NCBI RefSeq assembly: GCF_004348545.1
Contig: NZ_SMKL01000023.1
Coordinates: 1 to 64,000, forward strand
From: Jiangella ureilytica
Lineage (GTDB): Bacteria > Actinomycetota > Actinomycetes > Jiangellales > Jiangellaceae
DNA: 64,000 nucleotides
Direction of reading: 5' to 3'
Made by a program: the position numbers and the translations under genes. Under the pieces are notes generated by a model. It saw only the letters and a list, made by a program, of their open reading frames with translations, had not been told where the DNA came from and ran no database searches. Below are positions 1 to 64,000 of this stretch, in pieces. Numbering within the stretch: the stretch's first letter is position 1; each line of letters opens with the position of its first letter.

Positions 1-2
1 GG

Positions 3-763
<761 letters not shown>

Positions 764-767
<4 letters not shown>

Positions 768-1531
768 GCGAGCACCGCCGTCAGGGCGACGACGGCGGCG
801 GCCAGCGGCAGGGCGGCGGCGCGGAGCCAGTCGGTGCGCGTGGCGGCGGCGACGGAGGTCAGCGGCATGGCGCCAGCGTAGCCACGCGACAGCATGGCCA
901 GGTGCACCCGCTCCCCCCGCTCGTACGACCGCACGAACAGCGCACCGGCGCCCTGCGCGACCACCCGGACGTGCCCCAGGTGCCGGGCCTCGAACCCGCG
1001 GGACTCGCGGGCGATGCGCATGCGCCGCATGTCGGCGGCGACGACGTCGGCGTAGCGGATCATGAACGACGCGATCTCAACCAGCCGGTCCGGCACCCGC
1101 AGCTTCTGCAGCCCCAGCAGCAGGCCCCGCTCCGACGTCGTCGCCGCCAGCAGGATCGACGCGACGACGCCGAGCGTGCCCTTGGCCAGGATGTTCCAGC
1201 CGGTCAGCAGGCCGTGCTCGCTGAGCGACAGGCCCAGGACGTCGACCCGCGGCCCCTGCGACACGATCGGCATCAGCAGCGCGAACACCACGAACGGGAC
1301 CTCGACGACCATCCGCCTGACGATGACCCCGGCCGGCACCGCGGCCACCCCGGCCACGCCGGCCAGCAGCAGCGCGTAGACCCCGAAGGCCCAGTACTGC
1401 TCCCGCGGCGTCGCGACGACCACCAGCACGAACGCCAGCAGCGCGAGCACCTTGACGTGCGCGGGCAGCCGGTGCACCGGGGAGTCGCCCACCCGGTACA
1501 GGGAGTGCCCGTGCCCGTGTCCGCCGCTCAC
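764..1531 (-). CDS. cbiQ: ECF transporter transmembrane protein CbiQ/EcfT
   Basis: This 255-residue membrane protein is the coupling (T) component that links the ATPase to the CbiM substrate-binding component. The GTG start overlaps the cbiM stop (GTGA). The N-terminus is His-rich (GHGHGHS) and is followed by several hydrophobic segments. The second half carries the Arg-rich coupling helices typical of EcfT, seen as ARESRGFEAR and LAMLSRGYAGAMP. The middle gene of a cbiM-cbiQ-cbiO operon with overlapping ends is the normal arrangement. The His-rich start may bind metal, but that is inference. Confidence 0.92.
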
Positions 1532-2586
1532 CGGACGGCGTTCTCCTGCCGCGACCCCGCCGCCGCGCCCGCCGGCCGCGACTTCCCGGCGACCAGGCGG
1601 AACAGCACCACGCCCACGGCCACGACGACCGCGACGCCGAGGATGCCGGCCACACCGACCGGGATGCCGCCGACCTCGCCGTAGTCGGCCAGGGCGAAGT
1701 CGCCGAACGCGTGGTCGCGGGCGCGGTCGAGGAAGCCCTCGCCCTCGGCGACGTACTCGAGGCCGTCGGGGTTGCTGCTGGCGAAGAAGCTCACGATGCC
1801 GGCCAGCGCCAGCGCGACCACGCCACCGCCGATGAGCAGCGGCTTCACACTGCCGCGCGACGCGGCGCCCACCGGCTCGGGCTCCGGGGCCGGTGCCGGT
1901 GCCAGCGTGCCGTCGGCCTGCTTGAGCTGCAGGGCCGGGCGCAGGCCGCGGGCGGCGTGGACGAGGTCGGGCCGGACAGCGACGACGGCGCTCACCGTCA
2001 GCCCCGTGATGACCGCCTCGCCGATGCCGATGAGGGTGTGCCAGCCGAGCATGCTCGCCGTCAGCGCGCCGAGCGACAGCGACGCCTCGCCGCCGAACGC
2101 GAACAGCAGCACGAAGACCAGCGCCGCCACCGGCACCGAGATCAGCGCGCCCACCGCCGACGCCGGCACCACCGACGCCGGCCGCTTCGGCAGCACCGCC
2201 AGGACCGCGCGGGTGACGACCCAGCCGACGACCACCGTCGTGATGCCGATGAGTGAGATGTTGGTACCCAGCGCCGTCAGCCCGCCGTCGGCGAACAACA
2301 GCCCTTGGACCAGCAACACCACCGAGAGACAGAGCACTGCCGTCCACGGGCCGACCAGCACGGCCGCGAGGGCGCCACCCATGAGATGTCCGCTGGTGCC
2401 GACGCCCACCGGGAAGTTCAGCATCTGCACGGCGAACACGAACGCCGCGGTGAGGCCGGCCAGCGGAGCGGTCCGCTCGTCGAGCTCGCCCTGCGCCTTG
2501 CGCAGCGCGATGGCGACCCCGGCGGCCGCCACGGCGCCGGTCGCGACCGAGGTGGGAGCGTTCAGGAACCCGTCGGGCACGTGCAT
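1528..2586 (-). CDS. cbiM: Cobalt/nickel ECF substrate-binding protein, CbiM with fused PDGLE (CbiN-like) domain
   Basis: The protein starts MHVPDGFL, the hallmark N-terminus of CbiM/NikM in which the second residue His ligates the metal. At 352 residues it is longer than a plain CbiM (about 220). The extra C-terminal part contains NPDGLEYVAEGEGF between two hydrophobic helices. That is a PDGLE domain, which replaces a separate CbiN/NikN. The ATG at 2586 has a strong GAGGAGG ribosome site 7 to 13 bases upstream. It is the first gene of the operon. An upstream palindrome (2689-2703) is a plausible metal-responsive operator. Cobalt versus nickel cannot be decided from the sequence. Confidence 0.93.
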   Translation of the reverse strand: MHVPDGFLNAPTSVATGAVAAAGVAIALRKAQGELDERTAPLAGLTAAFVFAVQMLNFPVGVGTSGHLMGGALAAVLVGPWTAVLCLSVVLLVQGLLFADGGLTALGTNISLIGITTVVVGWVVTRAVLAVLPKRPASVVPASAVGALISVPVAALVFVLLFAFGGEASLSLGALTASMLGWHTLIGIGEAVITGLTVSAVVAVRPDLVHAARGLRPALQLKQADGTLAPAPAPEPEPVGAASRGSVKPLLIGGGVVALALAGIVSFFASSNPDGLEYVAEGEGFLDRARDHAFGDFALADYGEVGGIPVGVAGILGVAVVVAVGVVLFRLVAGKSRPAGAAAGSRQENAVR

Positions 2587-2688
2587 GGGTGTCCTCCTCG
2601 TGAACGGGAGTGAAATGTCCGACCAAGGACGGTGATTCTGTATCTGAACCGCTGCGACAGGCGCGAACGACGACCGTCCTCTGCATGA

Positions 2689-2703
2689 TGCGACAAAGTC
2701 GCA
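2689..2703. promoter_or_regulatory. Palindromic operator candidate upstream of cbiM
   Basis: TGCGAC-AAA-GTCGCA is a perfect 6+6 inverted repeat about 100 bases upstream of the cbiM start. A lone TGCGAC half-site lies at 2653-2658. Position and symmetry suit a metal-dependent repressor (Fur/Nur, DtxR or NikR class), but the motif does not match a box I can assign with certainty. Confidence 0.45.
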
Positions 2704-2808
2704 CGTATCGCAAGAGGACGATTGGGGCCGTTCGTTCCCGGATCCTGAGACGTAACCGTCCGTATCACGGGATGTCATCTTGCGGTCCCCCGCGGGGCGC
2801 CTACGATC

Positions 2809-2922
2809 ACAGGCACTGGTGGTTCGGCCGGCGGGTACCTGATGGGTACGAGCCGGCCGACGCAAGAGGCCCCCGGCGCGGTTGACGTCGACCGGGGTGG
2901 CCGGCCCCCGACGAACGCCTGT
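2809..2922 (+). promoter_or_regulatory. Structured 5' leader of metE (possible riboswitch or attenuator)
   Basis: ACAGGC (2809-2814) can pair with GCCTGT (2917-2922), closing a multi-helix domain. Inside it is an 8-bp perfect stem, CGGCCGGC (2825-2832) with GCCGGCCG (2852-2859), extended by GTACC/GGTAC. A second helix pairs CCCCGG near 2871 with CCGGGG near 2892. The domain ends about 10 bases before the metE ribosome site. I do not see the conserved cores of cobalamin, SAM-I or SAH riboswitches. The gene-free 2587-2950 interval holds this leader and the cbiM operator candidate and nothing else I can name. Confidence 0.45.
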
Positions 2923-2950
2923 CCGCGCTCGCGAGGAGAACACCGTCACC

Positions 2951-5227
2951 ATGACCAGCAGCACCCCATCCATCGGGGCCACCGTCCCCGGTTACCCGCG
3001 CATCGGCCCCGGCCGCGAGCTCAAGCGCGCGCTCGAGTCCTACTGGTCCGGCGCGTCCGGCCGCGACGAACTCGACGCCGCCGCCCGCGCCGAACGGCAA
3101 CGCACCTGGCGCCGGCTCACCGAGCTGGGCCTCGACTCCGTCCCGTCGAACACGTTCTCGCTGTACGACCAGGTGCTCGACGCCGTCGTCGCGGCCGGCG
3201 CCGTGCCGCCACGGTTCAGCGCGCTGGGGCTGGACGGCCTCGGCACCTACTTCGCCATGGCCCGCGGCACGTCCGGCGCCGCGCCGCTGGAGATGACGAA
3301 GTGGTTCGACACCAACTACCACTACCTCGTTCCGGAGATCGGCCCGGCGACCCGCTTCCACCTCGACCCCACGAAGCCGGTGTCGGAGTACCGCGAGGCC
3401 CTCGCGCTCGGCATCGAGACGCGGCCGGTGCTGCTCGGGCCGGCCAGCCTGCTGCTGCTGTCGAAGCCGGCCGACGGCGCCCCGCACGGCTTCGCGCCGA
3501 TCGAGCGGCTGGACGACCTCGTCGCCGTCTACGCCCTGCTGCTGACGACGCTCGCCGCCGAGGGCGTGGCGTGGGTGCAGCTGGACGAGCCGGCCTACGT
3601 GGCCGACCGGACGCCGGCCGAGCTGGAGGCGCTGGGCCGGGTCTACGCGCGGCTCGGCGCGCTGCCGGAGCGGCCGTCGATCCTGGTGACGTCGTACTTC
3701 GGCCCGCTGGGCGATGCGCTGCCGGTACTGGCGTCGTCGCCGGTCGAGGCGATCGGGCTCGACCTGGTCGCGGGCTCGCTGCCGCCCGGCGGCGTGCCGG
3801 GACTGGACACGAAGACCGTCGTCGCCGGCGTCGTCGACGGCCGCAACGTCTGGCGCACCGACCTCGACGCCGCGCTGGCGACGCTGCGTGCCCTCGAACC
3901 GCGAGCCGGCGCCGTCGCCGTCGGGACCTCGTGCTCGTTGCTGCACGTCCCCTATGACCTGGATGCCGAGACGTCGCTGGACCCGCGGCTGAGGTCCTGG
4001 CTGGCGTTCGCCGACCAGAAGGTCGCCGAGGTCGTGGCGCTCGCGGCCGCCCTGCGCGGCGGTGAGCCGACGCCGTCGTTCGCGGAGGCACGGACGGCGC
4101 TCACCGGCCGCGCGAGCGCTCCCGACGTGATCGACGACGGCGTCAGGTCCCGTCTCGCGGGACTCACCGCGGCGGACGCCCGGCGCACACCGTTCGCCGA
4201 GCGCGCCGAGGCCCAGCGCGTCCGGCTGGGGCTGCCACCGCTGCCGACCACGACCATCGGCTCGTTCCCCCAGACCGGCGACATCCGCCGCGCGCGGGCC
4301 GCGGTCCGGACCGGCCGGCTGGACCGCGCCGAGTACACCGCCCGCATGCGCAGCGAGATCGAGCGGGTGATCCGGCTGCAGGAGAAGCTCGGCCTCGACG
4401 TCCTCGTGCACGGCGAGCCGGAGCGCAACGACATGGTGCAGTACTTCGCCGAGCACCTGAACGGCTTCGTCACCACCGAGCACGGCTGGGTGCAGTCGTA
4501 CGGGTCGCGCTGCGTGCGCCCGCCGATCCTGTACGGCGACGTGTCGCGGCCGGCGCCGATCACCGTCGAGTGGGCCACGTACGCGCAGTCCCTGACCGAG
4601 CGGCCGGTGAAGGGCATGCTCACGGGGCCGGTCACGATCCTCGCGTGGTCGTTCGTCCGCGACGACCAGCCGCTCGGCGACACCGCCCGGCAGGTCGCGC
4701 TGGCGATCCGCGACGAGACCGTCGACCTCGAGGCGGCCGGCATCGCGATCGTGCAGGTCGACGAGCCGGCGCTGCGCGAGCTGCTGCCGCTGCGTTCGGT
4801 CGATCGCCCGGCGTATCTCGATTGGTCGGTGGGTGCGTTCCGGCTGGCCACGGCCGGTGTGGCCGACACGACGCAGGTGCACACGCACCTCTGCTACTCC
4901 GAGTTCGGCGACGTGGTCGCGGCGATCGACGGGCTGGACGCCGACGTCACCAGCATCGAGGCGGCCCGCTCGCGTATGGAGATCGTGCCCGACGTCGCCG
5001 CCTCCGGGTTCGCCCGCGGCATCGGCCCCGGCGTGTACGACATCCACTCGCCGCGAGTCCCGTCGGCCGACGAGGTCGAGGCGCTGCTGCGGCGCGCGCT
5101 GGCCGTCATCCCGGGCGAGCGGCTCTGGGTGAACCCGGACTGCGGGCTCAAGACCCGGACCTACGAGCAGGTCGAGCCCGCGCTGGCCGCCCTGGTCGAG
5201 GCGGCCTGGCGGGTCCGGCGGCCCTGA
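2951..5227 (+). CDS. metE: Cobalamin-independent methionine synthase MetE
   Basis: This cytoplasmic enzyme transfers a methyl group from methyltetrahydropteroyl-triglutamate to homocysteine, the last step of methionine synthesis. At 758 residues it has the normal MetE length. It begins like MetE ([14 protein letters not shown]), contains [14 protein letters not shown], and carries the zinc-site sequence [10 protein letters not shown] near the C-terminus. The ATG at 2951 is preferred over an in-frame upstream ATG at 2882 because GAGGAGA lies 11 bases upstream and homology begins just after it. It diverges from the cobalt transporter. That makes sense because MetE is needed when B12 is short, so both may respond to cobalt or B12 status through the structured leader. 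Confidence 0.97.
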
Positions 5228-5233
5228 GGCGCC

Positions 5234-6166
5234 TCAGATCGCGTCGAGGGCCGCGAGGTCGTCCGCCGTCGGCTCCCACGAGCCGGCGGCGACGTTCGCG
5301 GCCACCTGCTCCGGCGAGACCGCGCCGGCGATGACGGAGCCAACGGCGGGCTGGGCGGCCAGCCCGCCGATCGCGACGTCGAGGATGCCCACGCCGCGGT
5401 CGGCGGCGAACCGCTCCAGCGCCTCGATGCGGTCGAAGTCGGCGCCGTGGAGCCGCTTCGCCTGCCCGGGGTCGGCGAGCCGCGACCCGTCGGGCGCGGC
5501 CTGGTCGCGGCGGTACTTGCCGGTGAGCAGGCCCCACGCCAGCGGCGCGTACGGCAGGATGCCGACGCCGGCGCTCTCGGCGGCCGGGACCAGCTCGGCC
5601 TCGGCGGCGCGGTCGTAGAGCGAGTACTTGTTCTGCGCGCTGATGAACGGCGACAGGCCCTCGGTCCGCGCGATCCAGGCGGCCTCCGTCACCTGCCAGG
5701 CGGCGAAGTTCGACGAGCCGACGTAGCGGACCAGGCCCGCGCCGACCAGCTCGTCCAGCGCCGCCAGCGTCTCCTCCAGCGGCGTGCGCTGGTCCGGGAC
5801 GTGCAGCTGGTAGAGGTCGATCCAGTCGGTGCCGAGCCGGCGCAGGCTCGACTCGACCGCGCGCCGGATGTAGCGCCGCGACCCGCGTACACCCCAGTCG
5901 GGCCCGTTGGCACCCTGCATGTCGCTGCCGAACTTCGTCGCGACGATGACGTCGTCGCGGCGGCTGCCGAGCGCGGCGCCGAGCATCCGCTCGCTCTCGC
6001 CCAGCCCGTACGTGTCGGCGGTGTCGAACAGCGTGACGCCGTGGTCGAGGGCGGCGTGCACGACGGCGGCAGCGGCGGCGGCGTCGATGCGGCGCCCGAA
6101 GGCGTTGCACCCGACGCCGACGACGGAGACGGTGAGGCCGGACGCGCCCAACTGGCGGTAGCTCAT
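5234..6166 (-). CDS. Aldo/keto reductase
   Basis: This is a 310-residue NADPH-dependent oxidoreductase of the aldo/keto reductase family. It starts MSYRQLGASGLTVS. The family's catalytic Asp and Tyr fall in TLFDTADTYGLGESE, and the Lys in VIVATKFG. The segment DLYQLHVPDQRTPLEETL is typical of the AKR11/YghZ-like group. The ATG at 6166 is used; an in-frame GTG three codons upstream (6175) is an alternative. It converges on metE with a gap of only 6 bases. No substrate can be assigned. Confidence 0.9.
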   Translation of the reverse strand: MSYRQLGASGLTVSVVGVGCNAFGRRIDAAAAAAVVHAALDHGVTLFDTADTYGLGESERMLGAALGSRRDDVIVATKFGSDMQGANGPDWGVRGSRRYIRRAVESSLRRLGTDWIDLYQLHVPDQRTPLEETLAALDELVGAGLVRYVGSSNFAAWQVTEAAWIARTEGLSPFISAQNKYSLYDRAAEAELVPAAESAGVGILPYAPLAWGLLTGKYRRDQAAPDGSRLADPGQAKRLHGADFDRIEALERFAADRGVGILDVAIGGLAAQPAVGSVIAGAVSPEQVAANVAAGSWEPTADDLAALDAI

Positions 6167-6282
6167 GTCGGTCACGTCTCGAAGTATCACATATCCACCC
6201 TTGTCACACGGACGAAACAGCCCCGGAACGATCATCCGCGAGCGTGCTCTGCGCGGGGGGCCGACCGAGACGAGGAGACCAC

Positions 6283-7902
6283 GTGGCACGGTGGCGGAAC
6301 CGACGAGCACGAACGGTGGCGGCCCTGCTGGCCGGCGCCCTCCTGGCGACGACGGCGACACCTGCCGGCGCCGCTTCGCCGCGGCCGCCGGACGCGGAGC
6401 TGGCCGAGTGGGTCGTCGACCTGGACGCGAACGCGCTGCGTGAGCTGCTGGCGACCGGCGAGGTGACGTCGGTGCAGCTGGTGAAGGCGTACCAGGCGCG
6501 CATCGACGCGTACGAGGAGGCGTACGCGGACCAGCCGGGCGTGAACGCCGTCATCGTCGAGGACCCGCGCGCCGTCGCCGCGGCCGCTCGCCTCGACAAC
6601 GAGCGCCGCCGCGGCCAGGTGCGCGGCCCGCTGCACGGCATCCCGATCCTCGTCAAGGACAACTACGACACCTTCGACCTGCCGACGTCGAACGGGTCGC
6701 TGGTGCTGGAGCGCTGGCACACCGCCGACGACGCCGAGCAGGTCGCGCGGCTGCGCGCGGCCGGTGCGATCATCGTCGCGAAGACCAACCTGCACGAGTA
6801 CGCATCGGGCATCACGAGCATCAGCTCGCTCGGCGGGCAGACCCGCAACCCGTACGACCAGACCCGCAACCCCGGCGGCTCCAGCGGCGGCACCGGCGCG
6901 GGCATCGCGGCCGGGTTCGGCGCCGTCGGCATGGGCTCGGACACCTGCGGCTCGATCAGGATCCCGGCGGCGCACAACAGCCTGGTCGGGCTGCGGCCGA
7001 CGCACGGGCTGTCCAGCCGCGACGGCATCGCCCCGATGTCCTACACCCAGGACGTGGGCGGGCCGATCGCCAAGTCCGTCACCGACGTCGCGCTGGTCCT
7101 CGACGCGACTGCGGGCTACGACCCCGACGACCCGTCGACGGCGGCCTCGGTGGGACGGGTGCCGGCGTCGTACCTGCCGTCGCTCGACGACGACGCGCTC
7201 GCCGGCGCGCGGATCGGCGTGCTCACCGACTATCTCGGGACCTCCGCCGCCGAGCAGCCCACGACGGCGCTGATCCGTGCCGCCGTCGACGACATGGCGG
7301 CCCAGGGCGCCTCGGTGGTGGAGCTGCCGACGCAGGCCGCCCTGATGTCCGCCGTCGGCGCGTCGGGCGTCATCAACGACGAGTTCGAGCGCGACCTCAA
7401 CCTCTACCTCGCCGCGCCCGGCTCGACGTTCCCCCGGTCGCTGGCCGTGCTCGAGCCGCCCTTCGACGCGGTCACCATGGACGACATCATCACGTCGGGC
7501 AAGGTCACGCCGACGGTGCTGTCCTCGCTGCGGAACCGCCAGGGCGTGTCGACCGGGCCGCAGGAGGCCTACCACCAGCGGCTCGAACGGCGGGCCGAGG
7601 CACAGACGCTGCTGCGGGCGCTGCTGGAGGCGAACGACCTCGACGCCCTGGTGTACCCGACCATCCGCCAGCAGGCCGCGCTCATCGGGCTGTCGCAGCC
7701 GGGCAGCAACTGCTCGCTGTCGGCCAACACCGGCTTCCCGGCTCTGACCGTCCCGGCCGGCTTCACCCCCGACGGCATGCCCGTGGGCGTGGAGCTGCTC
7801 GGCCTGCCGTTCAGCGAGCCGGCCCTGCTCGGCCTCGGCTACGACTACGAGCAGGCCACCCAGCACCGCACGCCACCGGCCAGCACCCCGCCGCTGCGCT
7901 GA
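6283..7902 (+). CDS. Secreted amidase (amidase signature family)
   Basis: This 539-residue protein has an N-terminal signal peptide: Arg-rich start, hydrophobic core ALLAGALLATTA, likely cleavage after PAGA. The amidase-signature domain that follows has the Ser-cisSer-Lys triad: Lys in PILVKDNYDT, and the serines in NPGGSSGGTGAG and GSDTCGSIRIPAA. Such enzymes hydrolyse C-N bonds of small or peptidic amides, here probably outside the cell. The GTG at 6283 is chosen because GAGGAGA lies just upstream; an in-frame ATG at 6244 would bury the signal peptide. Its 3' end is followed 15 bases later by the first of two hairpin repeats. Confidence 0.93.
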   Translation: MARWRNRRARTVAALLAGALLATTATPAGAASPRPPDAELAEWVVDLDANALRELLATGEVTSVQLVKAYQARIDAYEEAYADQPGVNAVIVEDPRAVAAAARLDNERRRGQVRGPLHGIPILVKDNYDTFDLPTSNGSLVLERWHTADDAEQVARLRAAGAIIVAKTNLHEYASGITSISSLGGQTRNPYDQTRNPGGSSGGTGAGIAAGFGAVGMGSDTCGSIRIPAAHNSLVGLRPTHGLSSRDGIAPMSYTQDVGGPIAKSVTDVALVLDATAGYDPDDPSTAASVGRVPASYLPSLDDDALAGARIGVLTDYLGTSAAEQPTTALIRAAVDDMAAQGASVVELPTQAALMSAVGASGVINDEFERDLNLYLAAPGSTFPRSLAVLEPPFDAVTMDDIITSGKVTPTVLSSLRNRQGVSTGPQEAYHQRLERRAEAQTLLRALLEANDLDALVYPTIRQQAALIGLSQPGSNCSLSANTGFPALTVPAGFTPDGMPVGVELLGLPFSEPALLGLGYDYEQATQHRTPPASTPPLR

Positions 7903-7917
7903 CGGCTCCCAGCTCGC

Positions 7918-7965
7918 GTCAGGAGGGAGTTCTCCTCGCTATGGCAAGGAAAACTCCCTCCTGAC
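7918..7965. repeat. Hairpin repeat copy 1 (terminator-like palindrome)
   Basis: A 14-bp perfect inverted repeat (arms 7918-7931 and 7952-7965) has a further imperfect inner stem (TCCTcGC/GCaAGGA) and a TATG loop. There is no T-tract. A near-identical copy lies at 9056-9099, on the far side of the DUF559 gene. It probably terminates transcription after the amidase, or is a REP-type element. Confidence 0.75.
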
Positions 7966-8045
7966 GACCGGCCCGGCGGCGAGGTTGTCCACAAATCGCC
8001 TGACGGGGGTGGCGCTCCGGTTCCGCGGATCGCAGGCTGTGGCTC

Positions 8046-9080
8046 ATGTCCCACGTGCGTGTCCGGCATCTCGCCCAGGTGCAGGACGGACTCATCACCC
8101 GTGCTCAGGCGCTCGCGGCCGGGCTGACGCCGGCGGCGATCGATCACGCGTTGCGCCCCGGCGGCCCATGGCAGCCGGTCCTGCGTGGTGTCTACGCGAC
8201 GTTCACCGGCCCGCTCTCACCGCTGCACCGGCTGCGGGCCGCCTGCCTGCGCGTCGGCGACGGCGCGCTCGTCACGGGCGCATGGGCGTGCTGGATGTCC
8301 GGACTGACGTACGGCCCGCCTACCGGCGACGTCGTCGACCTGCTGGTCGCGCGCGAGGTGGACCGGTCGAGCACCGGCTTCGTCCGAGTCCACCAGACAT
8401 CGCGCCCGCCGCGGGCGCAGTTCTGGATCGATCGCGGTCCGAGCGGGGGGCCGTCGCCGGCCGAGCTGGTCCTCGACCCGCTCGCCCCCGCCGCCCGGCC
8501 CAGGATGATCCCGAGGGTTCCCCCAGCGCGCGCCGTCGTCGATGCGATCGTGCTGCCACGGCCGCAACCGCCCGAGTGGACGCCGGCGCTGCCGCGGGCG
8601 GCCTTGCGCAACATCCGAGCACTGATGTGCGAGGCCGTGCAGCGGCGCAAGGCGACACTCACCGAGCTGCGCGCCGAGGCGCTGGCCGCGCGGAAGCGAG
8701 GATCGGCACTGGTGCGAGTGGCGATGGCGGACATCGAGGCGGGTTGCCGGTCGGCTCCGGAGTGCGAGCTGCGTGACCTGGTGCGCCGCAGCCGGATCCT
8801 GCCGGAGCCGCTCTGGAACCGGCCCCTTCCGGGCGTCCGCGGCATCGTCCCGGACGCCTGCTGGCCGGAGCGACGGCTGATCGTCGAGGTCGACTCGCGG
8901 TCGTTCCACGGCTTCGGCGACGCGCCGGAGCGGACCGAGCACCGGCGCGCGAGGCTGGCCATGCTCGGCTGGGTGGTGCTGCCGGTTTCGCCGGCGAGGT
9001 TACGAGCAGACTCAGCCGGCGTACTGACGCAATTGGAGGCCGCGTATGTCGCTGCCGGGAGGGGGTTTTCCTCGCTATAG
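8046..9080 (+). CDS. AbiEi-like N-terminus plus DUF559 (Vsr-like nuclease fold) protein
   Basis: This is a 344-residue cytoplasmic protein of a type common in actinobacteria. The N-terminal ~70 residues (DGLITRAQALAAGLTPAAIDHAL...VLRGVYA) look like the winged-helix domain seen in AbiEi-type antitoxins. The C-terminal ~90 residues carry PDACWPERRLIVEVDSR and a following Arg-rich helix, matching DUF559, which shares the very-short-patch-repair endonuclease fold. No partner toxin gene lies nearby, so a toxin-antitoxin role is not supported. The gene is isolated between hairpin repeats. Its last codons (Phe-Ser-Ser-Leu-stop) are formed by the second repeat, so the repeat may have supplied the current C-terminus. 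Confidence 0.8.
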   Translation: MSHVRVRHLAQVQDGLITRAQALAAGLTPAAIDHALRPGGPWQPVLRGVYATFTGPLSPLHRLRAACLRVGDGALVTGAWACWMSGLTYGPPTGDVVDLLVAREVDRSSTGFVRVHQTSRPPRAQFWIDRGPSGGPSPAELVLDPLAPAARPRMIPRVPPARAVVDAIVLPRPQPPEWTPALPRAALRNIRALMCEAVQRRKATLTELRAEALAARKRGSALVRVAMADIEAGCRSAPECELRDLVRRSRILPEPLWNRPLPGVRGIVPDACWPERRLIVEVDSRSFHGFGDAPERTEHRRARLAMLGWVVLPVSPARLRADSAGVLTQLEAAYVAAGRGFSSL

Positions 9081-9099
9081 CAAGGAGAACTCCCTCCCG
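9056..9099. repeat. Hairpin repeat copy 2
   Basis: This is the second copy of the 7918-7965 palindrome (TATA loop; arms CGGGAGGG.../...CCCTCCCG). It overlaps the last eight codons of the DUF559 gene, including its stop, and ends one base before the stop codon of the convergent lacI gene. That position suits a bidirectional terminator. Confidence 0.75.
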
Positions 9100-9100
9100 A

Positions 9101-10102
9101 CTAGCGGCCGGCGGTGCTCTCACGAATGCGCAGCGTGAACGGGACCTCGATGCGCTCGGCCTTCGCTCCGGGGTCGGCCAGCCGGCGGACCACCAGGCGG
9201 ACCGCTTCTTCGGCGAGGAACGGCAGGTCAGGGGCGACGGTGGTGAGCGACGGCGTCGAGTAGCGGCCGTCCTCGATGTCGTCGAAGCCGGCGACGGCGA
9301 CGTCGTCGGGAACGCGCAGGCCGCGCTCGCGCAGCACTCGCAGCGCCCCGAGCGCCATGAGGTCGTTGAAGCAGAACACGGCGTCGACCGGGCGGCCGCC
9401 GTCGAGCAGGGCGGTCATGGCGCGGGCGCCGCTTTCGCGGTCGAAGTCGACGTCGGAGACGACGAGGCGGCGCTCGACCGGCAGCCCCGCGGCCCGCAGG
9501 GCGGCCCGGTAGCCGCGGGCGCGCAGCCCGCCGGTGCCGGAGCCGGACTCGGCGCCGACCGCGGCGATGTGCCGCCGGCCCAGGCCGACGAGGTGCTCCG
9601 TCACTTCGCGGGCGGCGCGGACGTTGTCGACGGCGATGTGGTCGAAGCCCGCGGGGTGGCCGCGCTCGCCGAGCAGCACCATGGGCGTCGATCCCGGGTG
9701 CGCGGCGACGTCGTCGGCCGTCATGGCCATGGGGCTGAACACCACGCCGTCGATGAGCTGGGTGTCGAGGGACTCCAGCGCCAGCCGCTCGCGCTCGGCC
9801 TCGCCGAAGGTCTCTTCGATCAGCACCGTGAGACTCTGCTGCTTGGCGACGGCGCCGATCTGCGAGGCGAGCGCGGCGAAGTACGGCGACGTCAGCTCCG
9901 GCAGCGCGATGGCCAGGAACCCGGACCGCCCGTGCCGCAGGCTGCGCGCGGAGACGTTCGGCCGGTAGCGCAGCTCGGCGACGGCCCGCAGCACCTTCTG
10001 GCGGGTCTTCTCCGTGACGTTCGGGTGGTTGTTGATGACGTTCGAGACGGTCTTGAACGAGACGCCGGCGAGGTCTGCCACGTCCTTCAACCGCGTGCCC
10101 AC
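9101..10102 (-). CDS. LacI-family regulator, probable repressor of the arabinan operon
   Basis: This 333-residue protein has an N-terminal LacI helix-turn-helix (TRLKDVADLAGVSFKTVSNVINN) followed by a hinge and a periplasmic-binding-like sugar domain ending VPFTLRIRESTAGR. The GTG at 10102 is chosen because GGGAGGG precedes it and the HTH starts two residues in; an in-frame upstream start would add about 37 unlike residues. It diverges from the arabinofuranosidase operon, and two identical 16-base elements lie between them. It most likely represses that operon and releases on arabinose or an arabino-oligosaccharide; the ligand is inferred from context. Confidence 0.9.
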   Translation of the reverse strand: MGTRLKDVADLAGVSFKTVSNVINNHPNVTEKTRQKVLRAVAELRYRPNVSARSLRHGRSGFLAIALPELTSPYFAALASQIGAVAKQQSLTVLIEETFGEAERERLALESLDTQLIDGVVFSPMAMTADDVAAHPGSTPMVLLGERGHPAGFDHIAVDNVRAAREVTEHLVGLGRRHIAAVGAESGSGTGGLRARGYRAALRAAGLPVERRLVVSDVDFDRESGARAMTALLDGGRPVDAVFCFNDLMALGALRVLRERGLRVPDDVAVAGFDDIEDGRYSTPSLTTVAPDLPFLAEEAVRLVVRRLADPGAKAERIEVPFTLRIRESTAGR

Positions 10103-10217
10103 CAGCTGCCCTCCCGTCCGCCCCGACGACGTCCATCCGAGTCTAGGCACCGCACGCGCGTCCGGCCGACCGGTTTTCGCCGGACCGGACCAGTCGCCAT
10201 CGCCTCTTCCCAAACCA

Positions 10218-10268
10218 GGTTATCCGTTGTAAAACAGTCCGCACAGTCATCCGGTTATCCGTTGTAAA
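10218..10268. promoter_or_regulatory. Twin operator (two copies of GGTTATCCGTTGTAAA)
   Basis: The same 16-base sequence occurs at 10218-10233 and 10253-10268, with starts 35 bases apart. It lies between the divergent LacI gene and the arabinofuranosidase gene. The dyad TTAtCCGttGtAA, with a central CG, fits a LacI-type site. Two spaced copies suggest cooperative or looped binding. Confidence 0.65.
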
Positions 10269-10384
10269 TTCCCGAGGAGGCCGCGCGAGATCGGCGCCGA
10301 GGGAGGCCGAAGGCCTCTCCGATGGCGTCGACGCGGTATCGCGCAGCCGACTCATCGCAATGTCACGGCGAGCGGAGGAACCCC

Positions 10385-11893
10385 TTGTACGACGTCGAGG
10401 TCGGACTGGATCCGGCGTTCACCGTGGGCACCGTCGATCCGCGGCTCTTCGGCACGTTCGTCGAGCACATGGGCCGATGCGTCTACGGCGGCATCTTCGA
10501 GCCCGACCACCCCACCGCCGACGAGTTCGGCTTCCGCGGAGACGTCGCCGACCTGGTCCGCGAGCTGGGCGCCACCGTCGTCCGCTACCCGGGCGGCAAC
10601 TTCGTCTCCGGCTACCGCTGGGAGGACGGCGTCGGCCCGGTCGCGGACCGCCCGCGCCGGCTGGACCTGGCCTGGCGCTCGTTCGAGCCGAACACCGTCG
10701 GCGTCGACGAGTTCTGCCGCTGGGCCCGCGGCGTCGGCATCGACCCGATCATGGCCGTCAACCTCGGCACCCGGGGCGTGGACGCCGCCGTCGACCTGCT
10801 CGAGTACGCGAACTTCGCGCCCGGCACCACCAGCACCGCCGACCGGCGCGTGGCCAACGGACACAAGGACCCGCACGCGATCCGCACCTGGTGCCTGGGC
10901 AACGAGATGGACGGCCCGTGGCAGGTCGGGCACAAGACGGCCGACGAGTACGGCCGGCTCGCGGCGGAGACGGCGCGGGCCATGCGCCGCGCCGACCCGG
11001 ACGTCGAGCTCGTCGTCTGCGGCAGCTCCAACAGCGGCATGCCGACGTTCGGCACCTGGGAGCGGGTCGTCCTCGAGCACACCTACGACCTGGTCGACCA
11101 CGTCTCGCTGCATGCCTACTACGAGCCGGCCGGCGGCGACGTCGACAGCTTCCTGGCCTCGTCGGAGGACATGCGCCGGATGATCACGGCGATCGCCGCC
11201 ACCGCCGACCACGTCGGCGCGGTCCGGCGCAGCGACAAGAAGCTGACCATCTCCTTCGACGAGTGGAACGTCTGGTACCAGAACCGGTTCGCCGGGCAGG
11301 AGCAGCTCGAGACGACGGAGAACGGCGCCCTCATCGAGGACGTGTACGACGTCACCGACGCGGTCGTCGTCGGCGACCTGCTGATGGCACTGCTGGACCA
11401 CTGCGACCGGGTGGCGATCGCCTGCCAGGCGCAGCTGGTCAACGTGATCGGCCCGATCCTGACCCGGCCCGGCGGGCCGGCCTGGCGGCAGACGATCTTC
11501 CACCCGTTCGCGCTCACCGCCCGGCACGCCCGCGGGACGGTGTTGCGCACGGCCGTCCGCACCCCCGCCGTGGGCACCCAGCGGTTCGGCGACGTCCCCG
11601 CCACCCGGGTGACCGCCGTCCAGGACCCGGAGACCGGGGCGCTCACCCTGCTCGCCGCGAACCGGAGCCGCACGGAACCGGCCCGTCTCACCGTCCCCCT
11701 GCGCGCGTTCGGCGAGCGCCGGCTGCTCGAGCACCTCACGATCGCCGACGCCGACCCGTCCGCCACCAACACCGCCGAGCACCCGGACCGGGTCGTCCCG
11801 CGTCCGGTCACCGGCACCGTCGTCGACGGCGACCAGACGCTCACCGCGACCCTGCCGCCGTCGTCCTGGCACCTCATCCGGCTGGGCGCCTGA
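10385..11893 (+). CDS. abfA: Alpha-L-arabinofuranosidase, GH51
   Basis: This 502-residue enzyme removes terminal arabinofuranose from arabinan, arabinoxylan or oligosaccharides. GH51 hallmarks are visible: FGTFVEHMGRCVYGGI at the start, acid/base Glu in GNEMDGPWQ near residue 178, and nucleophile Glu in FDEWNVWY near residue 299, followed by a C-terminal beta domain. No signal peptide is present, so it acts in the cytoplasm on imported oligosaccharides. The start is a TTG at 10385, four bases after GGAGGAA; an in-frame ATG at 10322 is less likely because homology begins at the TTG. It is the first gene of the operon, behind the twin operator. Confidence 0.94.
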   Translation: MYDVEVGLDPAFTVGTVDPRLFGTFVEHMGRCVYGGIFEPDHPTADEFGFRGDVADLVRELGATVVRYPGGNFVSGYRWEDGVGPVADRPRRLDLAWRSFEPNTVGVDEFCRWARGVGIDPIMAVNLGTRGVDAAVDLLEYANFAPGTTSTADRRVANGHKDPHAIRTWCLGNEMDGPWQVGHKTADEYGRLAAETARAMRRADPDVELVVCGSSNSGMPTFGTWERVVLEHTYDLVDHVSLHAYYEPAGGDVDSFLASSEDMRRMITAIAATADHVGAVRRSDKKLTISFDEWNVWYQNRFAGQEQLETTENGALIEDVYDVTDAVVVGDLLMALLDHCDRVAIACQAQLVNVIGPILTRPGGPAWRQTIFHPFALTARHARGTVLRTAVRTPAVGTQRFGDVPATRVTAVQDPETGALTLLAANRSRTEPARLTVPLRAFGERRLLEHLTIADADPSATNTAEHPDRVVPRPVTGTVVDGDQTLTATLPPSSWHLIRLGA

Positions 11894-11919
11894 CCCGGCG
11901 CGTCTGCAAAGGAGCAGCT

Positions 11920-13257
11920 GTGACCCCCACACGACACCCCCTGTCCAGAAGACGCTTCCTCACCGCGACCGGCATGATCGGCGCCGGTGCCGTCCTCTCC
12001 GCCTGCGGCGGCGGCTCGCAGTCCCCCGGCGCCCAGCCCGCGGAGGGCGACGGCGGCGTCGGCGGCTACGACGGGCCGAACGTCGAGCTGGCGTTCTGGA
12101 ACGGCTTCACCGGCGGCGACGGCCCGTTCATGCAGGAGCTGGTCGACACGTTCAACTCCGAGAACCCGAACATCGCGGTGACGATGACGGTGATGGAGTG
12201 GGCCGACTACTACGCGAAGGTCCCGACGGCGGTGCAGTCCGGCAACGGGCCCGACGTCGGCATCATGCACATCGACTCGCTGCCGACGAACGCCGCCCGC
12301 AACGTCATCGTCCCGCTCGACGACGTCGCCTCGGCCCTGGAGCTCGAGGAGGGCGACTTCGCCGAAGCCGTCTGGAGCGCCGGCGAGTACGACGGGCAGC
12401 GCTACGGCATCCCGCTGGACATGCACCCGCTCGGGTTCTTCTACAACAAGACCGTCATGGAGTCGGCCGGGCTCGATCCCGACAACCCGCCCGTGGACCG
12501 GCAGTCCTACGAGTCCGCGCTCGAGGCGCTGGCGTCCGCCGGGATCCAGGGGCACTGGATGTCGCCGCACCCGTTCACCGGCAGCATGACGCTGCAGTCG
12601 CTGATCTGGCAGTTCGGCGGCGACCTGTTCAACGAGGACGGCACCGAGGTCACCTGGGCGGAGGACCCCGGCGTGCAGGCGCTGACCTGGATGGTCGATG
12701 CGATCAACACCGGCTGGAGCCCGAAGGACGTCGGTCAGGACGCCGACGCGATCGCGCTGCAGAACGGCCAGGCCGCGTTCAACTGGAACGGCATCTGGAA
12801 CATCAACACGCTCAAGGAGATCCCCGACCTGCAGTGGGGCGTCGCGCCGCTGCCGAACATCGGCGGCACCGAGGCCGCGTGGGCGGGCTCGCACAACTTC
12901 GTCGTCATGCGCCAGCGCTCTGCCGACGAGAACAAGCTCGCGGCGTCGCGGGCGTTCATCAACTGGGTCAGCCAGCAGTCCATCGCGTGGGCCGAGGGCG
13001 GCCAGGTGCCGGCCCGCAACGAGGTCCGCGAGTCCGCCGAGTTCGAGGCGCTGCCGGAGCAGGCCGCGCTCGCCCAGCAGGTCGACTACCTGCACTTCCC
13101 GCCGTCGGTGCCGGGGATCAGCGAGGCGTTCGCCGACTTCGACCAGGCGCTCAACGAGGCGATCCTGCTCACCAAGGAGCCGGCCGCCGCGCTTTCGGAG
13201 GCGGCCGAGCGGGCGTCGAAGAAGCTGGAAGAGAACCGCGAGCGGTACGACGGGTAG
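11920..13257 (+). CDS. ABC sugar-binding lipoprotein (arabino-oligosaccharide, inferred)
   Basis: This 445-residue extracellular solute-binding protein belongs to family 1 (MalE-like). The N-terminus has twin arginines (SRRRFLTATG) and a lipobox LSAC, so it is a lipoprotein, possibly exported by Tat. The mature part has the family's FWNGFTGGDGP start and NWNGIWN. The GTG at 11920 has AAAGGAG just upstream. It lies 26 bases after abfA and 4 bases before the first permease. The ligand is inferred from the neighbouring GH51 and GH43 enzymes. Confidence 0.93.
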   Translation: MTPTRHPLSRRRFLTATGMIGAGAVLSACGGGSQSPGAQPAEGDGGVGGYDGPNVELAFWNGFTGGDGPFMQELVDTFNSENPNIAVTMTVMEWADYYAKVPTAVQSGNGPDVGIMHIDSLPTNAARNVIVPLDDVASALELEEGDFAEAVWSAGEYDGQRYGIPLDMHPLGFFYNKTVMESAGLDPDNPPVDRQSYESALEALASAGIQGHWMSPHPFTGSMTLQSLIWQFGGDLFNEDGTEVTWAEDPGVQALTWMVDAINTGWSPKDVGQDADAIALQNGQAAFNWNGIWNINTLKEIPDLQWGVAPLPNIGGTEAAWAGSHNFVVMRQRSADENKLAASRAFINWVSQQSIAWAEGGQVPARNEVRESAEFEALPEQAALAQQVDYLHFPPSVPGISEAFADFDQALNEAILLTKEPAAALSEAAERASKKLEENRERYDG

Positions 13258-13261
13258 CGCC

Positions 13262-14158
13262 GTGGCGACCTCCGCTCCCACTCGCATCAGGCGGCACGCG
13301 CCGTGGACGCCGTACGCGTTCATGGCGCCGTTCCTGGTGATCTTCGTGACGTTCGTGCTGGCCCCGGCGGCACTCGGGCTCTGGATGAGCCTGCACGACT
13401 GGGACTTCATGCTCGCCAGCCGGCCGTTCGTCGGGCTCGACAACTACCTGAACCTGTTCGACTCGACCTCGGCCGTGTTCCAGGAGTTCTGGAACGGCAT
13501 GCGGGCGACGGCGATCTTCACCGTCGCGAGCGTGCCGTTCCTGGTCACGATTCCGCTCGGGCTGGCGGTGCTGCTGAACCGGCGGTTCCCCGGCCGGACG
13601 GTGTTCCGGGCGATCTTCTTCATGCCGTACGTGTTGGGTGTCGCCGTCATCGGCCTGCTGTTCCGGTTCATGCTCGACCCGAACATCGGCATCGTGAACG
13701 GGCTGCTCGGCACCACGACGCCGTGGATCACCGCGCAGCCGTGGGCCTGGATCAGCCTGGTCGCGATGACGGTGTGGTGGACGCTCGGCTTCAACACGAT
13801 CATCTATCTCGCCGGCCTGCAGGACATCCCGTCCGAGCTGTACGACGCGGCGAAGGTCGACGGCGCGTCGGCCTGGCAGGTGTTCCGGAACGTGACCCTG
13901 CCCGGGCTGCGGATGGTGCACCTGTTCGTCGTGACGATCACGATTCTGGCCTCGGCGAACATGTTCGGTCAGGCGCTGCTGGTGACCAACGGCGGACCTG
14001 GCGACTCCACCCGGACGGCGCTCATCGTCATGCTCGCCGAGGGCCTGGAGTCGTTCCGGATGGGCAGCGCCGCGGCGATGTCGTACCTGCTCGCGATCTT
14101 CCTGGGCATCGTCTCGATCGTCCAGGTGCTGGCCATGCGCGAGAGGAGGCCGCGATGA
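13262..14158 (+). CDS. ABC sugar permease, MalF type
   Basis: This 298-residue inner-membrane permease has about six hydrophobic helices, starting with PYAFMAPFLVIFVTF. The cytoplasmic EAA loop, which contacts the ATPase, reads LYDAAKVDGASAWQVFRNVTLP around residues 196-217. The GTG at 13262 follows the binding-protein gene by four bases. Its stop overlaps the next permease start (ATGA). No ATPase gene is present in the operon, so a shared MsiK-type ATPase encoded elsewhere is expected, as is common in actinobacteria. Confidence 0.93.
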   Translation: MATSAPTRIRRHAPWTPYAFMAPFLVIFVTFVLAPAALGLWMSLHDWDFMLASRPFVGLDNYLNLFDSTSAVFQEFWNGMRATAIFTVASVPFLVTIPLGLAVLLNRRFPGRTVFRAIFFMPYVLGVAVIGLLFRFMLDPNIGIVNGLLGTTTPWITAQPWAWISLVAMTVWWTLGFNTIIYLAGLQDIPSELYDAAKVDGASAWQVFRNVTLPGLRMVHLFVVTITILASANMFGQALLVTNGGPGDSTRTALIVMLAEGLESFRMGSAAAMSYLLAIFLGIVSIVQVLAMRERRPR

Positions 14159-15060
14159 CGCTCCTGACCCGTCCGTCCCGGTCCAGCGAGGACGACCGGG
14201 CGACGACGGCGCCCGGCTCGCGCGGGGCGCCCCGCGGCCTCGCCCGGCAGGGCATGTTCTGGCTGTTCCTGCTGGTCCTGACGGTGATCTTCGTCGGGCC
14301 GATCGTCTGGATGTTCCTCACGTCGATCAAGACCAACCCCGAGGCGACCGCCGTCCCGCCGACACTGCTGCCGTCGTCGCCGACCTTCGAGGCCTATGAG
14401 GGGCTGCTGCGGCTGGACGGGGCCTACCCGGTGCTGCGCTGGTTCCTCAACAGCCTGCTGGCGGCGACGCTGCACATGGTGCTCGTGCTGGCGGTCGCCT
14501 CGACGGCGGCGTACGCGCTGGCCCGGCTGCACTTCCGCGGCCGCGGCGTGCTGTTCGTCGTCATCGTGTCGACGCTGTTCGTGCCCGGGTTCGTGTTCCT
14601 GATCCCGAACTACCTGATCATCGACCGGCTGGGCTGGCTGGACACCGTCTGGGCGCTGGCCGTCCCGGGCGCGGCCGGCGCGTTCGGCGTGTTCTTCCTG
14701 CGCCAGTTCTTCGCCATGCTCCCCGGTGAGCTGGAGGAGGCGGCGCTGATCGACGGCGCCAACCAGTGGCAGGTCTTCACCCGCGTCGTGCTGCCGAACT
14801 CGAAGCCGGCGCTGGCCACGCTCGCGGTGCTGTCGTTCCTGTCGAACTGGAACGACTTCATCTGGCCGATCTACGTGCTGTTCAGCCCGGAACGGCTCAC
14901 ACTGCCGGCCGGGCTGCGGCTACTGCAGGGCGCGTACACGACCGACTACCCCGTCATCATGGCCGGCGCGTTCGTCGCCAGCGTCCCCGTCCTGATCCTG
15001 TTCCTGTTCACGCAGCGCTACGTCATCGAGGGCGTGTCGCGCAGCGGACTGAAGGGATGA
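14155..15060 (+). CDS. ABC sugar permease, MalG type
   Basis: This 301-residue second permease pairs with the preceding one. It has about six membrane helices and an EAA loop, EEAALIDGANQWQVFTRVVLP, followed by the conserved WNDFIWP. The protein ends VSRSGLKG, as MalG-type permeases do. The start overlaps the upstream stop (ATGA) and its own stop overlaps the next start (ATGA), so translation of the whole block is coupled. Confidence 0.93.
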   Translation: MTLLTRPSRSSEDDRATTAPGSRGAPRGLARQGMFWLFLLVLTVIFVGPIVWMFLTSIKTNPEATAVPPTLLPSSPTFEAYEGLLRLDGAYPVLRWFLNSLLAATLHMVLVLAVASTAAYALARLHFRGRGVLFVVIVSTLFVPGFVFLIPNYLIIDRLGWLDTVWALAVPGAAGAFGVFFLRQFFAMLPGELEEAALIDGANQWQVFTRVVLPNSKPALATLAVLSFLSNWNDFIWPIYVLFSPERLTLPAGLRLLQGAYTTDYPVIMAGAFVASVPVLILFLFTQRYVIEGVSRSGLKG

Positions 15061-17333
15061 TCGCCTTGCTCCGACGCCTCCTGCTCGCGGCCCTGCTTGC
15101 GCTGCCCGGCGCGGCTCCGATGGCCACAGCGGCGCCCGACGCCGACCCCGGCACCGCCGTCACCCAGAACCCGATCTCCGGCTCGTTCTCCGACACCTAC
15201 GCCGATCCGGCCGTCATCCGCGGCAAGGACGGCTGGTGGTACCTGTACGCGACCAGCGACCCATTGCACGAGGCGCCGAGCGAGTTCGGGCTCATGCACA
15301 TCGCCCGGTCCCGCGACTTCGTCGACTGGGAGTACCTGGGAACGGTGTTCGACGAGGCCGACCGGCCGGCCTGGACGACGTCGTCGTCGTTCTACTGGGC
15401 GCCGGACATCCGCTACGTCGACGGCCGGTACGTCATGTACTACACGGTCACCGACACCGTCGCCGAGCCCGGCCCGTGGAACTTCGCGATCGGGGCCGCG
15501 ACGGCGCCGACTCCGGCCGGCCCGTGGACCGACACCGGCGGACCGGTGGTCGCGCCGCGGCCGACCGGCGACGGCGGGTACTTCAACACCATCGACCCGG
15601 CGCTGCTGTCGGCGTCGGACGGGAAGCGCTACCTGTACTTCGGCGGCTTCCACGGCGGCCTGTGGGTGACGGAGCTGGACGAGTCCGGGCTGCGCGCCGT
15701 CGGGTCGCCCACACAGGTCACGGTCGGCGACCGGTACGAGGGCTCGTTCGTCGTCGAGCGGGACGGCTGGTACTACCTGACGGCGTCGTCGGCGAACTGC
15801 TGCGCCGGACCGGTCACCGGGTACAGCGTCTACGCCGGCCGGTCGCGAAGCCCGCTCGGCCCGTTCACCGACCACGAGGGCGTCTCGTTGCTGGACTCGC
15901 GCGTCGGCGGCACCCAGGTGCTGGCGCAGAACGGCAACCGCTGGATCGGCGTCGGCCACCACACGATCGTGACCGACGTGGCCGGGCAGGACCACATCGT
16001 CTACCACGCCATCGACCGCGACGACGCCTGGCTGGACGCGCCCGGCGGCATCAACGAGCGACCGACGCTGATCGACCGGCTGGACTGGATCGACGGCTGG
16101 CCGGTCGCGCGAGCCGGGGCGGGACCGTCCGACACCCCGCAGCCGGCGCCGGTGACGGCGTCGTCGCTGGGGATCGTGAGTGGCGCGCCCGCGTCGAACG
16201 ACGCGCTTCTCGGCGACTGGTCGGCGGGCACGGACTCCGTGGGCGACGGCGGCGCGGTCGGCCTGGTGCCGGCCGGCGGCGAGGCGCGGACTCGCGAGAA
16301 GGCGCCGAAGGACGTGCGGGTCGAGGCCGACGTCCGGGTGTCCGGCGCCTTCTCGGTGGGCGTGGCGCGGTCCGGGCGCAACGGCGTCACCGTCACCGTC
16401 GACGCCGCAGAGCGGACGCTGACCGTCACGTCGACGCAGGGCCGCCGGGTCGAGAGCGACACCGCTCCCCTGCCGTCGCGGTACGGCGGCGACGAGTGGA
16501 CGGCGCTCTCCGTCGAGGTGCGCGACGGTCGCGTGGTCGCCCGGCTGGCGGAGAGCCGGCTCGGCGACGCCGATGCCGAGGTCGCCCTCGACCTGCCCCG
16601 CGGCGCGGCCAGGTCGCGCCCCGTCGTGCTCGCCACGTCCGGCGGCCCGGCGCAGGTCGACAACCTCACCGTCGTCGAGGCGCACGAGCCGGTGACGGAG
16701 CGGGTGGCCGAGCCGGAGACCGGCGACGTGCTGGTCGACGAGTCGTTCGACGGCGCGGCGCCCGGGGACGGCTGGGAATGGGTGCGGCCGTCGCCGTCGG
16801 TGACCGTCGGCGACGGCGTGCTGCGCTGGCCGCTGGAGTCGGTCGACGTCGTCGGCGCCGGCAACACCGGGCCGCTGCTGCTGCGCACGCCGCCGCCGGG
16901 CGACTGGATCGCCGAGACGAAGCTGCACCTCGACCTCGGCACCGGGACGATCCGCAACTACCAGCAGGCCGGGATGATCGTCCGGGTCGACGACGACGAC
17001 CTGCTGCGACTCGGCGACGTCGCCATCTGGGGCACCCGCCAGGTCGAGTTCGGCAAGGAGCTCGACGAGAACGGCGCGCTGCGCTGGGGCGCCCACCTCG
17101 GCGGGCCGGTGGCCGAGACGATGTGGCTGCGGATCGCGCACACGCTGGACCCGGAGACCGGCGAGCACCGGTACCGGTCGGCGTCGTCGCGCGACGGCGA
17201 GACGTGGCGGTGGGGGGCCACGTGGACCCTTCCGGCGGACACGACGCCGACGATCGGCCTGTACGCCGGCGGCGGCGCCACGCCCGCCACCGTCGCGACG
17301 TTCGACTGGTTCCGCCTGTACGAGGCTCGATGA
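15057..17333 (+). CDS. Secreted GH43-type glycosidase with C-terminal laminin-G/DUF1349-like domain
   Basis: This 758-residue exported enzyme has a signal peptide (MIALLRRLLLAALLALPGAA, cleavage near ATA-APD). The GH43 five-bladed propeller covers roughly residues 35-340. The probable base Asp is in DTYADPAVI, WAPDIRYV marks a second blade, and the acid Glu is likely in YEGSFVVERDG. A linker and a jelly-roll module follow, and the last ~200 residues (from DVLVDESFDG) resemble DUF1349/concanavalin-like domains. It probably attacks arabinan or arabinoxylan outside the cell to feed the importer. Exact specificity (arabinanase, arabinofuranosidase or xylosidase) cannot be read from the sequence. 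Confidence 0.88.
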   Translation: MIALLRRLLLAALLALPGAAPMATAAPDADPGTAVTQNPISGSFSDTYADPAVIRGKDGWWYLYATSDPLHEAPSEFGLMHIARSRDFVDWEYLGTVFDEADRPAWTTSSSFYWAPDIRYVDGRYVMYYTVTDTVAEPGPWNFAIGAATAPTPAGPWTDTGGPVVAPRPTGDGGYFNTIDPALLSASDGKRYLYFGGFHGGLWVTELDESGLRAVGSPTQVTVGDRYEGSFVVERDGWYYLTASSANCCAGPVTGYSVYAGRSRSPLGPFTDHEGVSLLDSRVGGTQVLAQNGNRWIGVGHHTIVTDVAGQDHIVYHAIDRDDAWLDAPGGINERPTLIDRLDWIDGWPVARAGAGPSDTPQPAPVTASSLGIVSGAPASNDALLGDWSAGTDSVGDGGAVGLVPAGGEARTREKAPKDVRVEADVRVSGAFSVGVARSGRNGVTVTVDAAERTLTVTSTQGRRVESDTAPLPSRYGGDEWTALSVEVRDGRVVARLAESRLGDADAEVALDLPRGAARSRPVVLATSGGPAQVDNLTVVEAHEPVTERVAEPETGDVLVDESFDGAAPGDGWEWVRPSPSVTVGDGVLRWPLESVDVVGAGNTGPLLLRTPPPGDWIAETKLHLDLGTGTIRNYQQAGMIVRVDDDDLLRLGDVAIWGTRQVEFGKELDENGALRWGAHLGGPVAETMWLRIAHTLDPETGEHRYRSASSRDGETWRWGATWTLPADTTPTIGLYAGGGATPATVATFDWFRLYEAR

Positions 17334-18337
17334 AGTATTTGGCGGGGGCCGGGCTGGCGCTGCTTCTCCTGGGAGCTTGCGCGGGCTCGGCCCCGTCCGA
17401 CCCCGATCCTGCCGAGGAGGAGACCAGCACCGTGGGCTTCACGAACCCCGTCGTCGACCGCGACTTCCCCGATCCCGCCGTCATCGAGGCCGACGGCGGC
17501 TATTACGCCTACGCGACGAACTCGCGGCTGGGGAACGTGCCGGCGATGACCTCGTCCGACCTCGTGACCTGGGAGCCGGCCGGCGACGCGATGCCGGTGC
17601 TGGCGCCGTGGGTCACCGGTGGACGGACCTGGGCGCCGGAGATCGCGGTGCACGCGCCGGACCGATACGTCCTGTACTACACGGCGCTCGGCACGGCGTC
17701 GGGCCGGCAGTGCGTGGGGGTGGCGGTGGCGTCGTCGCCGGCCGGGCCGTTCGTCGACGAGTCCGCGGAGCCGCTGATCTGCCAGGCCGACGAGGGCGGC
17801 TCCATCGACGCGAGCCCGTTCACCGACGCCGACGGCACCCGCTACCTGCTGTGGAAGAACGACGGCAACGCGATCGGCGTCGACACCTGGCTGTACGCCC
17901 AGCCGCTGGCGCCGGACGGGCTGTCGCTCGTGGGAGAGCCGGTGCGGCTGATGAAGCAGGACCAGCCCTGGGAGGGGAACCTGGTCGAGGCGCCGTTCCT
18001 GTGGCTGCGTGACGGGACGTACTACCTGTTCTACTCGGCGAACGCGTACGACACCGCCGCGTACGCCGTCGGGTACGCCGTCTGTGACGGGCCGCTGGGG
18101 CCGTGTCACAAGCCTGCCGACGAGCCGATCCTGGTGTCGAGCGACGACGCGGCCGGGCCGGGGCACTGCGTGCTGGTCGAGAAGGACGGCCGCACCTGGA
18201 TGGTCCACCACGCCTGGCCGCCGGAGTCGGTCGGCTCGGCCCTGCCCGGGCGGACGATGTGGCTCACCGAGGTCACCTGGTCCGGCGGCGTCCCCGTGCT
18301 GGACGGCCCGCGGGCCTCGGTGGACGTGGTGCCCTGA
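17330..18337 (+). CDS. GH43 lipoprotein glycosidase
   Basis: This 335-residue second GH43 enzyme is anchored as a lipoprotein: MKYLAGAGLALLLLGAC has a lipobox LGAC. Catalytic landmarks are FPDPAVIEADGGYYAYATNS (base Asp), TWAPEIAVH, SIDASPFTDADG (transition-state Asp) and NLVEAPFLW (acid Glu). It is the last gene of the arabinan operon and starts by ATGA overlap. Having one free and one membrane-tethered GH43 enzyme suggests stepwise breakdown next to the transporter. Its TGA is immediately followed by the convergent stop (TGATCA), so no terminator fits between them. Confidence 0.9.
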   Translation: MKYLAGAGLALLLLGACAGSAPSDPDPAEEETSTVGFTNPVVDRDFPDPAVIEADGGYYAYATNSRLGNVPAMTSSDLVTWEPAGDAMPVLAPWVTGGRTWAPEIAVHAPDRYVLYYTALGTASGRQCVGVAVASSPAGPFVDESAEPLICQADEGGSIDASPFTDADGTRYLLWKNDGNAIGVDTWLYAQPLAPDGLSLVGEPVRLMKQDQPWEGNLVEAPFLWLRDGTYYLFYSANAYDTAAYAVGYAVCDGPLGPCHKPADEPILVSSDDAAGPGHCVLVEKDGRTWMVHHAWPPESVGSALPGRTMWLTEVTWSGGVPVLDGPRASVDVVP

Positions 18338-19927
18338 TCAGCCGTCGACCGTGACGTCGATGGTGTGCCAGCCGGAGGCGCCGTCGGGGACCGGCGGCGC
18401 CTCTTCGGACGTCTGCACCTCGCCGTCGGCGGTGGTGGCGCGGACGGTCAGCCGGTGCTCGCCCGGCTCGGCGTCCCACTGCCACACCCACTGCCGCCAG
18501 GTGTCGGCGCTCGGGACCGTGGCCAGCCGCGCGGCGTTCCAGTCGCCGTCGTCGACCCGCACCTCGACGCCCTGGATGCCGCGGTGCTGCGCCCAGGCGA
18601 CCCCGGCGACGGGAACGGAGCCCGCGCCCACGTGCGCGCGGCTGCTCGGGACGTCGATGCGCGAGGCGACCTTGACCGGTCCCCGCTCGGCCCAGCCGCG
18701 GCTGGTCCAGTACGCCTCGAAGTCGTCGAACCGGCTCACCTCGAGCTCGACGACCCACTTGGTGGCGCTGACGTAGCCGTAGAGGCCCGGGACGATCATG
18801 CGGACCGGGAACCCGTGCGCGACCGGCAGCGGCTGGCCGTTCATCCCGACGGCGAACAGCGCGTCGCGGCCGTCGGTGAGCACGTCGAGCGGGGTGCCGG
18901 CGGTCCAGCCGTCGTGCGAGGTGGACCGGACGGCGTCTGCGTCGCTGCTCGGCTTCGCGAGCGCGAGGACGTCGGCGATCGGGATGCCGGTCCACAGCGC
19001 GTTGCCGATGAGGTGGCCGCCGACCTCGTTGGACACGCAGTTCAGCGTCAGCCAGCGGCTCTCGAGGCCCATGCCGACGAGCCGGTCGTAGTCGAGCTCG
19101 ATCTCGTTCTCGACCATGCCGTGGACGCGCAGCGTCCAGTCCTCGGCCCGGATCAGCGGCTCGGAGAGCGCGGTGTCGATGCGGTAGAAGTTCTGGTTGG
19201 GTGTCCGCCACGGGTTGGCGCCGTCGACGAGGAGGTCGGCCCCGTCGGGCGGCGTGGCCCGGGGCAGGTCGATGGTCGCTTCGAGCTGGTCGCGCGACGT
19301 CTCGACCCCCGCCCGCCGCGCGCCGAGCACCTGCCCGAGCCCGGCGCCGATGACGGCGAGGCCCGCGGTGATGCCCGCGGCCGTGAGGAACGACCGTCTC
19401 GTCGGCGCCGGCGGGGGTGACGGCGTCAGCTGCGGTTGCGGCGTGGTCGGCCCCGTGGCCTTGCCGACGAGCCAGCTCAGCGTCGGCAGCGCGACGATGC
19501 CGGCCGCGACCGTGGGGACGAGGCCGGCCATGGTGGTGTCGGGCCGGCTGTTGACCGCGAACCCGGCGACGACCAGCAGCGCCGTGGCGGCCAGCATCCC
19601 CAGGCCCTTGCGCCGGGCCGTCAGCAGGCCGATCAGCCCGCCGAGCACCGTCAGCACCACGCCCATGCCGATCAGCAGCACCGTCTTGTCGTGGATGCCG
19701 AACGTCTCGATCGCGAAATCCTTCAGCCAGGCGGGCGTGAGGTCGATGAACTCCTCTCCGACCGCCACCACCGGCGTCTCGGCCCGGCCCAGCGCACCGG
19801 CCACCACCTCGGCGGCGGCCAGCCCCAGGCCCAGCGCGAGCACCCCGGCCAGCGCCGGCGGCCACCACGGCCGGCGCTTCGCCTCGGGCGAGCCGGCCGG
19901 CGGCGCGGCCGTCACGGAATCGGTCAC
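18338..19927 (-). CDS. Membrane-anchored molybdopterin-dependent oxidoreductase (sulfite-oxidase fold)
   Basis: This is a ~529-residue protein. The N-terminal ~180 residues contain four or five membrane helices. A twin-arginine stretch (TRRSFLTAAG) then precedes the SUOX-type molybdenum-cofactor domain. The conserved Mo-ligand Cys is in WLTLNCVSNEVGG, and VPGLYGYVSATKWV is typical of the fold. The last ~100 residues form the Mo-co dimerisation domain. It probably oxidises or reduces a small sulfur or other substrate outside the membrane, but the substrate is unknown. The start is either the GTG at 19927 or the GTG at 19915, the latter better spaced from GGAGGG. Confidence 0.88.
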   Translation of the reverse strand: MTDSVTAAPPAGSPEAKRRPWWPPALAGVLALGLGLAAAEVVAGALGRAETPVVAVGEEFIDLTPAWLKDFAIETFGIHDKTVLLIGMGVVLTVLGGLIGLLTARRKGLGMLAATALLVVAGFAVNSRPDTTMAGLVPTVAAGIVALPTLSWLVGKATGPTTPQPQLTPSPPPAPTRRSFLTAAGITAGLAVIGAGLGQVLGARRAGVETSRDQLEATIDLPRATPPDGADLLVDGANPWRTPNQNFYRIDTALSEPLIRAEDWTLRVHGMVENEIELDYDRLVGMGLESRWLTLNCVSNEVGGHLIGNALWTGIPIADVLALAKPSSDADAVRSTSHDGWTAGTPLDVLTDGRDALFAVGMNGQPLPVAHGFPVRMIVPGLYGYVSATKWVVELEVSRFDDFEAYWTSRGWAERGPVKVASRIDVPSSRAHVGAGSVPVAGVAWAQHRGIQGVEVRVDDGDWNAARLATVPSADTWRQWVWQWDAEPGEHRLTVRATTADGEVQTSEEAPPVPDGASGWHTIDVTVDG

Positions 19928-20142
19928 CCTCCGATCATCCTCCCGGGCGCCGGTTCCGCCCACCGCCCGCCATGATCGTCAGCGAAAATTCAGAATCGGG
20001 GTTCGCCGGGTCTGCTGAGTTGGCCGGGGTTTGAGGTGGGCTCCCCGTCCCCCTTGCTGCCCATTCTCTTAGCCGCGTGCACACGCCTCAAGCGGACCGA
20101 CGGCCGCTTCGCGGCGGAGAGGACCGCTTGACCCGTGCACCC

Positions 20143-20446
20143 GCGGCCTAAGAACGGGCAGCTATCAGGGGGACGGGGAGACCCTGGGCACGCCTCACCG
20201 GTTCGCGTGCCCGTTTCGTCCCGGTTCGCCGGACTGTGCACCGCGATGATCATCGGCGATCCGCTACATCACCAGGCGTTCTGCCACATCACGAGGCATG
20301 CATGCCTGGTGAAGCGGCAGAGAACCTCGTGACGGCCCCGCGAAACGCGCCAAATCCCACCACGTGGACACCAGCAGGCCGCCAGGACCCCGTGCCCGTC
20401 GCCAGACTCCCCCCGTCCCCCTGATAGCTGCCCGTTCTTAGGCCGC
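20143..20446. mobile_element. MITE-like element: 36-bp perfect inverted repeats around a 42-base palindrome
   Basis: The 36 bases at 20143-20178 recur exactly as the reverse complement at 20411-20446. Inside, 20280-20321 is a strong imperfect palindrome centred on GGCATGCATGCC. No transposase is encoded. The structure resembles a non-autonomous miniature element, but no target duplication is clear, and related motif copies continue outside it. A large regulatory or terminator hairpin is the alternative. Confidence 0.5.
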
Positions 20447-20470
20447 GCGGGTGCGGTCAAGTCCAAGCGC

Positions 20471-20776
20471 CCCGACCCAGACGGCGCGCAAGCACAGAGC
20501 GCGCGGACTTGAGGGCACCCGCGCGGCTTAAGAGAATGGGCAGCAGGGGGACGGGGGAACCCCACCCAACCCCACGACCCCGGCGGCGCGCAAGCACAGA
20601 GCGCGCGAACTCGAGGGCACCCGCGCGGCCGAAGAGAATGGGCAGCAGGGGGACGGGGGAACCCGACGCAACCCCCCGACCCCGGCGGCGCGCAAGCACA
20701 GAGCGCGCGGACTCGAGGGCACCCGCGCGGCCTAAGAGAATGGGCAGCAGGGGGACGGGGCCACCCCGCCCGACCG
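20471..20776. repeat. Three tandem direct repeats of 102 bp
   Basis: Units begin at 20471, 20573 and 20675 with an exact 102-base period. Each contains GGCGCGCAAGCACAGAGCG and a copy of the GGGCAGCAGGGGGACGGGG motif. Units differ at only a few positions, so the expansion looks recent. The array ends about 20 bases before the stop of the Lon/PDZ gene. Confidence 0.88.
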
Positions 20777-20796
20777 CACGACCCCGAGAACCCCAC

Positions 20797-21849
20797 TCAG
20801 GACGCGGGGCAGCTCGCGAGATCCTCGGTGTCGCCGGCGACGAACGACTCGATGGTGGTGACGGCGTCGTCGAGGGTCTCGACGGGGACCACGCGCATGT
20901 CGCCGTTGTTGCCCTCGACCGCCTCGTCGCAGTTGCTGGCCGGAGCGAGGAACAGTTCCGCGCCGTCGTGGTTGGCGGCGGCGATCTTCTGCTGGATGCC
21001 GCCGATGGGGCCGACCTCGCCGTCGGCGGTGATCTCGCCGGTGCCGGCGATGTGCTTGCCGTCGAGCAGCGCCCCGGGCGTGAGGGTGTCGTAGATGGCG
21101 ACGGCGAAGATCATGCCGGCGCTGGGGCCGCCGATGCGATCGTCGATGCCGATCTGGATGTCGACCGGGAGGTCGAAGCCGGGCGTCGGCTGGAAGCCGA
21201 CCAGGGCGCGGCCGTCGTCGTCGGCGGCGATGGTGGTGATGTCCTCGGTGAGCTGCTCGCCGTCGCGGTCGACGACGAACTGGACGGTCTCGCCCGGCTC
21301 GTGCGCGGTGACGGCGTCGACGACGTCTTCGGGCGCGGCGACCGGGGTGCCGTCGACGGACACCACGACGTCGCCGGGCTCGAGGACGCCGTCGGCCGGG
21401 GCGCCCTCGACGACGGCGTCGACGACCACCTTCTCGGGGACGTCGTAGCCAAGCTTGCGCAGCGCGGCCACCTCGGCGTTCTGCTGCGAGTTGGCCAGCA
21501 TGGCGGCGTTCTGCTGCCGCGACTGCTCCGCCGTGGTGCCCTCGGGGTAGACGAGCTCGCGCGGGACCACCGCACGGTCGGGGTCGAGCCACGCCCGCAG
21601 CGCCGTCAGGAGGTCCAGCTCGGCGTCGGCGGACGTGACCCCGACCGTCGTGAGGTCGAGCACGCCCTCGGTGGGGAACGTGTCGGCGCCGTCGACGCGG
21701 ATGACCTGCTGGCCGTTCCACTCGCCGAGCGTGTCCTCGACCGGCCCCGGCGAGTAGACGACGTAGGGCAGGTTGAAGAAGGACGCGACCGCGACGAGCG
21801 CGACGATCAGGGCCCCGGCGACGGCGAGCGTCGCGGATCGGCGGGTCAT
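20797..21849 (-). CDS. PDZ and Lon-type serine protease (YlbL family)
   Basis: This 350-residue membrane-anchored protease has one N-terminal transmembrane helix (LAVAGALIVALVAVASF). A PDZ domain follows (about residues 130-215, GDVVVSVDGTPV). The C-terminal Lon (S16) domain has its catalytic Ser in GGPSAGMIFAVAIYD and Lys in GGIQQKIAAA. The active site faces outward. Members of this family occur next to the same Zincin_2/whiB7/uvrD2 block in mycobacteria. The long gene-free repeat region lies downstream. Confidence 0.92.
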   Translation of the reverse strand: MTRRSATLAVAGALIVALVAVASFFNLPYVVYSPGPVEDTLGEWNGQQVIRVDGADTFPTEGVLDLTTVGVTSADAELDLLTALRAWLDPDRAVVPRELVYPEGTTAEQSRQQNAAMLANSQQNAEVAALRKLGYDVPEKVVVDAVVEGAPADGVLEPGDVVVSVDGTPVAAPEDVVDAVTAHEPGETVQFVVDRDGEQLTEDITTIAADDDGRALVGFQPTPGFDLPVDIQIGIDDRIGGPSAGMIFAVAIYDTLTPGALLDGKHIAGTGEITADGEVGPIGGIQQKIAAANHDGAELFLAPASNCDEAVEGNNGDMRVVPVETLDDAVTTIESFVAGDTEDLASCPAS

Positions 21850-21903
21850 CGGTGTGGGCGGTCCTCACGGTGTACGGGCGTCGACACCGCCGAGTTTACG
21901 GGG

Positions 21904-23196
21904 TCAGCCTGCCTCCTGGATCCCGGCCGTGGCCGCGCGGGCGAACGCCTCGACCTGGGCGGAGAGCCAGTCGTCCATGGCCTCGCGCCGCTCGGGCGTC
22001 GTGTCCTCCGCCGTGTCGCTGACGGTGATGGCCACGCGCGTCTTCTGATGCTCGGGGCCCGCGATCACCAGGAGCTCGGCGCCGTATCCGCCCTGCGCGT
22101 ACGGACCTTCGAGCGTCGTGGTGGCTCGCTGGACGTGCACGGTCACGCCGCCGGGGCCGATGGTCGTCGTGCAGGGGTGGGTGATGCGACCCTTCTCCTC
22201 CATCGGGATGCAGTGCTGCTCGACGCTCAGCTCGGACCCGATGGTGATGAGGTTCGCCGCTCCCGCGATGACGCCCTCGGGGAGGCCGGTGGTGACCTCG
22301 GGCCCCGGAATGGCGGTCGTCTCCGGGCCTGCGGCCCAGCCGGCGCCGAGCGCGTCGGCCAACGCCCGCGACTCGTCGGGGATCTGCGGCTGGCCGGAGC
22401 TCTCCGGCGCAGGCGGCGTCACGCCGGCGGTCAGCTCGGCCCAGACCCCGTCGGTGACGACGGCGGCCAGCTGGTCCACGGAGAACGGCGGCTCGGCGCG
22501 GGTCGGCTCGGACTGCTTCTCGGTGGGCGCGTTCATCGCCGCGAGGTGGACCGACAGGCCGGTCGGCGCGACGGCGGTGACGCGGGTCTGGCGGCGGTCG
22601 GGCTCGCGGTCGGGTTGCGGGTAGTACGGCCCGGTCTGCAGCTGCAGCGTGGTGCCGTCGTCGAGGGTGCGGAACTCGCAGCTGCCGCCGTTGACGACGA
22701 CCGGGCAGCCCGGATCGGACGCCACCATGGACACCTCGCCGCTCACCCAGCTGGCGCCGGTGCCGTCGTCCCAGACGAAGGAGAACCAGGCCGAGTCCGG
22801 TCCGTTGTCGCTGGCGTCGGCCTCGGTGATCTCGCCGGGCGGCAGCAGGGCGACGACGGCGTCGACAACGGCGTCCGGGTCGATCTCGCCGGCGGGCTCG
22901 GCCTGCGGCGGGGCCGCGACGGCGGTGCCGGCGGCGTCGGTGCCGGTCTCCGCGTCGTCGCCGGCGGCGACGGGACCGCTGCCGCCGTCGTCACCGTCCA
23001 GGAAGGGGACGACGAGCACCGTGCCCGCGCCGGCGACCAGGACCAGCGCGGCCGTGCCGACGGCCAGCCGGGCGCGGAACCGCCGCTGCAGCGCGAGGCC
23101 GCGCTCGACCCCGCCCTCGACGAGGTCGACGACGGGCGGGTCGATGCGCAGGGCCTCGGCCCGCAGGGCCAGCTCGAGCTCTTCTTCGATGGTCAC
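21904..23196 (-). CDS. Single-pass membrane protein, probable partner of the sigma factor upstream
   Basis: This is a 430-residue protein I do not recognise by family. A short Glu-rich cytoplasmic N-terminus (MTIEEELELALRAEAL) is followed by an Arg-rich stretch, one membrane helix (VGTAALVLVAGAGTVLVV) and a long extracytoplasmic domain with Cys pairs. The topology and the position, 14 bases downstream of a SigE-type sigma gene, match the membrane proteins commonly co-transcribed with such sigma factors. A classical zinc-binding anti-sigma HxxxCxxC motif is absent, so calling it an anti-sigma factor would be a guess. Confidence 0.7.
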   Translation of the reverse strand: MTIEEELELALRAEALRIDPPVVDLVEGGVERGLALQRRFRARLAVGTAALVLVAGAGTVLVVPFLDGDDGGSGPVAAGDDAETGTDAAGTAVAAPPQAEPAGEIDPDAVVDAVVALLPPGEITEADASDNGPDSAWFSFVWDDGTGASWVSGEVSMVASDPGCPVVVNGGSCEFRTLDDGTTLQLQTGPYYPQPDREPDRRQTRVTAVAPTGLSVHLAAMNAPTEKQSEPTRAEPPFSVDQLAAVVTDGVWAELTAGVTPPAPESSGQPQIPDESRALADALGAGWAAGPETTAIPGPEVTTGLPEGVIAGAANLITIGSELSVEQHCIPMEEKGRITHPCTTTIGPGGVTVHVQRATTTLEGPYAQGGYGAELLVIAGPEHQKTRVAITVSDTAEDTTPERREAMDDWLSAQVEAFARAATAGIQEAG

Positions 23197-23210
23197 TCAG
23201 CTCACCTCGT

Positions 23211-23684
23211 TCAGGGTCGGGGGGTCAGGTCGTCGGTGCCGAGGACGGCGCGCAGCCGGTTGAGGGCGCGGAAGCACCGCGAGCGCACGGCGCCCGCGGA
23301 CAGCCCGAGCTCGGCCGCGGTCTCCTCGACGCTGCGGTCCTCCCAGTACCGCAGGACCAGCACCACACGGTCCTTCGCGTCGAGCCGGGCCAGCGCCTCG
23401 ATGAGCGTGACCCGCAGCGCGACGTCGGTCTCGGGGACGGCGATCTCGGGCAGCGAGTCGGTGGGCCGCTCGCTCGACCCGCGCCGCCGCCGCTGCGTGA
23501 TGAAGGTGCGCACCAGCGTCGTGCGGGCGTACGCGGCGGGGTCGTCGGGCCTCGACCGCCGGGTCCAGGCGCGGTACACCTTGCCCAGCGTCTCCTGGAC
23601 CAGGTCTTCGGCCAGGTGCCAGTCGCCCGTCAGCAGCCAGGCCGTCCGGAACAACCGGCCGCTGCACGACGTGGCGAACTCCAT
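23211..23684 (-). CDS. SigE-type ECF RNA polymerase sigma factor
   Basis: This 157-residue extracytoplasmic-function sigma factor belongs to the actinobacterial SigE group. Region 2 is at the start (LFRTAWLLTGDWHLAEDLVQETLGKVYRAW). Region 4 is at the end (ALARLDAKDRVVLVLRYWEDRSVEETAAELGLSAGAVRSR). The ATG at 23684 has GGAAGG just upstream and gives the normal short N-terminus (MEFATSCSGR). Its membrane partner follows in the same operon. The stimulus is unknown. Confidence 0.92.
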   Translation of the reverse strand: MEFATSCSGRLFRTAWLLTGDWHLAEDLVQETLGKVYRAWTRRSRPDDPAAYARTTLVRTFITQRRRRGSSERPTDSLPEIAVPETDVALRVTLIEALARLDAKDRVVLVLRYWEDRSVEETAAELGLSAGAVRSRCFRALNRLRAVLGTDDLTPRP

Positions 23685-23766
23685 GAAGCCTTCCGCGCTG
23701 CCGGCCACCGCCAGCCTCCGTTCGTCGTCCTCACCCAGACAGACGCTATGAGGAGGCCAGGACGTT

Positions 23767-24189
23767 TCAGGGAGTTCCGACCCACTCCTCGCCGCCGTCG
23801 CCGAAGCGCTGGTGCTTCCAGATGGGGACCTCGCGCTTGAGGTCGTCGATGAGCCGGCGGCAGGCGGCGAACGCCTCCTGACGGTGGTCGGCGGCGGCCG
23901 CGACGACGACGGCGATGTCGCCGATCTCGAGGTGCCCGACGCGGTGGACGGCGGCCAGCGCGCGCAGGGGCGTGCCGGCGGCGACCTTCTCGGCGACCGT
24001 GCGCAGGACGTCGGCCACCGTGGGGTGCGCCTCGTAGTCGAGACTCGTGACGTCGCGGCCGCCGTCGGCCTCGCGGACCGTCCCGATGAACACGACGGTG
24101 CCGCCGGCGCCACGGTCGGACACGGCGGCCAGCACCTCGTCGACGGAGAGCGGGCCGGGCCGCACGTCGAGCAGCCGGATGACGTCCAC
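23767..24189 (-). CDS. moaE: Molybdopterin synthase catalytic subunit MoaE
   Basis: This 140-residue protein is the large subunit that, with thiocarboxylated MoaD, inserts the two sulfurs into molybdopterin. It shows the family's GTVVFIGTVRE, VHRVGHLEIGDIAV and the C-terminal PIWKHQRF with the active-site Lys. The GTG at 24189 is chosen because it gives normal length and follows GGAG; it starts five bases after the stop of the SDR gene, so the two are co-transcribed. No moaD or moaC lies in the window. The molybdopterin oxidoreductase at 18338-19927 is a possible user. Confidence 0.95.
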   Translation of the reverse strand: MDVIRLLDVRPGPLSVDEVLAAVSDRGAGGTVVFIGTVREADGGRDVTSLDYEAHPTVADVLRTVAEKVAAGTPLRALAAVHRVGHLEIGDIAVVVAAAADHRQEAFAACRRLIDDLKREVPIWKHQRFGDGGEEWVGTP

Positions 24190-24194
24190 GATGA

Positions 24195-25301
24195 TCAGCT
24201 CCGCTTCCGGCGGCGGGCCTTGCGGACCACGACGGCCGTTCCCAGGATGGCGACGGTGGCACCGGCGGCGCCGATGGTGGCAGCCGTGGCGGCGTCGCGC
24301 TTGCCGATGCGCCGCGACGCCAGCGCGTGCCGCCCGCCGACCTCGTCCATGAGCGCCCGCAGCGCCCCGGCGTTGTCGTGCGCGGGCTGCCAGCCGGCCT
24401 TGCGCAGCCGGTCGCCGGCGACGACCCACGGCCGGGTGACGAAGTGCAGCTCGCTGGCCGGCGCGGGCGTGACGCCGAGCCGGTGCAGCCGCTGCGCGGT
24501 GCCGAAGGCGAACGACGCGGGCAGCTCGATGCGGCTGCGGCCCGAGAGCTCCTCGACCGTCTGCTGGTCGAGGTGGCCCTCGCTGCCGACGGCGAGCGGC
24601 CCGGCGATGTCGTGCAGGACCACGTATTCGAGCGCCGACGCGAGGTCGTCGACGTGGCAGAACTGCCAGGCCGGCTCGCTGCCGCGGACGACCAGCAGAC
24701 GGGGCGCCTCGAAGTGCCGGGTGAGGACGGTGTCGACGCCGGGTCCGACGACGGCGGCCGGGCGGACCACCGTCACGGCCATGCCCGGGTGCGAACGCGG
24801 CGCCCGCGCGCAGAGGTCCTCGATCTCGAGCAGGTCGCTGATGATCGAGCCGTCGGGCTCGGCCCGCAGCGGGGCGTCCTCGTCGAGCGGGACGGGGTTC
24901 TCGGCCTGGGCGCCGTAGACCATGGCGCTGGTGACGGCGACGAGGTGGCGCACGCCGGCCGCCGCGGACGCCGTCAGGATGGTCTGGGTGCCGCGCACGT
25001 TGCGGTGCGATCGGACGGCGGGGTCCGGGGTGATGCCGATGTCGACGGCGGTGTGCACGACGGCGTCGACCCCGGCCAGCCGCGTGACGATGGCGGGATC
25101 GGTGAGATCCATCACGCGCCACGTGACGCCGTCGACGTCGCCGCGGGAGTCGTCGAGGCCCACCACCTCGGCGACGTCGTCGCTGGCCGCCAGGCGTGCG
25201 GCCAGCAGCCGGCCCACACCGGACGCCGCGCCGGTGACCGCGATCACCAGCCCGTCGCCGCCGTTGCGCCCAGCGCGAACCCCGCCCGACCGTCTGCCCA
25301 C
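24195..25301 (-). CDS. NAD-dependent epimerase/dehydratase (extended SDR)
   Basis: This 368-residue oxidoreductase has an N-terminal Rossmann nucleotide site (VIAVTGAASGVGRLLAARL). The active-site Ser and Tyr lie in VAVTSAMVYGAQ, although the canonical Tyr-x3-Lys is not intact after this point. The C-terminus has a hydrophobic helix (ATIGAAGATVAILGTAVVV) followed by Arg/Lys, suggesting membrane association. The GTG at 25301 is chosen for the AGGGGG five bases upstream; an ATG at 25334 would also be in frame. It diverges from the Zincin_2 gene and sits upstream of moaE. The substrate is unknown. Confidence 0.82.
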   Translation of the reverse strand: MGRRSGGVRAGRNGGDGLVIAVTGAASGVGRLLAARLAASDDVAEVVGLDDSRGDVDGVTWRVMDLTDPAIVTRLAGVDAVVHTAVDIGITPDPAVRSHRNVRGTQTILTASAAAGVRHLVAVTSAMVYGAQAENPVPLDEDAPLRAEPDGSIISDLLEIEDLCARAPRSHPGMAVTVVRPAAVVGPGVDTVLTRHFEAPRLLVVRGSEPAWQFCHVDDLASALEYVVLHDIAGPLAVGSEGHLDQQTVEELSGRSRIELPASFAFGTAQRLHRLGVTPAPASELHFVTRPWVVAGDRLRKAGWQPAHDNAGALRALMDEVGGRHALASRRIGKRDAATAATIGAAGATVAILGTAVVVRKARRRKRS

Positions 25302-25376
25302 GAAACCCCCTACAACGACTACCGTGGAACGCATGAGGCGCTCCCGAACGCTTCCCATCCTGCCTGAGGCGCTGCC

Positions 25377-26723
25377 ATGAATGATGTCCCCTTCGGTTTT
25401 GGTTCCGAGGACGACCCGGACGAGAACCGGCCCCAGAAGTCCGGTTCCGGCTCCGGAGGCGGCTCTGGCGGTCCGGGCGACCCGTTCGGCAACCTCTTCG
25501 GCATGTTCGGCGCGGGTGGTCCGGGCGGCCCCGGCGGCAGCCCCGACCTGGGCGCCATGTTCCAGCAGCTCGGCCAGATGTTCTCGTGGTCCGGCGGGCC
25601 GGTGAACTGGAACCTCGCCAACCAGGCCGCGCGCGAGGTCGTCTCGGCCGCCGGCGACCGCTCCGTCAGCGGTACGGACCGCCGCGAGGTCGACGACGCG
25701 TTCCGCCTCGCCGACACCTGGCTCGACGGCGCCACCTCGTTCCCGTCCACCGGCGGCGCGCCGCGCACCTGGAGCCGGGCCGAGTGGGTCGAAGGCACGC
25801 ACGACGCCTGGAAGGACCTCGTCGAGCCGCTGGCCGCGCGCGTCTCCGAGGCCATGAGCAAGTCGCTGCCGCCCGAGGTCGCGCAGGCCGCGGGCCCGCT
25901 GGTCGGCATGATGCAGCAGGTCGGCGTCTCCATGTGGGGCGCGCAGGTCGGCCAGAGCATCGGCAAGCTGGCCGGCGAGGTCGTCGGCTCGGCCGACATC
26001 GGCGTGCCGCTGGCCGCCGGCCACCCGGCGCTGCTGCCGGCCAACGTCCGCGCCTTCGGCGAGGGCCTGGGCGTCGAGGCCCGCGACGTCACCTTGTACC
26101 TCGCGCTGCGCGAGGCCGCCTACGTCCGGCTCTACGGCCACGCGCCGTGGCTGCGCGCGCACATCGTCGCGCTGGTCGAGGAGTACGCGCGCAACGTCAG
26201 CGTCGACACCAGCGCCATCGAAGAGAAGATGCGCGAGATCGACCCACAGCGGCCCGAGGCCCTGCAAGAGGCTCTCGAGGGCGGGCTGTTCGACGTGCCC
26301 ACCACTCCCGAGCAGCAGGCCGCACTCGACCGCCTCGAGCTGGCGCTGGCCCTCGTCGAGGGCTGGGTCGACGACGTCGTCACGCAGGCCACGGCCGACC
26401 GGCTGCCGTCGGCCGCGGCGCTGCGCGAGACCGTCCGCCGCCGCCGCGCGTCCGGCGGTCCGGCCGAGCAGACCTTCGCCACGCTGGTCGGGCTGCAGCT
26501 GCGGCCGCGCAAGCTGCGCGAGGCGGCCGACTTCTGGGCCGCGGTCCGCGAGGCGCGCGGCGCCGACGGCCGCGACGCCGTCTGGGCGCACCCCGACCTC
26601 ATGCCGTCGGCCGACGACCTCGCCGACCCCGCGGCCTTCCTGATCCTCGACGAATGGGACATGTCCGGGCTCGACGACACCCCGGCGCCGCCCGAGGACG
26701 AGAACGGCGGCAGCCCGTCCTAG
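25377..26723 (+). CDS. Zincin_2 family protein (DUF2342) with altered metal motif
   Basis: This is a 448-residue protein of the actinobacterial Zincin_2 (DUF2342) family. The first ~65 residues are Gly/Pro-rich and probably disordered. The helical body contains VGQSIGKLAGEVVGSADIG and the place where a HExxH zinc helix would be expected, which here reads ALREAAYVRLYGHAPWL. The first His is replaced by Leu and the second by Tyr, so a classical zinc site is not present. Whether this is normal for its subgroup or a loss needs an alignment. The ATG at 25377 diverges from the SDR gene. A homologue sits at the same place in the mycobacterial whiB7 region. Confidence 0.85.
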   Translation: MNDVPFGFGSEDDPDENRPQKSGSGSGGGSGGPGDPFGNLFGMFGAGGPGGPGGSPDLGAMFQQLGQMFSWSGGPVNWNLANQAAREVVSAAGDRSVSGTDRREVDDAFRLADTWLDGATSFPSTGGAPRTWSRAEWVEGTHDAWKDLVEPLAARVSEAMSKSLPPEVAQAAGPLVGMMQQVGVSMWGAQVGQSIGKLAGEVVGSADIGVPLAAGHPALLPANVRAFGEGLGVEARDVTLYLALREAAYVRLYGHAPWLRAHIVALVEEYARNVSVDTSAIEEKMREIDPQRPEALQEALEGGLFDVPTTPEQQAALDRLELALALVEGWVDDVVTQATADRLPSAAALRETVRRRRASGGPAEQTFATLVGLQLRPRKLREAADFWAAVREARGADGRDAVWAHPDLMPSADDLADPAAFLILDEWDMSGLDDTPAPPEDENGGSPS

Positions 26724-26854
26724 GAGGGCCGGGCAGACCGGCGATGAGAGGGGGCCGGAGGTCTCCTCGACATCGTCGGTGCGAGGCGCCGAGCCAGGGT
26801 GAGGTCAATCGGGGCCATGCCCGGCCCGAGAACCCTCGAGGAGCAGATGACCGC

Positions 26855-27412
26855 GTGACCATCGCCGACCCGCTGCACGCCGACGCCGTCGCCGTGCTGT
26901 CGCGGTGGGCCGCGCCGTCGCCGGAGCAGGACCGGCTGCGCCGCGACTACCTCGACGTGCTCGACACCCGCCCCGATGCGATGCGGCGCGCGTGTGTGCC
27001 CGCGCACCTCACCGGCAGCGCGATCGTCGTCGACCCCGCCGCCGGGCGGGTGCTGCTGCTCCTGCACGCCAAGGCCGGCCTGTGGCTCCAGGCCGGCGGC
27101 CACTGCGAGGACGGCGACGGCTCGCTGGCCGCGACGGCGCTGCGCGAGGCCACCGAGGAGAGCGGTATCGCCGGGCTGCGCCTCGGCGCCGGCGGCCGGC
27201 CGGTCCAGCTGGACCGGCACCCGGCGCCGTGCCGGCCCGGCGTCGTCGAGCACCACCTCGACGTCCAGTACGTCGCGCTGGCGCCGGCCGGCGCGGTCGC
27301 GGCCATCAGCGACGAGTCGAACGACCTCGGCTGGTTCGGCTACGACGACCTGCCCCAGCCGCTGGGCGGCGGCGTCGTCGAGCTCATCGCGGCCGCGCGG
27401 GCCGCACTCTGA
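26855..27412 (+). CDS. Nudix hydrolase
   Basis: This 185-residue hydrolase acts on a nucleoside diphosphate linked to another group. The Nudix box is recognisable as GGHCEDGDGSLAATALREATEESGI; the REATEESGI core is intact and the spacing before it is one residue off the strict consensus. The GTG at 26855 follows GAGGAGC; an ATG at 26847 stops after two codons, so GTG is the only workable start. It lies 131 bases after the Zincin_2 gene; nothing notable was seen in that gap. The substrate is unknown. Confidence 0.88.
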   Translation: MTIADPLHADAVAVLSRWAAPSPEQDRLRRDYLDVLDTRPDAMRRACVPAHLTGSAIVVDPAAGRVLLLLHAKAGLWLQAGGHCEDGDGSLAATALREATEESGIAGLRLGAGGRPVQLDRHPAPCRPGVVEHHLDVQYVALAPAGAVAAISDESNDLGWFGYDDLPQPLGGGVVELIAAARAAL

Positions 27413-27442
27413 CGTCGTCGTTCCTCCTGATCGACGACGGCG

Positions 27443-27973
27443 TCATGCCTTGGTGGCCGACGGCTCGAGCGTGCGGCGGCGGGCCCGCAGGCCCTCGACG
27501 GTGATGCGGCCGCGGCGCACCGCGCCGCGCTGGTCCAGCCAGGCGTCGAGGAACCGCCACACCGCGGCGGCGTCGGCGGTCTCGCCGGTGACCACCGCGT
27601 CGATGACGCTCACGTGCGCGTTGCGCAGGCCTGCGGCCAGCACCCGGTCGCGACGCCCGCAGCGGACGCGGACCCGGGCGACCCGCTCGCCGAGGTCGAC
27701 GAAGAGGCGCGCCTCGGCCTCGGTGAGCCGGCGCGACCCGCCGGGGACCCACGCACCGTCCTGGCTGGGTGTCGCCGACGTCACCCGCATCACCAGCTCG
27801 CGCAGCGACTCGACCGCCTCGACGAGGCCCTGCCGCGCGCCGTGGCGCGACTGCAGCCAGAACGCGAGCAGCGCCGCGAGGAAGACCGCCGGGACGGCGA
27901 GCGCGCCGCTCAGCAACCCCTCCCAGGTGATCGAGCCCGCGGGGATGCCGACGAACGCCTGCGTCAACGTCAC
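27443..27973 (-). CDS. Small membrane protein of unknown function
   Basis: This 176-residue protein has one clear hydrophobic segment near the N-terminus (LLSGALAVPAVFLAALLAFWL) followed by an Arg-rich, helical cytoplasmic domain. I do not recognise a family. It converges on the Nudix gene 30 bases away and lies 30 bases downstream of the YgjP-type peptidase gene on the same strand, so the two may share a transcript. The frame is supported by actinobacterial GC3 bias and by fitting exactly between its neighbours. Confidence 0.7.
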   Translation of the reverse strand: MTLTQAFVGIPAGSITWEGLLSGALAVPAVFLAALLAFWLQSRHGARQGLVEAVESLRELVMRVTSATPSQDGAWVPGGSRRLTEAEARLFVDLGERVARVRVRCGRRDRVLAAGLRNAHVSVIDAVVTGETADAAAVWRFLDAWLDQRGAVRRGRITVEGLRARRRTLEPSATKA

Positions 27974-28003
27974 GGCCGGACATTACCCAGGTGAGACCCC
28001 CGG

Positions 28004-28570
28004 TCAATCGTCGGTGACGTCGTCCTCGTCGTCGCCGCCGGGCGGGCCGTCGCCGTCGCCGTCCTCGTCGGCCGTGCCGGCCGCGTGGCTGTAGCCGTCG
28101 AGGAAGCCGCGCGCCCGCTCGGCCCGCGGGAAGCGGCCGACCAGCGCCCAGAACTCCGGGCCGTGGTCGTTCACCAACAGGTGCGTCAGCTCATGGACCA
28201 GCACGTAGTCGATGACCCACGTGGGCAGGCCCTGCAGCCGCGCCGACAGCCGGATGGAGCCGTCGCTGGGCGTACACGACCCCCATCGGGCCCGCTGGCT
28301 GGCACTCCAGCGCACGCTCGTGGGGGTGGCGCGGCCGTCGAGGTACTTGCGCGAGAGCTCGCCGGCGCGTGCGAGCAGGCCCTCGTCGCTGGGCCGGCGG
28401 CGCTTCTCCTGCGCCGCCAGGCGATCGAGCATGACCTGGACCCAGCGGCGTTCCTCGGCCTTGCTGAGCCGGGACGGGAGGCACACGACGATGCGGCCGT
28501 TCTCGCGAAACGCCGTGACGGTGCGTCGACGGCGCAACGAGCGCCGTATCTCGACGTCCGGAGCCACCAT
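28004..28570 (-). CDS. YgjP-type (DUF45/M48-like) metal-dependent peptidase
   Basis: This 188-residue cytoplasmic protein has the zinc motif VHELTHLLVNDHGPEFW, which gives HExxH plus a downstream His. The YgjP-like WGSCTPSDGSIRLSARLQGLP comes just before it. The C-terminal 25 residues are an acidic Asp/Glu/Gly-rich tail. Proteins of this group are predicted metalloproteases, with few substrates known. The ATG at 28570 is used. Upstream lies a 600-base gene-free stretch with DnaA-box-like sites. Confidence 0.9.
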   Translation of the reverse strand: MVAPDVEIRRSLRRRRTVTAFRENGRIVVCLPSRLSKAEERRWVQVMLDRLAAQEKRRRPSDEGLLARAGELSRKYLDGRATPTSVRWSASQRARWGSCTPSDGSIRLSARLQGLPTWVIDYVLVHELTHLLVNDHGPEFWALVGRFPRAERARGFLDGYSHAAGTADEDGDGDGPPGGDDEDDVTDD

Positions 28571-28613
28571 GGATGCACCGTAGACCCATCCGACCGGCAA
28601 TGCGTGGATGCAA

Positions 28614-28837
28614 TGTGGATAACTGGCCGAGATGCCGCCTACGACGCCATTGCCCAGGTCGGTCGGCTTCGTGCACGCACTGGTCGCCACAGTTTCTTCG
28701 TGCACATGTGGTGGATTGCATCGGCGCTGGTCAGCGCCTCCATCGTCACGAAGTGAATCCGTCGTCAACAGGCTGCGCACCGGTGGTCCACAAGCATGAC
28801 CGTAGTCCTGCACAAGTCGTCCACAAGGTTATCCACA
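28614..28837. promoter_or_regulatory. Cluster of DnaA-box-like sequences
   Basis: TGTGGATAA (28614-28622) and TTATCCACA (28829-28837) are exact matches to the bacterial DnaA box in opposite orientations. TCCACAAG variants lie near 28792 and 28820. dnaA, dnaN and gyrB are absent from the window, so this is not an obvious replication origin. It could titrate DnaA or be chance. Confidence 0.4.
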
Positions 28838-28951
28838 GCCTTGGGACAGTCCCTCCGCGTTCCCGTTGCCGACACTCGGGGATCGCCGTACGTTCACTGA
28901 CATGTCCGGCGGTTCGAATCCCTTGCACACCACACATCGCACGGGCCGCCC

Positions 28952-29039
28952 GATCCCGCTCGGCGGGATCTCGGATAACGATGACACCTCCGCGCGCCCG
29001 GGGAAGGCGCGCGACCGTCAGCGGAACTGAGATCCCGCC
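28952..29039. promoter_or_regulatory. Mutually exclusive hairpins upstream of the DUF5679 gene
   Basis: GCGGGATC (28963-28970) can pair with GATCCCGC (28952-28959). The longer GGCGGGATCTC (28962-28972) can instead pair with GAGATCCCGCC (29029-29039). A separate stem, CGCGCGCC/GGCGCGCG, lies in the loop at 28991-29013. This could be a structured RNA or three copies of an operator. Confidence 0.4.
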
Positions 29040-29171
29040 GTGCGCATTTCTCGCTCGTCATTTCTCCCTCGAAGGATCCGCCCGCTGGCGTAGTGTGTCG
29101 GCTCAAACCACACGGGGGACGCGGCTGACCTGCTGCTTCCGCACCTGCTACGAAGGATTGGGAGGCCACGA

Positions 29172-29330
29172 ATGGCTGAGACGTACACGGGTGAGTTCTA
29201 CTGCGTGAAGTGCAAGGAGAAGCGCGAGGCGACGGGCGACATCGTCGTCAATGACAAGGGCACCCGCATGGCCAAGGCCACCTGCCCGGTCTGCTCCACC
29301 AACCTCAACCGCATCCTCGGACGCGTCTGA
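29172..29330 (+). CDS. Small zinc-ribbon protein (DUF5679)
   Basis: This 52-residue protein starts MAETYTGEFYCVKCKEKREA and has two CxxC pairs (CVKC and CPVC), giving a one-zinc ribbon. The ATG at 29172 follows GGGAGG with nine bases between. Short DUF5679 proteins are widespread in actinobacteria and occur beside the ThiF-like and ABC1 kinase genes, as here. The function is unknown. The two genes downstream are on the same strand and may share its promoter. Confidence 0.85.
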   Translation: MAETYTGEFYCVKCKEKREATGDIVVNDKGTRMAKATCPVCSTNLNRILGRV

Positions 29331-29382
29331 GGCCTGTGGACAACGGGACGCACGGCGGCGCCGAACGGGGCAGGATGCCGCT

Positions 29383-30486
29383 GTGCGCCCCATCCTCCAT
29401 CCCGCTCTGAGCCGAACCTGGCGCGACGACGCCACGCTGCAGGTCGGTGTCACACCTGACCTCGCCCTGGTGGTCGGCGGTCTCAGCCGGCCCGAACGCC
29501 GCCTCGTCGAGGCCATGACCGGCGAGTCCGACCTCACCGGGCTGCGCGAGCTGGCCGAAGAGCTCGGCATCGGCCGCGCGGCCGCCGACCAGCTCACCGA
29601 CCTGCTGCTGACGGCGGGCGCCGTGGTCGACGGCGACCGGCTCGCCCCGGCGGAGCGGCGAGACCGGCGCCGCCGAACGGGCTCCCGGCGTCAGCCCGGC
29701 TCGCGGCGAGGGCCGGACCCGCGCCGTCAGCCCGACCGCTCGTCGGCCGGGCTGCTGGCCCGGGCGGCCGACGGCGGCGACGGCGTCCTCGCGTCCCGGC
29801 GACTGGCCCGCGTCGACGTGCACGGCGCCGGCCGGGTCGGCGCCCAGGTCGCCCGGCTGCTCGCGGCCGCGGGGGTCGGCGACGTCGTGGTGCTCGACGG
29901 CGAGCCGGTGCGTCCCGCCGACGTCAGCCCCGGCGGGCATTCGGCCGACGCGGTCGGCGCCTCCCGCCGGGCGGCGCTCGACCAGCTGCTGCGCTCGGAC
30001 GCGGCCGGCGACGGCGTTCGCGACGGTGGCGGCCCGGCGTTCGCCGTCCTGGCGCCCACCGACCGGACCGGCCGCGAGGAGGCGGCCGAGCTGCTCCGCC
30101 TCGGCGTCCCGCACCTCCTCGCGCACGTCATCGAGCTCACCGGCGTGGTCGGGCCGCTGGTCCTGCCTGGTGTCTCGTCCTGTCTGCGCTGTCACGACCT
30201 GCACCGCACCGGCCGCGACCCGCACTGGCCGCTCGTGCTCGACCAGGCGATGCGCCGGCCGCCGCCGGAACCGGCCTGCGACGCCGCGCTGGCCGCCGTC
30301 GTCGCCGGACTGGCCGCCACGCAGGTGCTCGCCCACCTGGACGGCTTCGTTCCGGCCGCCGTGGACGGCACCATGGAGGTGACGCTGCCGTCGGGGCTGC
30401 CGCGGCGGCGAACCTGGACCCGGCACCCGGGCTGCGGGTGCGGCTGGGCGGCCGGAGCGGATGAGGTTGCACAATGGGTGATGTGA
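29383..30486 (+). CDS. ThiF-like / cyclodehydratase-like protein with Cys pairs
   Basis: This is a 367-residue protein with three recognisable parts. The N-terminal ~95 residues (LSRPERRLVEAMTGESDLTGL) resemble the winged-helix leader-binding domain seen in azole-peptide (TOMM) partner proteins. A Pro/Arg linker follows. The C-terminal Rossmann domain is of the ThiF/E1 type, with ARVDVHGAGRVGAQVARLL and VVVLDGEPV. Zinc pairs are suggested by SSCLRCHD and the terminal GCGCGW. No YcaO or precursor peptide lies nearby, so a peptide-modifying role is only an inference from the family. The start is the GTG at 29383, and the 3' end overlaps the ABC1 kinase start by 13 bases. Confidence 0.82.
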   Translation: MRPILHPALSRTWRDDATLQVGVTPDLALVVGGLSRPERRLVEAMTGESDLTGLRELAEELGIGRAAADQLTDLLLTAGAVVDGDRLAPAERRDRRRRTGSRRQPGSRRGPDPRRQPDRSSAGLLARAADGGDGVLASRRLARVDVHGAGRVGAQVARLLAAAGVGDVVVLDGEPVRPADVSPGGHSADAVGASRRAALDQLLRSDAAGDGVRDGGGPAFAVLAPTDRTGREEAAELLRLGVPHLLAHVIELTGVVGPLVLPGVSSCLRCHDLHRTGRDPHWPLVLDQAMRRPPPEPACDAALAAVVAGLAATQVLAHLDGFVPAAVDGTMEVTLPSGLPRRRTWTRHPGCGCGWAAGADEVAQWVM

Positions 30487-31793
30487 GCGATGTGCCTCGC
30501 AATGCCGTCAACCGCGCCTTCAAGCTCGCGTCGCTGCCGCTGGGGCTGGCCGGGCGCGCCACGCTGGGCCTGGGCAAGCGGCTCAGCGGCGCGTCGGCCG
30601 AGTCCGTCAGCACCGACGTGCAGCAGCGCACCGCCGAGCACGTCTTCCGGGTGCTGGGCGAGCTCAAGGGCGGCGCCATGAAGTTCGGGCAGACGCTGTC
30701 GGTGCTCGAGGCCGGCATCCCCGAGGAGCTGGCCGCGCCCTACCGCGCCACGCTCACCAAGCTGCAGGAGTCCGCGCCGCCCATGAAGGCCGAGACGGTG
30801 CACGGCGTGCTCGCCGCCGACCTCGGCCCCGACTGGCGCGACCGGTTCCGCTCCTTCGACGACGCCCCGGCCGCCTCGGCGTCCATCGGCCAGGTGCACC
30901 GGGCCGTGTGGCACGACGGCCGCACGGTCGCCGTCAAGATCCAGTATCCGGGCGCCGGCGACGCGCTGCGCTCCGACCTGCGCCAGGTCGCCCGGCTGGG
31001 CCGCTCCATCGGCGCGCTGGTCCCCGGCATGGACGCCAAGGCGCTGGTCGAGGAGCTGCACGACCGCATGGTCGAAGAGCTCGACTACCGCATGGAGGCC
31101 GACGCGCAGGACGGCTTCGCGCTCGCCTACGCCGACGACCCCGAGTTCGCCGTGCCCCGCCTGGTCGAGGGTGCCGAGCACGTGCTGGTGTCCGAGTGGC
31201 TCGACGGCCTGCCGCTGTCGAAGGTCATCGCCGAGGGCACCAAGGACGAGCGCGACCACGCCGGGCTGCTGTACGTCCGGTTCCTGTTCTCCGGCCCGGC
31301 CCGCGCCGGCCTGCTGCACGCCGATCCGCATCCCGGCAACTACCGCATCACGGCCGACGGCCGGCTCGGCGTGCTTGACTACGGCGCCGTCGCCCGGCTG
31401 CCCGAGGGTCTGCCGCCGTCCATCGGCCAACTGCTGCGGCGGGCGCTGGCCGGACAGGCCGACGAGATGCTCGACGGCCTGCGCGAAGAGGGCTTCGTCA
31501 AAGCGCACATCCACCTCGACCCGGAGGACCTCTACGACTACCTCGCGCCGTTCCTCCAGCCGGCCCGGGTCGAGCGGTTCCACTTCAACCGCCCGTGGAT
31601 GCGCGAGCAGTTCGCCCGCATCAACGACCCTCGCCGGCCCGGTTACTCCATCGGGCTCAAGCTGAACCTGCCGCCGTCGTACCTGCTCATCCACCGCGTC
31701 TGGATCGGCGGCCTCGGCGTGCTGTCGCAGCTCGACTGCGAGGCGCCGTTCCGGGCCGAGCTGGAGCGCTGGCTGCCGGGCTTCGCCGCCTGA
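30474..31793 (+). CDS. ABC1 (UbiB/AarF) family atypical kinase
   Basis: This 439-residue ADCK/UbiB-type ATP-binding protein has the signature KxGQ motif as GGAMKFGQTLS, the Ala-rich loop ASASIGQVHRA, the Lys of VAVKIQYPG, Glu in MVEELDYRME, the catalytic loop HADPHPGNY and the metal-binding DYGAV. UbiB proteins support quinone and other lipid metabolism at the membrane by ATPase activity. The homologue beside whiB7 in mycobacteria has the same position relative to whiB7 and uvrD2. The ATG at 30474 overlaps the end of the ThiF-like gene. Confidence 0.93.
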   Translation: MGDVSDVPRNAVNRAFKLASLPLGLAGRATLGLGKRLSGASAESVSTDVQQRTAEHVFRVLGELKGGAMKFGQTLSVLEAGIPEELAAPYRATLTKLQESAPPMKAETVHGVLAADLGPDWRDRFRSFDDAPAASASIGQVHRAVWHDGRTVAVKIQYPGAGDALRSDLRQVARLGRSIGALVPGMDAKALVEELHDRMVEELDYRMEADAQDGFALAYADDPEFAVPRLVEGAEHVLVSEWLDGLPLSKVIAEGTKDERDHAGLLYVRFLFSGPARAGLLHADPHPGNYRITADGRLGVLDYGAVARLPEGLPPSIGQLLRRALAGQADEMLDGLREEGFVKAHIHLDPEDLYDYLAPFLQPARVERFHFNRPWMREQFARINDPRRPGYSIGLKLNLPPSYLLIHRVWIGGLGVLSQLDCEAPFRAELERWLPGFAA

Positions 31794-31812
31794 CCCGCGA
31801 AGGGAATCACGC

Positions 31813-31869
31813 CGGGCGGTCGAGCCGGGCGTCACGCTCGTCGGCACCGCCGACTCCTACGGCCCGTTC
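31813..31869 (+). pseudogene. Short remnant of an aldo/keto reductase gene
   Basis: The plus strand reads, without a stop, RAVEPGVTLVGTADSYGPF. This matches the NADP/active-site segment of aldo/keto reductases (compare GVTLFDTADTYG in the intact gene at 5234-6166). There is no reading frame before or after it that extends the match, so it is probably a decayed fragment lying in the gap after the ABC1 kinase gene. Confidence 0.5.
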
Positions 31870-31939
31870 AGGAGGCGACACGGTTCGCGGGTGACGTGCG
31901 GCACCCGGCCACAGCGCCCACGGTCAGCAGCGGCCGCCC

Positions 31940-32134
31940 TCACCACCAGGCCTGGTCGAGTCGTGCCTCGATGGATCGCAGGTTGTCTCGCGCGCAGCGG
32001 TCGCAGTAGTAGAGCGTGCGGCCGCGCTCCACGCTGCTGATCCAGGTCAACGGCACGTCCTCGGCCGTCGTCCCGCACTGGGCGCATGTCACCTGCACCG
32101 CTTCGGACACGCGCTTCTCCCCCATGGTCGTCAT
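31940..32134 (-). CDS. Small zinc-ribbon protein
   Basis: This 64-residue protein has two CxxC pairs, VTCAQCGTTAED and YYCDRCARDNL, consistent with one bound zinc. The ATG at 32134 overlaps the stop of the phosphodiesterase gene (ATGA) and has a G-rich ribosome site, so it is translated from the same mRNA. An in-frame ATG three codons later is possible. It ends ARLDQAWW. The function is unknown. Confidence 0.82.
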   Translation of the reverse strand: MTTMGEKRVSEAVQVTCAQCGTTAEDVPLTWISSVERGRTLYYCDRCARDNLRSIEARLDQAWW

Positions 32135-33648
32135 GTGTTCCCCCCACCCATTGCGCCGAGGTAGATGAACCCCGGCCCGATATCGTCGAACTCGAGGCCC
32201 GCCGCCCGCAACGGCTGGTCCCAACCACCCGTGCGCCCGGGGTCGGCGGCCTCGAAACCGTGATCGGCCGTCAGCAGCACCACCACGTCGTCGGCGACGC
32301 CCAGGGCGTCGAGCCGGTCGAGGAACGCGCCGAGCCGGCGGTCGGAGTCGGCGAGGGAGTCGCGGGCGATCGCCGACCGCGGCCCGCCGGCGTGGTGACC
32401 GGCGTCGGTGACGGCGCTGGCCCACCACATCAGCGCGGGCGCCGCCGCCGCCGACTCCCACAGGCCCAGCACCTGCTGCAGGCCGACGTCGTCGGCGCGG
32501 GTGGCCCAGGTGTAGTAGTCGTCGGCCAGGTGGGCGCGGTTGCCGAGGTACGGCGACGCGGCGGCGTCGGGCATCAGGTGCGCCAGCGCCACGGAGCCGT
32601 CGCCGGTACCGCTCTGCCTGATCAGCTGCATGGTCGAGTAGCCGGCGCCGCGGTCGGCCGGCTCGTTCACGCAGGCGGTCAGGGCGTCCGGACGCACGGC
32701 GGCCACCTGCTCGAACACGGTCGGCACGTCGCGGCGGGCCCACTCGGGCCAGCGGTGCCAGGTGGTGGAGTCGTTGGCGTCGATGCGCCGTCCGGTGGTG
32801 CGGTCGAGGAACAGGTTGCCGAGCACGCCGTGCCGGCCGACGGCGGCACCGGTGAGGATCGACGTGTGGTTGGCCAGCGTCAGGCTGGGGAACTCGGCGA
32901 CGGCGCCACCGGTCAGCGCGCCCCCGCGCGACAGCAGCCGGGCGACGTTCGGCAGCCGGCCGGCGGCGGCCTGGTCGAGCAGGTCACCGCAGTGCGCGCC
33001 GTCCCACAGGATGCCGACGACCCAGCGGGCGCCGCGGCCGACCAGCCGGTCGAGCACGACGCCGTCCAGCGGCTCCCCATGGGCGTCGGACAGCCGGCCG
33101 TGCGACGGTGACGGGTCGACGCCGGCCAGCCAGGCCAGCGTCGGGCCGATGTCGCGTAGGCGCGCGTGGTCGGCCACCATGCCGTCGACCCGGACGCCCG
33201 GGCCGCTGAGCAGCAGCGGCGCGCGCGACTGGATGACGTCGAGGCTGCCGTGCTCACCCCGGTGACCACCCAGCTCGGGAAAGTAGTGCCGCGGCGTGTG
33301 CACGACGACGAGGTCGGGCGAGCGCGCGGGGTCGGCGAACACCGACAACAGCCGCTCGGCCGCGTACGGGTAGGCGTTGCGCTCGTTCGGCGGCGACGGA
33401 TCGGCGACCTCGGACCCGTACGGCAGGAACGCCATGGGGTCCTGGTCGGCGACGGGGTTGCGACCGGCCAGCACCTCGTCCGGCTCGCCGGGCCGCAGCC
33501 GCGCGGATCCGGCCGCGTTCATGACGACGACCCCGCGCTGTCCGTCGCCGTCCTCGGGCCAGGCCACGAGGTCGACGATGCCGGACAGTGCGGGGTCGGT
33601 CAGTGTTTCGGCTGCTGCTGACAGAGCGCGATGGCGACCTGAACTCAC
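32131..33648 (-). CDS. Alkaline-phosphatase-superfamily phosphodiesterase/nucleotide pyrophosphatase
   Basis: This 505-residue hydrolase belongs to the type I phosphodiesterase group. The nucleophile Thr/Ser region is EFPSLTLANHTSILTG. Metal-binding residues appear in LWDGAHCGD, TDAGHHAGG and LLTADHGFEAAD. The sequence begins with a GTG at 33648 and shows no clear signal peptide, so it is probably cytoplasmic. The zinc-ribbon gene follows with a 4-base overlap. The substrate (nucleotide, phospholipid or phosphonate ester) cannot be predicted. Confidence 0.85.
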   Translation of the reverse strand: MSSGRHRALSAAAETLTDPALSGIVDLVAWPEDGDGQRGVVVMNAAGSARLRPGEPDEVLAGRNPVADQDPMAFLPYGSEVADPSPPNERNAYPYAAERLLSVFADPARSPDLVVVHTPRHYFPELGGHRGEHGSLDVIQSRAPLLLSGPGVRVDGMVADHARLRDIGPTLAWLAGVDPSPSHGRLSDAHGEPLDGVVLDRLVGRGARWVVGILWDGAHCGDLLDQAAAGRLPNVARLLSRGGALTGGAVAEFPSLTLANHTSILTGAAVGRHGVLGNLFLDRTTGRRIDANDSTTWHRWPEWARRDVPTVFEQVAAVRPDALTACVNEPADRGAGYSTMQLIRQSGTGDGSVALAHLMPDAAASPYLGNRAHLADDYYTWATRADDVGLQQVLGLWESAAAAPALMWWASAVTDAGHHAGGPRSAIARDSLADSDRRLGAFLDRLDALGVADDVVVLLTADHGFEAADPGRTGGWDQPLRAAGLEFDDIGPGFIYLGAMGGGNT

Positions 33649-33747
33649 GAGGACTGGTTCCCTTTCCCTTGCGGGACTCGCCCCCGCATGGGACCTCGCG
33701 GTCGGCTTGAGGTCAGCTTGTCATCGGACAGGCGCTACCTCAACCGA

Positions 33748-34023
33748 TCAGTACGTGCGGCTGCGCATCGCGACGGCCGCGGCGGCCAGGTTCCTGGCTC
33801 GCTGCGCCGCCCGGGCGGCCCGCCGGTCCATCCGGCGGACGGCCAGCACGCGCCGTACTCGCTGTTCCTGCAGCGCTCGCTCGCGCTGCTCCATACAGTG
33901 CGCACGCGCGAGGGCTTCGTTCATGAGATGCATCTCGGTGCTCCTGAAGTCTCGGTTCACGGTGGTGGGAGTGATCTGCGGAAGGTCGGGTGTGGGCGTC
34001 GCGGCCCGGAGCTCGGTCGTCAT
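33748..34023 (-). CDS. Small basic protein downstream of whiB7, unknown function
   Basis: This 91-residue protein has an Arg/Ala-rich helical second half (RRMDRRAARAAQRARNLAAAAVAMRSRTY). The N-terminus, MTTELRAATPTPDLPQIT, is Thr/Pro-rich. No family is recognised. It lies 82 bases downstream of whiB7 on the same strand, so it may be read from the whiB7 promoter and belong to the same antibiotic-stress response. That link is inference from position only. Confidence 0.7.
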   Translation of the reverse strand: MTTELRAATPTPDLPQITPTTVNRDFRSTEMHLMNEALARAHCMEQRERALQEQRVRRVLAVRRMDRRAARAAQRARNLAAAAVAMRSRTY

Positions 34024-34105
34024 GTCGGTCCGTCCATCGGGGTCATCGGTCGTCGGCAGCTGCCGTTGGTGCCCTGAACTCGTGTCTCGGCGTCGTGCTG
34101 GTCCA

Positions 34106-34381
34106 CTACGCCGCGATCTCGTTCTTCCTGGGGCGTCCGCGCGGGCGCTTGCGCGCCACGACGGCTCCGGAGACGAAGAGCTCTCCGCCCCACACGCCCC
34201 AGGGCTCGGCCCGGTCCATCGCTCCCGCGAGGCACTGCGCCCGCACGGGGCACTCCTGGCAGAGCAGCTTGGCGTGTTCGACATCAGCCGGCGACTCGGC
34301 GAACCACAGCTCCGGGTCCCTCCGGCACGGAATGGACTCGTCGGCTGCTACGGCTCGGTCGAGAACGCTGGTCAGCATCAT
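34106..34381 (-). CDS. whiB7: WhiB7-type iron-sulfur transcription regulator
   Basis: This 91-residue 4Fe-4S WhiB protein activates intrinsic antibiotic-resistance genes together with the primary sigma factor. Four Cys ligands are visible (SIPCRRD, then LLCQECPVRAQC). The beta-turn GVWGGE follows, and then the AT-hook RPRGRPRKNE, which distinguishes WhiB7 from other WhiB proteins. The ATG at 34381 lies 11 bases after GGAGG; a GTG inside that ribosome site is less likely. It sits between uvrD2 and the ABC1 kinase block, as in mycobacteria. Upstream is a full attenuation leader. Confidence 0.95.
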   Translation of the reverse strand: MMLTSVLDRAVAADESIPCRRDPELWFAESPADVEHAKLLCQECPVRAQCLAGAMDRAEPWGVWGGELFVSGAVVARKRPRGRPRKNEIAA

Positions 34382-34440
34382 GAGTTCGGTCACCTCCCTT
34401 CCTTCCGAGTCGGTTCGGGCAGACACTGCCTGCCTGGGCA

Positions 34441-34480
34441 AACAAAAAGGCCGCGGATCCCGGTGTGGGGTCCGCGGCCT
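34441..34480 (-). terminator. Intrinsic terminator in the whiB7 leader (attenuator)
   Basis: On the minus strand, a 14-bp stem (34448-34461 with 34467-34480, core AGGCCGCGGA/TCCGCGGCCT) with a 5-base loop is followed by TTTTTGTTT. It stands about 60 bases before the whiB7 start and just after the uORF. Its 5' arm (GGACCCCA, 34466-34473) can pair instead with TGGGGTCC at the end of the uORF (34514-34521). Confidence 0.93.
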
Positions 34481-34503
34481 GGAAGGCGCCGGTCTTGTCA
34501 TGG

Positions 34504-34722
34504 CTAGACCGGTGGACCCCAGGTGCGGACGCGCACGCCGTTCTTGACCCCATCGACGAGGTGCGTCGTCGGGGCATCTGCCTGCGGACGCACTTCACCC
34601 GTCATCGGGGCGGTGACGGGCGCGACGGAACGCACCCGGGCGCTCTGGGAGACACCACGGAGGGCGCGCTCATACGCGAAGCCGACACCGCACGCAGACG
34701 GGTTCAGAGTCGTGATCTTCAT
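34504..34722 (-). CDS. whiB7 leader peptide / regulatory uORF (72 codons)
   Basis: This is an ORF of 72 codons beginning MKITTLNPSACGVGFAYE and ending VRTWGPPV, with a strong GGAGGGA ribosome site eight bases before the ATG. It ends with TAG 24 bases before the terminator hairpin. Its last codons (Trp-Gly-Pro, TGG GGT CCA) contain the antiterminator strand, so a ribosome reaching the stop would block antitermination. By analogy with the known uORF control of whiB7/wblC, it senses ribosome stalling by antibiotics. The peptide itself may have no function in trans. Confidence 0.85.
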   Translation of the reverse strand: MKITTLNPSACGVGFAYERALRGVSQSARVRSVAPVTAPMTGEVRPQADAPTTHLVDGVKNGVRVRTWGPPV

Positions 34723-34802
34723 CAGGCGCTTCCCTCCTTCCGTGTCAATCCCGAGCCGGTCTCTCCGGATCGTGGGCACCCTGCATTGCAAGGTGCTCGG
34801 TC

Positions 34803-34842
34803 ATGCTATTCCGGGCCCTGTGTAAGGGGCAACCTATTTTTA
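34803..34842 (-). promoter_or_regulatory. whiB7 promoter with AT-rich WhiB7 box
   Basis: Reading the minus strand: TAAAAATA (34835-34842), then -35 TTGCCC (34827-34832), an 18-base spacer, and -10 TAGCAT (34803-34808). An AT-rich box just upstream of the -35 is the known target of the WhiB7 AT-hook, so autoactivation is expected. The promoter begins three bases from the uvrD2 stop codon. Confidence 0.85.
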
Positions 34843-34845
34843 CGG

Positions 34846-36933
34846 TCATTCTTCGACGATTTCCCGACACAGGGTCAGGACGTCCTCGCCGTAGCGGTCG
34901 AGCTTCGTGCGGCCGACCCCCGGGATGGCCGAGAGCTGGGTCTCGTCGGCCGGCTTGGCCTCGGCGATCGCGATGAGCGTGGCGTCGGTGAACACGACGT
35001 AGGCCGGCACCTTCTGCTCCTGCGACCGCTCCAGCCGCCAGGTGCGCAGCCTCTCGAACAGCGCGTCGTCCATGGAGGACGGGCAGCTGCCGCACCGGCC
35101 GAGCTTGCGGTCGACGGCGTCGACCAGCGGCGCGCCGCAGACCCGGCAGCGGGCCGGAGCACCCGACCGGCGGGCCTTGCCCCCGGCGCCGCGCTCGGCG
35201 CGGTGGTCGCTGCGGGCCCCGCCACCGGGGCGGACGCCGTCGAGGAACCGGCTGGGCCGGCGGTTGCCGCGCCCGCCCGGCTGCCGCGCCAGCGACCACG
35301 ACAGCGACAGGTGCTCGCGGGCCCGGGTGACGCCGACGTAGAGCAGCCGGCGTTCCTCTTCGATCTGGGCGGGCGTCTCAGCGTAGCTCAGCGGCAGCGT
35401 GCCCTCGTGGCAGCCGACGACGAACACGGCGTCCCATTCGAGGCCCTTGGCCGAGTGCAGCGAGGAGAGGGTGACGCCGTCGGCCACCGGGGCGTGCTGG
35501 GCCGTGGCCCGGGCCTCGAGCTCGTCGACGACGTCGGCCAGCCCGGCGCCGGGCTTGGCCGCCACGACCTCTTCGGCCAGCGACACCAGCGCCGCCAGCG
35601 ACTCCCAGCGCTCGCGGGCCTGACCGCCACCGGCCGGCGGGGTGGGCGACCAGCCGGCCGAGCTGAGTACGGCGGCCGTGGCCGCCGCGGCATCGGGGGC
35701 GTCAGGGGCGCCGTCGGCCGTGCGGACCGCGGCCCGCAGCAGCATGGCCGCCTGGCGCACCTCGCCGCGGTCGAAGAACCGCTCGGCGCCGCGGACCACG
35801 TAGGCGACACCGGCGTTGGCCAGCGCCTGCTCGTACGCCTCGGACTGCGCGTTGACCCGGAACAGCACCGCGATCTCGCGCTGCGGCGTGCCGTTGGCGA
35901 CCAGCTTGGCCACCTGGTCGGCCACCCACGCGGCCTCGGCGAGCTCGTCGGTGTGCTCGATGAAGACCGGCTTGGGGCCGGGCGGGCGCTGCGCCTGCAG
36001 CACCACGCCGGCCAGCGCGTCGCGGCCGGGCTTGAGGACGGCGTTGGCGACGTCGACCACCTGGGGCGTGGAGCGGTAGTCGCGGAACAGCCGCACGACG
36101 GTGGCGCCGGGGAAGCGCTGGGGGAAGCGGACGAGGTAGTCGGGCTGGGCGCCGGCGAAGGAGTAGATGGTCTGGGCGGGATCGCCGACGACGCAGACGT
36201 CGGTGCGATCGCCCATCCAGAGGTCGAGCAGCTTCTGCTGGACCGGCGAGACGTCCTGGTACTCGTCGACCACGAAGTGGTGGTATTGCGACCGGACCTG
36301 CTGGGCGACGCCCGGATGCCCGGACAGCAGGCCGACGGCGGCGAGCAGGATGTCCTCCATGTCGAGGACGTTGCGGTCGGTCTTGAGGTCTTCGTACGCG
36401 GCGTAGACGCGGGCGACGGAGTCGGGGTCGACGTTGCCGACCTCGCGGTGCGCCGCCGCCGCCGCGGTGACGTAGGCCTCGGGCAGGACGTTGCTGACCT
36501 TGGCCCACTCGATCTCGGACGCGAGGTCGCGCAGCACCGTGCGGTCGGTGGGCACCCGGCAGCGCGACGCGGCCGAGCCGACGATGGGCAGCTTGCTCGA
36601 GTTGATCTCGGGGAGGTCGGAGCCGGTGATCTGCGGCCAGAAGTAGCGGGCCTGGCGCAGCGCCGCGGAGTGGAAGGTGCGCGCCTGCACGCCCTCGGCG
36701 CCGAGGGCGCGCAGCCGGCCGCGCATCTCGCCGGCGGCGCGGGTGGTGAACGTGACGGCGAGCGTACGGCGCGGATCGAACGCCCCGGTGTGCACGCCGT
36801 GGGCGATGCGGTGGGTGATGGCGCGGGTCTTGCCGGTGCCCGCGCCGGCGATGACGCAGACCGGCCCGGTGAGCGCGGTGGCGACCGCTCGCTGCTCGGG
36901 ATCGAGGCCGGCGAGGACGTCGGGGGCTGGCAT
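34846..36933 (-). CDS. uvrD2: UvrD2-type 3'-5' DNA helicase with HRDC domain
   Basis: This 695-residue superfamily 1 helicase has Walker A GAGTGKTRAI near residue 30, VVDEYQDVSPVQ (Walker B), GDPAQTIYSFAGA, LFRDYRSTPQ, and the C-terminal motifs SLHSAKGLEWDAV and YVGVTRAREHL. After the motor comes a four-Cys zinc element (CRVCGAPL...GRCGSCP) and an HRDC domain (LRTWRLERSQEQKVPAYVVFTD). This layout defines mycobacterial UvrD2, which is essential there. The ATG at 36933 gives the normal N-terminus; upstream in-frame starts add unlike residues. It diverges from mycoredoxin. Confidence 0.95.
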   Translation of the reverse strand: MPAPDVLAGLDPEQRAVATALTGPVCVIAGAGTGKTRAITHRIAHGVHTGAFDPRRTLAVTFTTRAAGEMRGRLRALGAEGVQARTFHSAALRQARYFWPQITGSDLPEINSSKLPIVGSAASRCRVPTDRTVLRDLASEIEWAKVSNVLPEAYVTAAAAAHREVGNVDPDSVARVYAAYEDLKTDRNVLDMEDILLAAVGLLSGHPGVAQQVRSQYHHFVVDEYQDVSPVQQKLLDLWMGDRTDVCVVGDPAQTIYSFAGAQPDYLVRFPQRFPGATVVRLFRDYRSTPQVVDVANAVLKPGRDALAGVVLQAQRPPGPKPVFIEHTDELAEAAWVADQVAKLVANGTPQREIAVLFRVNAQSEAYEQALANAGVAYVVRGAERFFDRGEVRQAAMLLRAAVRTADGAPDAPDAAAATAAVLSSAGWSPTPPAGGGQARERWESLAALVSLAEEVVAAKPGAGLADVVDELEARATAQHAPVADGVTLSSLHSAKGLEWDAVFVVGCHEGTLPLSYAETPAQIEEERRLLYVGVTRAREHLSLSWSLARQPGGRGNRRPSRFLDGVRPGGGARSDHRAERGAGGKARRSGAPARCRVCGAPLVDAVDRKLGRCGSCPSSMDDALFERLRTWRLERSQEQKVPAYVVFTDATLIAIAEAKPADETQLSAIPGVGRTKLDRYGEDVLTLCREIVEE

Positions 36934-37062
36934 CGCTCCATCCTGACAGCCGGCACCGACAGGATGCGAGGCGGATCGCGTCGCGGTACGGAACAATCCG
37001 GGCGAGCGCCCGTGTTGAACCAGCTGACACGTCAACGAGGTTTCGCGAGAGCAGGAGAGTCG

Positions 37063-37311
37063 ATGTCGCGGTTCACCATGTACAGCACCACCTGGTGTGG
37101 CTACTGCCGTCGACTCAAGACCGCGCTGAACCGCGAGGGCATCACGTTCGACGAGGTCGACATCGAGACCGACCCGAAGTCCGCGGACCTCGTCATGGGC
37201 ATCAACGCGGGCAACGCCGTCGTGCCGACCCTGGTGTTCGCCGACGGAAGCTCACTGACCAACCCCAGCCCGGCGCAGGTCAAGGCCAAGCTGACCGCTA
37301 TCGCCGGCTGA
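37063..37311 (+). CDS. mrx1: Mycoredoxin (glutaredoxin fold, WCGYC)
   Basis: This 82-residue thiol-disulfide oxidoreductase has active site TTWCGYCRR and the cis-Pro loop VVPTLVFADG. The WCGYC motif and length match mycoredoxin-1, which reduces mycothiol mixed disulfides. The ATG at 37063 follows AGGAGA. It lies next to uvrD2 and nudC, as in mycobacteria. Its 3' end overlaps the convergent nudC 3' end by 14 bases. Confidence 0.93.
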   Translation: MSRFTMYSTTWCGYCRRLKTALNREGITFDEVDIETDPKSADLVMGINAGNAVVPTLVFADGSSLTNPSPAQVKAKLTAIAG

Positions 37312-38197
37312 CGTCGGCCGGCAGCGGCCGGCCGTACCAGCCCTCGACCAGCTTCCGGGCGATCGAGATGCCGCTGGGCGGGAGCACCTCGCCGCGCTCC
37401 ATCGCCGCGGTGAGCTCGTCGCGGCTGAACCAGCGCGCCTCGGCGATCTCCTCGCCGTCGGGCGTCGGGTCCTCGCCGGCGGCGGTCGCGTAGTAGCCGA
37501 GCATGAGGCTCGACGGGAACGGCCACGGCTGGGCGCCGGCGTAGCGGCACGCCGTCACCCGCACGCCGACCTCCTCGTAGAGCTCGCGCACGACGGCGTG
37601 CTCCGGCGTCTCGCCGGGCTCGACGAAGCCGGCCAGCGTCGAGAACCGGCGCCCCGGCCAGGCCGCCGACCGGCCCAGGAGGCAGCGATCCTTCTCGTCG
37701 ACCACCAGCACGATGATCGCGGGGTCGGTGCGCGGGAAGTGCTGTGACCCGTCGAGTTCGCAGACGCGGACGTGCCCGCCCTGCTCGGCCTGCGTGGGCC
37801 CGCCGCAGCGCGGGCAGAACCGGTGCGTCGCGTGCCAGTTGGCCAGCGCGATCGCATGGACGGCCAGGCCGGCGTCGCGGTCTCCGAGCACCGTGCCCAC
37901 CTCGCGCAGCGTCGCACCGCCGTCGGGCTTCTCACCCACGTGGACGGCCACGAAGGCGACGCCGTCGTCGTCGAGTCCCAGCAGGAAGCGGTCGCCGTCG
38001 GGCGCCTCGGCCGGCGAGACGAACCGCAGGCTGTCGCCGTCGACCGGCACCGTCCCGTCGCCGACCAGCAGCACCCGGGTGCCGTCGTCGGACCACAGGG
38101 AGTCCAGCCACGCGGCGTCGGCGCGGCGGTCGGCGGCGCGGTCGACCGTGGAACGCGAGAGGGCGAGGGGTCCGGGCAAGACATAGGCCTCGTGCAC
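37298..38197 (-). CDS. nudC: NADH pyrophosphatase NudC
   Basis: This ~299-residue Nudix enzyme hydrolyses NAD(H), and removes NAD caps from RNA in some bacteria. It has the zinc-ribbon start FCPRCGG, the Nudix box GFVEPGETPEHAVVRELYEEVGV, and the NudC-specific QPWPFPSSLMLGY. Only three of the four expected zinc Cys are seen (VRVCELDG lacks the fourth), a variation also known in actinobacteria. The start may be the GTG at 38197 or one at 38230; the latter would almost abut the divergent deoD start, so 38197 is preferred. Confidence 0.92.
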   Translation of the reverse strand: MHEAYVLPGPLALSRSTVDRAADRRADAAWLDSLWSDDGTRVLLVGDGTVPVDGDSLRFVSPAEAPDGDRFLLGLDDDGVAFVAVHVGEKPDGGATLREVGTVLGDRDAGLAVHAIALANWHATHRFCPRCGGPTQAEQGGHVRVCELDGSQHFPRTDPAIIVLVVDEKDRCLLGRSAAWPGRRFSTLAGFVEPGETPEHAVVRELYEEVGVRVTACRYAGAQPWPFPSSLMLGYYATAAGEDPTPDGEEIAEARWFSRDELTAAMERGEVLPPSGISIARKLVEGWYGRPLPADVSRR

Positions 38198-38232
38198 GAC
38201 CCACGACCCTACGCCGGATACCGTTTCCACTC

Positions 38233-38937
38233 GTGAGCACCCACATCGCTGCCGCGTCCGGCGAGGTCGCCGAGACCGTCCTGCTGCCGGGCGACCCCCT
38301 CCGTGCCGAGTGGATCGCGAAGACCTACCTCGACGACGTCACCTGCTACACGCAGGTGCGCAACATGCTGGGCTTCACCGGCACCTACCGGGGCCGGCGC
38401 CTCTCGGTCCAGGGCACCGGCATGGGCCAGCCGTCCCTCGCCATCTACGTCCACGAACTGCTCGTCGAGTACGGCACGAAGACCCTCGTCCGGGTCGGGT
38501 CGTGCGGCGGGCTGCTCGCCGACGTCGCCTTGCGCGACCTCGTCATCGGCGTCTCCGCGGCCACCGACTCGTCGATGAACGCGCTGCGCTTCGAGGGCTT
38601 CCACTACGCCCCGACGGCGGACTTCTCGCTGGTGCGGGCCTACGTCGAGAAGGCCGAGGCGGCCGGCGCCCGGTACCACGTCGGGCAGCTGTTCAGCACC
38701 GACTCCTTCTACCACGACCGTCCCGAGCTGCGGGACCGGCTGACGCAGTACGGCGTCATGGCCGTCGAGATGGAGGCGGCCGCGCTGTACACGCTGGCCG
38801 CGAAGTTCGGCGCCCGGGCCATGGCCGTCTGCACGGTCAGCGACAACCTCGTCACCGGCGAGGAGACGTCGGCCGAGGAGCGCGAGCGCACGTTCGCCGA
38901 GATGGTCGAGCTCGCTCTGGACTCCGTCTCGTCGTGA
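38233..38937 (+). CDS. deoD: Purine nucleoside phosphorylase, DeoD type
   Basis: This 234-residue hexameric-type phosphorylase cleaves purine (deoxy)nucleosides with phosphate, for purine salvage. Signatures are LLPGDPLRAEWIAK (phosphate-binding Arg), NMLGFTGTYRG, VRVGSCGGL, and the nucleoside-binding AVEMEAAALYTLA with CTVSDNL, containing the catalytic Asp. The start is the GTG at 38233, which diverges tightly from nudC. The next gene starts by a GTGA overlap. Confidence 0.95.
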   Translation: MSTHIAAASGEVAETVLLPGDPLRAEWIAKTYLDDVTCYTQVRNMLGFTGTYRGRRLSVQGTGMGQPSLAIYVHELLVEYGTKTLVRVGSCGGLLADVALRDLVIGVSAATDSSMNALRFEGFHYAPTADFSLVRAYVEKAEAAGARYHVGQLFSTDSFYHDRPELRDRLTQYGVMAVEMEAAALYTLAAKFGARAMAVCTVSDNLVTGEETSAEERERTFAEMVELALDSVSS

Positions 38938-39938
38938 CACCGCGCGGGTGGGCGTGGCTGGCCGGGTCGACCGTGCCCGCCGCGCTGCTCGCGGTCGTGG
39001 TCGTCTGGCCGCAGGGCCTCGGCCTGGCCGGCGTCTACGGCCCGGCCCAGCTGGTGGCGCTGCGCGGCCTGACGGTGGTGGCCGGCGGTTGCGCCGTGGT
39101 CGGCGTGGCCGTGCTGGCGCTGCTGATCCGGCGGGCCCGGTGGCCGCTGGCGGCGGTCGCCGGAGTCGTCGCGGTGGCGACGGTGTTCTCGGCCGGCGTG
39201 CTGTGGTCTCGCGGGGTCTGGACCGACCGGGTGGAGCCGGCCGCGTCGTCGGCCTCCGGCGAGGGCGAGGTGCGGGTGCTCGCCTTCAACACGCTGTACG
39301 ACGGCGCCGGCCCGTCGGTCGTCGCCGACCTGGTGACGGCGTACGGCGCCGACGTCGTGGTGCTGCCGGAGACCTCCGCGGCCACGACGTCGCGGGCGGC
39401 GGAGCTGGCCGGAGGTGCCTTCCAGGTCTTCCACCACCAGGTCGACGCCGGCATCACGTCGGCGACGGGGCTCCTGGTGGCGTCGTCGCTCGGAACGTAC
39501 GGCGAGCCGCAGCCGGACCCGTCGGGCGGGCTCGGCTCCTTCACCGTGCGACCGGTCGCGGGCGGTGACGGCCCGCCGATCACCGCGGTCCACGCCTGGC
39601 CACCCACCGGCGACGCGATGGCTCGCTGGCGCGACGACACCGTCTGGGCGGTGCGCCGCTGCAAGGGCGGTGAGGGCGCGATCGTCGCCGGCGACTTCAA
39701 CGCGACGCTGGACCACCCGGCGCTGCGCTCGCCGGAGCCGTGCGCCGACGCCGCCGCGGAACGCGACGCGGCCGCCGTCGGCACCTGGCCCGCGGGGTGG
39801 CCGTGGTGGGCCGGCGCGCCCATCGACCACGTGCTCGCCGACGCGCGGGCCTGGGAGGTCGTGTCGTTCAGCGTGCTCGGCGCCGCCGGCGGCAGCGACC
39901 ACCGGCCCGTGCTGGCCGTGCTGCGCCCGGCGGGCTAG
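38934..39938 (+). CDS. Membrane endonuclease/exonuclease/phosphatase-family protein
   Basis: This 334-residue protein has three hydrophobic helices in the first ~95 residues. The EEP domain that follows faces outward and has VLAFNTLYDG, VLPETSA (metal Glu), ITAVHAWPPT, VAGDFNATLDHPALR and the terminal GGSDHRPVLAVL. These are the classical catalytic Asp/Asn/His motifs. It could cleave phosphodiesters of nucleotides or lipids outside the cell. The GTG start overlaps the deoD stop, so the two are co-translated. Confidence 0.88.
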   Translation: MTPRGWAWLAGSTVPAALLAVVVVWPQGLGLAGVYGPAQLVALRGLTVVAGGCAVVGVAVLALLIRRARWPLAAVAGVVAVATVFSAGVLWSRGVWTDRVEPAASSASGEGEVRVLAFNTLYDGAGPSVVADLVTAYGADVVVLPETSAATTSRAAELAGGAFQVFHHQVDAGITSATGLLVASSLGTYGEPQPDPSGGLGSFTVRPVAGGDGPPITAVHAWPPTGDAMARWRDDTVWAVRRCKGGEGAIVAGDFNATLDHPALRSPEPCADAAAERDAAAVGTWPAGWPWWAGAPIDHVLADARAWEVVSFSVLGAAGGSDHRPVLAVLRPAG

Positions 39939-40027
39939 AGATTCGTTAGCGGCACGTGTCGAGAACCGTGCGCCGGCTCCGTCCCCGGGGTACGAGCGGC
40001 CGCGAGGGCCACTCGAGGATGGGAGTG

Positions 40028-40525
40028 ATGACAGTGCAGCCGAACCAGATCGCCGAGGTCCTGAACCGCCCCCTCAGCCAGGAGCTGCTGGCCCGCGACA
40101 TCACCCGGCTGGCCTACGTCGCCGCCGACGGTACGCCGCGCACCGTCCCGATCGGGTTCTCCTGGAACGGCACCGAGATCGTCATGTGCACGTCGACCAA
40201 CGCCCCGAAGCTGGCGCATCTGCGCCGCAACCCGGCCGTCGCCCTGACCATCGACACCGAGGTGCACCCGCCGAACCTGCTGCTGATCCGCGGCACGGCG
40301 GAGCTCGACGTCGTCGACGGCATTCCGGACGAGTACATGGAGATGAACACCACCTACGAGATGACGCCCGAGCAGCGGGTCGAGTGGGAGGCCGGGGTCC
40401 GCGCCCTGTACGACCAGATGGTGCGCATCGTCGTCACCCCGACGTGGGCGAAGCTGATCGACTTCGAGTCGACCCTGCCGAGCGCCGTCGAGGAGCTGAT
40501 CCAGCAGAAGTCCGGGCAGGTCTGA
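40028..40525 (+). CDS. Pyridoxamine 5'-phosphate oxidase-family (flavin/F420-binding split barrel) protein
   Basis: This 165-residue protein has the split-barrel start ITRLAYVAADGTPRTVPIGFSWNGTEIVMCTSTNAPKL and a compact C-terminal helical part. Such proteins bind FMN, F420 or haem; which one cannot be told from the sequence. The ATG at 40028 is used, but a GTG two codons later has better spacing from GGGAG. It lies 18 bases upstream of the YCII/DGPF gene and so may share the ECF42 operon. Confidence 0.8.
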   Translation: MTVQPNQIAEVLNRPLSQELLARDITRLAYVAADGTPRTVPIGFSWNGTEIVMCTSTNAPKLAHLRRNPAVALTIDTEVHPPNLLLIRGTAELDVVDGIPDEYMEMNTTYEMTPEQRVEWEAGVRALYDQMVRIVVTPTWAKLIDFESTLPSAVEELIQQKSGQV

Positions 40526-40543
40526 CCAGGAAGGATCATCATC

Positions 40544-40951
40544 GTGAAGTATCTGCTGCTGAAGCACTACCGGGGCGGGCCCGACGCCGTCGCCCCCCAG
40601 CCCCCGATGGACGAGTGGACGCCCGAGGACGTCGACGCGCACGTGCAGTACATGCGCGACTTCGCCGCCCGGCTGGTCGAGACGGGTGAGTTCGTCGACG
40701 AACGGGCCTTGCGCCCCGAGGGCACGTTCGTGCGCCACGACGGCGAGGGCCGCCCGCCGGTCACCGACGGCCCGTTCGCCGAGACCAAGGACCTCATCGC
40801 CGGCTGGATGCTGATCGACGTGGAGTCGTGGGAGCGGGCGGTCGAGCTGGCCGGGCAGCTGTCGGCCGCTCCCGGCGCCGGCGGCGCACCGACCCGCGAG
40901 TGGCTCGAGGTCCGGCCGCTGTTCTCCGAGCAACTCCTGGGCACGGAGTGA
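40544..40951 (+). CDS. YCII-related DGPF protein
   Basis: This 135-residue protein of the DGPF/YCII family has the signature PPVTDGPFAETKDLIAGW. DGPF proteins are the standard partners of ECF42 sigma factors and may have small-molecule-binding or catalytic roles, still poorly known. The start is the GTG at 40544, and its stop overlaps the sigma-factor start (GTGA). Confidence 0.9.
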   Translation: MKYLLLKHYRGGPDAVAPQPPMDEWTPEDVDAHVQYMRDFAARLVETGEFVDERALRPEGTFVRHDGEGRPPVTDGPFAETKDLIAGWMLIDVESWERAVELAGQLSAAPGAGGAPTREWLEVRPLFSEQLLGTE

Positions 40952-42099
40952 ACGAGGGGCTGCTGCGCGAGCTCGTCCCCACCGTCATCGGGATCCTCGT
41001 CCGCCGCGGCGCCGACTTCGCGTCGGCCGAGGACGCCGTGCAGGAGGCCCTGATCCGGGCGCTGGCGACCTGGCCGGACGATCCACCCCGCGACCCGAAG
41101 GCCTGGCTCGTCGCAGCCGCGTGGCACAAGTTCCTCGACGCCGTCCGGGCCGAGACGTCGCGGCGGGGGCGAGAGGTCGCCGTCGACGCCGAGCCGCCTC
41201 CGGGCCCGGCCCCGTCGACCGACGACACGCTGCGGCTCTACTTCCTGTGCGCGCACCCCACGCTGCCGCCGGCCTCGGCCGTCGCCCTGACGCTGCGCGC
41301 CGTCGGCGGCCTGACGACGCGGCAGATCGCGGCCGCCCACCTCGTCCCCGAGGCGACCATGGCGCAGCGGATCAGCCGGGCCAAGCGGCGCATCGCGGGG
41401 CAGCCGCTCGACCAGCCCGGCGATCTCCCGACCGTGCTGCGCGTGCTCTACCTCGTCTTCAACGAGGGCTACGGCGGCGACGTCGATCTCGCGGCCGAGG
41501 CGATCCGTCTCACCCGCCAGCTCGTCACATTGACCGACGAGCCCGAGGTCGCGGGGCTGCTCGCGCTCATGCTGCTGCACCACGCCCGCCGCGAGTCGCG
41601 CACCGGCCCGGGTGGCCGGCTGGTGCCGCTCGGCTCGCAGGACCGGTCGCTGTGGGATACCGGCCTCATCGCCGAGGGCGTGGCGATCCTGCAGGCCGCC
41701 CTGGCCCGCGACCGGCTGGGCGAGTACCAGGCGCAGGCCGCGATCGCCGCCCTGCACGCCGACGCCGCTCGAGCCTCGGAGACCGACTGGGTGCAGATCG
41801 TCGAGTGGTACGACGAGCTGCTGCCCCTCACCGGCGACAGCCCGGTCGTGCGGCTCAACCGCGCGGTGGCGGTCGGCGAGGCCGACGGGCCGCAGGCAGG
41901 CCTGGCGGCGCTGGACGGGGTCGACCCGAGCCTGCCCCGGTACGCGGCGGTGACGGCGTATCTGTACGAGCGCGCGGGCGAGCTCTCGCGCGCGGCCGGC
42001 CTGTACGCCGACGCGGCCCGCGCCGCGACCAGCGTGCCGGAGCGCGACCATCTGACGCGCGAGGCGGCCCGGGTGCGCCAGCAGCTGCGGGGTTCCTGA
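40948..42099 (+). CDS. ECF42-type sigma factor with C-terminal TPR-like domain (DUF6596)
   Basis: This 383-residue sigma factor is much longer than ordinary ECF sigmas. Region 2 reads RRGADFASAEDAVQEALIRALATWP, and region 4 reads LTTRQIAAAHLVPEATMAQRISRAKRRI. From YLVFNEGYGGD onward the C-terminal ~210 residues form the conserved ECF42 helical-repeat domain that stands in for an anti-sigma factor. No anti-sigma gene is present, as expected. It forms an operon with the DGPF protein. Its target promoters probably include its own operon. Confidence 0.93.
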   Translation: MNEGLLRELVPTVIGILVRRGADFASAEDAVQEALIRALATWPDDPPRDPKAWLVAAAWHKFLDAVRAETSRRGREVAVDAEPPPGPAPSTDDTLRLYFLCAHPTLPPASAVALTLRAVGGLTTRQIAAAHLVPEATMAQRISRAKRRIAGQPLDQPGDLPTVLRVLYLVFNEGYGGDVDLAAEAIRLTRQLVTLTDEPEVAGLLALMLLHHARRESRTGPGGRLVPLGSQDRSLWDTGLIAEGVAILQAALARDRLGEYQAQAAIAALHADAARASETDWVQIVEWYDELLPLTGDSPVVRLNRAVAVGEADGPQAGLAALDGVDPSLPRYAAVTAYLYERAGELSRAAGLYADAARAATSVPERDHLTREAARVRQQLRGS

Positions 42100-42153
42100 G
42101 AGTGCGTCTGATTCGGTCGCCGTTTCGAACAGGTGTGCGATAGGCTGCGGGAC

Positions 42154-42699
42154 ATGATCCGCCCCGGAGATCACCCCAGCGCGGCCTGGGCCAGCCTGGC
42201 CCCCGGCACCGTCCTCAACGCCGTGCTCGAGACGTTCGACCCGCCCGCGCTCCCCCGCCGCGACCTCCCCCGGGTCGCCGCGGCCTACCAGCGCCAGGGC
42301 GCCCACCTCGACGCCATGCGGGCCCGCGTCATCGCCGAGCTCGCGTCGCGGCCCGAGCCGCCGGGCGGCCCGGCTACGTCCGTCACCATCGCCGAGGCCT
42401 TGCATCTCGACCTCGACTCCGCCACCGAGCTGGTGACCCTGGCGGTCGACCTCGTGACCGGCCTGCCGGCCACCCTCGCCGCCCTCGACGACGGCCGCAT
42501 CACCCTGCCGAAGGCGCGCGTCATCGCCCAGCGCACCCGCCGGCTCGGCCCGGCCACCCGAGCCGCCGTCGAAGCGGTCGCCCTGGCCCGCGCACCCGAG
42601 CTCACCGAGCCGCAGCTGCGCCGCTGGCTCGACGACGCCATGACACCGCCCGAGACGGGCGGGAACGGAGAGAACGGCGAGACCCGCGCCTCCTCCTGA
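42154..42699 (+). pseudogene. Truncated DUF222 protein, HNH part missing
   Basis: This 181-residue ORF corresponds to the first part of a DUF222-HNH protein (DAMRARVIAELASRP, TELVTLAVDLVTGLPATLAALDDGRITLPKARV). Full members are about 400-500 residues with a C-terminal HNH nuclease. Here the frame stops after ETRASS, and no HNH motif follows in any frame. It is probably a decayed copy, although a short independent DUF222 protein is possible. The start is the ATG at 42154 with a weak ribosome site. Confidence 0.65.
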
Positions 42700-42812
42700 C
42701 CCCGCTCGAGGTCACCGCCGCGCGGCGCCGGCTCCGAGAACGCACACGCCCTCGCCCGGAGCCGGGGCGGCGGAGGGGGAGCCGGCCTCACCAACGCGAG
42801 CAGGGCTCACCA

Positions 42813-42912
42813 GGCGGAGGGGCGGTGGATGCGGAGCCGGCGTGAAGTGGCCGCGCTCGATGTCCACCACGGTTGGCCGCAGAGCCGGCGCAGCATCCAC
42901 CGCCCCTCCGCC
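42813..42912. repeat. 20-bp perfect inverted repeat with 60-base loop
   Basis: The 20 bases at 42813-42832 are the exact reverse complement of 42893-42912, and GCCGGC elements inside extend the pairing. It lies between the truncated DUF222 gene and the convergent double-Nudix gene, where it could act as a bidirectional terminator or mark a past rearrangement. Confidence 0.7.
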
Positions 42913-42937
42913 GGACCCACCCCAAGAAGGCGACCGT

Positions 42938-43870
42938 TCAGGACCCGGCCGCCCGCAGCGCCTCTGTGGTGACGGCGGTCAGCGCGAGCCCGGCGACCTG
43001 GGCCGGGTCGAACCAGCGGGCGCCGACGGTGGAGCCGCCGACGTCGGCGAGGACGACCTCGGCGGGCTCATCGACCACGACGTCGTAGTAGGGCCGCACG
43101 CCGTGCCAGTCGATGGCGAAGCCCTCGGGACCGACCTGCTCGGGCTCGCGGTGGCTCGCCACGCCGAGGAGCCGGCGCACGCGGCCGACCTGCCCGGTCT
43201 CCTCGTGCAGCTCGCGCAGCAGCGCCTGCGACGGCTGCTCGCCGAAGTCGGTGCCGCCGCCGGGCAGGTGCCAGCAGCCGGCGTCGGGGTAGCCGTCGGC
43301 GACCTGGGTGAGCAGGATCCGCCCGTGCGGGTCGCGGACCAGTCCGTACGCGGCGAACCGCTGGACGGTGTGCCGGCCGTCGGGCGCCTGCTGGATGTGG
43401 AAGCCGGGCAGCTCGGGCATCCGCTCGGGCGGCAGGTCCACCGTCGACAGGGGGAGCTTGAGGATCTGCGCGACGAACGGGCGCAGCTGCAGGGTGGCCG
43501 CCTCGTCGAGGCTGACCCAGCGGACGTCGTCGACCATGGGCGAGAGCGGTTCCGGCTCGCCGCTGATGACCTCGGCCTCGAACAGGATGCGGTCGGTGTG
43601 CAGCGTGACCTCGCGGTGCGGCCGCGCCCGGGTGTCGGCCAGCACGTCGATGGGCGTGACGGCGCGCAGCAGCAGCCCGGACTCCGCGGCCGCCTCGCGC
43701 ACGACGGCGTCGCGCGGGTGCTCGCCGTGCAGCACGCTGCCGCCCGGCAACGTCCAGACCCCGGGCGTGCCCGACCGCACCGACTCGCGGATGAGCAGCA
43801 CGCGCGCGGACGCGTCGAGACAGACGGCGTAGGCGGCGATGCGGCGCAGCGGTTTCAGCTGGGGGGTCAC
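42938..43870 (-). CDS. Tandem double-Nudix hydrolase
   Basis: This 310-residue protein has two Nudix domains. The first box reads GGSVLHGEHPRDAVVREAAAESGL; its core is REAAAE rather than REUxEE, so one catalytic Glu is replaced by Ala. The second box, GGGTDFGEQPSQALLRELHEETGQ, is complete. The N-terminal domain is therefore probably weakened or regulatory, and the C-terminal domain active. The start is the GTG at 43870. The substrate is unknown. Confidence 0.85.
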   Translation of the reverse strand: MTPQLKPLRRIAAYAVCLDASARVLLIRESVRSGTPGVWTLPGGSVLHGEHPRDAVVREAAAESGLLLRAVTPIDVLADTRARPHREVTLHTDRILFEAEVISGEPEPLSPMVDDVRWVSLDEAATLQLRPFVAQILKLPLSTVDLPPERMPELPGFHIQQAPDGRHTVQRFAAYGLVRDPHGRILLTQVADGYPDAGCWHLPGGGTDFGEQPSQALLRELHEETGQVGRVRRLLGVASHREPEQVGPEGFAIDWHGVRPYYDVVVDEPAEVVLADVGGSTVGARWFDPAQVAGLALTAVTTEALRAAGS

Positions 43871-44363
43871 GAGACAGGAGTGTCACCCGGCCGGGCATGC
43901 CGATCAAGGGGCATCTCCGGGACCGAGACAACGAGTCATTTCTACTGCCAAATGGCCCGCGAACAGGTATGATGCGGACTTCCACGCGTGCCGGGCAGTC
44001 CACCCCGGGCGGACCCGGCTCCCGCTGACGCGCCCTCTCCACGTGCGCCGATCGGCCGTTCCCGCACGACCCGTTCCTTGCGTCGTCACAGAATCCGGCC
44101 GATCGTCACACTTCCCTGCGTGACCTGGCCGATTACCGCCGTATTGACCACAGTGGTGGGCATAGGTCCCGTGGTCGCGACTCTCGCGCAGCGGCCGGGG
44201 ACACGGCTCCCGCGCAGCTCGACGGGGACGGAGCAGCGGGAGCGCGATGGTCGCCGGACCAGCGCCTTGCAGGGCAGCCGGGTCCGGCGACCATCGCGGG
44301 ACCGGCGTTCCATCACGAACTGGGCCGCGGCGAGCTTTGTCAGCCCCACCTCGCCGCGGCCCC
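43871..44363. other. Gene-free interval between double-Nudix and adnB genes
   Basis: About 490 bases with no supported gene on either strand. The only strong feature is the 18-bp inverted repeat at 44243-44298. A TATGAT hexamer at about 43968 could be a -10 element but has no matching -35. Nothing else was recognised. Confidence 0.6.
44243..44298. terminator. Strong stem-loop downstream of adnB
   Basis: An 18-bp perfect inverted repeat (44243-44260 and 44281-44298, with GATGGTCGCCGG in the left arm) has a 20-base loop. It starts about 65 bases after the adnB stop on the minus strand. There is no T-tract, so it may be a GC-rich actinobacterial terminator or an RNA-stabilising hairpin. Confidence 0.55.
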
Positions 44364-47300
44364 TCAGGTCTCCGCGTGCGGGACGGCGGTGATCAACGCC
44401 GTCAGCTCCTCCTCGTCCATGAGGTCGGCCGGGCGGACGGTGACGTTCTGGCGCACGTGGTGGAACGCCGCGCCGACGTGGTCGAGCGGCAGGCCGTAGA
44501 GCCGGGCGAACGCCATGCGGTACGCCGCCAGCTGCACGGTGCGCGCTGCCGCCTCCTCGTCGGTGGAGGGCGGCCGGCCGGTCTTCCAGTCGACGACGTC
44601 GATGCCGCCCCGCTCGGTGGTGAACACGGCGTCGACGCGGCCGCGCAGCAGCACGCCGGCGACCAGCAGCTCGAACGGCGCCTCGACCTCGACCGGCGTG
44701 CGCCCGGCCCAGTGGCTTTCGAGGAACGCCTCTTGCAGCGTCGCCAGCTCGCGGTCGGGGGCGGCGCCGTCGTCGGCGAAGCCGGGCAGCTCGTCGACGT
44801 CGACCAGGCGCGGCGCACCCCAGCGCGACTCGAGCCAGGAGTGGAACAGGGTGCCGCGGCGGGCCAGCGGCGCGGGCGGGCGTGGCACGGGCCGGCGCAG
44901 CGAGCGGGCCAGGCCCTCGGGGCTCTCGCGCAGCGCCACCAGCTGCGACACCGAGAGGTGCTCGGGCAGCGGCACGTCGATGGGCCGCAATGAGGAGTTG
45001 CGCTCGCGCTCGGCCAGCAGCCGCTCGACCTCGGCGTCCCACTCGGTGACCGGCTGCTCCATGTCGAAGAGCACGCCGTCGACGGCGCCCTGTGCGGCCC
45101 GGACCAGCGCGGCGCCGTTCTCGAGCAGCGCCCGCCGCTGCCCGAGCGGGTCGTAGGGCCAGCGCAGTTCGCGGACGTTCTGGGCGAGCGGGTTGGTGTC
45201 GTCGTCGCCGGGCGGCTGCACCCAGACGCCGACCTCGCCGGCGCCGTCCTCGCAGGCCACTTTGATCTCGTGCAGGAACATCGACAGCTCGCGCGGGCGG
45301 GTGGCGTCGTCCCAGCAGTAGCCGGAGCAGACCAGGAGCCGCCGGGCGCGGGTGACCGCGACGTAGGCCAGCCGGCGCTCTTCGAGCCGGGCCGCCGCGG
45401 CGGCGTCGCCGTAGAACCCGTCGACGGCGTCGCGCACGCCCACCTGGTCGGCGACTCCCGCGAGGTCGAGCGGCGGCAGCGAGCCGGCGTCGCCGCGCAG
45501 CGCGTACGGCAGCTCACCCGGGTCGCCGAGCCAGGCCCGCTGCCGCTCGCCGCCGGACGGGAAGATCTTGTCGACCAGGCCGGTGACGAACACCGCGTCC
45601 CACTCGAGGCCCTTGGCGCCGTGCACCGTGAGCACCTGGACGCGGTCGCCGGACACCTCGACCTCGCCGGGAGCCAGGCCGCGCTCGGCGGTCTCGGCGG
45701 CGTCGAGGTAGGCCAGGAACGCCGAGAGCGTCGGTGCGTCGCCGCGCGACTCGAACTCGGCGGCGACGTCGAGGAAGCGGTCGAGGTTGGCCCGCCCGCC
45801 GGGCCCGCGCCGGGCCGCCAGCTCGATGTCGAGGCCGAGGGTGCGCTGCACGTCGTGGACCAGCTCGGTGAGCGACTGCCCGGTACGGGTGCGGAGCTCG
45901 CGCAGCTCGGCCGAGAGCGCCCGCAGCCGGCGGCCGCCGTCGGGCGAGAACCAGTCGCCGCCCTGGGGCAGCGCGTCGAGGGCGTCGACGATGCTCAGCT
46001 CGTCGACCTCGTCGAGTGCGATGCCGTCGGCCGCGAGACCGCGGCCCGGCCGCCCGCCGCCGGTGTCGTCGCCGGGGCGGCCCAGCCGCCGGGCCCAGCG
46101 CGCCAGCGCGTCGAGGTCGCGCGGCCCGATGCGCCAGCGCGACCCGGTGAGCAGGCGGATCAGGGCGTCGCCGCGGGAGGGGTCGTTGACCACCCGCAGC
46201 GTGGCCACGACGTCGCCGACCTCGGCCGTGGCCAGCAGCCCGCCGACGCCGACGACCTCGACCGGCAGGTCGACGGCCCGCAGCGCCGACTCGAGCCGCG
46301 GGATCTGGCTGCGGTTGCGGACCAGCACCGCCGCCGTGCGGCCGTCGTCGGAGGCGTCCCAGAACGCCCGTACGCGGCGGGCGACGTCGGCGGCCTCGTC
46401 GTCGGCGGTGAGGTGCAGCGACGCGACGACGGTGGACGGCGGCAGCCCCGCGAACGCCGTGAGCTCCGGCACGTCGAGGCCCTGGGCCCGCAGCGGCTGC
46501 GACAGCCGGTTGGCCACCTGCAGGATCTCGGCGCCGTTGCGGAAGCTCGTGGTCAGCGAGTCGAGCCGGGCCAGACCGCCGCCGCCGTCGTCGTCGCCCT
46601 CGCCGCCGGACGGCCGGAACTCGCGGCGGAACGACGTGAGCGTGCCGGCGCTGGCGCCGCGCCAGCCGTAGATGGACTGACACGGGTCGCCGACGGCGGT
46701 GACCGGGTGGCCGCCGCCGAACAGCGACCGGAGCAGCACGAGCTGGGCGTGGCTGGTGTCCTGGTACTCGTCGAGCAGCACGACGCCGTAGGTGTCGCGC
46801 TCGGCCGCGCCGACCTCGGGGAAGCGGGCGGCCAGGTTGGCGGCGAGCTCGGACTGGTCGGCGAAGTCGAGGACCTCGTCGGCCTGCTTGCGGGCGCGGA
46901 ACTCTTCGACGACCGGCAGCAGCGCGACCCGGGCGTCCTGCACGGCCAGGCCCTTGGCGACGTCGGCGTAGAGGAGATCCTTGGTGCGCTGCGCCTTGGC
47001 CTTGGGCAGCGACTCGATGCGGGCGCGCAGGCCGGTGGTGAACTCGCGCACCTGCTCGGGGTCGACGAGGTGCCCGGCCAGCTCGTTGTGGAGGTCGAGC
47101 ACCTTCTGCACGACGGTGGACGGCGCGTAGCCGACGGCGTCCATGTCGCCGTCATAGGCGGACACGACCCGCTGGGAATACTGCCAGGCCACGGCCTCGG
47201 TGATGAGCCGGGCGCCGGGCTCGCGGCCCAGCCGCAGGGCGTGCTCGGCGACGATGCGCCCCGCGTAGGCGTCATAGGTGAGCACCGTCGGCTCGCCGTC

Positions 47301-47606
47301 GAGGACGCCGGGCGTGACCAGGCCGCGGGCGGCCAGCTGCGACAGCCGGCGGCGGATGCGGGCGGCCAGCTCGCGGGCGGCCTTGCGGGTGAACGTCAGG
47401 CCCAGTACGTCCTCGGGGCGCACCAGGCCGGACGCGACCAGCCAGACCACTCGGGCCGCCATGGTCTCGGTCTTGCCCGACCCGGCGCCGGCGACGACGA
47501 CGCCCGGCGCGAGCGGCGCCGCGATGGCCGCCTCCTGCTCGGGGGTCGGGTCGGGCTGGCCGAGGCGGCGGGCCAGCTCCGTGGGCGAGAGTGTCACCGT
47601 CGTCAC
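44364..47606 (-). CDS. adnB: AdnB subunit of the AdnAB helicase-nuclease
   Basis: This 1080-residue protein has a UvrD-type motor and a C-terminal RecB-family nuclease domain. Motor motifs are GAGSGKTETMA, LLDEYQDTSHAQ, GDPCQSIYGWRGA, LTVHGAKGLEWD and YVAVTRARRLL. The nuclease motif GRVDAVFTTERGGIDVVDWKTG supplies the catalytic Asp and Lys. With AdnA it forms the actinobacterial RecBCD/AddAB counterpart that resects double-strand breaks. The GTG at 47606 overlaps the adnA stop (GTGA), ensuring equal production. Length matches mycobacterial AdnB. Confidence 0.95.
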   Translation of the reverse strand: MTTVTLSPTELARRLGQPDPTPEQEAAIAAPLAPGVVVAGAGSGKTETMAARVVWLVASGLVRPEDVLGLTFTRKAARELAARIRRRLSQLAARGLVTPGVLDGEPTVLTYDAYAGRIVAEHALRLGREPGARLITEAVAWQYSQRVVSAYDGDMDAVGYAPSTVVQKVLDLHNELAGHLVDPEQVREFTTGLRARIESLPKAKAQRTKDLLYADVAKGLAVQDARVALLPVVEEFRARKQADEVLDFADQSELAANLAARFPEVGAAERDTYGVVLLDEYQDTSHAQLVLLRSLFGGGHPVTAVGDPCQSIYGWRGASAGTLTSFRREFRPSGGEGDDDGGGGLARLDSLTTSFRNGAEILQVANRLSQPLRAQGLDVPELTAFAGLPPSTVVASLHLTADDEAADVARRVRAFWDASDDGRTAAVLVRNRSQIPRLESALRAVDLPVEVVGVGGLLATAEVGDVVATLRVVNDPSRGDALIRLLTGSRWRIGPRDLDALARWARRLGRPGDDTGGGRPGRGLAADGIALDEVDELSIVDALDALPQGGDWFSPDGGRRLRALSAELRELRTRTGQSLTELVHDVQRTLGLDIELAARRGPGGRANLDRFLDVAAEFESRGDAPTLSAFLAYLDAAETAERGLAPGEVEVSGDRVQVLTVHGAKGLEWDAVFVTGLVDKIFPSGGERQRAWLGDPGELPYALRGDAGSLPPLDLAGVADQVGVRDAVDGFYGDAAAAARLEERRLAYVAVTRARRLLVCSGYCWDDATRPRELSMFLHEIKVACEDGAGEVGVWVQPPGDDDTNPLAQNVRELRWPYDPLGQRRALLENGAALVRAAQGAVDGVLFDMEQPVTEWDAEVERLLAERERNSSLRPIDVPLPEHLSVSQLVALRESPEGLARSLRRPVPRPPAPLARRGTLFHSWLESRWGAPRLVDVDELPGFADDGAAPDRELATLQEAFLESHWAGRTPVEVEAPFELLVAGVLLRGRVDAVFTTERGGIDVVDWKTGRPPSTDEEAAARTVQLAAYRMAFARLYGLPLDHVGAAFHHVRQNVTVRPADLMDEEELTALITAVPHAET

Positions 47607-50600
47607 GGCGTCACCTGCTCGCCCTCGGGCCAGACCGGGCACGACGACCGGGCCGGGCAGAAGCCGCACCAGCCGCCCTTCTCGGCCCGGAACGTCGGCT
47701 GGCGCATGCCCGTCGCCGTGCGTTCCATGAGCTCGTGCGCCCAGGTCGGCTCGCCGTCGTCGGGGAGGGCGCCCTGCAGCTGCTCCTTCGCCTGGCCCTT
47801 GGCGTCCTTGCCGAGCTGGACCAGGCTGGCGCCGCCGCTGCGCCGCTCGCCGTCGGTGGCGGCGTCGAACCCTCCGTGCACGATGGCCAGCTGGTAGGCA
47901 GCCAGCTGGGCGTGCTCGGCCACCTCGTTCGTGGTGGGCGCGGAGACGCCTGTCTTGTAGTCGACGACCACCAGCCGGCCGTCGGCGTCGGCGTCGAGGC
48001 GGTCGACCCGGCCGACCAGCCGAGCCTCGCCCACGCGCACGTCGAAGTCGAGCTCGGCGCCGACCATGGTGCGCGGGTTGTCGCGCAGCCAGCGGCCCAG
48101 CCGCTGCACCATGTCGCGCACCCGGGTGTACTCGCGCGCCGCGACCCAGCCCTCGCCGGCGTCGATGCCCGGCCACGAGTTGTCGAGCTCGGTGAGCAGC
48201 TTGTCGTCGGACCAGCTCTCGACGGCGGCCCGCTCGGCGAGGTCGTGGATGAGCGAGCCGACGCCGGCCCGGCGCAGGTCGGAGTCGGTGGCGCCGCAGG
48301 CCTTGAGCAGCCAGCGCAGCTCGCAGCGGTTGAACTCCTCGACCTTCGACGGCGACACCCGGACCGGGAGGTCGGGATGGCCGAGCGGGTCGGTGACGGA
48401 GAGCGGCCGCAGCCCGTACCACTCGTCGGGGTCGGCCTGCTGCACGCCGGCGGCGGCGAGCCGGGCCAGCTGGTGCGCCGCGCCGCGCCGCCGCTCGTCG
48501 GGCTGGGCGGGATCGCAGGCGACGCCGCGCAGCTCGGCGACGACGGCGGGGAGGTCGAGACCGCGCCCCGGGGCCTGGACCAGCCGCTCGACGGCGCCGT
48601 CGGCCGGGAGCGGGTCGATGTCGTCGAGGAACCGCGACGGCTGCGACTCCTCGTTGGACACCGCGGTGACGTAGAGGCGGCGCCGGGCCCGGGTGACGGC
48701 GACGTAGAACAGCCGCCGTTCCTCGGCCAGCCGGGCGCTGGCGCGGGTGACGGCGGAGCCGTCGCGGTAGGCGACGAGGTCGACCAGCGACTCGGTGCCG
48801 AGCAGGCTGCCGCGCTCGCGGACGTCGGGCCAGACGCCCTCTTGCACGCCCGCGACCACGACGACGTCCCACTCGAGGCCCTTGGCGGCGTGTGCGGTGA
48901 GGATGCCGACGGTGTCGTGCTGCGGTCCGCCGGGGCGGTAGGTGTCGGCGGGGAGCTGCTGGTCGCGCAGGTGCTCGGCGAACCCGGCGGGCCCGGCGCC
49001 GGGCATGCGGTCGACGAACGTGGCGACGGCGTCGAAGAGGGCGACGACGGCGTCGAGGTCGGCGTCGGCGGCCGGTGCGGCCCGGCCCCGGGAGAGGGCC
49101 GCACGGGACCAGCGGGCCTCGAGCCCGGAACGCGACCAGACCGCCCACAGGACGTCCTCGGCGGTGGCGCCGTCGGCCTCGGCGGCCTCGCGGGCGACGG
49201 CGACCAGCTCGGCGACCCGGGCCGCGGGCGCGACGGCGTGATCGTCGAGGAAGCGCAGCTCCTGAGGGCCGGCGATGGCCTCGACCAGCAGCTCGCCCGA
49301 CGCCCGGCCACCGCCGGCGGTGAGCTCGTGGGCGCGCAGCTCCTGCCGCAGCCGCCGGACGGCCAGCGCGTCGGCCCCGCCCAGCGGCCCGGTGATGAGA
49401 TCGAGCGCGGTCTCGACGTCGAGCTCGCGCAGGCCGGTGGCCAGCTCGAGCACCGTCAGCAGCGCGCGGACCGGCGGCTGGTCCACCAGCGGGACGTCCT
49501 CGGTGCGCACGCTGACCGGCACGCCGGCGCCGGCCAGGGCACGGCGCAGCACCGGGATGGCCGGCGCGCTGCGCACCAGTACCGCCATGGATCCCCACGG
49601 GACGTCGTCGAGCAGGTGCGCCGCCCGCAGCCGGCCGGCGACGAACGCGGCCTCTTGACTCGCGCTGGCCAGCAGGTGCACCGTCGCGCGGTCGTCGCCG
49701 TCGGTGAGCCCGCGGTCGCTCGAGGCGCCGTCGCCGGTCCCCGGTGGTCGTGGCGGTGCGGGCCGCAGCTCGCGGTGCCGGCTGAGCCCGCCGAGCCGCG
49801 CCGCGACCCGTCGCGACGCCGTGAGCAGCCGCGGGCCGCAGCGCCGCGACACCGTCAGCGCCATGACCTCGCCGGGCGATCCGTCGGCCGCCGGGAAGCG
49901 GTCGGCGAAGCGGCGGATCGCCTCGGGCTCGGCGCCGCGGAAGCCGTAGATGGACTGGTCGGGGTCGCCGACGACGAGCAGCTCGCGCCCACCGCCGGCC
50001 AGCAGCCGCAGCAGGTCCTCCTGTGCGGGGTCGGAGTCCTGGTACTCGTCGACGACGACGAACGCGCGCGCCTGCCGCTCGCGGGCCAGCAGGTCGGGGT
50101 CGTCGCGCAGCAGCAAGGCGGCGGCGCGGACCAGCTCGGCCTGGTCGAACGTGGGCGGGTAGCGGAACGCCGTGACGGCGCCGTACTGCTGGGCGAACCG
50201 GGCCGCGGCCTGCCAGTCGTCGCGGCCGTGGGCGCGGCCCAGCGCGGCCAGTTCGTCGGGGCCGATGCCCCGCTCGACGGCGCGCATGAGGAAGTCGCGC
50301 AGCTCAGCGGCGAACCCGCGGGTGAGCAGCGCCGGGCGCAGGTGGCCGGGCCAGTAGTCGGCGCCGACCTGCTCGACGTCGCCGCGCAGCAGCTCGCGGA
50401 TGAGGACGTCCTGCTCAGCCCCGCCCAGCAGCCGCGGCGACGGCTCGCCCTGGGTGATCGCCTCGCGCCTGAGCAGGCCGAAGGCATAGGAGTGGAACGT
50501 GCGCGCCAGCGGCTCGCGGGTGGTGCGGCCGAGACGGCGGGCGATGCGTTCTCGCAGCTCCGCCGCGGCGCGCCGGCTGAACGTGAGCACCAGTACCCGC

Positions 50601-50800
50601 TCGGGGTCGAGCCCGTCGTGCTCGACCCGGTGTGCCACCGCCTCGACCAGCGTGGTCGTCTTGCCCGTTCCGGGCCCGGCCAGCAGGAGCAGCGGCCCGC
50701 CGCGGTGCTCGACGGCGCGCAGCTGGGAGTCGTCGAGGCGGACCGGCGGGGGCGTGGGCCGGACGGTGCGCACCAGCCGGACCGCTGCGGGACGCCTCAC
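47603..50800 (-). CDS. adnA: AdnA subunit of the AdnAB helicase-nuclease
   Basis: This 1065-residue protein has motor motifs GPGTGKTTTLV, VVDEYQDSDPAQ, GDPDQSIYGFRGA, LTAHAAKGLEWD and YVAVTRARRRL, then a RecB-type nuclease domain with GRVDRLDADADGRLVVVDYKTG. A lone Cys (EFNRCELRW) plus C-x2-C-x5-C (GGWCGFCPARSSC) matches the AddB-style 4Fe-4S frame around the nuclease. The GTG at 50800 follows AGGAAGGAG; a longer upstream reading frame looks non-coding. It is the first gene of the adnAB operon and diverges from the catabolic locus. Confidence 0.95.
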   Translation of the reverse strand: MRRPAAVRLVRTVRPTPPPVRLDDSQLRAVEHRGGPLLLLAGPGTGKTTTLVEAVAHRVEHDGLDPERVLVLTFSRRAAAELRERIARRLGRTTREPLARTFHSYAFGLLRREAITQGEPSPRLLGGAEQDVLIRELLRGDVEQVGADYWPGHLRPALLTRGFAAELRDFLMRAVERGIGPDELAALGRAHGRDDWQAAARFAQQYGAVTAFRYPPTFDQAELVRAAALLLRDDPDLLARERQARAFVVVDEYQDSDPAQEDLLRLLAGGGRELLVVGDPDQSIYGFRGAEPEAIRRFADRFPAADGSPGEVMALTVSRRCGPRLLTASRRVAARLGGLSRHRELRPAPPRPPGTGDGASSDRGLTDGDDRATVHLLASASQEAAFVAGRLRAAHLLDDVPWGSMAVLVRSAPAIPVLRRALAGAGVPVSVRTEDVPLVDQPPVRALLTVLELATGLRELDVETALDLITGPLGGADALAVRRLRQELRAHELTAGGGRASGELLVEAIAGPQELRFLDDHAVAPAARVAELVAVAREAAEADGATAEDVLWAVWSRSGLEARWSRAALSRGRAAPAADADLDAVVALFDAVATFVDRMPGAGPAGFAEHLRDQQLPADTYRPGGPQHDTVGILTAHAAKGLEWDVVVVAGVQEGVWPDVRERGSLLGTESLVDLVAYRDGSAVTRASARLAEERRLFYVAVTRARRRLYVTAVSNEESQPSRFLDDIDPLPADGAVERLVQAPGRGLDLPAVVAELRGVACDPAQPDERRRGAAHQLARLAAAGVQQADPDEWYGLRPLSVTDPLGHPDLPVRVSPSKVEEFNRCELRWLLKACGATDSDLRRAGVGSLIHDLAERAAVESWSDDKLLTELDNSWPGIDAGEGWVAAREYTRVRDMVQRLGRWLRDNPRTMVGAELDFDVRVGEARLVGRVDRLDADADGRLVVVDYKTGVSAPTTNEVAEHAQLAAYQLAIVHGGFDAATDGERRSGGASLVQLGKDAKGQAKEQLQGALPDDGEPTWAHELMERTATGMRQPTFRAEKGGWCGFCPARSSCPVWPEGEQVTP

Positions 50801-50916
50801 GGAGTGCCGCTCCTTCCTGTGCTTCCGACGAGTGATCCCATCCCACCACGCGGGTCCGACAGGGTCGCTCAGCAACGCCGGGCCGGCCGGGAGCAGCCCC
50901 GGATCGCTGGACCTTG

Positions 50917-50930
50917 GCAAATCGATTGGC
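50917..50930. promoter_or_regulatory. LacI-type operator, site A
   Basis: GCAAATCGATTGGC is palindromic with one mismatch and matches the CAAATCGATTTG motif found perfectly at 59658-59671. It lies 39 bases before the ThuA-like gene, so it probably controls the whole 50969-58603 transcript. Confidence 0.7.
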
Positions 50931-50968
50931 TAGCGTGCGACCCGGGATCACTCCGAGGGAGGAACTGC

Positions 50969-51637
50969 ATGGACACCGGAACTCGTCGCGCCCTGATCGT
51001 GCGGGGCGGCTGGGAGGGGCACAGCCCGGTCGAGGCCACCGAGCGGTTCGTCCCCCATCTGAAGGAGCACGGCTTCGAGGTCGAGGTCCACGACGGGCCG
51101 GAGGCCTACTCCGACGCGGACCTGCTCGCCGCGACCGATCTCGTCGTGCAGTGCTACACACAGGGCGTGGCCACCGACGAGCAGGTCCGCGGGCTCTCGG
51201 CGGCCGTCGCCCGAGGCACCGGCCTGGCCGGCTGGCACGGCGGGATCTGCGACTCCTTCCGCGCATCGCCCGACTACCTCCACCTCGTCGGCGGCCAGTG
51301 GGCGGCGCATCCCGGCGGGTTCGTCCGTCACGACGTCGAGGTACGCCCCGAGAAGGCCGATCACGAGCTCGTCACCGGCCTGAGTCCTCGATGGTCGCTC
51401 GACACCGAGCAGTACTGGGTGCTCGCGGACGAGCTGAACGAGGTCCTCGCCACGACCACGTTCCAGCCCGATGGCGACACCCCGTGGCGCGAGGCCGTCA
51501 CCTGCCCCGCGGTCTGGACGCGGCAGTGGGGCCGGGGAAAGGTCTTCGTCTCGACCGTCGGCCACAAGCTGGACGACCTCGACCACCCCGACGTGCGGGT
51601 GCTGATCGAACGGGGTCTGCTGTGGGCGAGCCGCTGA
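50969..51637 (+). CDS. ThuA-like domain protein
   Basis: This 222-residue cytoplasmic protein has a class-I glutamine-amidotransferase-like fold of the ThuA family, lacking an obvious catalytic Cys triad. Landmarks are ALIVRGGWEGHSP, DLVVQCYTQG, GLAGWHGGICDSF and the closing VFVSTVGHKLDD. ThuA proteins accompany sugar dehydrogenases in trehalose and other glycoside breakdown through 3-keto sugars. The ATG at 50969 follows GAGGGAGGA. It is the first gene of the catabolic operon, and its end overlaps the nucleoside-hydrolase start by 16 bases. Confidence 0.88.
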   Translation: MDTGTRRALIVRGGWEGHSPVEATERFVPHLKEHGFEVEVHDGPEAYSDADLLAATDLVVQCYTQGVATDEQVRGLSAAVARGTGLAGWHGGICDSFRASPDYLHLVGGQWAAHPGGFVRHDVEVRPEKADHELVTGLSPRWSLDTEQYWVLADELNEVLATTTFQPDGDTPWREAVTCPAVWTRQWGRGKVFVSTVGHKLDDLDHPDVRVLIERGLLWASR

Positions 51638-52521
51638 CGGGTGTCACCCGTGTCCTCCTCGACACCGACCTGGCGATGGGTGCGCCGGGGTCGGACATCG
51701 ACGACGGCCTGGCGCTGGCCCTGGCGCTGGCCGATCCCGGCCTCCGGGTCGAGCTCGTCACGACCGTGGGCGGCAACAGCGACGTCGCGACGTCGACCCG
51801 GCTGACCCGGGACCTCCTCGAGGTGCTCGGGCGCGGCGACATCGAGGTGGTCGAGGGTGCGCCCGCCGGCGACGACGCGGCGGAGGAGATCGCCCGCCGG
51901 CTGCTGGCCGAGCCGGGTGAGCTCACGGTCGTCGCCATCGGGCCGCTGACCAACGTCGCGCGGGCGCTCGCGTCCGATGCGCGGGTCGCCGCCGCCGCGC
52001 GCGAGATCGTCGTGATGGGCGGCGTCTTCCTCGAGCAGACCAACGTCGCCGCGATGCCGGGTGAGTACAACTTCTGGTGCGATCCGGACGCGGCACAGGC
52101 GGTGCTCACGGCCGGGGCGGCAGTCCGCCTGGTCGGCCTCGACGTCACCCGCCAGGTGCGGCTGACCCGCGCCGATGCCCGCGCCCTCGCCGCGGGCGGT
52201 GAGTTCGGCCGGATCGCCGCCACCCACACCGAGGCGTGGATCGACTACCAGGCGCGCACCAAGCCCGGCGACGAGCTGGAGCACGACAGCTGCGCGCTGC
52301 ACGACCCGCTCGCCGTCGCCGTCGTGACCCGGCCCGACCTCGTCACCTGGCAGGACGCGCACGTCGCCGTCGAGACGGCCGGCCGAGTGGCGCGCGGCGT
52401 GGCGATCGCGGACCTGTTGAGGTGGGAGCACCCGCCGGCCCCGAACTGCCGGATCGCGACGAGGGTCGACGTGGCGGCGTTCACCGCGCTCTTCACCGAG
52501 CGCATGGCGGCGCTGCCGTGA
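51622..52521 (+). CDS. Inosine-uridine-preferring nucleoside hydrolase family protein
   Basis: This 299-residue protein has the Ca2+-binding N-terminal motif VLLDTDLAMGAPGSDIDDGLAL (the family's DxDxxxDD, here with a three-residue insertion). It also has IGPLTNVARAL, EYNFWCDPDAAQ and HDPLAVAVV with the active-site Asp/His. It should cleave the N-glycosidic bond of a ribonucleoside or similar. The GTG at 51622 overlaps the ThuA-like gene. Its presence beside sugar dehydrogenases suggests that the locus uses a nucleoside-like or N-glycosidic substrate. Confidence 0.9.
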   Translation: MGEPLTGVTRVLLDTDLAMGAPGSDIDDGLALALALADPGLRVELVTTVGGNSDVATSTRLTRDLLEVLGRGDIEVVEGAPAGDDAAEEIARRLLAEPGELTVVAIGPLTNVARALASDARVAAAAREIVVMGGVFLEQTNVAAMPGEYNFWCDPDAAQAVLTAGAAVRLVGLDVTRQVRLTRADARALAAGGEFGRIAATHTEAWIDYQARTKPGDELEHDSCALHDPLAVAVVTRPDLVTWQDAHVAVETAGRVARGVAIADLLRWEHPPAPNCRIATRVDVAAFTALFTERMAALP

Positions 52522-52572
52522 ACCGCCGGGCGCCATTGACCCGAGGGTGCCCAGGGCCTAGTTTGCGTCTAC

Positions 52573-52584
52573 CAAACCGATTTG
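52573..52584. promoter_or_regulatory. LacI-type operator, site B
   Basis: CAAACCGATTTG has the same arms and spacing as the perfect site at 59658-59671, with one changed central base. It lies 56 bases before the Gfo/Idh/MocA gene, suggesting a second promoter inside the operon. Confidence 0.65.
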
Positions 52585-52639
52585 CTCCCCCTCCGGCGGT
52601 TCCGCGCCGGCTCGTCGGCCATCGACCGAGAGGACAGAA

Positions 52640-53713
52640 GTGAGCACCCTGCGCGTCGGAGTCGTCGGCCTGGGCGAGGTCGCCCAGCTGATCCACCTGC
52701 CCATCATCGAGTCGCTGCCCGACCGCTTCGAGCTGACCGCGGTCTGCGACATCTCACCCGGTCTGCTGAAGAGCGTCGGCGACCGCTATCGGGTCAAGGA
52801 CCGCTACGGCGACTTCCGCGACCTCATGGCCCCGGGCGCACTCGACTGCGTGTTCGTGCTCAACAGCGACGAGTACCACGCGGAGTGCGTCGTGGCGGCG
52901 CTGGATGCCGGCCTGCACGTGCTGGTCGAGAAGCCCATGTGCCTCAGCCCGCGAGAGGCGAAGGAGATCATCGCCGCGAGGGACCGGTCCGGGAGGACGG
53001 TCATGGTCGCCTACATGCGCCGCTTCGCCCCGGCATTCACCGAGGCGGTGGCCCGGCTTCCCGCGCTGGGCCCGATCCGCTACGTCCGGGTCCACGACGT
53101 GATCGGCGAGAACCGCCTGATCATCGACCAGACGGCGTTCGTCGAGCGGCCCGCCGACGTCCCGCCGGACCTGATCGACCAGAAGTGGGCCCGTCGGGCA
53201 GCACTCGTCCGCGAGGCCATCGGCGACGTGCCCGAGGAGCTCGGCTGGACCTACGGCCTGCTCTGCGGGCTCGGCAGCCACGACCTGTCCGCGATGCGGG
53301 AGCTGATCGGCCGCCCGAAGAAGGTGGCGGCGGCAAAGATGTGGCGCAACGGCAGCTACGTCGTCGCGCTGCTCGACTACGGCGACTTCGTCGTCACCTA
53401 CGAGACCGGCGTCGACGAGCAGCTGCGCTTCGACGCCCACATCGAGGTGTACGGCGCGAGCGGCTCGATGAAGGTGCAGTACGACACGCCGTACGTCCGG
53501 CACTTCCCCACCGTCCTCGAGATCGAGCGCACGGCCGGCGACTCCTACGAGCGCACCGTGGTGCGCCCGCACCTGAAGGACCCCTACACCCACGAGCTGG
53601 AGTACTTCCACGAGGTCGTCACCACCGGCGGGGTGCCGAAGACCACCCCCGAGGACTACGTGGAGGACATGGAGCTGTTCATCGACATCATCCGCGCCCT
53701 CGACCGGTCCTGA
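52640..53713 (+). CDS. Gfo/Idh/MocA-family sugar dehydrogenase
   Basis: This 357-residue NAD(P)-dependent oxidoreductase has an N-terminal Rossmann motif VGVVGLGEVAQLIHLP and the family's catalytic EKP in HVLVEKPMCLSPREA. The C-terminal sheet domain contains GLLCGLGSHDLSAMRELIG and YETGVDEQLRFDAHIEVYG. It probably oxidises a hydroxyl of a sugar, glycoside or cyclitol. The start is a GTG at 52640 with AGAGGACAG upstream. Site B precedes it. With the ThuA-like and isomerase genes it resembles 3-keto-glycoside pathways; the substrate is not known. Confidence 0.9.
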   Translation: MSTLRVGVVGLGEVAQLIHLPIIESLPDRFELTAVCDISPGLLKSVGDRYRVKDRYGDFRDLMAPGALDCVFVLNSDEYHAECVVAALDAGLHVLVEKPMCLSPREAKEIIAARDRSGRTVMVAYMRRFAPAFTEAVARLPALGPIRYVRVHDVIGENRLIIDQTAFVERPADVPPDLIDQKWARRAALVREAIGDVPEELGWTYGLLCGLGSHDLSAMRELIGRPKKVAAAKMWRNGSYVVALLDYGDFVVTYETGVDEQLRFDAHIEVYGASGSMKVQYDTPYVRHFPTVLEIERTAGDSYERTVVRPHLKDPYTHELEYFHEVVTTGGVPKTTPEDYVEDMELFIDIIRALDRS

Positions 53714-53853
53714 GCCGCTGCCGGACCGCCGCCCACTTCCGAAGATAGGTCGAGCCGACCCGAGGAAAGGCGTCGTGGCCGCGGTCACCCCCGGCCTACC
53801 GTCGATCTCGTCCCGTCCCGGACGGACCTCCCGACCAGAAAGGCGCTGCTGCG

Positions 53854-54612
53854 ATGACCCAGACCCTGACCGACGCCGACGTCGCCTTCTTCCGCGAGAA
53901 CGGCTACCTGCTGCCGGGCCGCCAGCTGCTCTCCGAGGAGCGTCTGGCCCGGCTCGAGCAGATCTTCAACGAGCACCTCGCCGACAAGGGCGACAAGCTC
54001 TCCGACGAGCTCGACACGCCGCACTACCGCGACGACCGGCTGCTGGACTTCCTGATCTCCGACGAGGTGCTCGACTGGATCGAGCCGCTCATCGGGCCCG
54101 ACATCGCCCTGTGGACCAGCCACTTCATCTCGAAGGACCCGTTCACGGGCCGGGCCACGCCGTGGCACGAGGACAGCGCCTTCTGGGAAGGCCGGTTCGA
54201 CGACTACGACAACATCGTCACGATCTGGCTGGCGCTGGAGGACGGCTCGACCCGCGAGAACGGGTGCATGCGGGTGATCCCGGGCTCGCACCTGGGCGGC
54301 GGCTTCTCCGAGAACTACGAGCCGACCGACATGACCGAGCAGACCTTCCACGCGGGCCTCGCCGGCGTCGATGAGGAGCGCGCGGTCTACTTCGAGCTCG
54401 GACGCGGCGAGTTCTCCATGCACGACGGACGGATCATCCACGGCGCCGAGGCCAACACCAGCCCGGTCCGCCGCACCGGCTACACGATGCGCTACTTCCC
54501 CTCGTCGGTGAGGATGCGCGACGTGCCCCAGAACGAGGGCTGGAAGATCTGGCTGGCCCGCGGGCGCGACCTCGCCGGCAACGACTACGTCAACGTGCCC
54601 GCCCCCGCATGA
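53854..54612 (+). CDS. Phytanoyl-CoA dioxygenase (PhyH)-family enzyme
   Basis: This 252-residue predicted Fe(II)/2-oxoglutarate-dependent oxygenase has the HxD metal pair in TPWHEDSAFWEG. The distal His is in MHDGRIIHGAEANTS, and the 2-oxoglutarate Arg is likely in RRTGYTMRYFP. In the PhyH family such enzymes hydroxylate or demethylate small molecules. The ATG at 53854 is used, and the 3' end overlaps the isomerase start (ATGA). In this operon it may trim or hydroxylate the aglycone or sugar, which is inference. Confidence 0.9.
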   Translation: MTQTLTDADVAFFRENGYLLPGRQLLSEERLARLEQIFNEHLADKGDKLSDELDTPHYRDDRLLDFLISDEVLDWIEPLIGPDIALWTSHFISKDPFTGRATPWHEDSAFWEGRFDDYDNIVTIWLALEDGSTRENGCMRVIPGSHLGGGFSENYEPTDMTEQTFHAGLAGVDEERAVYFELGRGEFSMHDGRIIHGAEANTSPVRRTGYTMRYFPSSVRMRDVPQNEGWKIWLARGRDLAGNDYVNVPAPA

Positions 54613-55526
54613 GGCTCGGCCTGCTCACCGCCTGCCTGCCCGGCGAGTCGCTCGCGGACGTCGCCGGGTGGGCCGGTGCGCACGGCTACGCCGCGCTGGA
54701 GGTCGCGGCCTGGCCCGACCGGCCCGGCCGCGACTGGGAGGCCAGCCACCTCGACGTCGAGTCCTTCGACGCGGCCGAGGCGGCGCGGGTCCGCGGCCTG
54801 CTCGCCGAGCACGACCTCGAGCTCTCGGCCGTCGCCTACTACGAGAACAACCTGCACGAGGACCCGGCCGTGCGCGAGGCCACGCACGACCACCTCCGGC
54901 GCTGCATCGACGCGGCACAGCTCCTGGGGGTCGGCCTGGTCGGCACGTTCGTGGGCCGCGACGTGTCCAGGACCGTGGCCGAGAACCTGCGTCTCGCCGA
55001 GACGGTGCTCCCGCCGCTCGTCGAGTACGCGGCCGCCCGCGACGTGCGCCTGGTGATCGAGAACTGCCCGATGGAGGGATGGCACCCCGACGGGTATCCC
55101 GCCAACCTCGCCTACTCGCCCGAGCTCTGGGGCTGGCTGGCCGGGCTCGGCCTGTGGCTCAACTACGACCCTTCGCACCTGGCGTGGCTCGGCATCGATC
55201 CGGTCGCGGCGCTGGACGCCCACGCCGACCGGGTCCTGCACGTGCAGGCCAAGGACGTCGAGCTGCATCCGGCCGCCCGCAACCGCTACGGCGTCTTCGG
55301 CCGGGTCCTCGACCGCGAACCCTGGACGAGCGGCTGGTGGCGCTACCGGGTACCCGGACTGGGCGAGCTCGACTGGGGCCGGCTGGTCGACGCCCTGCGC
55401 CGCGCCGGCTACGACGGCGTGGTCTCCGTCGAGCACGAGGACCCGGTCTGGAGCGGCACACCCGGCCGGATCCGGCAGGGCCTCGCCGTCGCCGAGCGCA
55501 CCCTCGGCCCGTTGCTGGCGGCCTGA
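54609..55526 (+). CDS. Sugar phosphate isomerase/epimerase-family protein (AP_endonuc_2 TIM barrel)
   Basis: This 305-residue TIM-barrel protein belongs to the xylose-isomerase-like group. It has YAALEVAAWPDRPGRDW, VIENCPMEGWHPDGYP (metal Glu), LWLNYDPSHLAWLGIDP (metal Asp/His), VLHVQAKDVEL and VSVEHEDPVWSGTPG (final Glu). These metal ligands are intact, so it should be active as an isomerase, epimerase or 3-keto-glycoside lyase. It is co-translated with the PhyH gene and lies 38 bases upstream of the GH-like gene. Confidence 0.9.
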   Translation: MRLGLLTACLPGESLADVAGWAGAHGYAALEVAAWPDRPGRDWEASHLDVESFDAAEAARVRGLLAEHDLELSAVAYYENNLHEDPAVREATHDHLRRCIDAAQLLGVGLVGTFVGRDVSRTVAENLRLAETVLPPLVEYAAARDVRLVIENCPMEGWHPDGYPANLAYSPELWGWLAGLGLWLNYDPSHLAWLGIDPVAALDAHADRVLHVQAKDVELHPAARNRYGVFGRVLDREPWTSGWWRYRVPGLGELDWGRLVDALRRAGYDGVVSVEHEDPVWSGTPGRIRQGLAVAERTLGPLLAA

Positions 55527-55564
55527 CGCAGCCGCGCCCCGTCCCGACGCACGAAAGGCCGCCC

Positions 55565-57637
55565 ATGCACCGTGGTGTGTACTTCGACGCCTGGTTCCCC
55601 CGTCAGCACTGCTATCACCCGAGCCTGCCGCCGCGCCGGCTGCGGATGGTCGACGATCTCGTCGACTACCGCGCCACCGTGCTCGTCTGGGCCTCCATGG
55701 GCGGCGGGTCACTGGCGCTGCCCTACCTCGAGCAGGAGGCGTTCGGCCCGGTCGACGCCCGGTCGCGGTTCTACGGCTTCGTCAACGACAGCGAGTTCAT
55801 CGCGGCCTGCCACGAGCGCGGCATCAAGGTCCTCGGCATCGTGTTCGAGGCACAGGGCTGGGAGTTCCCGGTCGAGCTGAGCGAGGACGAGGACGAGGTG
55901 CTCGCGCTCAACGAGCTGCGCGGGGCCGGCAAGCGGGACTGGATGGGGCTGCGGGAGTTCTCGTCGAACCGCTACCCGAAGCTGTGGCGGCCGGTCGAGC
56001 ACTACTTCCCGGACGGGCTGGTCAACAGCGACGGCGAGCCGGTCACCGACCTCATCGAGGAGTGCGTGGTCCGCGACATCGACCAGCAGCCGTGCCACGC
56101 GCACTGGGTGGAATGCCCGGACCGCGAGCACCAGTGCTTCTACATGGACCGCAACAACCCGGTCTGGCGCGAGTATCTCAAGGCGGTCATCCGGATCCAG
56201 ATCGACGCCGGCGTCGACGGCATCCAGCTCGACGAGGCAGAGCTGCCGATGGGCGCGTTCCAGTACGGCGCGTGCTTCTGCAAGGACTGCATGAAGGGCT
56301 TCCGCGCGTATTTGCAGGGCCTGAAGCCCTCCCAGGTCGACATCGCCCTCGACGGTGTCGACCTCGCCACCTTCCACTACGGCGAGTGGCTGCTGGAGCG
56401 CGGCTACGACTTCAGGTCCGGCCGCGAGACCACCCCGCTGTTCGGCGACTACTACGCCTTCCAGTGCCGGGCGATCAAGACCTACTTCGCCGAGCTCGCC
56501 GGCTACGCCCGCGAGTACGCCCGCTCCGCGGGCCGCGAGATCGTCGTCTCGGGCAACTTCTTCAACCTCGAGCCGATGTACCTGGCGCTCGCCGACGACG
56601 TCGACCTGATCATCACGGAGATGCGCAACACGACGTACCGGCAGCCGGAGTGGTACCGCTACGTCGCGGCGTTCGCCGGCGACAAGGACGTCGTGGTGGT
56701 GGAGAACCCGTACGGCGGCGTCGTGCCGGAGCTGATCGGCCTGCTGGCCGAGGGCAAGGGCCACGACCTGTTCCGGCTGTCGCTGTTCGAGGCGGCAGCG
56801 CTGGGCGCGAACATGTCGGTGCCCTACGGCTCCTGGATGGGCAGCGTCATCGAGGACTCGTTCTACGCCCCGCACGGCCTGGCGAGCGAGATCCAGGCGT
56901 TCCTCGCCGACCACGAGCACCTGTTCGCCCGCCGCACCGTCAACGAGGTCGCCGTCGTCTTCAGCGTCGCGGCCACCCGCGAGCTGATCGGCAGGGCCGA
57001 CGCCAGCGACAACACCACCAACCGCCGCGACGAGTCGGTCGTGGTGCCCTACCGGGCGGTGACCAGCGCGCTGGCCGGCGCCGCGGTGCCGTTCGACGTG
57101 GTCATCTGGGCCGACGGCGTGACGGCGCCGGACCGCGCCACCGCCGGTGAGCTGGAGCGGTACTCGACGGTGGTGCTTCCCGACGTCCACCTGCTCACCG
57201 AGGCGCAGGCCGCGGCGGTTGAGGGCTACCTCGCCGGCGGCGGGACCGTGGTCACCACCGACCGCGTGGCCGGCGGCCTCCCGCGCCACGAGCGGCTCCG
57301 GTCCGCCGGCCGCACCTCCGTCGACGACCTGCTCCCGCACGGCCGCCAGGTCGAGACACCGGTGCCGGTCGCGGCGAACCTCCAGCGGCTCGCCGACGGC
57401 TCCGTCGCCCTGCACCTGGTCAACTACGACTACGACGCGGCGGCCGACGCGGTCCGCACGCTCACCGACGTGCCGCTGCGGGTCCGGCTGCCCGAGGCGA
57501 GACGGCACGCGACCGTGGTCTCCAGCGACGGCAAGCGCACAGCCCTGGAGGTCACGCGGGAGGACGGCGCGCACCTGGTGGTCCTCGACCGGCTGGGTGT
57601 CTACTCGATCGTGGTGTTCCACGACGGCGAGCTCTGA
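55565..57637 (+). CDS. Glycoside-hydrolase-like protein of uncertain family (TIM barrel plus GATase-like domain)
   Basis: This 690-residue cytoplasmic protein has no signal peptide. Residues ~1-400 look like a TIM-barrel glycosidase domain, with DGIQLDEAELPMG, GACFCKDCMKGFRAYL and IITEMRNTTYRQPEW as likely active-site strands. Residues ~520-575 (VVLPDVHLLTEAQAAAVEGYLAGGGTVVTTD) match the beta-galactosidase trimerisation/GATase-like module. A C-terminal beta domain follows. Several acidic residues could be catalytic, but I cannot place it in a numbered GH family. It probably cleaves the imported substrate of this locus. Confidence 0.75.
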   Translation: MHRGVYFDAWFPRQHCYHPSLPPRRLRMVDDLVDYRATVLVWASMGGGSLALPYLEQEAFGPVDARSRFYGFVNDSEFIAACHERGIKVLGIVFEAQGWEFPVELSEDEDEVLALNELRGAGKRDWMGLREFSSNRYPKLWRPVEHYFPDGLVNSDGEPVTDLIEECVVRDIDQQPCHAHWVECPDREHQCFYMDRNNPVWREYLKAVIRIQIDAGVDGIQLDEAELPMGAFQYGACFCKDCMKGFRAYLQGLKPSQVDIALDGVDLATFHYGEWLLERGYDFRSGRETTPLFGDYYAFQCRAIKTYFAELAGYAREYARSAGREIVVSGNFFNLEPMYLALADDVDLIITEMRNTTYRQPEWYRYVAAFAGDKDVVVVENPYGGVVPELIGLLAEGKGHDLFRLSLFEAAALGANMSVPYGSWMGSVIEDSFYAPHGLASEIQAFLADHEHLFARRTVNEVAVVFSVAATRELIGRADASDNTTNRRDESVVVPYRAVTSALAGAAVPFDVVIWADGVTAPDRATAGELERYSTVVLPDVHLLTEAQAAAVEGYLAGGGTVVTTDRVAGGLPRHERLRSAGRTSVDDLLPHGRQVETPVPVAANLQRLADGSVALHLVNYDYDAAADAVRTLTDVPLRVRLPEARRHATVVSSDGKRTALEVTREDGAHLVVLDRLGVYSIVVFHDGEL

Positions 57638-57649
57638 GAGGCCGGGGAC

Positions 57650-58603
57650 GTGCGGATCGCGGTGTTGCGGGGCCGGGAGGGCTTCGAGATCGAGGAGGCG
57701 CCGGTGCCACGGGTCCGGCCCGACGAGGTGCTGGTCCGGGTGGTCGCCTCGGGGGTCTGCGCCTCCGAGCTGGAGACGTGGGCCGAGGGCCCGGGCGCGG
57801 GCGAGGCCCGCCACCTCGGCCACGAGGTGAGCGGCATCGTCACCGAGGCCGGCGCGGAGGCGGGCGGCGTGACCGTCGGCGACCGGGTCGGCGTCTGGGT
57901 CACCGAGCGCGGGTTCGCGGAGTACGTCGCCGTCCGTGCGGCGTACTGCTTCCCGGCCGGCGCCGGACCTCTCGAGGAGGCGCTGGCCGAGCCGATCGCG
58001 TGCGCCGTGAACGCCGTGGAGCTGGCCGCTCCCCGGCTCGGCGACGACGTCGTGGTCATCGGCGCGGGCTTCATGGGCAACCTGGTCCAGACGCTCGTCG
58101 CGCTGCGCGGCCCACGCCAGCTGATCGTCGCCGACACCCGCGCCGACGCGCTCGGCCGGGCCGGCCGGCTGGGCGCCGCCGCCGTCGTCGACGTCACCCG
58201 CGAGTCCCTCGCCGATGTCGTCCACGACCGGACCGGCGGCCGTGGCGCGGACGTCACGTTCGAGTGCACGGGCACCCAGGCCGGCCTCACCACCTGTGGC
58301 GACGTGACCCGGATGAGCGGCACGGTCGCGATCGTCGGCTTCCACCAGGGGGCGCCCCGCCGGGTCGACCTGGCCCACTGGAACTGGATGGCGTTCTCGA
58401 TCGCCAACGCGCATTTCCGCGACCCGGGCACGATCATGCGCGGCATGGAGACCGGCATGCGCCTCGTCTCGTCCGGGGTGCTGTCGCTGGCCGGCCTGGT
58501 CACCCACCGCTTCCCGCTCGAGCGGATCGACGACGCGTTCGCGACCCTGCGCGACAAGCCCGAGGGCTTCGTGAAGGCGGTGATCGTCCTGCCTGAGGGG
58601 TGA
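57650..58603 (+). CDS. Medium-chain (MDR) alcohol/polyol dehydrogenase
   Basis: This 317-residue zinc-type dehydrogenase has the catalytic zinc region VASGVCASELETW and LGHEVSGIV. The nucleotide site is VVVIGAGFMGNLVQTL. The structural-zinc lobe of four Cys is absent, so it is shorter than typical alcohol dehydrogenases. The start is the GTG at 57650, 12 bases after the GH-like gene. It is the last gene of the forward operon and converges on the LacI gene. It may reduce or oxidise a polyol or keto-sugar intermediate. Confidence 0.88.
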   Translation: MRIAVLRGREGFEIEEAPVPRVRPDEVLVRVVASGVCASELETWAEGPGAGEARHLGHEVSGIVTEAGAEAGGVTVGDRVGVWVTERGFAEYVAVRAAYCFPAGAGPLEEALAEPIACAVNAVELAAPRLGDDVVVIGAGFMGNLVQTLVALRGPRQLIVADTRADALGRAGRLGAAAVVDVTRESLADVVHDRTGGRGADVTFECTGTQAGLTTCGDVTRMSGTVAIVGFHQGAPRRVDLAHWNWMAFSIANAHFRDPGTIMRGMETGMRLVSSGVLSLAGLVTHRFPLERIDDAFATLRDKPEGFVKAVIVLPEG

Positions 58604-58610
58604 GCCGCCG

Positions 58611-59639
58611 TCAGGCGGTGCCGCGGACGACGAGCGGGCAGGGCAGGACGACGGTGCGCCCGGCCCCGGTGTAGCGCCCCGACAGCCGGCTCAGGAGCAG
58701 GTCGCCGGCGGTGCTGCCCGCCTCGTAGGCCGGGTTGCGCACGGTGGTGAGCTGAGGGGTGACGATGGTCGCGGCGTCGACGTCGTCGAACCCCATGATC
58801 GCGACGTCGCCGGGCACCTCGAGCTCCAGCTCGTGGGCGACGTCGAGGGCACCGATCGCCATCAGGTCGTTGGCGCAGAACACGGCGTCCGGAGGCGAGT
58901 CGAGTGCCATCAGCGACCGCATGGCCTGGTAGCCGCCCTTGCGGGTCCAGTCGCCCCGCACCATCAGCTCGGCGGCCACCTTGTGCTTCGCGGCCTGCAT
59001 CGCGGCCCGGAAGCCCGCGGTGCGCTGCGACCCGTAGCGCTGCGGTCCCTGGATCATGGCGATGCGCCGGTAGCCGCGCGACGTGAGGAACGCCGTGGCC
59101 TCGCGTGACCCGGCTTCGTCGTCGGGGGTGATCGCGTCGCACAGCGGGTGGTCGAGGTGGTCCCCGATGCAGATGATGGGGGTGGAGCTCTCGCCCGGGC
59201 CGAAGGTGATGTCCGAGACGGTCTCGCCCGAGGCGAACACGATGCCGTCGACGCCGCGGTCCATGACGTCCTCGAAGAACTTGCGCTCGCGCTCGTGCTG
59301 GCCGTCGGTGTTGCAGACGTAGGTGCCGTATCCGGCCGAGTCGACGGCGTCGGCCAGGCCTCGCGTCAGCACCGCGTAGAAGGGGTTCGTGATGTCCGGC
59401 ACGACGATCGCGATCATGTGCGACTGCCGGGTCCGGAGGTTGCGCGCGACGTGGTTGGGGCGGTAGCCGAGCTCGCGGATCGCCTCCATCACGACCTCGC
59501 GGGTCGTCGCGTTGACGACGCGCTTGCCCGAGAGCACGTGCGAGACGGTCGTCGGGCTGACGCCCGCGCGGTCGGCGACGTTGGCGATGGTGACGCGGGT
59601 CGGCGTCGCCGGCGCTTCGGCCCTGTCGCTCCACGACAT
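58611..59639 (-). CDS. LacI-family regulator of the catabolic locus
   Basis: This 342-residue repressor-type regulator has its HTH at residues ~15-40 (VTIANVADRAGVSPTTVSHVLSG) and a sugar-binding core (IVVPDITNPFYAVLTRGL...VFCANDLMAIGALDVA). The ATG at 59639 faces the AraC gene across a perfect TCAAATCGATTTGA palindrome, with related sites before the ThuA, Gfo and binding-protein genes. It therefore most likely represses the whole locus and itself, and responds to a pathway sugar. Confidence 0.92.
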   Translation of the reverse strand: MSWSDRAEAPATPTRVTIANVADRAGVSPTTVSHVLSGKRVVNATTREVVMEAIRELGYRPNHVARNLRTRQSHMIAIVVPDITNPFYAVLTRGLADAVDSAGYGTYVCNTDGQHERERKFFEDVMDRGVDGIVFASGETVSDITFGPGESSTPIICIGDHLDHPLCDAITPDDEAGSREATAFLTSRGYRRIAMIQGPQRYGSQRTAGFRAAMQAAKHKVAAELMVRGDWTRKGGYQAMRSLMALDSPPDAVFCANDLMAIGALDVAHELELEVPGDVAIMGFDDVDAATIVTPQLTTVRNPAYEAGSTAGDLLLSRLSGRYTGAGRTVVLPCPLVVRGTA

Positions 59640-59657
59640 GGCGCTACTGTACGTGAG

Positions 59658-59671
59658 TCAAATCGATTTGA
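59658..59671. promoter_or_regulatory. LacI operator, site C (perfect palindrome)
   Basis: TCAAATCGATTTGA is a perfect 14-base palindrome with the central CG typical of LacI-family sites. It lies 19 bases before the lacI start on one side and 16 bases before the araC start on the other. Confidence 0.85.
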
Positions 59672-59686
59672 GCCGACGAGGCGCCG

Positions 59687-60529
59687 ATGACCGACCTGAT
59701 CGAGCGGTACACCGTCGAGTCGCTGCTGCCGGTGGACCTCGGTGCCCGCGTGATCCGGCAGCGGCTCTCCTCCGTCGGCGTCCACTGGCACGACTACTAC
59801 GAGCTGTGCCTGGTGCTCTCCGGCGCGGCCGAGCACGTGCTCAACGGGGAGTCCCGCACCATCGGCGCCGGCAGCGCGTTCCTGCTCTCCCCGGCCGACC
59901 TCCACGAGATCCGCGTGCTGGGGCCGGAGCCGCTGGACTGCTACAACACGGTGATCGAGCCGGCCGTCATGGAGCGGCAGCTGGAGGCGCTCGGCCCGGC
60001 GGCGGTGCACCGGTTCCCGTGGCGCGCCGACGACTTCGGCGCGGCCGAGCCCGACCTCCGGCGCCTGCGATCGGAGTGCGAGCGGCCGCGCCCGGGGTCG
60101 CGGCTGCTCGTCGAGTCGCTGGTCGCCTGCCTGGTCGTCGAGCTGGCGCGGCGCTGCGAGGTCGACGACGGACCCCGGCCGGGCCGGCCGCCCAGCGAGG
60201 AGCACCTCCGCGACGCGATCCTCTTCGTCGACCGCCACTTCCGCGAGCCGATCACCCTGGCCGACGTCGCGTCGCGGGCCCACCTCTCCGCGAACTACTT
60301 CAGCGAGCGCTTCCGGCACTACACGGGCACGCCGTTCCAGCTGTACCTCCAGGAGCGCCGGTTGCGGTTCGCTCGGGCGCTGCTGGCGGCGTCGGCCCTG
60401 TCGGTGTCCGAGGTCTGCCACGCGTCGGGATTCAACAGCCTGTCGCACTTCGGCCGCGCGTACCGGCGACGGTACGGCGCCGCGCCGTCGGCAGAGACGG
60501 CCGCGGCGAGTGACGTCACGGAAGCATGA
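59687..60529 (+). CDS. AraC-family regulator with N-terminal cupin
   Basis: This 280-residue regulator has an N-terminal cupin sugar-sensing domain (WHDYYELCLVLSGAAEHVLNG...LLSPADLHEI). Two C-terminal HTH motifs lie within ITLADVASRAHLSANYFSERFRHYTG and LSVSEVCHASGFNSLSHFGRAYRRRYG. It is probably an activator of the downstream transporter operon in response to the same or a related sugar. The ATG at 59687 follows GAGG. It shares the site C operator with the divergent lacI gene, so the two regulators are linked. Confidence 0.92.
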   Translation: MTDLIERYTVESLLPVDLGARVIRQRLSSVGVHWHDYYELCLVLSGAAEHVLNGESRTIGAGSAFLLSPADLHEIRVLGPEPLDCYNTVIEPAVMERQLEALGPAAVHRFPWRADDFGAAEPDLRRLRSECERPRPGSRLLVESLVACLVVELARRCEVDDGPRPGRPPSEEHLRDAILFVDRHFREPITLADVASRAHLSANYFSERFRHYTGTPFQLYLQERRLRFARALLAASALSVSEVCHASGFNSLSHFGRAYRRRYGAAPSAETAAASDVTEA

Positions 60530-60567
60530 AGATGTGACGCGAGTGTGACGAGAACCACCTCGATCCC

Positions 60568-60620
60568 TTGACACGAGCCGCACCGGCAACGATGCTTCCC
60601 GCCAGAGCCAAACGATTTGC
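60568..60620 (+). promoter_or_regulatory. Promoter with overlapping LacI operator (site D)
   Basis: TTGACA (60568-60573) and GATGCT (60591-60596), with a 17-base spacer, form a plausible primary-sigma promoter. CAAACGATTTG (60609-60619) follows, overlapping the expected start of transcription. It has the same arms as sites A-C but one base less between them. The binding-protein start is about 60 bases downstream. Confidence 0.6.
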
Positions 60621-60678
60621 ATCGATGTCGCATTCAGGCATCGGACCGTCCACCGGAGTGAGCAAAGGAGCTGGTTCG

Positions 60679-61998
60679 GTGAGGTTCAAGTTGTCCCGGA
60701 GGGCGGCCGCCGTGGCCGTCGCCATCTCGATCACGTCCGTGGGCCTGTCCGCCTGTGGCGGCGAGTCCGGCGAGCCGGACAGCGCGCCGCAAGGCGAGGG
60801 CGAAGGGCCGGTCCAGGCCCCGGAGGAACCCACGACGGTCTCGTTCTTCTCGTGGATCGGCAACCAGCCGGAGATGCAGCTGCTGGCCGAGGAGTTCCAG
60901 AAGGAGCATCCCACCATCACGATCGAGTTCGAGAACGTCCCGGCCGAGCAGGCCGCCCAGGTCCTGACCACGCGCATCGCGGGGAACAACGCCCCCGACG
61001 TCGCGTACGTCAACGCGAGCGACACCGCCGACTACGCCTCGCGCGGCGCCGCGGTCGACCTGCAGAACTACATCGACCGTAGCGACGTGGTGGATCCCGA
61101 CGACTACGTCGAGGCCTTCAAGACCTTCGTCACCTACGACGACGCGATGTGGGGCCTGCCGATGGGCGGCGAGACGACCGGCCTGTTCTACCGCATCGAC
61201 ATGTTCGAGGCGGCCGGCATCGCCGCTCCCCCCACCACCTGGGAGCAGTTCGAGGAGGCGGCAGCCGCGCTGACCGACCCGGCGGCCGGCACCTACGGGT
61301 TCGAGATGTTCGCACCGGAGTCGGCGTACTACTGGTACCCGTGGCTCTACCAGGCCGGCGGCGACCTGCTGAGCGAGGACGGCGAGGTTCTGTTCACCAG
61401 CGACGAGGCCCGCGAGGCCGCGGACTTCTACGTCGGCCTCGCCCAGTACGCGCCGCCGGACTACCTGAACTCCAACTCCTGGGACGGCCGGGTCGCCTTC
61501 GCCGAGGGGCAGGTCGCCATGTACATGGCCGGCGCGTGGTTCGCCGGCACCCTCAGCGAGGAGTTCCCCGACATCGAGGGCAAGTGGGCCACCGCGCCGC
61601 TTCCCGAGGGCCCGGCCGGCTGCAAGACCACGATCGCCGGCGACGCGCTGGTGATGATGGACCAGACCGACAACCCGGACGCCGCCTGGCTGTGGATGGA
61701 GTTCCTCTCCCGGCCCGAGACCCTCGCGCGCCTGACCTACGAGACCGAGGGCACGCTCCTGCCGCCGCTGACCTCCCTGCTCGAGGGCGAGGCGATCACC
61801 CAGGAGAAGCCGATCCTGCAGGGCTTCATCGACCTGATGCCGTGCGGCGTCGCGAGCACCGTCGCCAATCCGCAGTTCCCGCGGATCGAGACCGTGCTCA
61901 ACGAGGAGCTCGGGAAGGCCATCTACGGTGAGCAGAGCGCCGAGGACGCGCTGAACAACACCGCGACACAGGCCGAGGCGATACTCGCCCGCGGCTGA
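60679..61998 (+). CDS. ABC sugar-binding lipoprotein of the catabolic locus
   Basis: This 439-residue family 1 solute-binding protein has a signal sequence with lipobox LSACGG. The mature start is TTVSFFSWIGNQPEMQLL, followed by typical VPAEQAAQVLTTRIAG and GGDLLSEDG segments. The GTG at 60679 follows AAAGGAG; the longer in-frame ATG at 60568 would overlap the promoter. It is the first gene of a transporter operon with two permeases. Its ligand is presumably the glycoside handled by the 50969-58603 enzymes. Confidence 0.93.
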   Translation: MRFKLSRRAAAVAVAISITSVGLSACGGESGEPDSAPQGEGEGPVQAPEEPTTVSFFSWIGNQPEMQLLAEEFQKEHPTITIEFENVPAEQAAQVLTTRIAGNNAPDVAYVNASDTADYASRGAAVDLQNYIDRSDVVDPDDYVEAFKTFVTYDDAMWGLPMGGETTGLFYRIDMFEAAGIAAPPTTWEQFEEAAAALTDPAAGTYGFEMFAPESAYYWYPWLYQAGGDLLSEDGEVLFTSDEAREAADFYVGLAQYAPPDYLNSNSWDGRVAFAEGQVAMYMAGAWFAGTLSEEFPDIEGKWATAPLPEGPAGCKTTIAGDALVMMDQTDNPDAAWLWMEFLSRPETLARLTYETEGTLLPPLTSLLEGEAITQEKPILQGFIDLMPCGVASTVANPQFPRIETVLNEELGKAIYGEQSAEDALNNTATQAEAILARG

Positions 61999-62013
61999 AG
62001 GCCGAGGAGGATC

Positions 62014-62964
62014 ATGTCGAGGGCGGTGGCGCCGGAGAAGGCAGAGGCGGAGGCGGGCACCCGGAGGAGCCGGAACACAGGGCTCCTCCGGCGAGTGTGG
62101 CGGGAGCGGTCGGCGTACCTGTTCATCGCCCCGGGCGTGATCATCTTCTCGGTCTTCACGCTGGCCGCGTTGATGTTCGCGTTCTACCTGACGTTCCACC
62201 GGTGGAGCATCATCGAGCCGGACAAGCCCTACGTCGGCACGCAGAACTACCAGGACATGATCCATGACGAGCGGTTCGTCCGGTCGGTCCTCAACACCAT
62301 CTACTTCACCGGCGCCTCGGTCCCGCTGACGATGATCATCGGCCTCGGCCTGGCGCTGCTGCTCAACCAGCAGATCCGCGGGCGCGCGATCTTCCGTACC
62401 GCCTACTACCTGCCGGTGGTGACGCCGTTCGTCGTGTCGGCGCTGCTGTGGAAGTGGCTCTACAACGGCGAGTTCGGGCTCTTCAACTACTACCTGCTCC
62501 GCACGAGGATCATCGACGAGCCGCTGCTGTGGCTCTCGTCGCAGAACCTCGCCATGCCGGCCGTCGTCCTGATGACCGTCTGGAGCGGCGTCGGGTTCTC
62601 GATGGTCGTGTACCTCGCCGGACTCCAGGCCATCCCCGCGCAGCTGTACGAGTCGGCCAAGCTCGACGGCGCGGGGATGTGGCGGCGGATCCGCTACGTC
62701 ACGATCCCGCTGCTGCGCCCGACGACGCTCTTCCTGCTGGTCATCGGCATCATCGGCTCGCTGCAGGTCTTCACGCAGATCTTCGTGATGACCAGCGGCG
62801 GGCCGGTCGACCGGACCACGACGATGGTCTATTACATGTACCTCTGGGCGTTCAAGTACTACGACATGGGCTATGCCAGCACGCTGGCGTTCGCACTGTT
62901 CGCGATGCTCCTCGTCTTCACCGCGCTGCAGCTGCGCCTGTTCCGGGACGGAGGCACCCAGTGA
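62014..62964 (+). CDS. ABC sugar permease, MalF type (catabolic locus)
   Basis: This 316-residue permease has a basic N-terminal tail and about six helices, the first being YLFIAPGVIIFSVFTLAAL. Its EAA loop is LYESAKLDGAGMWRRIRYVTIPLL. The ATG at 62014 follows GAGGAGG, 15 bases after the binding-protein gene. Its stop overlaps the next start (GTGA). No ATPase gene is present, so a shared MsiK-like ATPase is expected. Confidence 0.93.
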   Translation: MSRAVAPEKAEAEAGTRRSRNTGLLRRVWRERSAYLFIAPGVIIFSVFTLAALMFAFYLTFHRWSIIEPDKPYVGTQNYQDMIHDERFVRSVLNTIYFTGASVPLTMIIGLGLALLLNQQIRGRAIFRTAYYLPVVTPFVVSALLWKWLYNGEFGLFNYYLLRTRIIDEPLLWLSSQNLAMPAVVLMTVWSGVGFSMVVYLAGLQAIPAQLYESAKLDGAGMWRRIRYVTIPLLRPTTLFLLVIGIIGSLQVFTQIFVMTSGGPVDRTTTMVYYMYLWAFKYYDMGYASTLAFALFAMLLVFTALQLRLFRDGGTQ

Positions 62965-63959
62965 CCGACCTGACCGAGGAGCAGAGGGTCCCGGCGCTCG
63001 CACCGCCGCCTCCGGACCGCCGGACGAAGCGGCGGCGGCCGGGCGGGTCGCGCGGCGAGGGCTACGTCAGCCTCCGGGCCAAGCTGGCGACGTACCTCAT
63101 CCTCGCCCCGGTCGCCATCCTCTTCGTCGCTCCGTTCGCCTGGCTGATCAGCGCCTCGTTCCAGCCCATCAGCACCATCTTCGCCAACCCGCCGACCTGG
63201 CTGCCCGACGACCCGACGCTCGACGGCTACAAGGGGTTCCTCAACGTCGGCGAGCTGACCGAGGCCCAGCAGGCGCAGGGGCACGGCGACTGGCGGTGGT
63301 TCGCGAACAGCGCGTTCGTCGCCATCTCGATCACCGTGCTCCAGACGTTCTTCAACGCGTTGTGCGCCTACGCGTTCGCCAAGCGGCGCTTCCCCGGGCG
63401 CAACGTGATCTTCGTGCTGTTCCTCGCGACCATGATGGTGCCCGGCCAGGTCACGCTGATCCCGAACTACATCATCATCCAGAACATCCCGTTCTTCGGC
63501 GGGAACGACTGGCTCGGCAACGGCGGCCACGGCTGGCTGGACTCCTACTGGGGTCTGATCGTGCCGGGCGTGGTCAGCGCCTTCGGCATCTTCCTGCTCC
63601 GCCAGTACATGCTCTCGATCCCCGACGAGCTGCTCGACGCCGCCCGGGTGGACGGCGCCGGCGAGCTGCGGATCTTCTGGAACGTGGTGCTGCCGCTGTG
63701 CACGCCCGCCCTCGCCGCGAACGCGATCTTCACCTTCCAGGGCGCGTGGGAGGACTTCTTCTGGCCGCTGATCATCATGTCCGACCCGGAGAAGCTCACC
63801 GCACCGGTGGGCCTGGCGCTGTTCGTCGTGCAGAACCGGACCGACTGGAACCTGCTGTTCGCGGGGTCGGTGATCGCCACCCTGCCGATGATCCTCGTGT
63901 TCGTGATCTTCCAGCGCCACTTCGTCCGAGGTATCGCGGTGACGGGCATCAAGGGGTGA
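62961..63959 (+). CDS. ABC sugar permease, MalG type (catabolic locus)
   Basis: This 332-residue permease has a long, charged N-terminal tail (~40 residues, RRTKRRRPGG) before the first helix. The EAA loop is LLDAARVDGAGELRIFWNVVLPLC, and the protein ends in AVTGIKG. A loop of about 20 residues (VGELTEAQQAQGHGDWRW) between helices is larger than in many MalG proteins. The GTG at 62961 overlaps the upstream stop, and its own stop overlaps the next gene (GTGA). Confidence 0.93.
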   Translation: MTDLTEEQRVPALAPPPPDRRTKRRRPGGSRGEGYVSLRAKLATYLILAPVAILFVAPFAWLISASFQPISTIFANPPTWLPDDPTLDGYKGFLNVGELTEAQQAQGHGDWRWFANSAFVAISITVLQTFFNALCAYAFAKRRFPGRNVIFVLFLATMMVPGQVTLIPNYIIIQNIPFFGGNDWLGNGGHGWLDSYWGLIVPGVVSAFGIFLLRQYMLSIPDELLDAARVDGAGELRIFWNVVLPLCTPALAANAIFTFQGAWEDFFWPLIIMSDPEKLTAPVGLALFVVQNRTDWNLLFAGSVIATLPMILVFVIFQRHFVRGIAVTGIKG

Positions 63960-64000
63960 GCGCCGAGCTCACGGTCGGCCTCCTCGGCGCCGGCCGGATC
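63956..64000 (+). CDS. Gfo/Idh/MocA-family oxidoreductase, 5' end only
   Basis: Only 15 codons are inside the window: VSAELTVGLLGAGRI. The VGLLGAGRI Rossmann start and the GTGA overlap with the permease indicate a second sugar dehydrogenase in this operon. The rest lies beyond the edge, so the family call rests on the nucleotide-binding motif and context. Confidence 0.7.
   Translation, partial: MSAELTVGLLGAGRI

Follow-up and report, generated by a model that had tools for sequence, protein, structure and literature searches.

Actinobacteria, mycobacteria among them, owe intrinsic resistance to many ribosome-targeting antibiotics to WhiB7. Its gene, whiB7 or wblC, is subject to attenuation in which translation of an upstream open reading frame (uORF) allows a Rho-independent terminator to form, and stalled ribosomes lead instead to an antiterminator made of overlapping uORF and terminator sequence (PMC11550727, PMC10727445, PMC13236596), early evidence for which is also available (PMC4128351). 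Because uORF attenuation of whiB7/wblC is already published, the type of circuit described below is known, as an earlier sequence-only reading of the locus had said (PMC10727445, PMC11550727).

The closest described systems are the whiB7/wblC attenuators of Mycobacterium and Streptomyces (Burian & Thompson 2018; Lee, Lee & Roe 2022, doi 10.1111/mmi.14834), which share with the present locus the uORF, the intrinsic terminator, an antiterminator of uORF and terminator sequence, a WhiB7-type promoter and the logic of induction (PMC10727445, PMC11550727, PMC13393426). The present species differs in not having been studied before, as far as we found, and a three-tier hairpin is here traced across the class. 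In the amino-acid leader-peptide attenuators (trp, his, ilvB; M. tuberculosis ilvB1, PMC13236596) the position of the ribosome on a leader ORF likewise chooses between antiterminator and terminator. By contrast, the whiB7 uORF is long and mostly permissive, its peptide has no run of regulatory codons for one amino acid and, unlike trp-type leaders, the untranslated whiB7 leader is not predicted to superattenuate. The erm-type translational attenuators also depend on a drug-stalled ribosome on a leader peptide, whereas the output of the whiB7 leader is transcription termination; the Shine-Dalgarno sequence of whiB7, at about 34398-34391, lies outside the switching hairpins, which stop at 34449 with the U-tract.

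We analyzed a 64,000-nucleotide stretch of Jiangella ureilytica DNA (contig NZ_SMKL01000023.1; hereafter the window), in which the following features were placed, all on the minus strand.

34803..34841, minus strand: WhiB7-type promoter, from sequence (AT-rich box AAAAAT 34841-34836, -35 TTGCCC 34832-34827, -10 TAGCAT 34808-34803)
34732..34739, minus strand: uORF Shine-Dalgarno AAGGAGGG, from sequence
34504..34722, minus strand: uORF of 72 codons, MKITTL...VRVRTWGPPV*, from sequence (ATG 34722, TAG 34506-34504)
34525..34530, minus strand: predicted antiterminator tier 1, 5' arm GUCCGC (folds, covariation, synonymous-codon test)
34517..34523, minus strand: predicted antiterminator tier 2, 5' arm CCUGGGG, codons Thr-Trp-Gly (folds, covariation, synonymous-codon test)
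34514..34521, minus strand: 8-nt segment TGGGGTCC (RNA UGGGGUCC), 5' arm of a predicted alternative, Jiangella-level helix (exact complement)
34489..34512, minus strand: stop-codon hairpin, the predicted antiterminator tip, CCGGUCU 34512-34506 / AGACCGG 34495-34489 (shuffles, compensatory changes)
34478..34484, minus strand: predicted antiterminator tier 2, 3' arm UUCCAGG, in the spacer and the terminator 5' arm foot (folds, covariation)
34470..34475, minus strand: predicted antiterminator tier 1, 3' arm GCGGAC, in the upper part of the terminator 5' arm (folds, covariation)
34466..34473, minus strand: GGACCCCA, 3' arm of the predicted alternative helix (sequence, folds)
34440..34480, minus strand: intrinsic terminator with a 10-bp stem and apical CCC:GGG, AGGCCGCGGA..TCCGCGGCC 34480-34449, then TTTTTGTTT (fold -26.8 kcal/mol)
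34106..34381, minus strand: whiB7, 91 aa, with four Cys, GVWGG and AT-hook RPRGRPRK (RGRP), ATG 34381 (sequence; Pfam Whib 4e-15)

The order AT-rich box, -35/-10, uORF, terminator and whiB7 had been given by the sequence-only reading with all its coordinates right. Judged by its sequence, the promoter is of the autoregulatory, AT-rich WhiB7 type, with an 18-nt spacer between -35 and -10 on the minus strand, and almost every Jiangellaceae leader retains the block AAAAAT.GGTTGCCCCTTAC about 114-128 nt 5' of the uORF ATG. Also nearly invariant in the family are the bases CCCCTTAC, which lie 3' of the -35 hexamer within 34841-34822 of the minus strand. Outside Jiangellaceae a strict form of the promoter pattern, too strict for use, was found in 8 of 101 leaders and in no shuffles, and a simple sigma-70 scan does not call the upstream promoter of the leader. 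A weak terminator-like site, near chance level, overlies the promoter on the plus strand (34815-34830). The gene downstream encodes a WhiB7 protein by its four Cys, GVWGG motif and AT-hook; its nearest named relative is that of Jiangella muralis (91%), it occurs at 86-96% identity in 11 genomes of the genus, and an NCBIfam scan gave no model matching it. A small hairpin, GGCAG-TGT-CTGCC (34430-34418, minus strand), lies between the terminator and the whiB7 Shine-Dalgarno sequence.

The uORF is led by a Shine-Dalgarno sequence, as in almost all related leaders, and a uORF (median 74 codons) is found in nearly all whiB7 leaders examined. Between it and whiB7, sequence and predicted fold identify an intrinsic terminator whose stem is near-invariant among 99 leaders. 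One could regard the uORF as a short protein gene with an ordinary terminator, unrelated to a whiB7 transcribed from its own promoter, and its good Shine-Dalgarno sequence and conserved start and end would suit such a gene. We consider this extremely improbable: most of 215 loci have both uORF and terminator together with whiB7, the WhiB7-type promoter box sits 5' of the uORF, peptides of different clades are dissimilar apart from their ends, and no promoter-like site was detected between terminator and whiB7, in a scan that also misses the upstream promoter.

The comparative set of whiB7 leaders was drawn from the Jiangella family, named genome contigs and a class-wide sample. A relaxed search found a terminator-like hairpin in 210 of the 215 loci, a few plainly wrong calls (e.g., L195 and L211) being set aside; 198 leaders, with 14-34 nt between uORF end and terminator, were usable, and 110 remained once redundancy over the final 48 nt had been removed. 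Pair probabilities were averaged over these 110 for RNA ending in the terminator loop, the terminator 3' arm being left out to reveal the alternative fold. The averaged map holds a single collinear ridge consisting of the stop hairpin (+2..-6 with -20..-12), tier 2 (-11..-17 with -8..-1) and tier 1 (-21..-30 with +2..+12); positions on the uORF side are counted from the first stop base, and those on the terminator side from CCGCGG of its 5' arm. On this sequence evidence, the conserved antiterminator is a predicted long imperfect hairpin centered on the uORF stop codon and made up of three collinear helices that share uORF and terminator sequence by computation. The same single long hairpin is predicted in other actinobacterial lineages, including those with CCACGG types of terminator foot.

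Covariation supports all three helices, the windows for which were picked after viewing the averaged map. Swapping partners between species among the 110 leaders gave z scores of -13.1 for the stop hairpin, -10.4 for tier 2 and -10.3 for tier 1, and upstream controls that kept these 3' arms gave about 0, which argues against relatedness as the cause. Among 99 leaders each helix lay above all shuffles in both covariation score and percentage paired; tier 2 slid by one column scored equally high on covariation, indicating variation in register. For 21 Jiangellaceae, pairing of the three-tier structure reaches 93.2% and there are 15 double-change cells; none of 500 shuffles scored as high. Compensated variants of tier 2 include CCTGGAG:CTCCAGG, CCTTGGAG:CTCCAAGG, CCTTTGAG:CTCAAAGG and CCTCGGGG:CCCCGAGG, as well as CCTCGAGG:CCTCGAGG, CCACGG:CCGTGG and CCACTG:CAGTGG. 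The CCGGTCT/AGACCGG hairpin noticed at the uORF stop by the earlier reading is indeed present, a 7-bp stem there arising by chance in 0.4% of shuffles, and it too changes in a compensatory manner, both in Jiangellaceae (to CCGATT/AATCGG) and across the class. With the full alignments, RNAalifold returned the terminator only (A1) or the terminator, stop hairpin, three pairs in the tier 2 region and a small local hairpin (A2); this mainly terminator and stop-hairpin outcome arises because the terminator outcompetes the antiterminator.

Codon choice in the uORF is also tuned to the pairing. Against synonymous recodings across leaders, the combined z was -12.2 for tier 2, -8.3 for tier 1 and -15.6 for both, the native tiers 1 and 2 together being stronger in 95%, compared with +3.7 for an upstream control; taken alone, the tier 1+2 segment of the J. 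ureilytica leader is not stronger than its recodings. Pro-Pro can slow ribosomes, and most uORFs end in W-[SGR]-P-P-V*, so that the conserved C-terminus (WSPPV*) might be read as an arrest peptide whose conservation, rather than any RNA pairing, explains the sequence. The tuning of synonymous positions speaks against this, as do the replacements of the Trp, which coincide exactly with changes of the terminator foot and preserve the pairing: the foot CTCAAAGG accompanies CCTTTGAG in a uORF ending PAFEDPL*, CCCCGAGG accompanies CCTCGGGG (SHPPRGNPPV*), and CCGTGG accompanies CCACGG (CPRSAPA*). An arrest peptide is accordingly a poor candidate as the source of the conservation, while a slow uORF end could still aid termination.

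The stop-codon-centered hairpin is not an Rfam family, and an Rfam scan of the leader gave no family match even at E 1. Against a model made from whiB7 leaders of actinobacteria, itself included, the leader scores 89.4 bits, and it is the only strong match in the genome. Across 22 related genomes strong matches fall at whiB7 and weak ones mostly on the opposite strand of the same palindromes. A weak, 36-bit match on both strands of a same-genus genome, away from whiB7 (G001:C3:752478-752551), is probably a GC-rich terminator palindrome.

The sequence-only reading had proposed a different pairing as the antiterminator, that of TGGGGTCC (34521-34514), in the last uORF codons, with GGACCCCA (34473-34466). 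The sequence bears out the exact complementarity, and an antiterminator of uORF and terminator sequence is the right class of mechanism, but this 8-bp helix is not the conserved antiterminator. When the final 36 nt of the uORF are compared with the 30-nt 5' region of the terminator, 4.5% of base shuffles and 28.5% of synonymous recodings hold an exact match of at least 8, so that the 8-mer is unremarkable by itself. The helix (-15..-8 with +4..+11) lies off the ridge, with nothing at its offset in the averaged map, and at that offset the 110 leaders show no covariation (swap z -0.3, pair counts equal to shuffles) and no codon tuning (+2.7 in the recoding test). Within 21 Jiangellaceae it is 85.7% paired, not clearly above shuffles. 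In the conserved structure these uORF codons are paired, in register, with the foot of the terminator arm and the bases immediately 5' of it (tier 2), and the upper terminator 5' arm is taken up by codons lying about 10 nt before those of tier 2 (tier 1).

Predicted alternative folds of the window leader also went against the proposed helix. By itself it is worth -15.3 kcal/mol, and it is near the lowest-energy fold in the brief state in which the RNA ends at GGACCCCA. After six more bases, before the terminator 3' arm is made, it is 5.8 kcal/mol worse than the three-tier hairpin (-38.4 vs. -44.2 kcal/mol), and tier 2 is able to form about a dozen bases sooner in transcription. The finished terminator state has -50.4 to -52.4 kcal/mol.

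To the ribosome we assigned RNA hidden to about 16 nt past the P-site and scanned its positions along the uORF. The three-tier hairpin is predicted for most stalls with an A-site codon of 60 or less, the 8-bp helix competing at a few; the latter dominates at codons 61-64, where tier 1 is occluded, and from codon 66 to the stop neither helix sequesters the terminator. The earlier statement that a ribosome at the stop covers the antiterminator 5' arm holds, and release of an antiterminator by a ribosome stalled earlier is predicted as well, except that the 8-bp helix wins only with stalls at codons 61-64. With the ribosome at codon 1 the untranslated leader is predicted to antiterminate. Across leaders, predicted antitermination drops sharply when the edge of the ribosome moves beyond about -24 nt, making about the last 13 codons non-permissive.

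The role of the 8-bp helix appears to vary between lineages. It is the predicted late-stall structure in the Jiangella clade L001-L015, and in two Jiangella relatives (L010 and L015) the prediction puts it ahead of the three-tier hairpin in free RNA as well, so that the dominant antiterminator may not be the same in every lineage. One of its pairs shows a G-C to A-U exchange in three relatives. In L016-L019 it is not the late-stall structure, tier 2 alone surviving, and in L016-L018 it is broken. Although its energy and its predicted success whenever tier 1 is hidden favor it, we think it unlikely that UGGGGUCC:GGACCCCA is the main antiterminator in J. ureilytica, given its later formation, its lack of covariation across the class or clearly within the family, and the frequency of such matches among recodings. 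The 8-bp helix is probably a secondary, genus-level alternative to the conserved stop-codon-centered antiterminator, and on the fold models it is a real alternative fold for most species of Jiangella and may serve as a late-stall backup.

At equilibrium the complete RNA prefers the terminator at every ribosome position (P at least 0.91), and for this reason antitermination would have to be kinetic. The same dominance of the terminator would be expected if there were no specific antiterminator at all and the ribosome acted only via coupling to RNA polymerase, weakening the terminator when translation lags. We judge this very improbable, as the antiterminator helices strongly covary and are codon-tuned, with no other visible purpose.

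From the sequence comparisons and fold models, with a probability of roughly 0.85, we propose that in the whiB7 attenuator of Jiangella species the position of the ribosome on the uORF selects between the terminator and the three-tier antiterminator, the 8-bp helix serving mainly for stalls at codons 61-64. For J. ureilytica we infer transcription, ribosome effects, kinetics and antibiotic induction as follows. RNA polymerase would start at the WhiB7-type promoter with a ribosome trailing on the 72-codon uORF. A ribosome reaching the stop codon would cover tier 2 and the stop hairpin and so block the antiterminator, whereupon the terminator would fold and transcription stop before whiB7. With ribosomes stalled or starved further upstream, or absent, the nascent RNA would form the long stop-codon hairpin (stop hairpin, tier 2 and tier 1), which would capture the terminator 5' arm before the 3' arm is made and let the polymerase continue into whiB7; the WhiB7 produced would then activate its own promoter. 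In most Jiangella species UGGGGUCC:GGACCCCA would be a mutually exclusive second antiterminator, used mainly at codons 61-64.

The uORF peptides carry a further feature. Upstream of the last 12 codons, Arg/Lys-X-Arg/Lys was observed 117 times against 66-68 expected, and other spacings of the two basic residues showed no excess. Controls gave 1.06-1.11-fold for a proteome set of 202 likely genes from the fetched loci and 1.07-1.18-fold for other frames. With one peptide per similarity cluster (115 clusters) there were 122 motifs against 71 (z 6.7), and the motif was present in 83% of independent peptides versus 45% in shuffles. Ketolides stall ribosomes predominantly at Arg/Lys-X-Arg/Lys, and macrolides more broadly, according to one report (PMC8298421). 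In the window uORF, RVR occurs inside the permissive zone at codons 29-31 and outside it at codons 64-66. Some Jiangella relatives have no upstream copy, so the enrichment is a tendency and not a rule. A literature search of open papers found no report of it in whiB7 uORFs.

A covariation-supported, base-pair model of the antiterminator names the bases to mutate for testing attenuation, predicts the last codon at which stalling would still give induction, and puts right a plausible but off-register pairing. At about even odds, we suggest that the whiB7 uORF is both a drug sensor and a translation-speed timer, its peptides across actinobacteria having been selected for the Arg/Lys-X-Arg/Lys macrolide-arrest motif where a stalled ribosome frees the antiterminator, and feeding one conserved stop-codon-centered hairpin. 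Such enrichment of a macrolide-arrest motif could explain the strong induction of whiB7 by macrolides.
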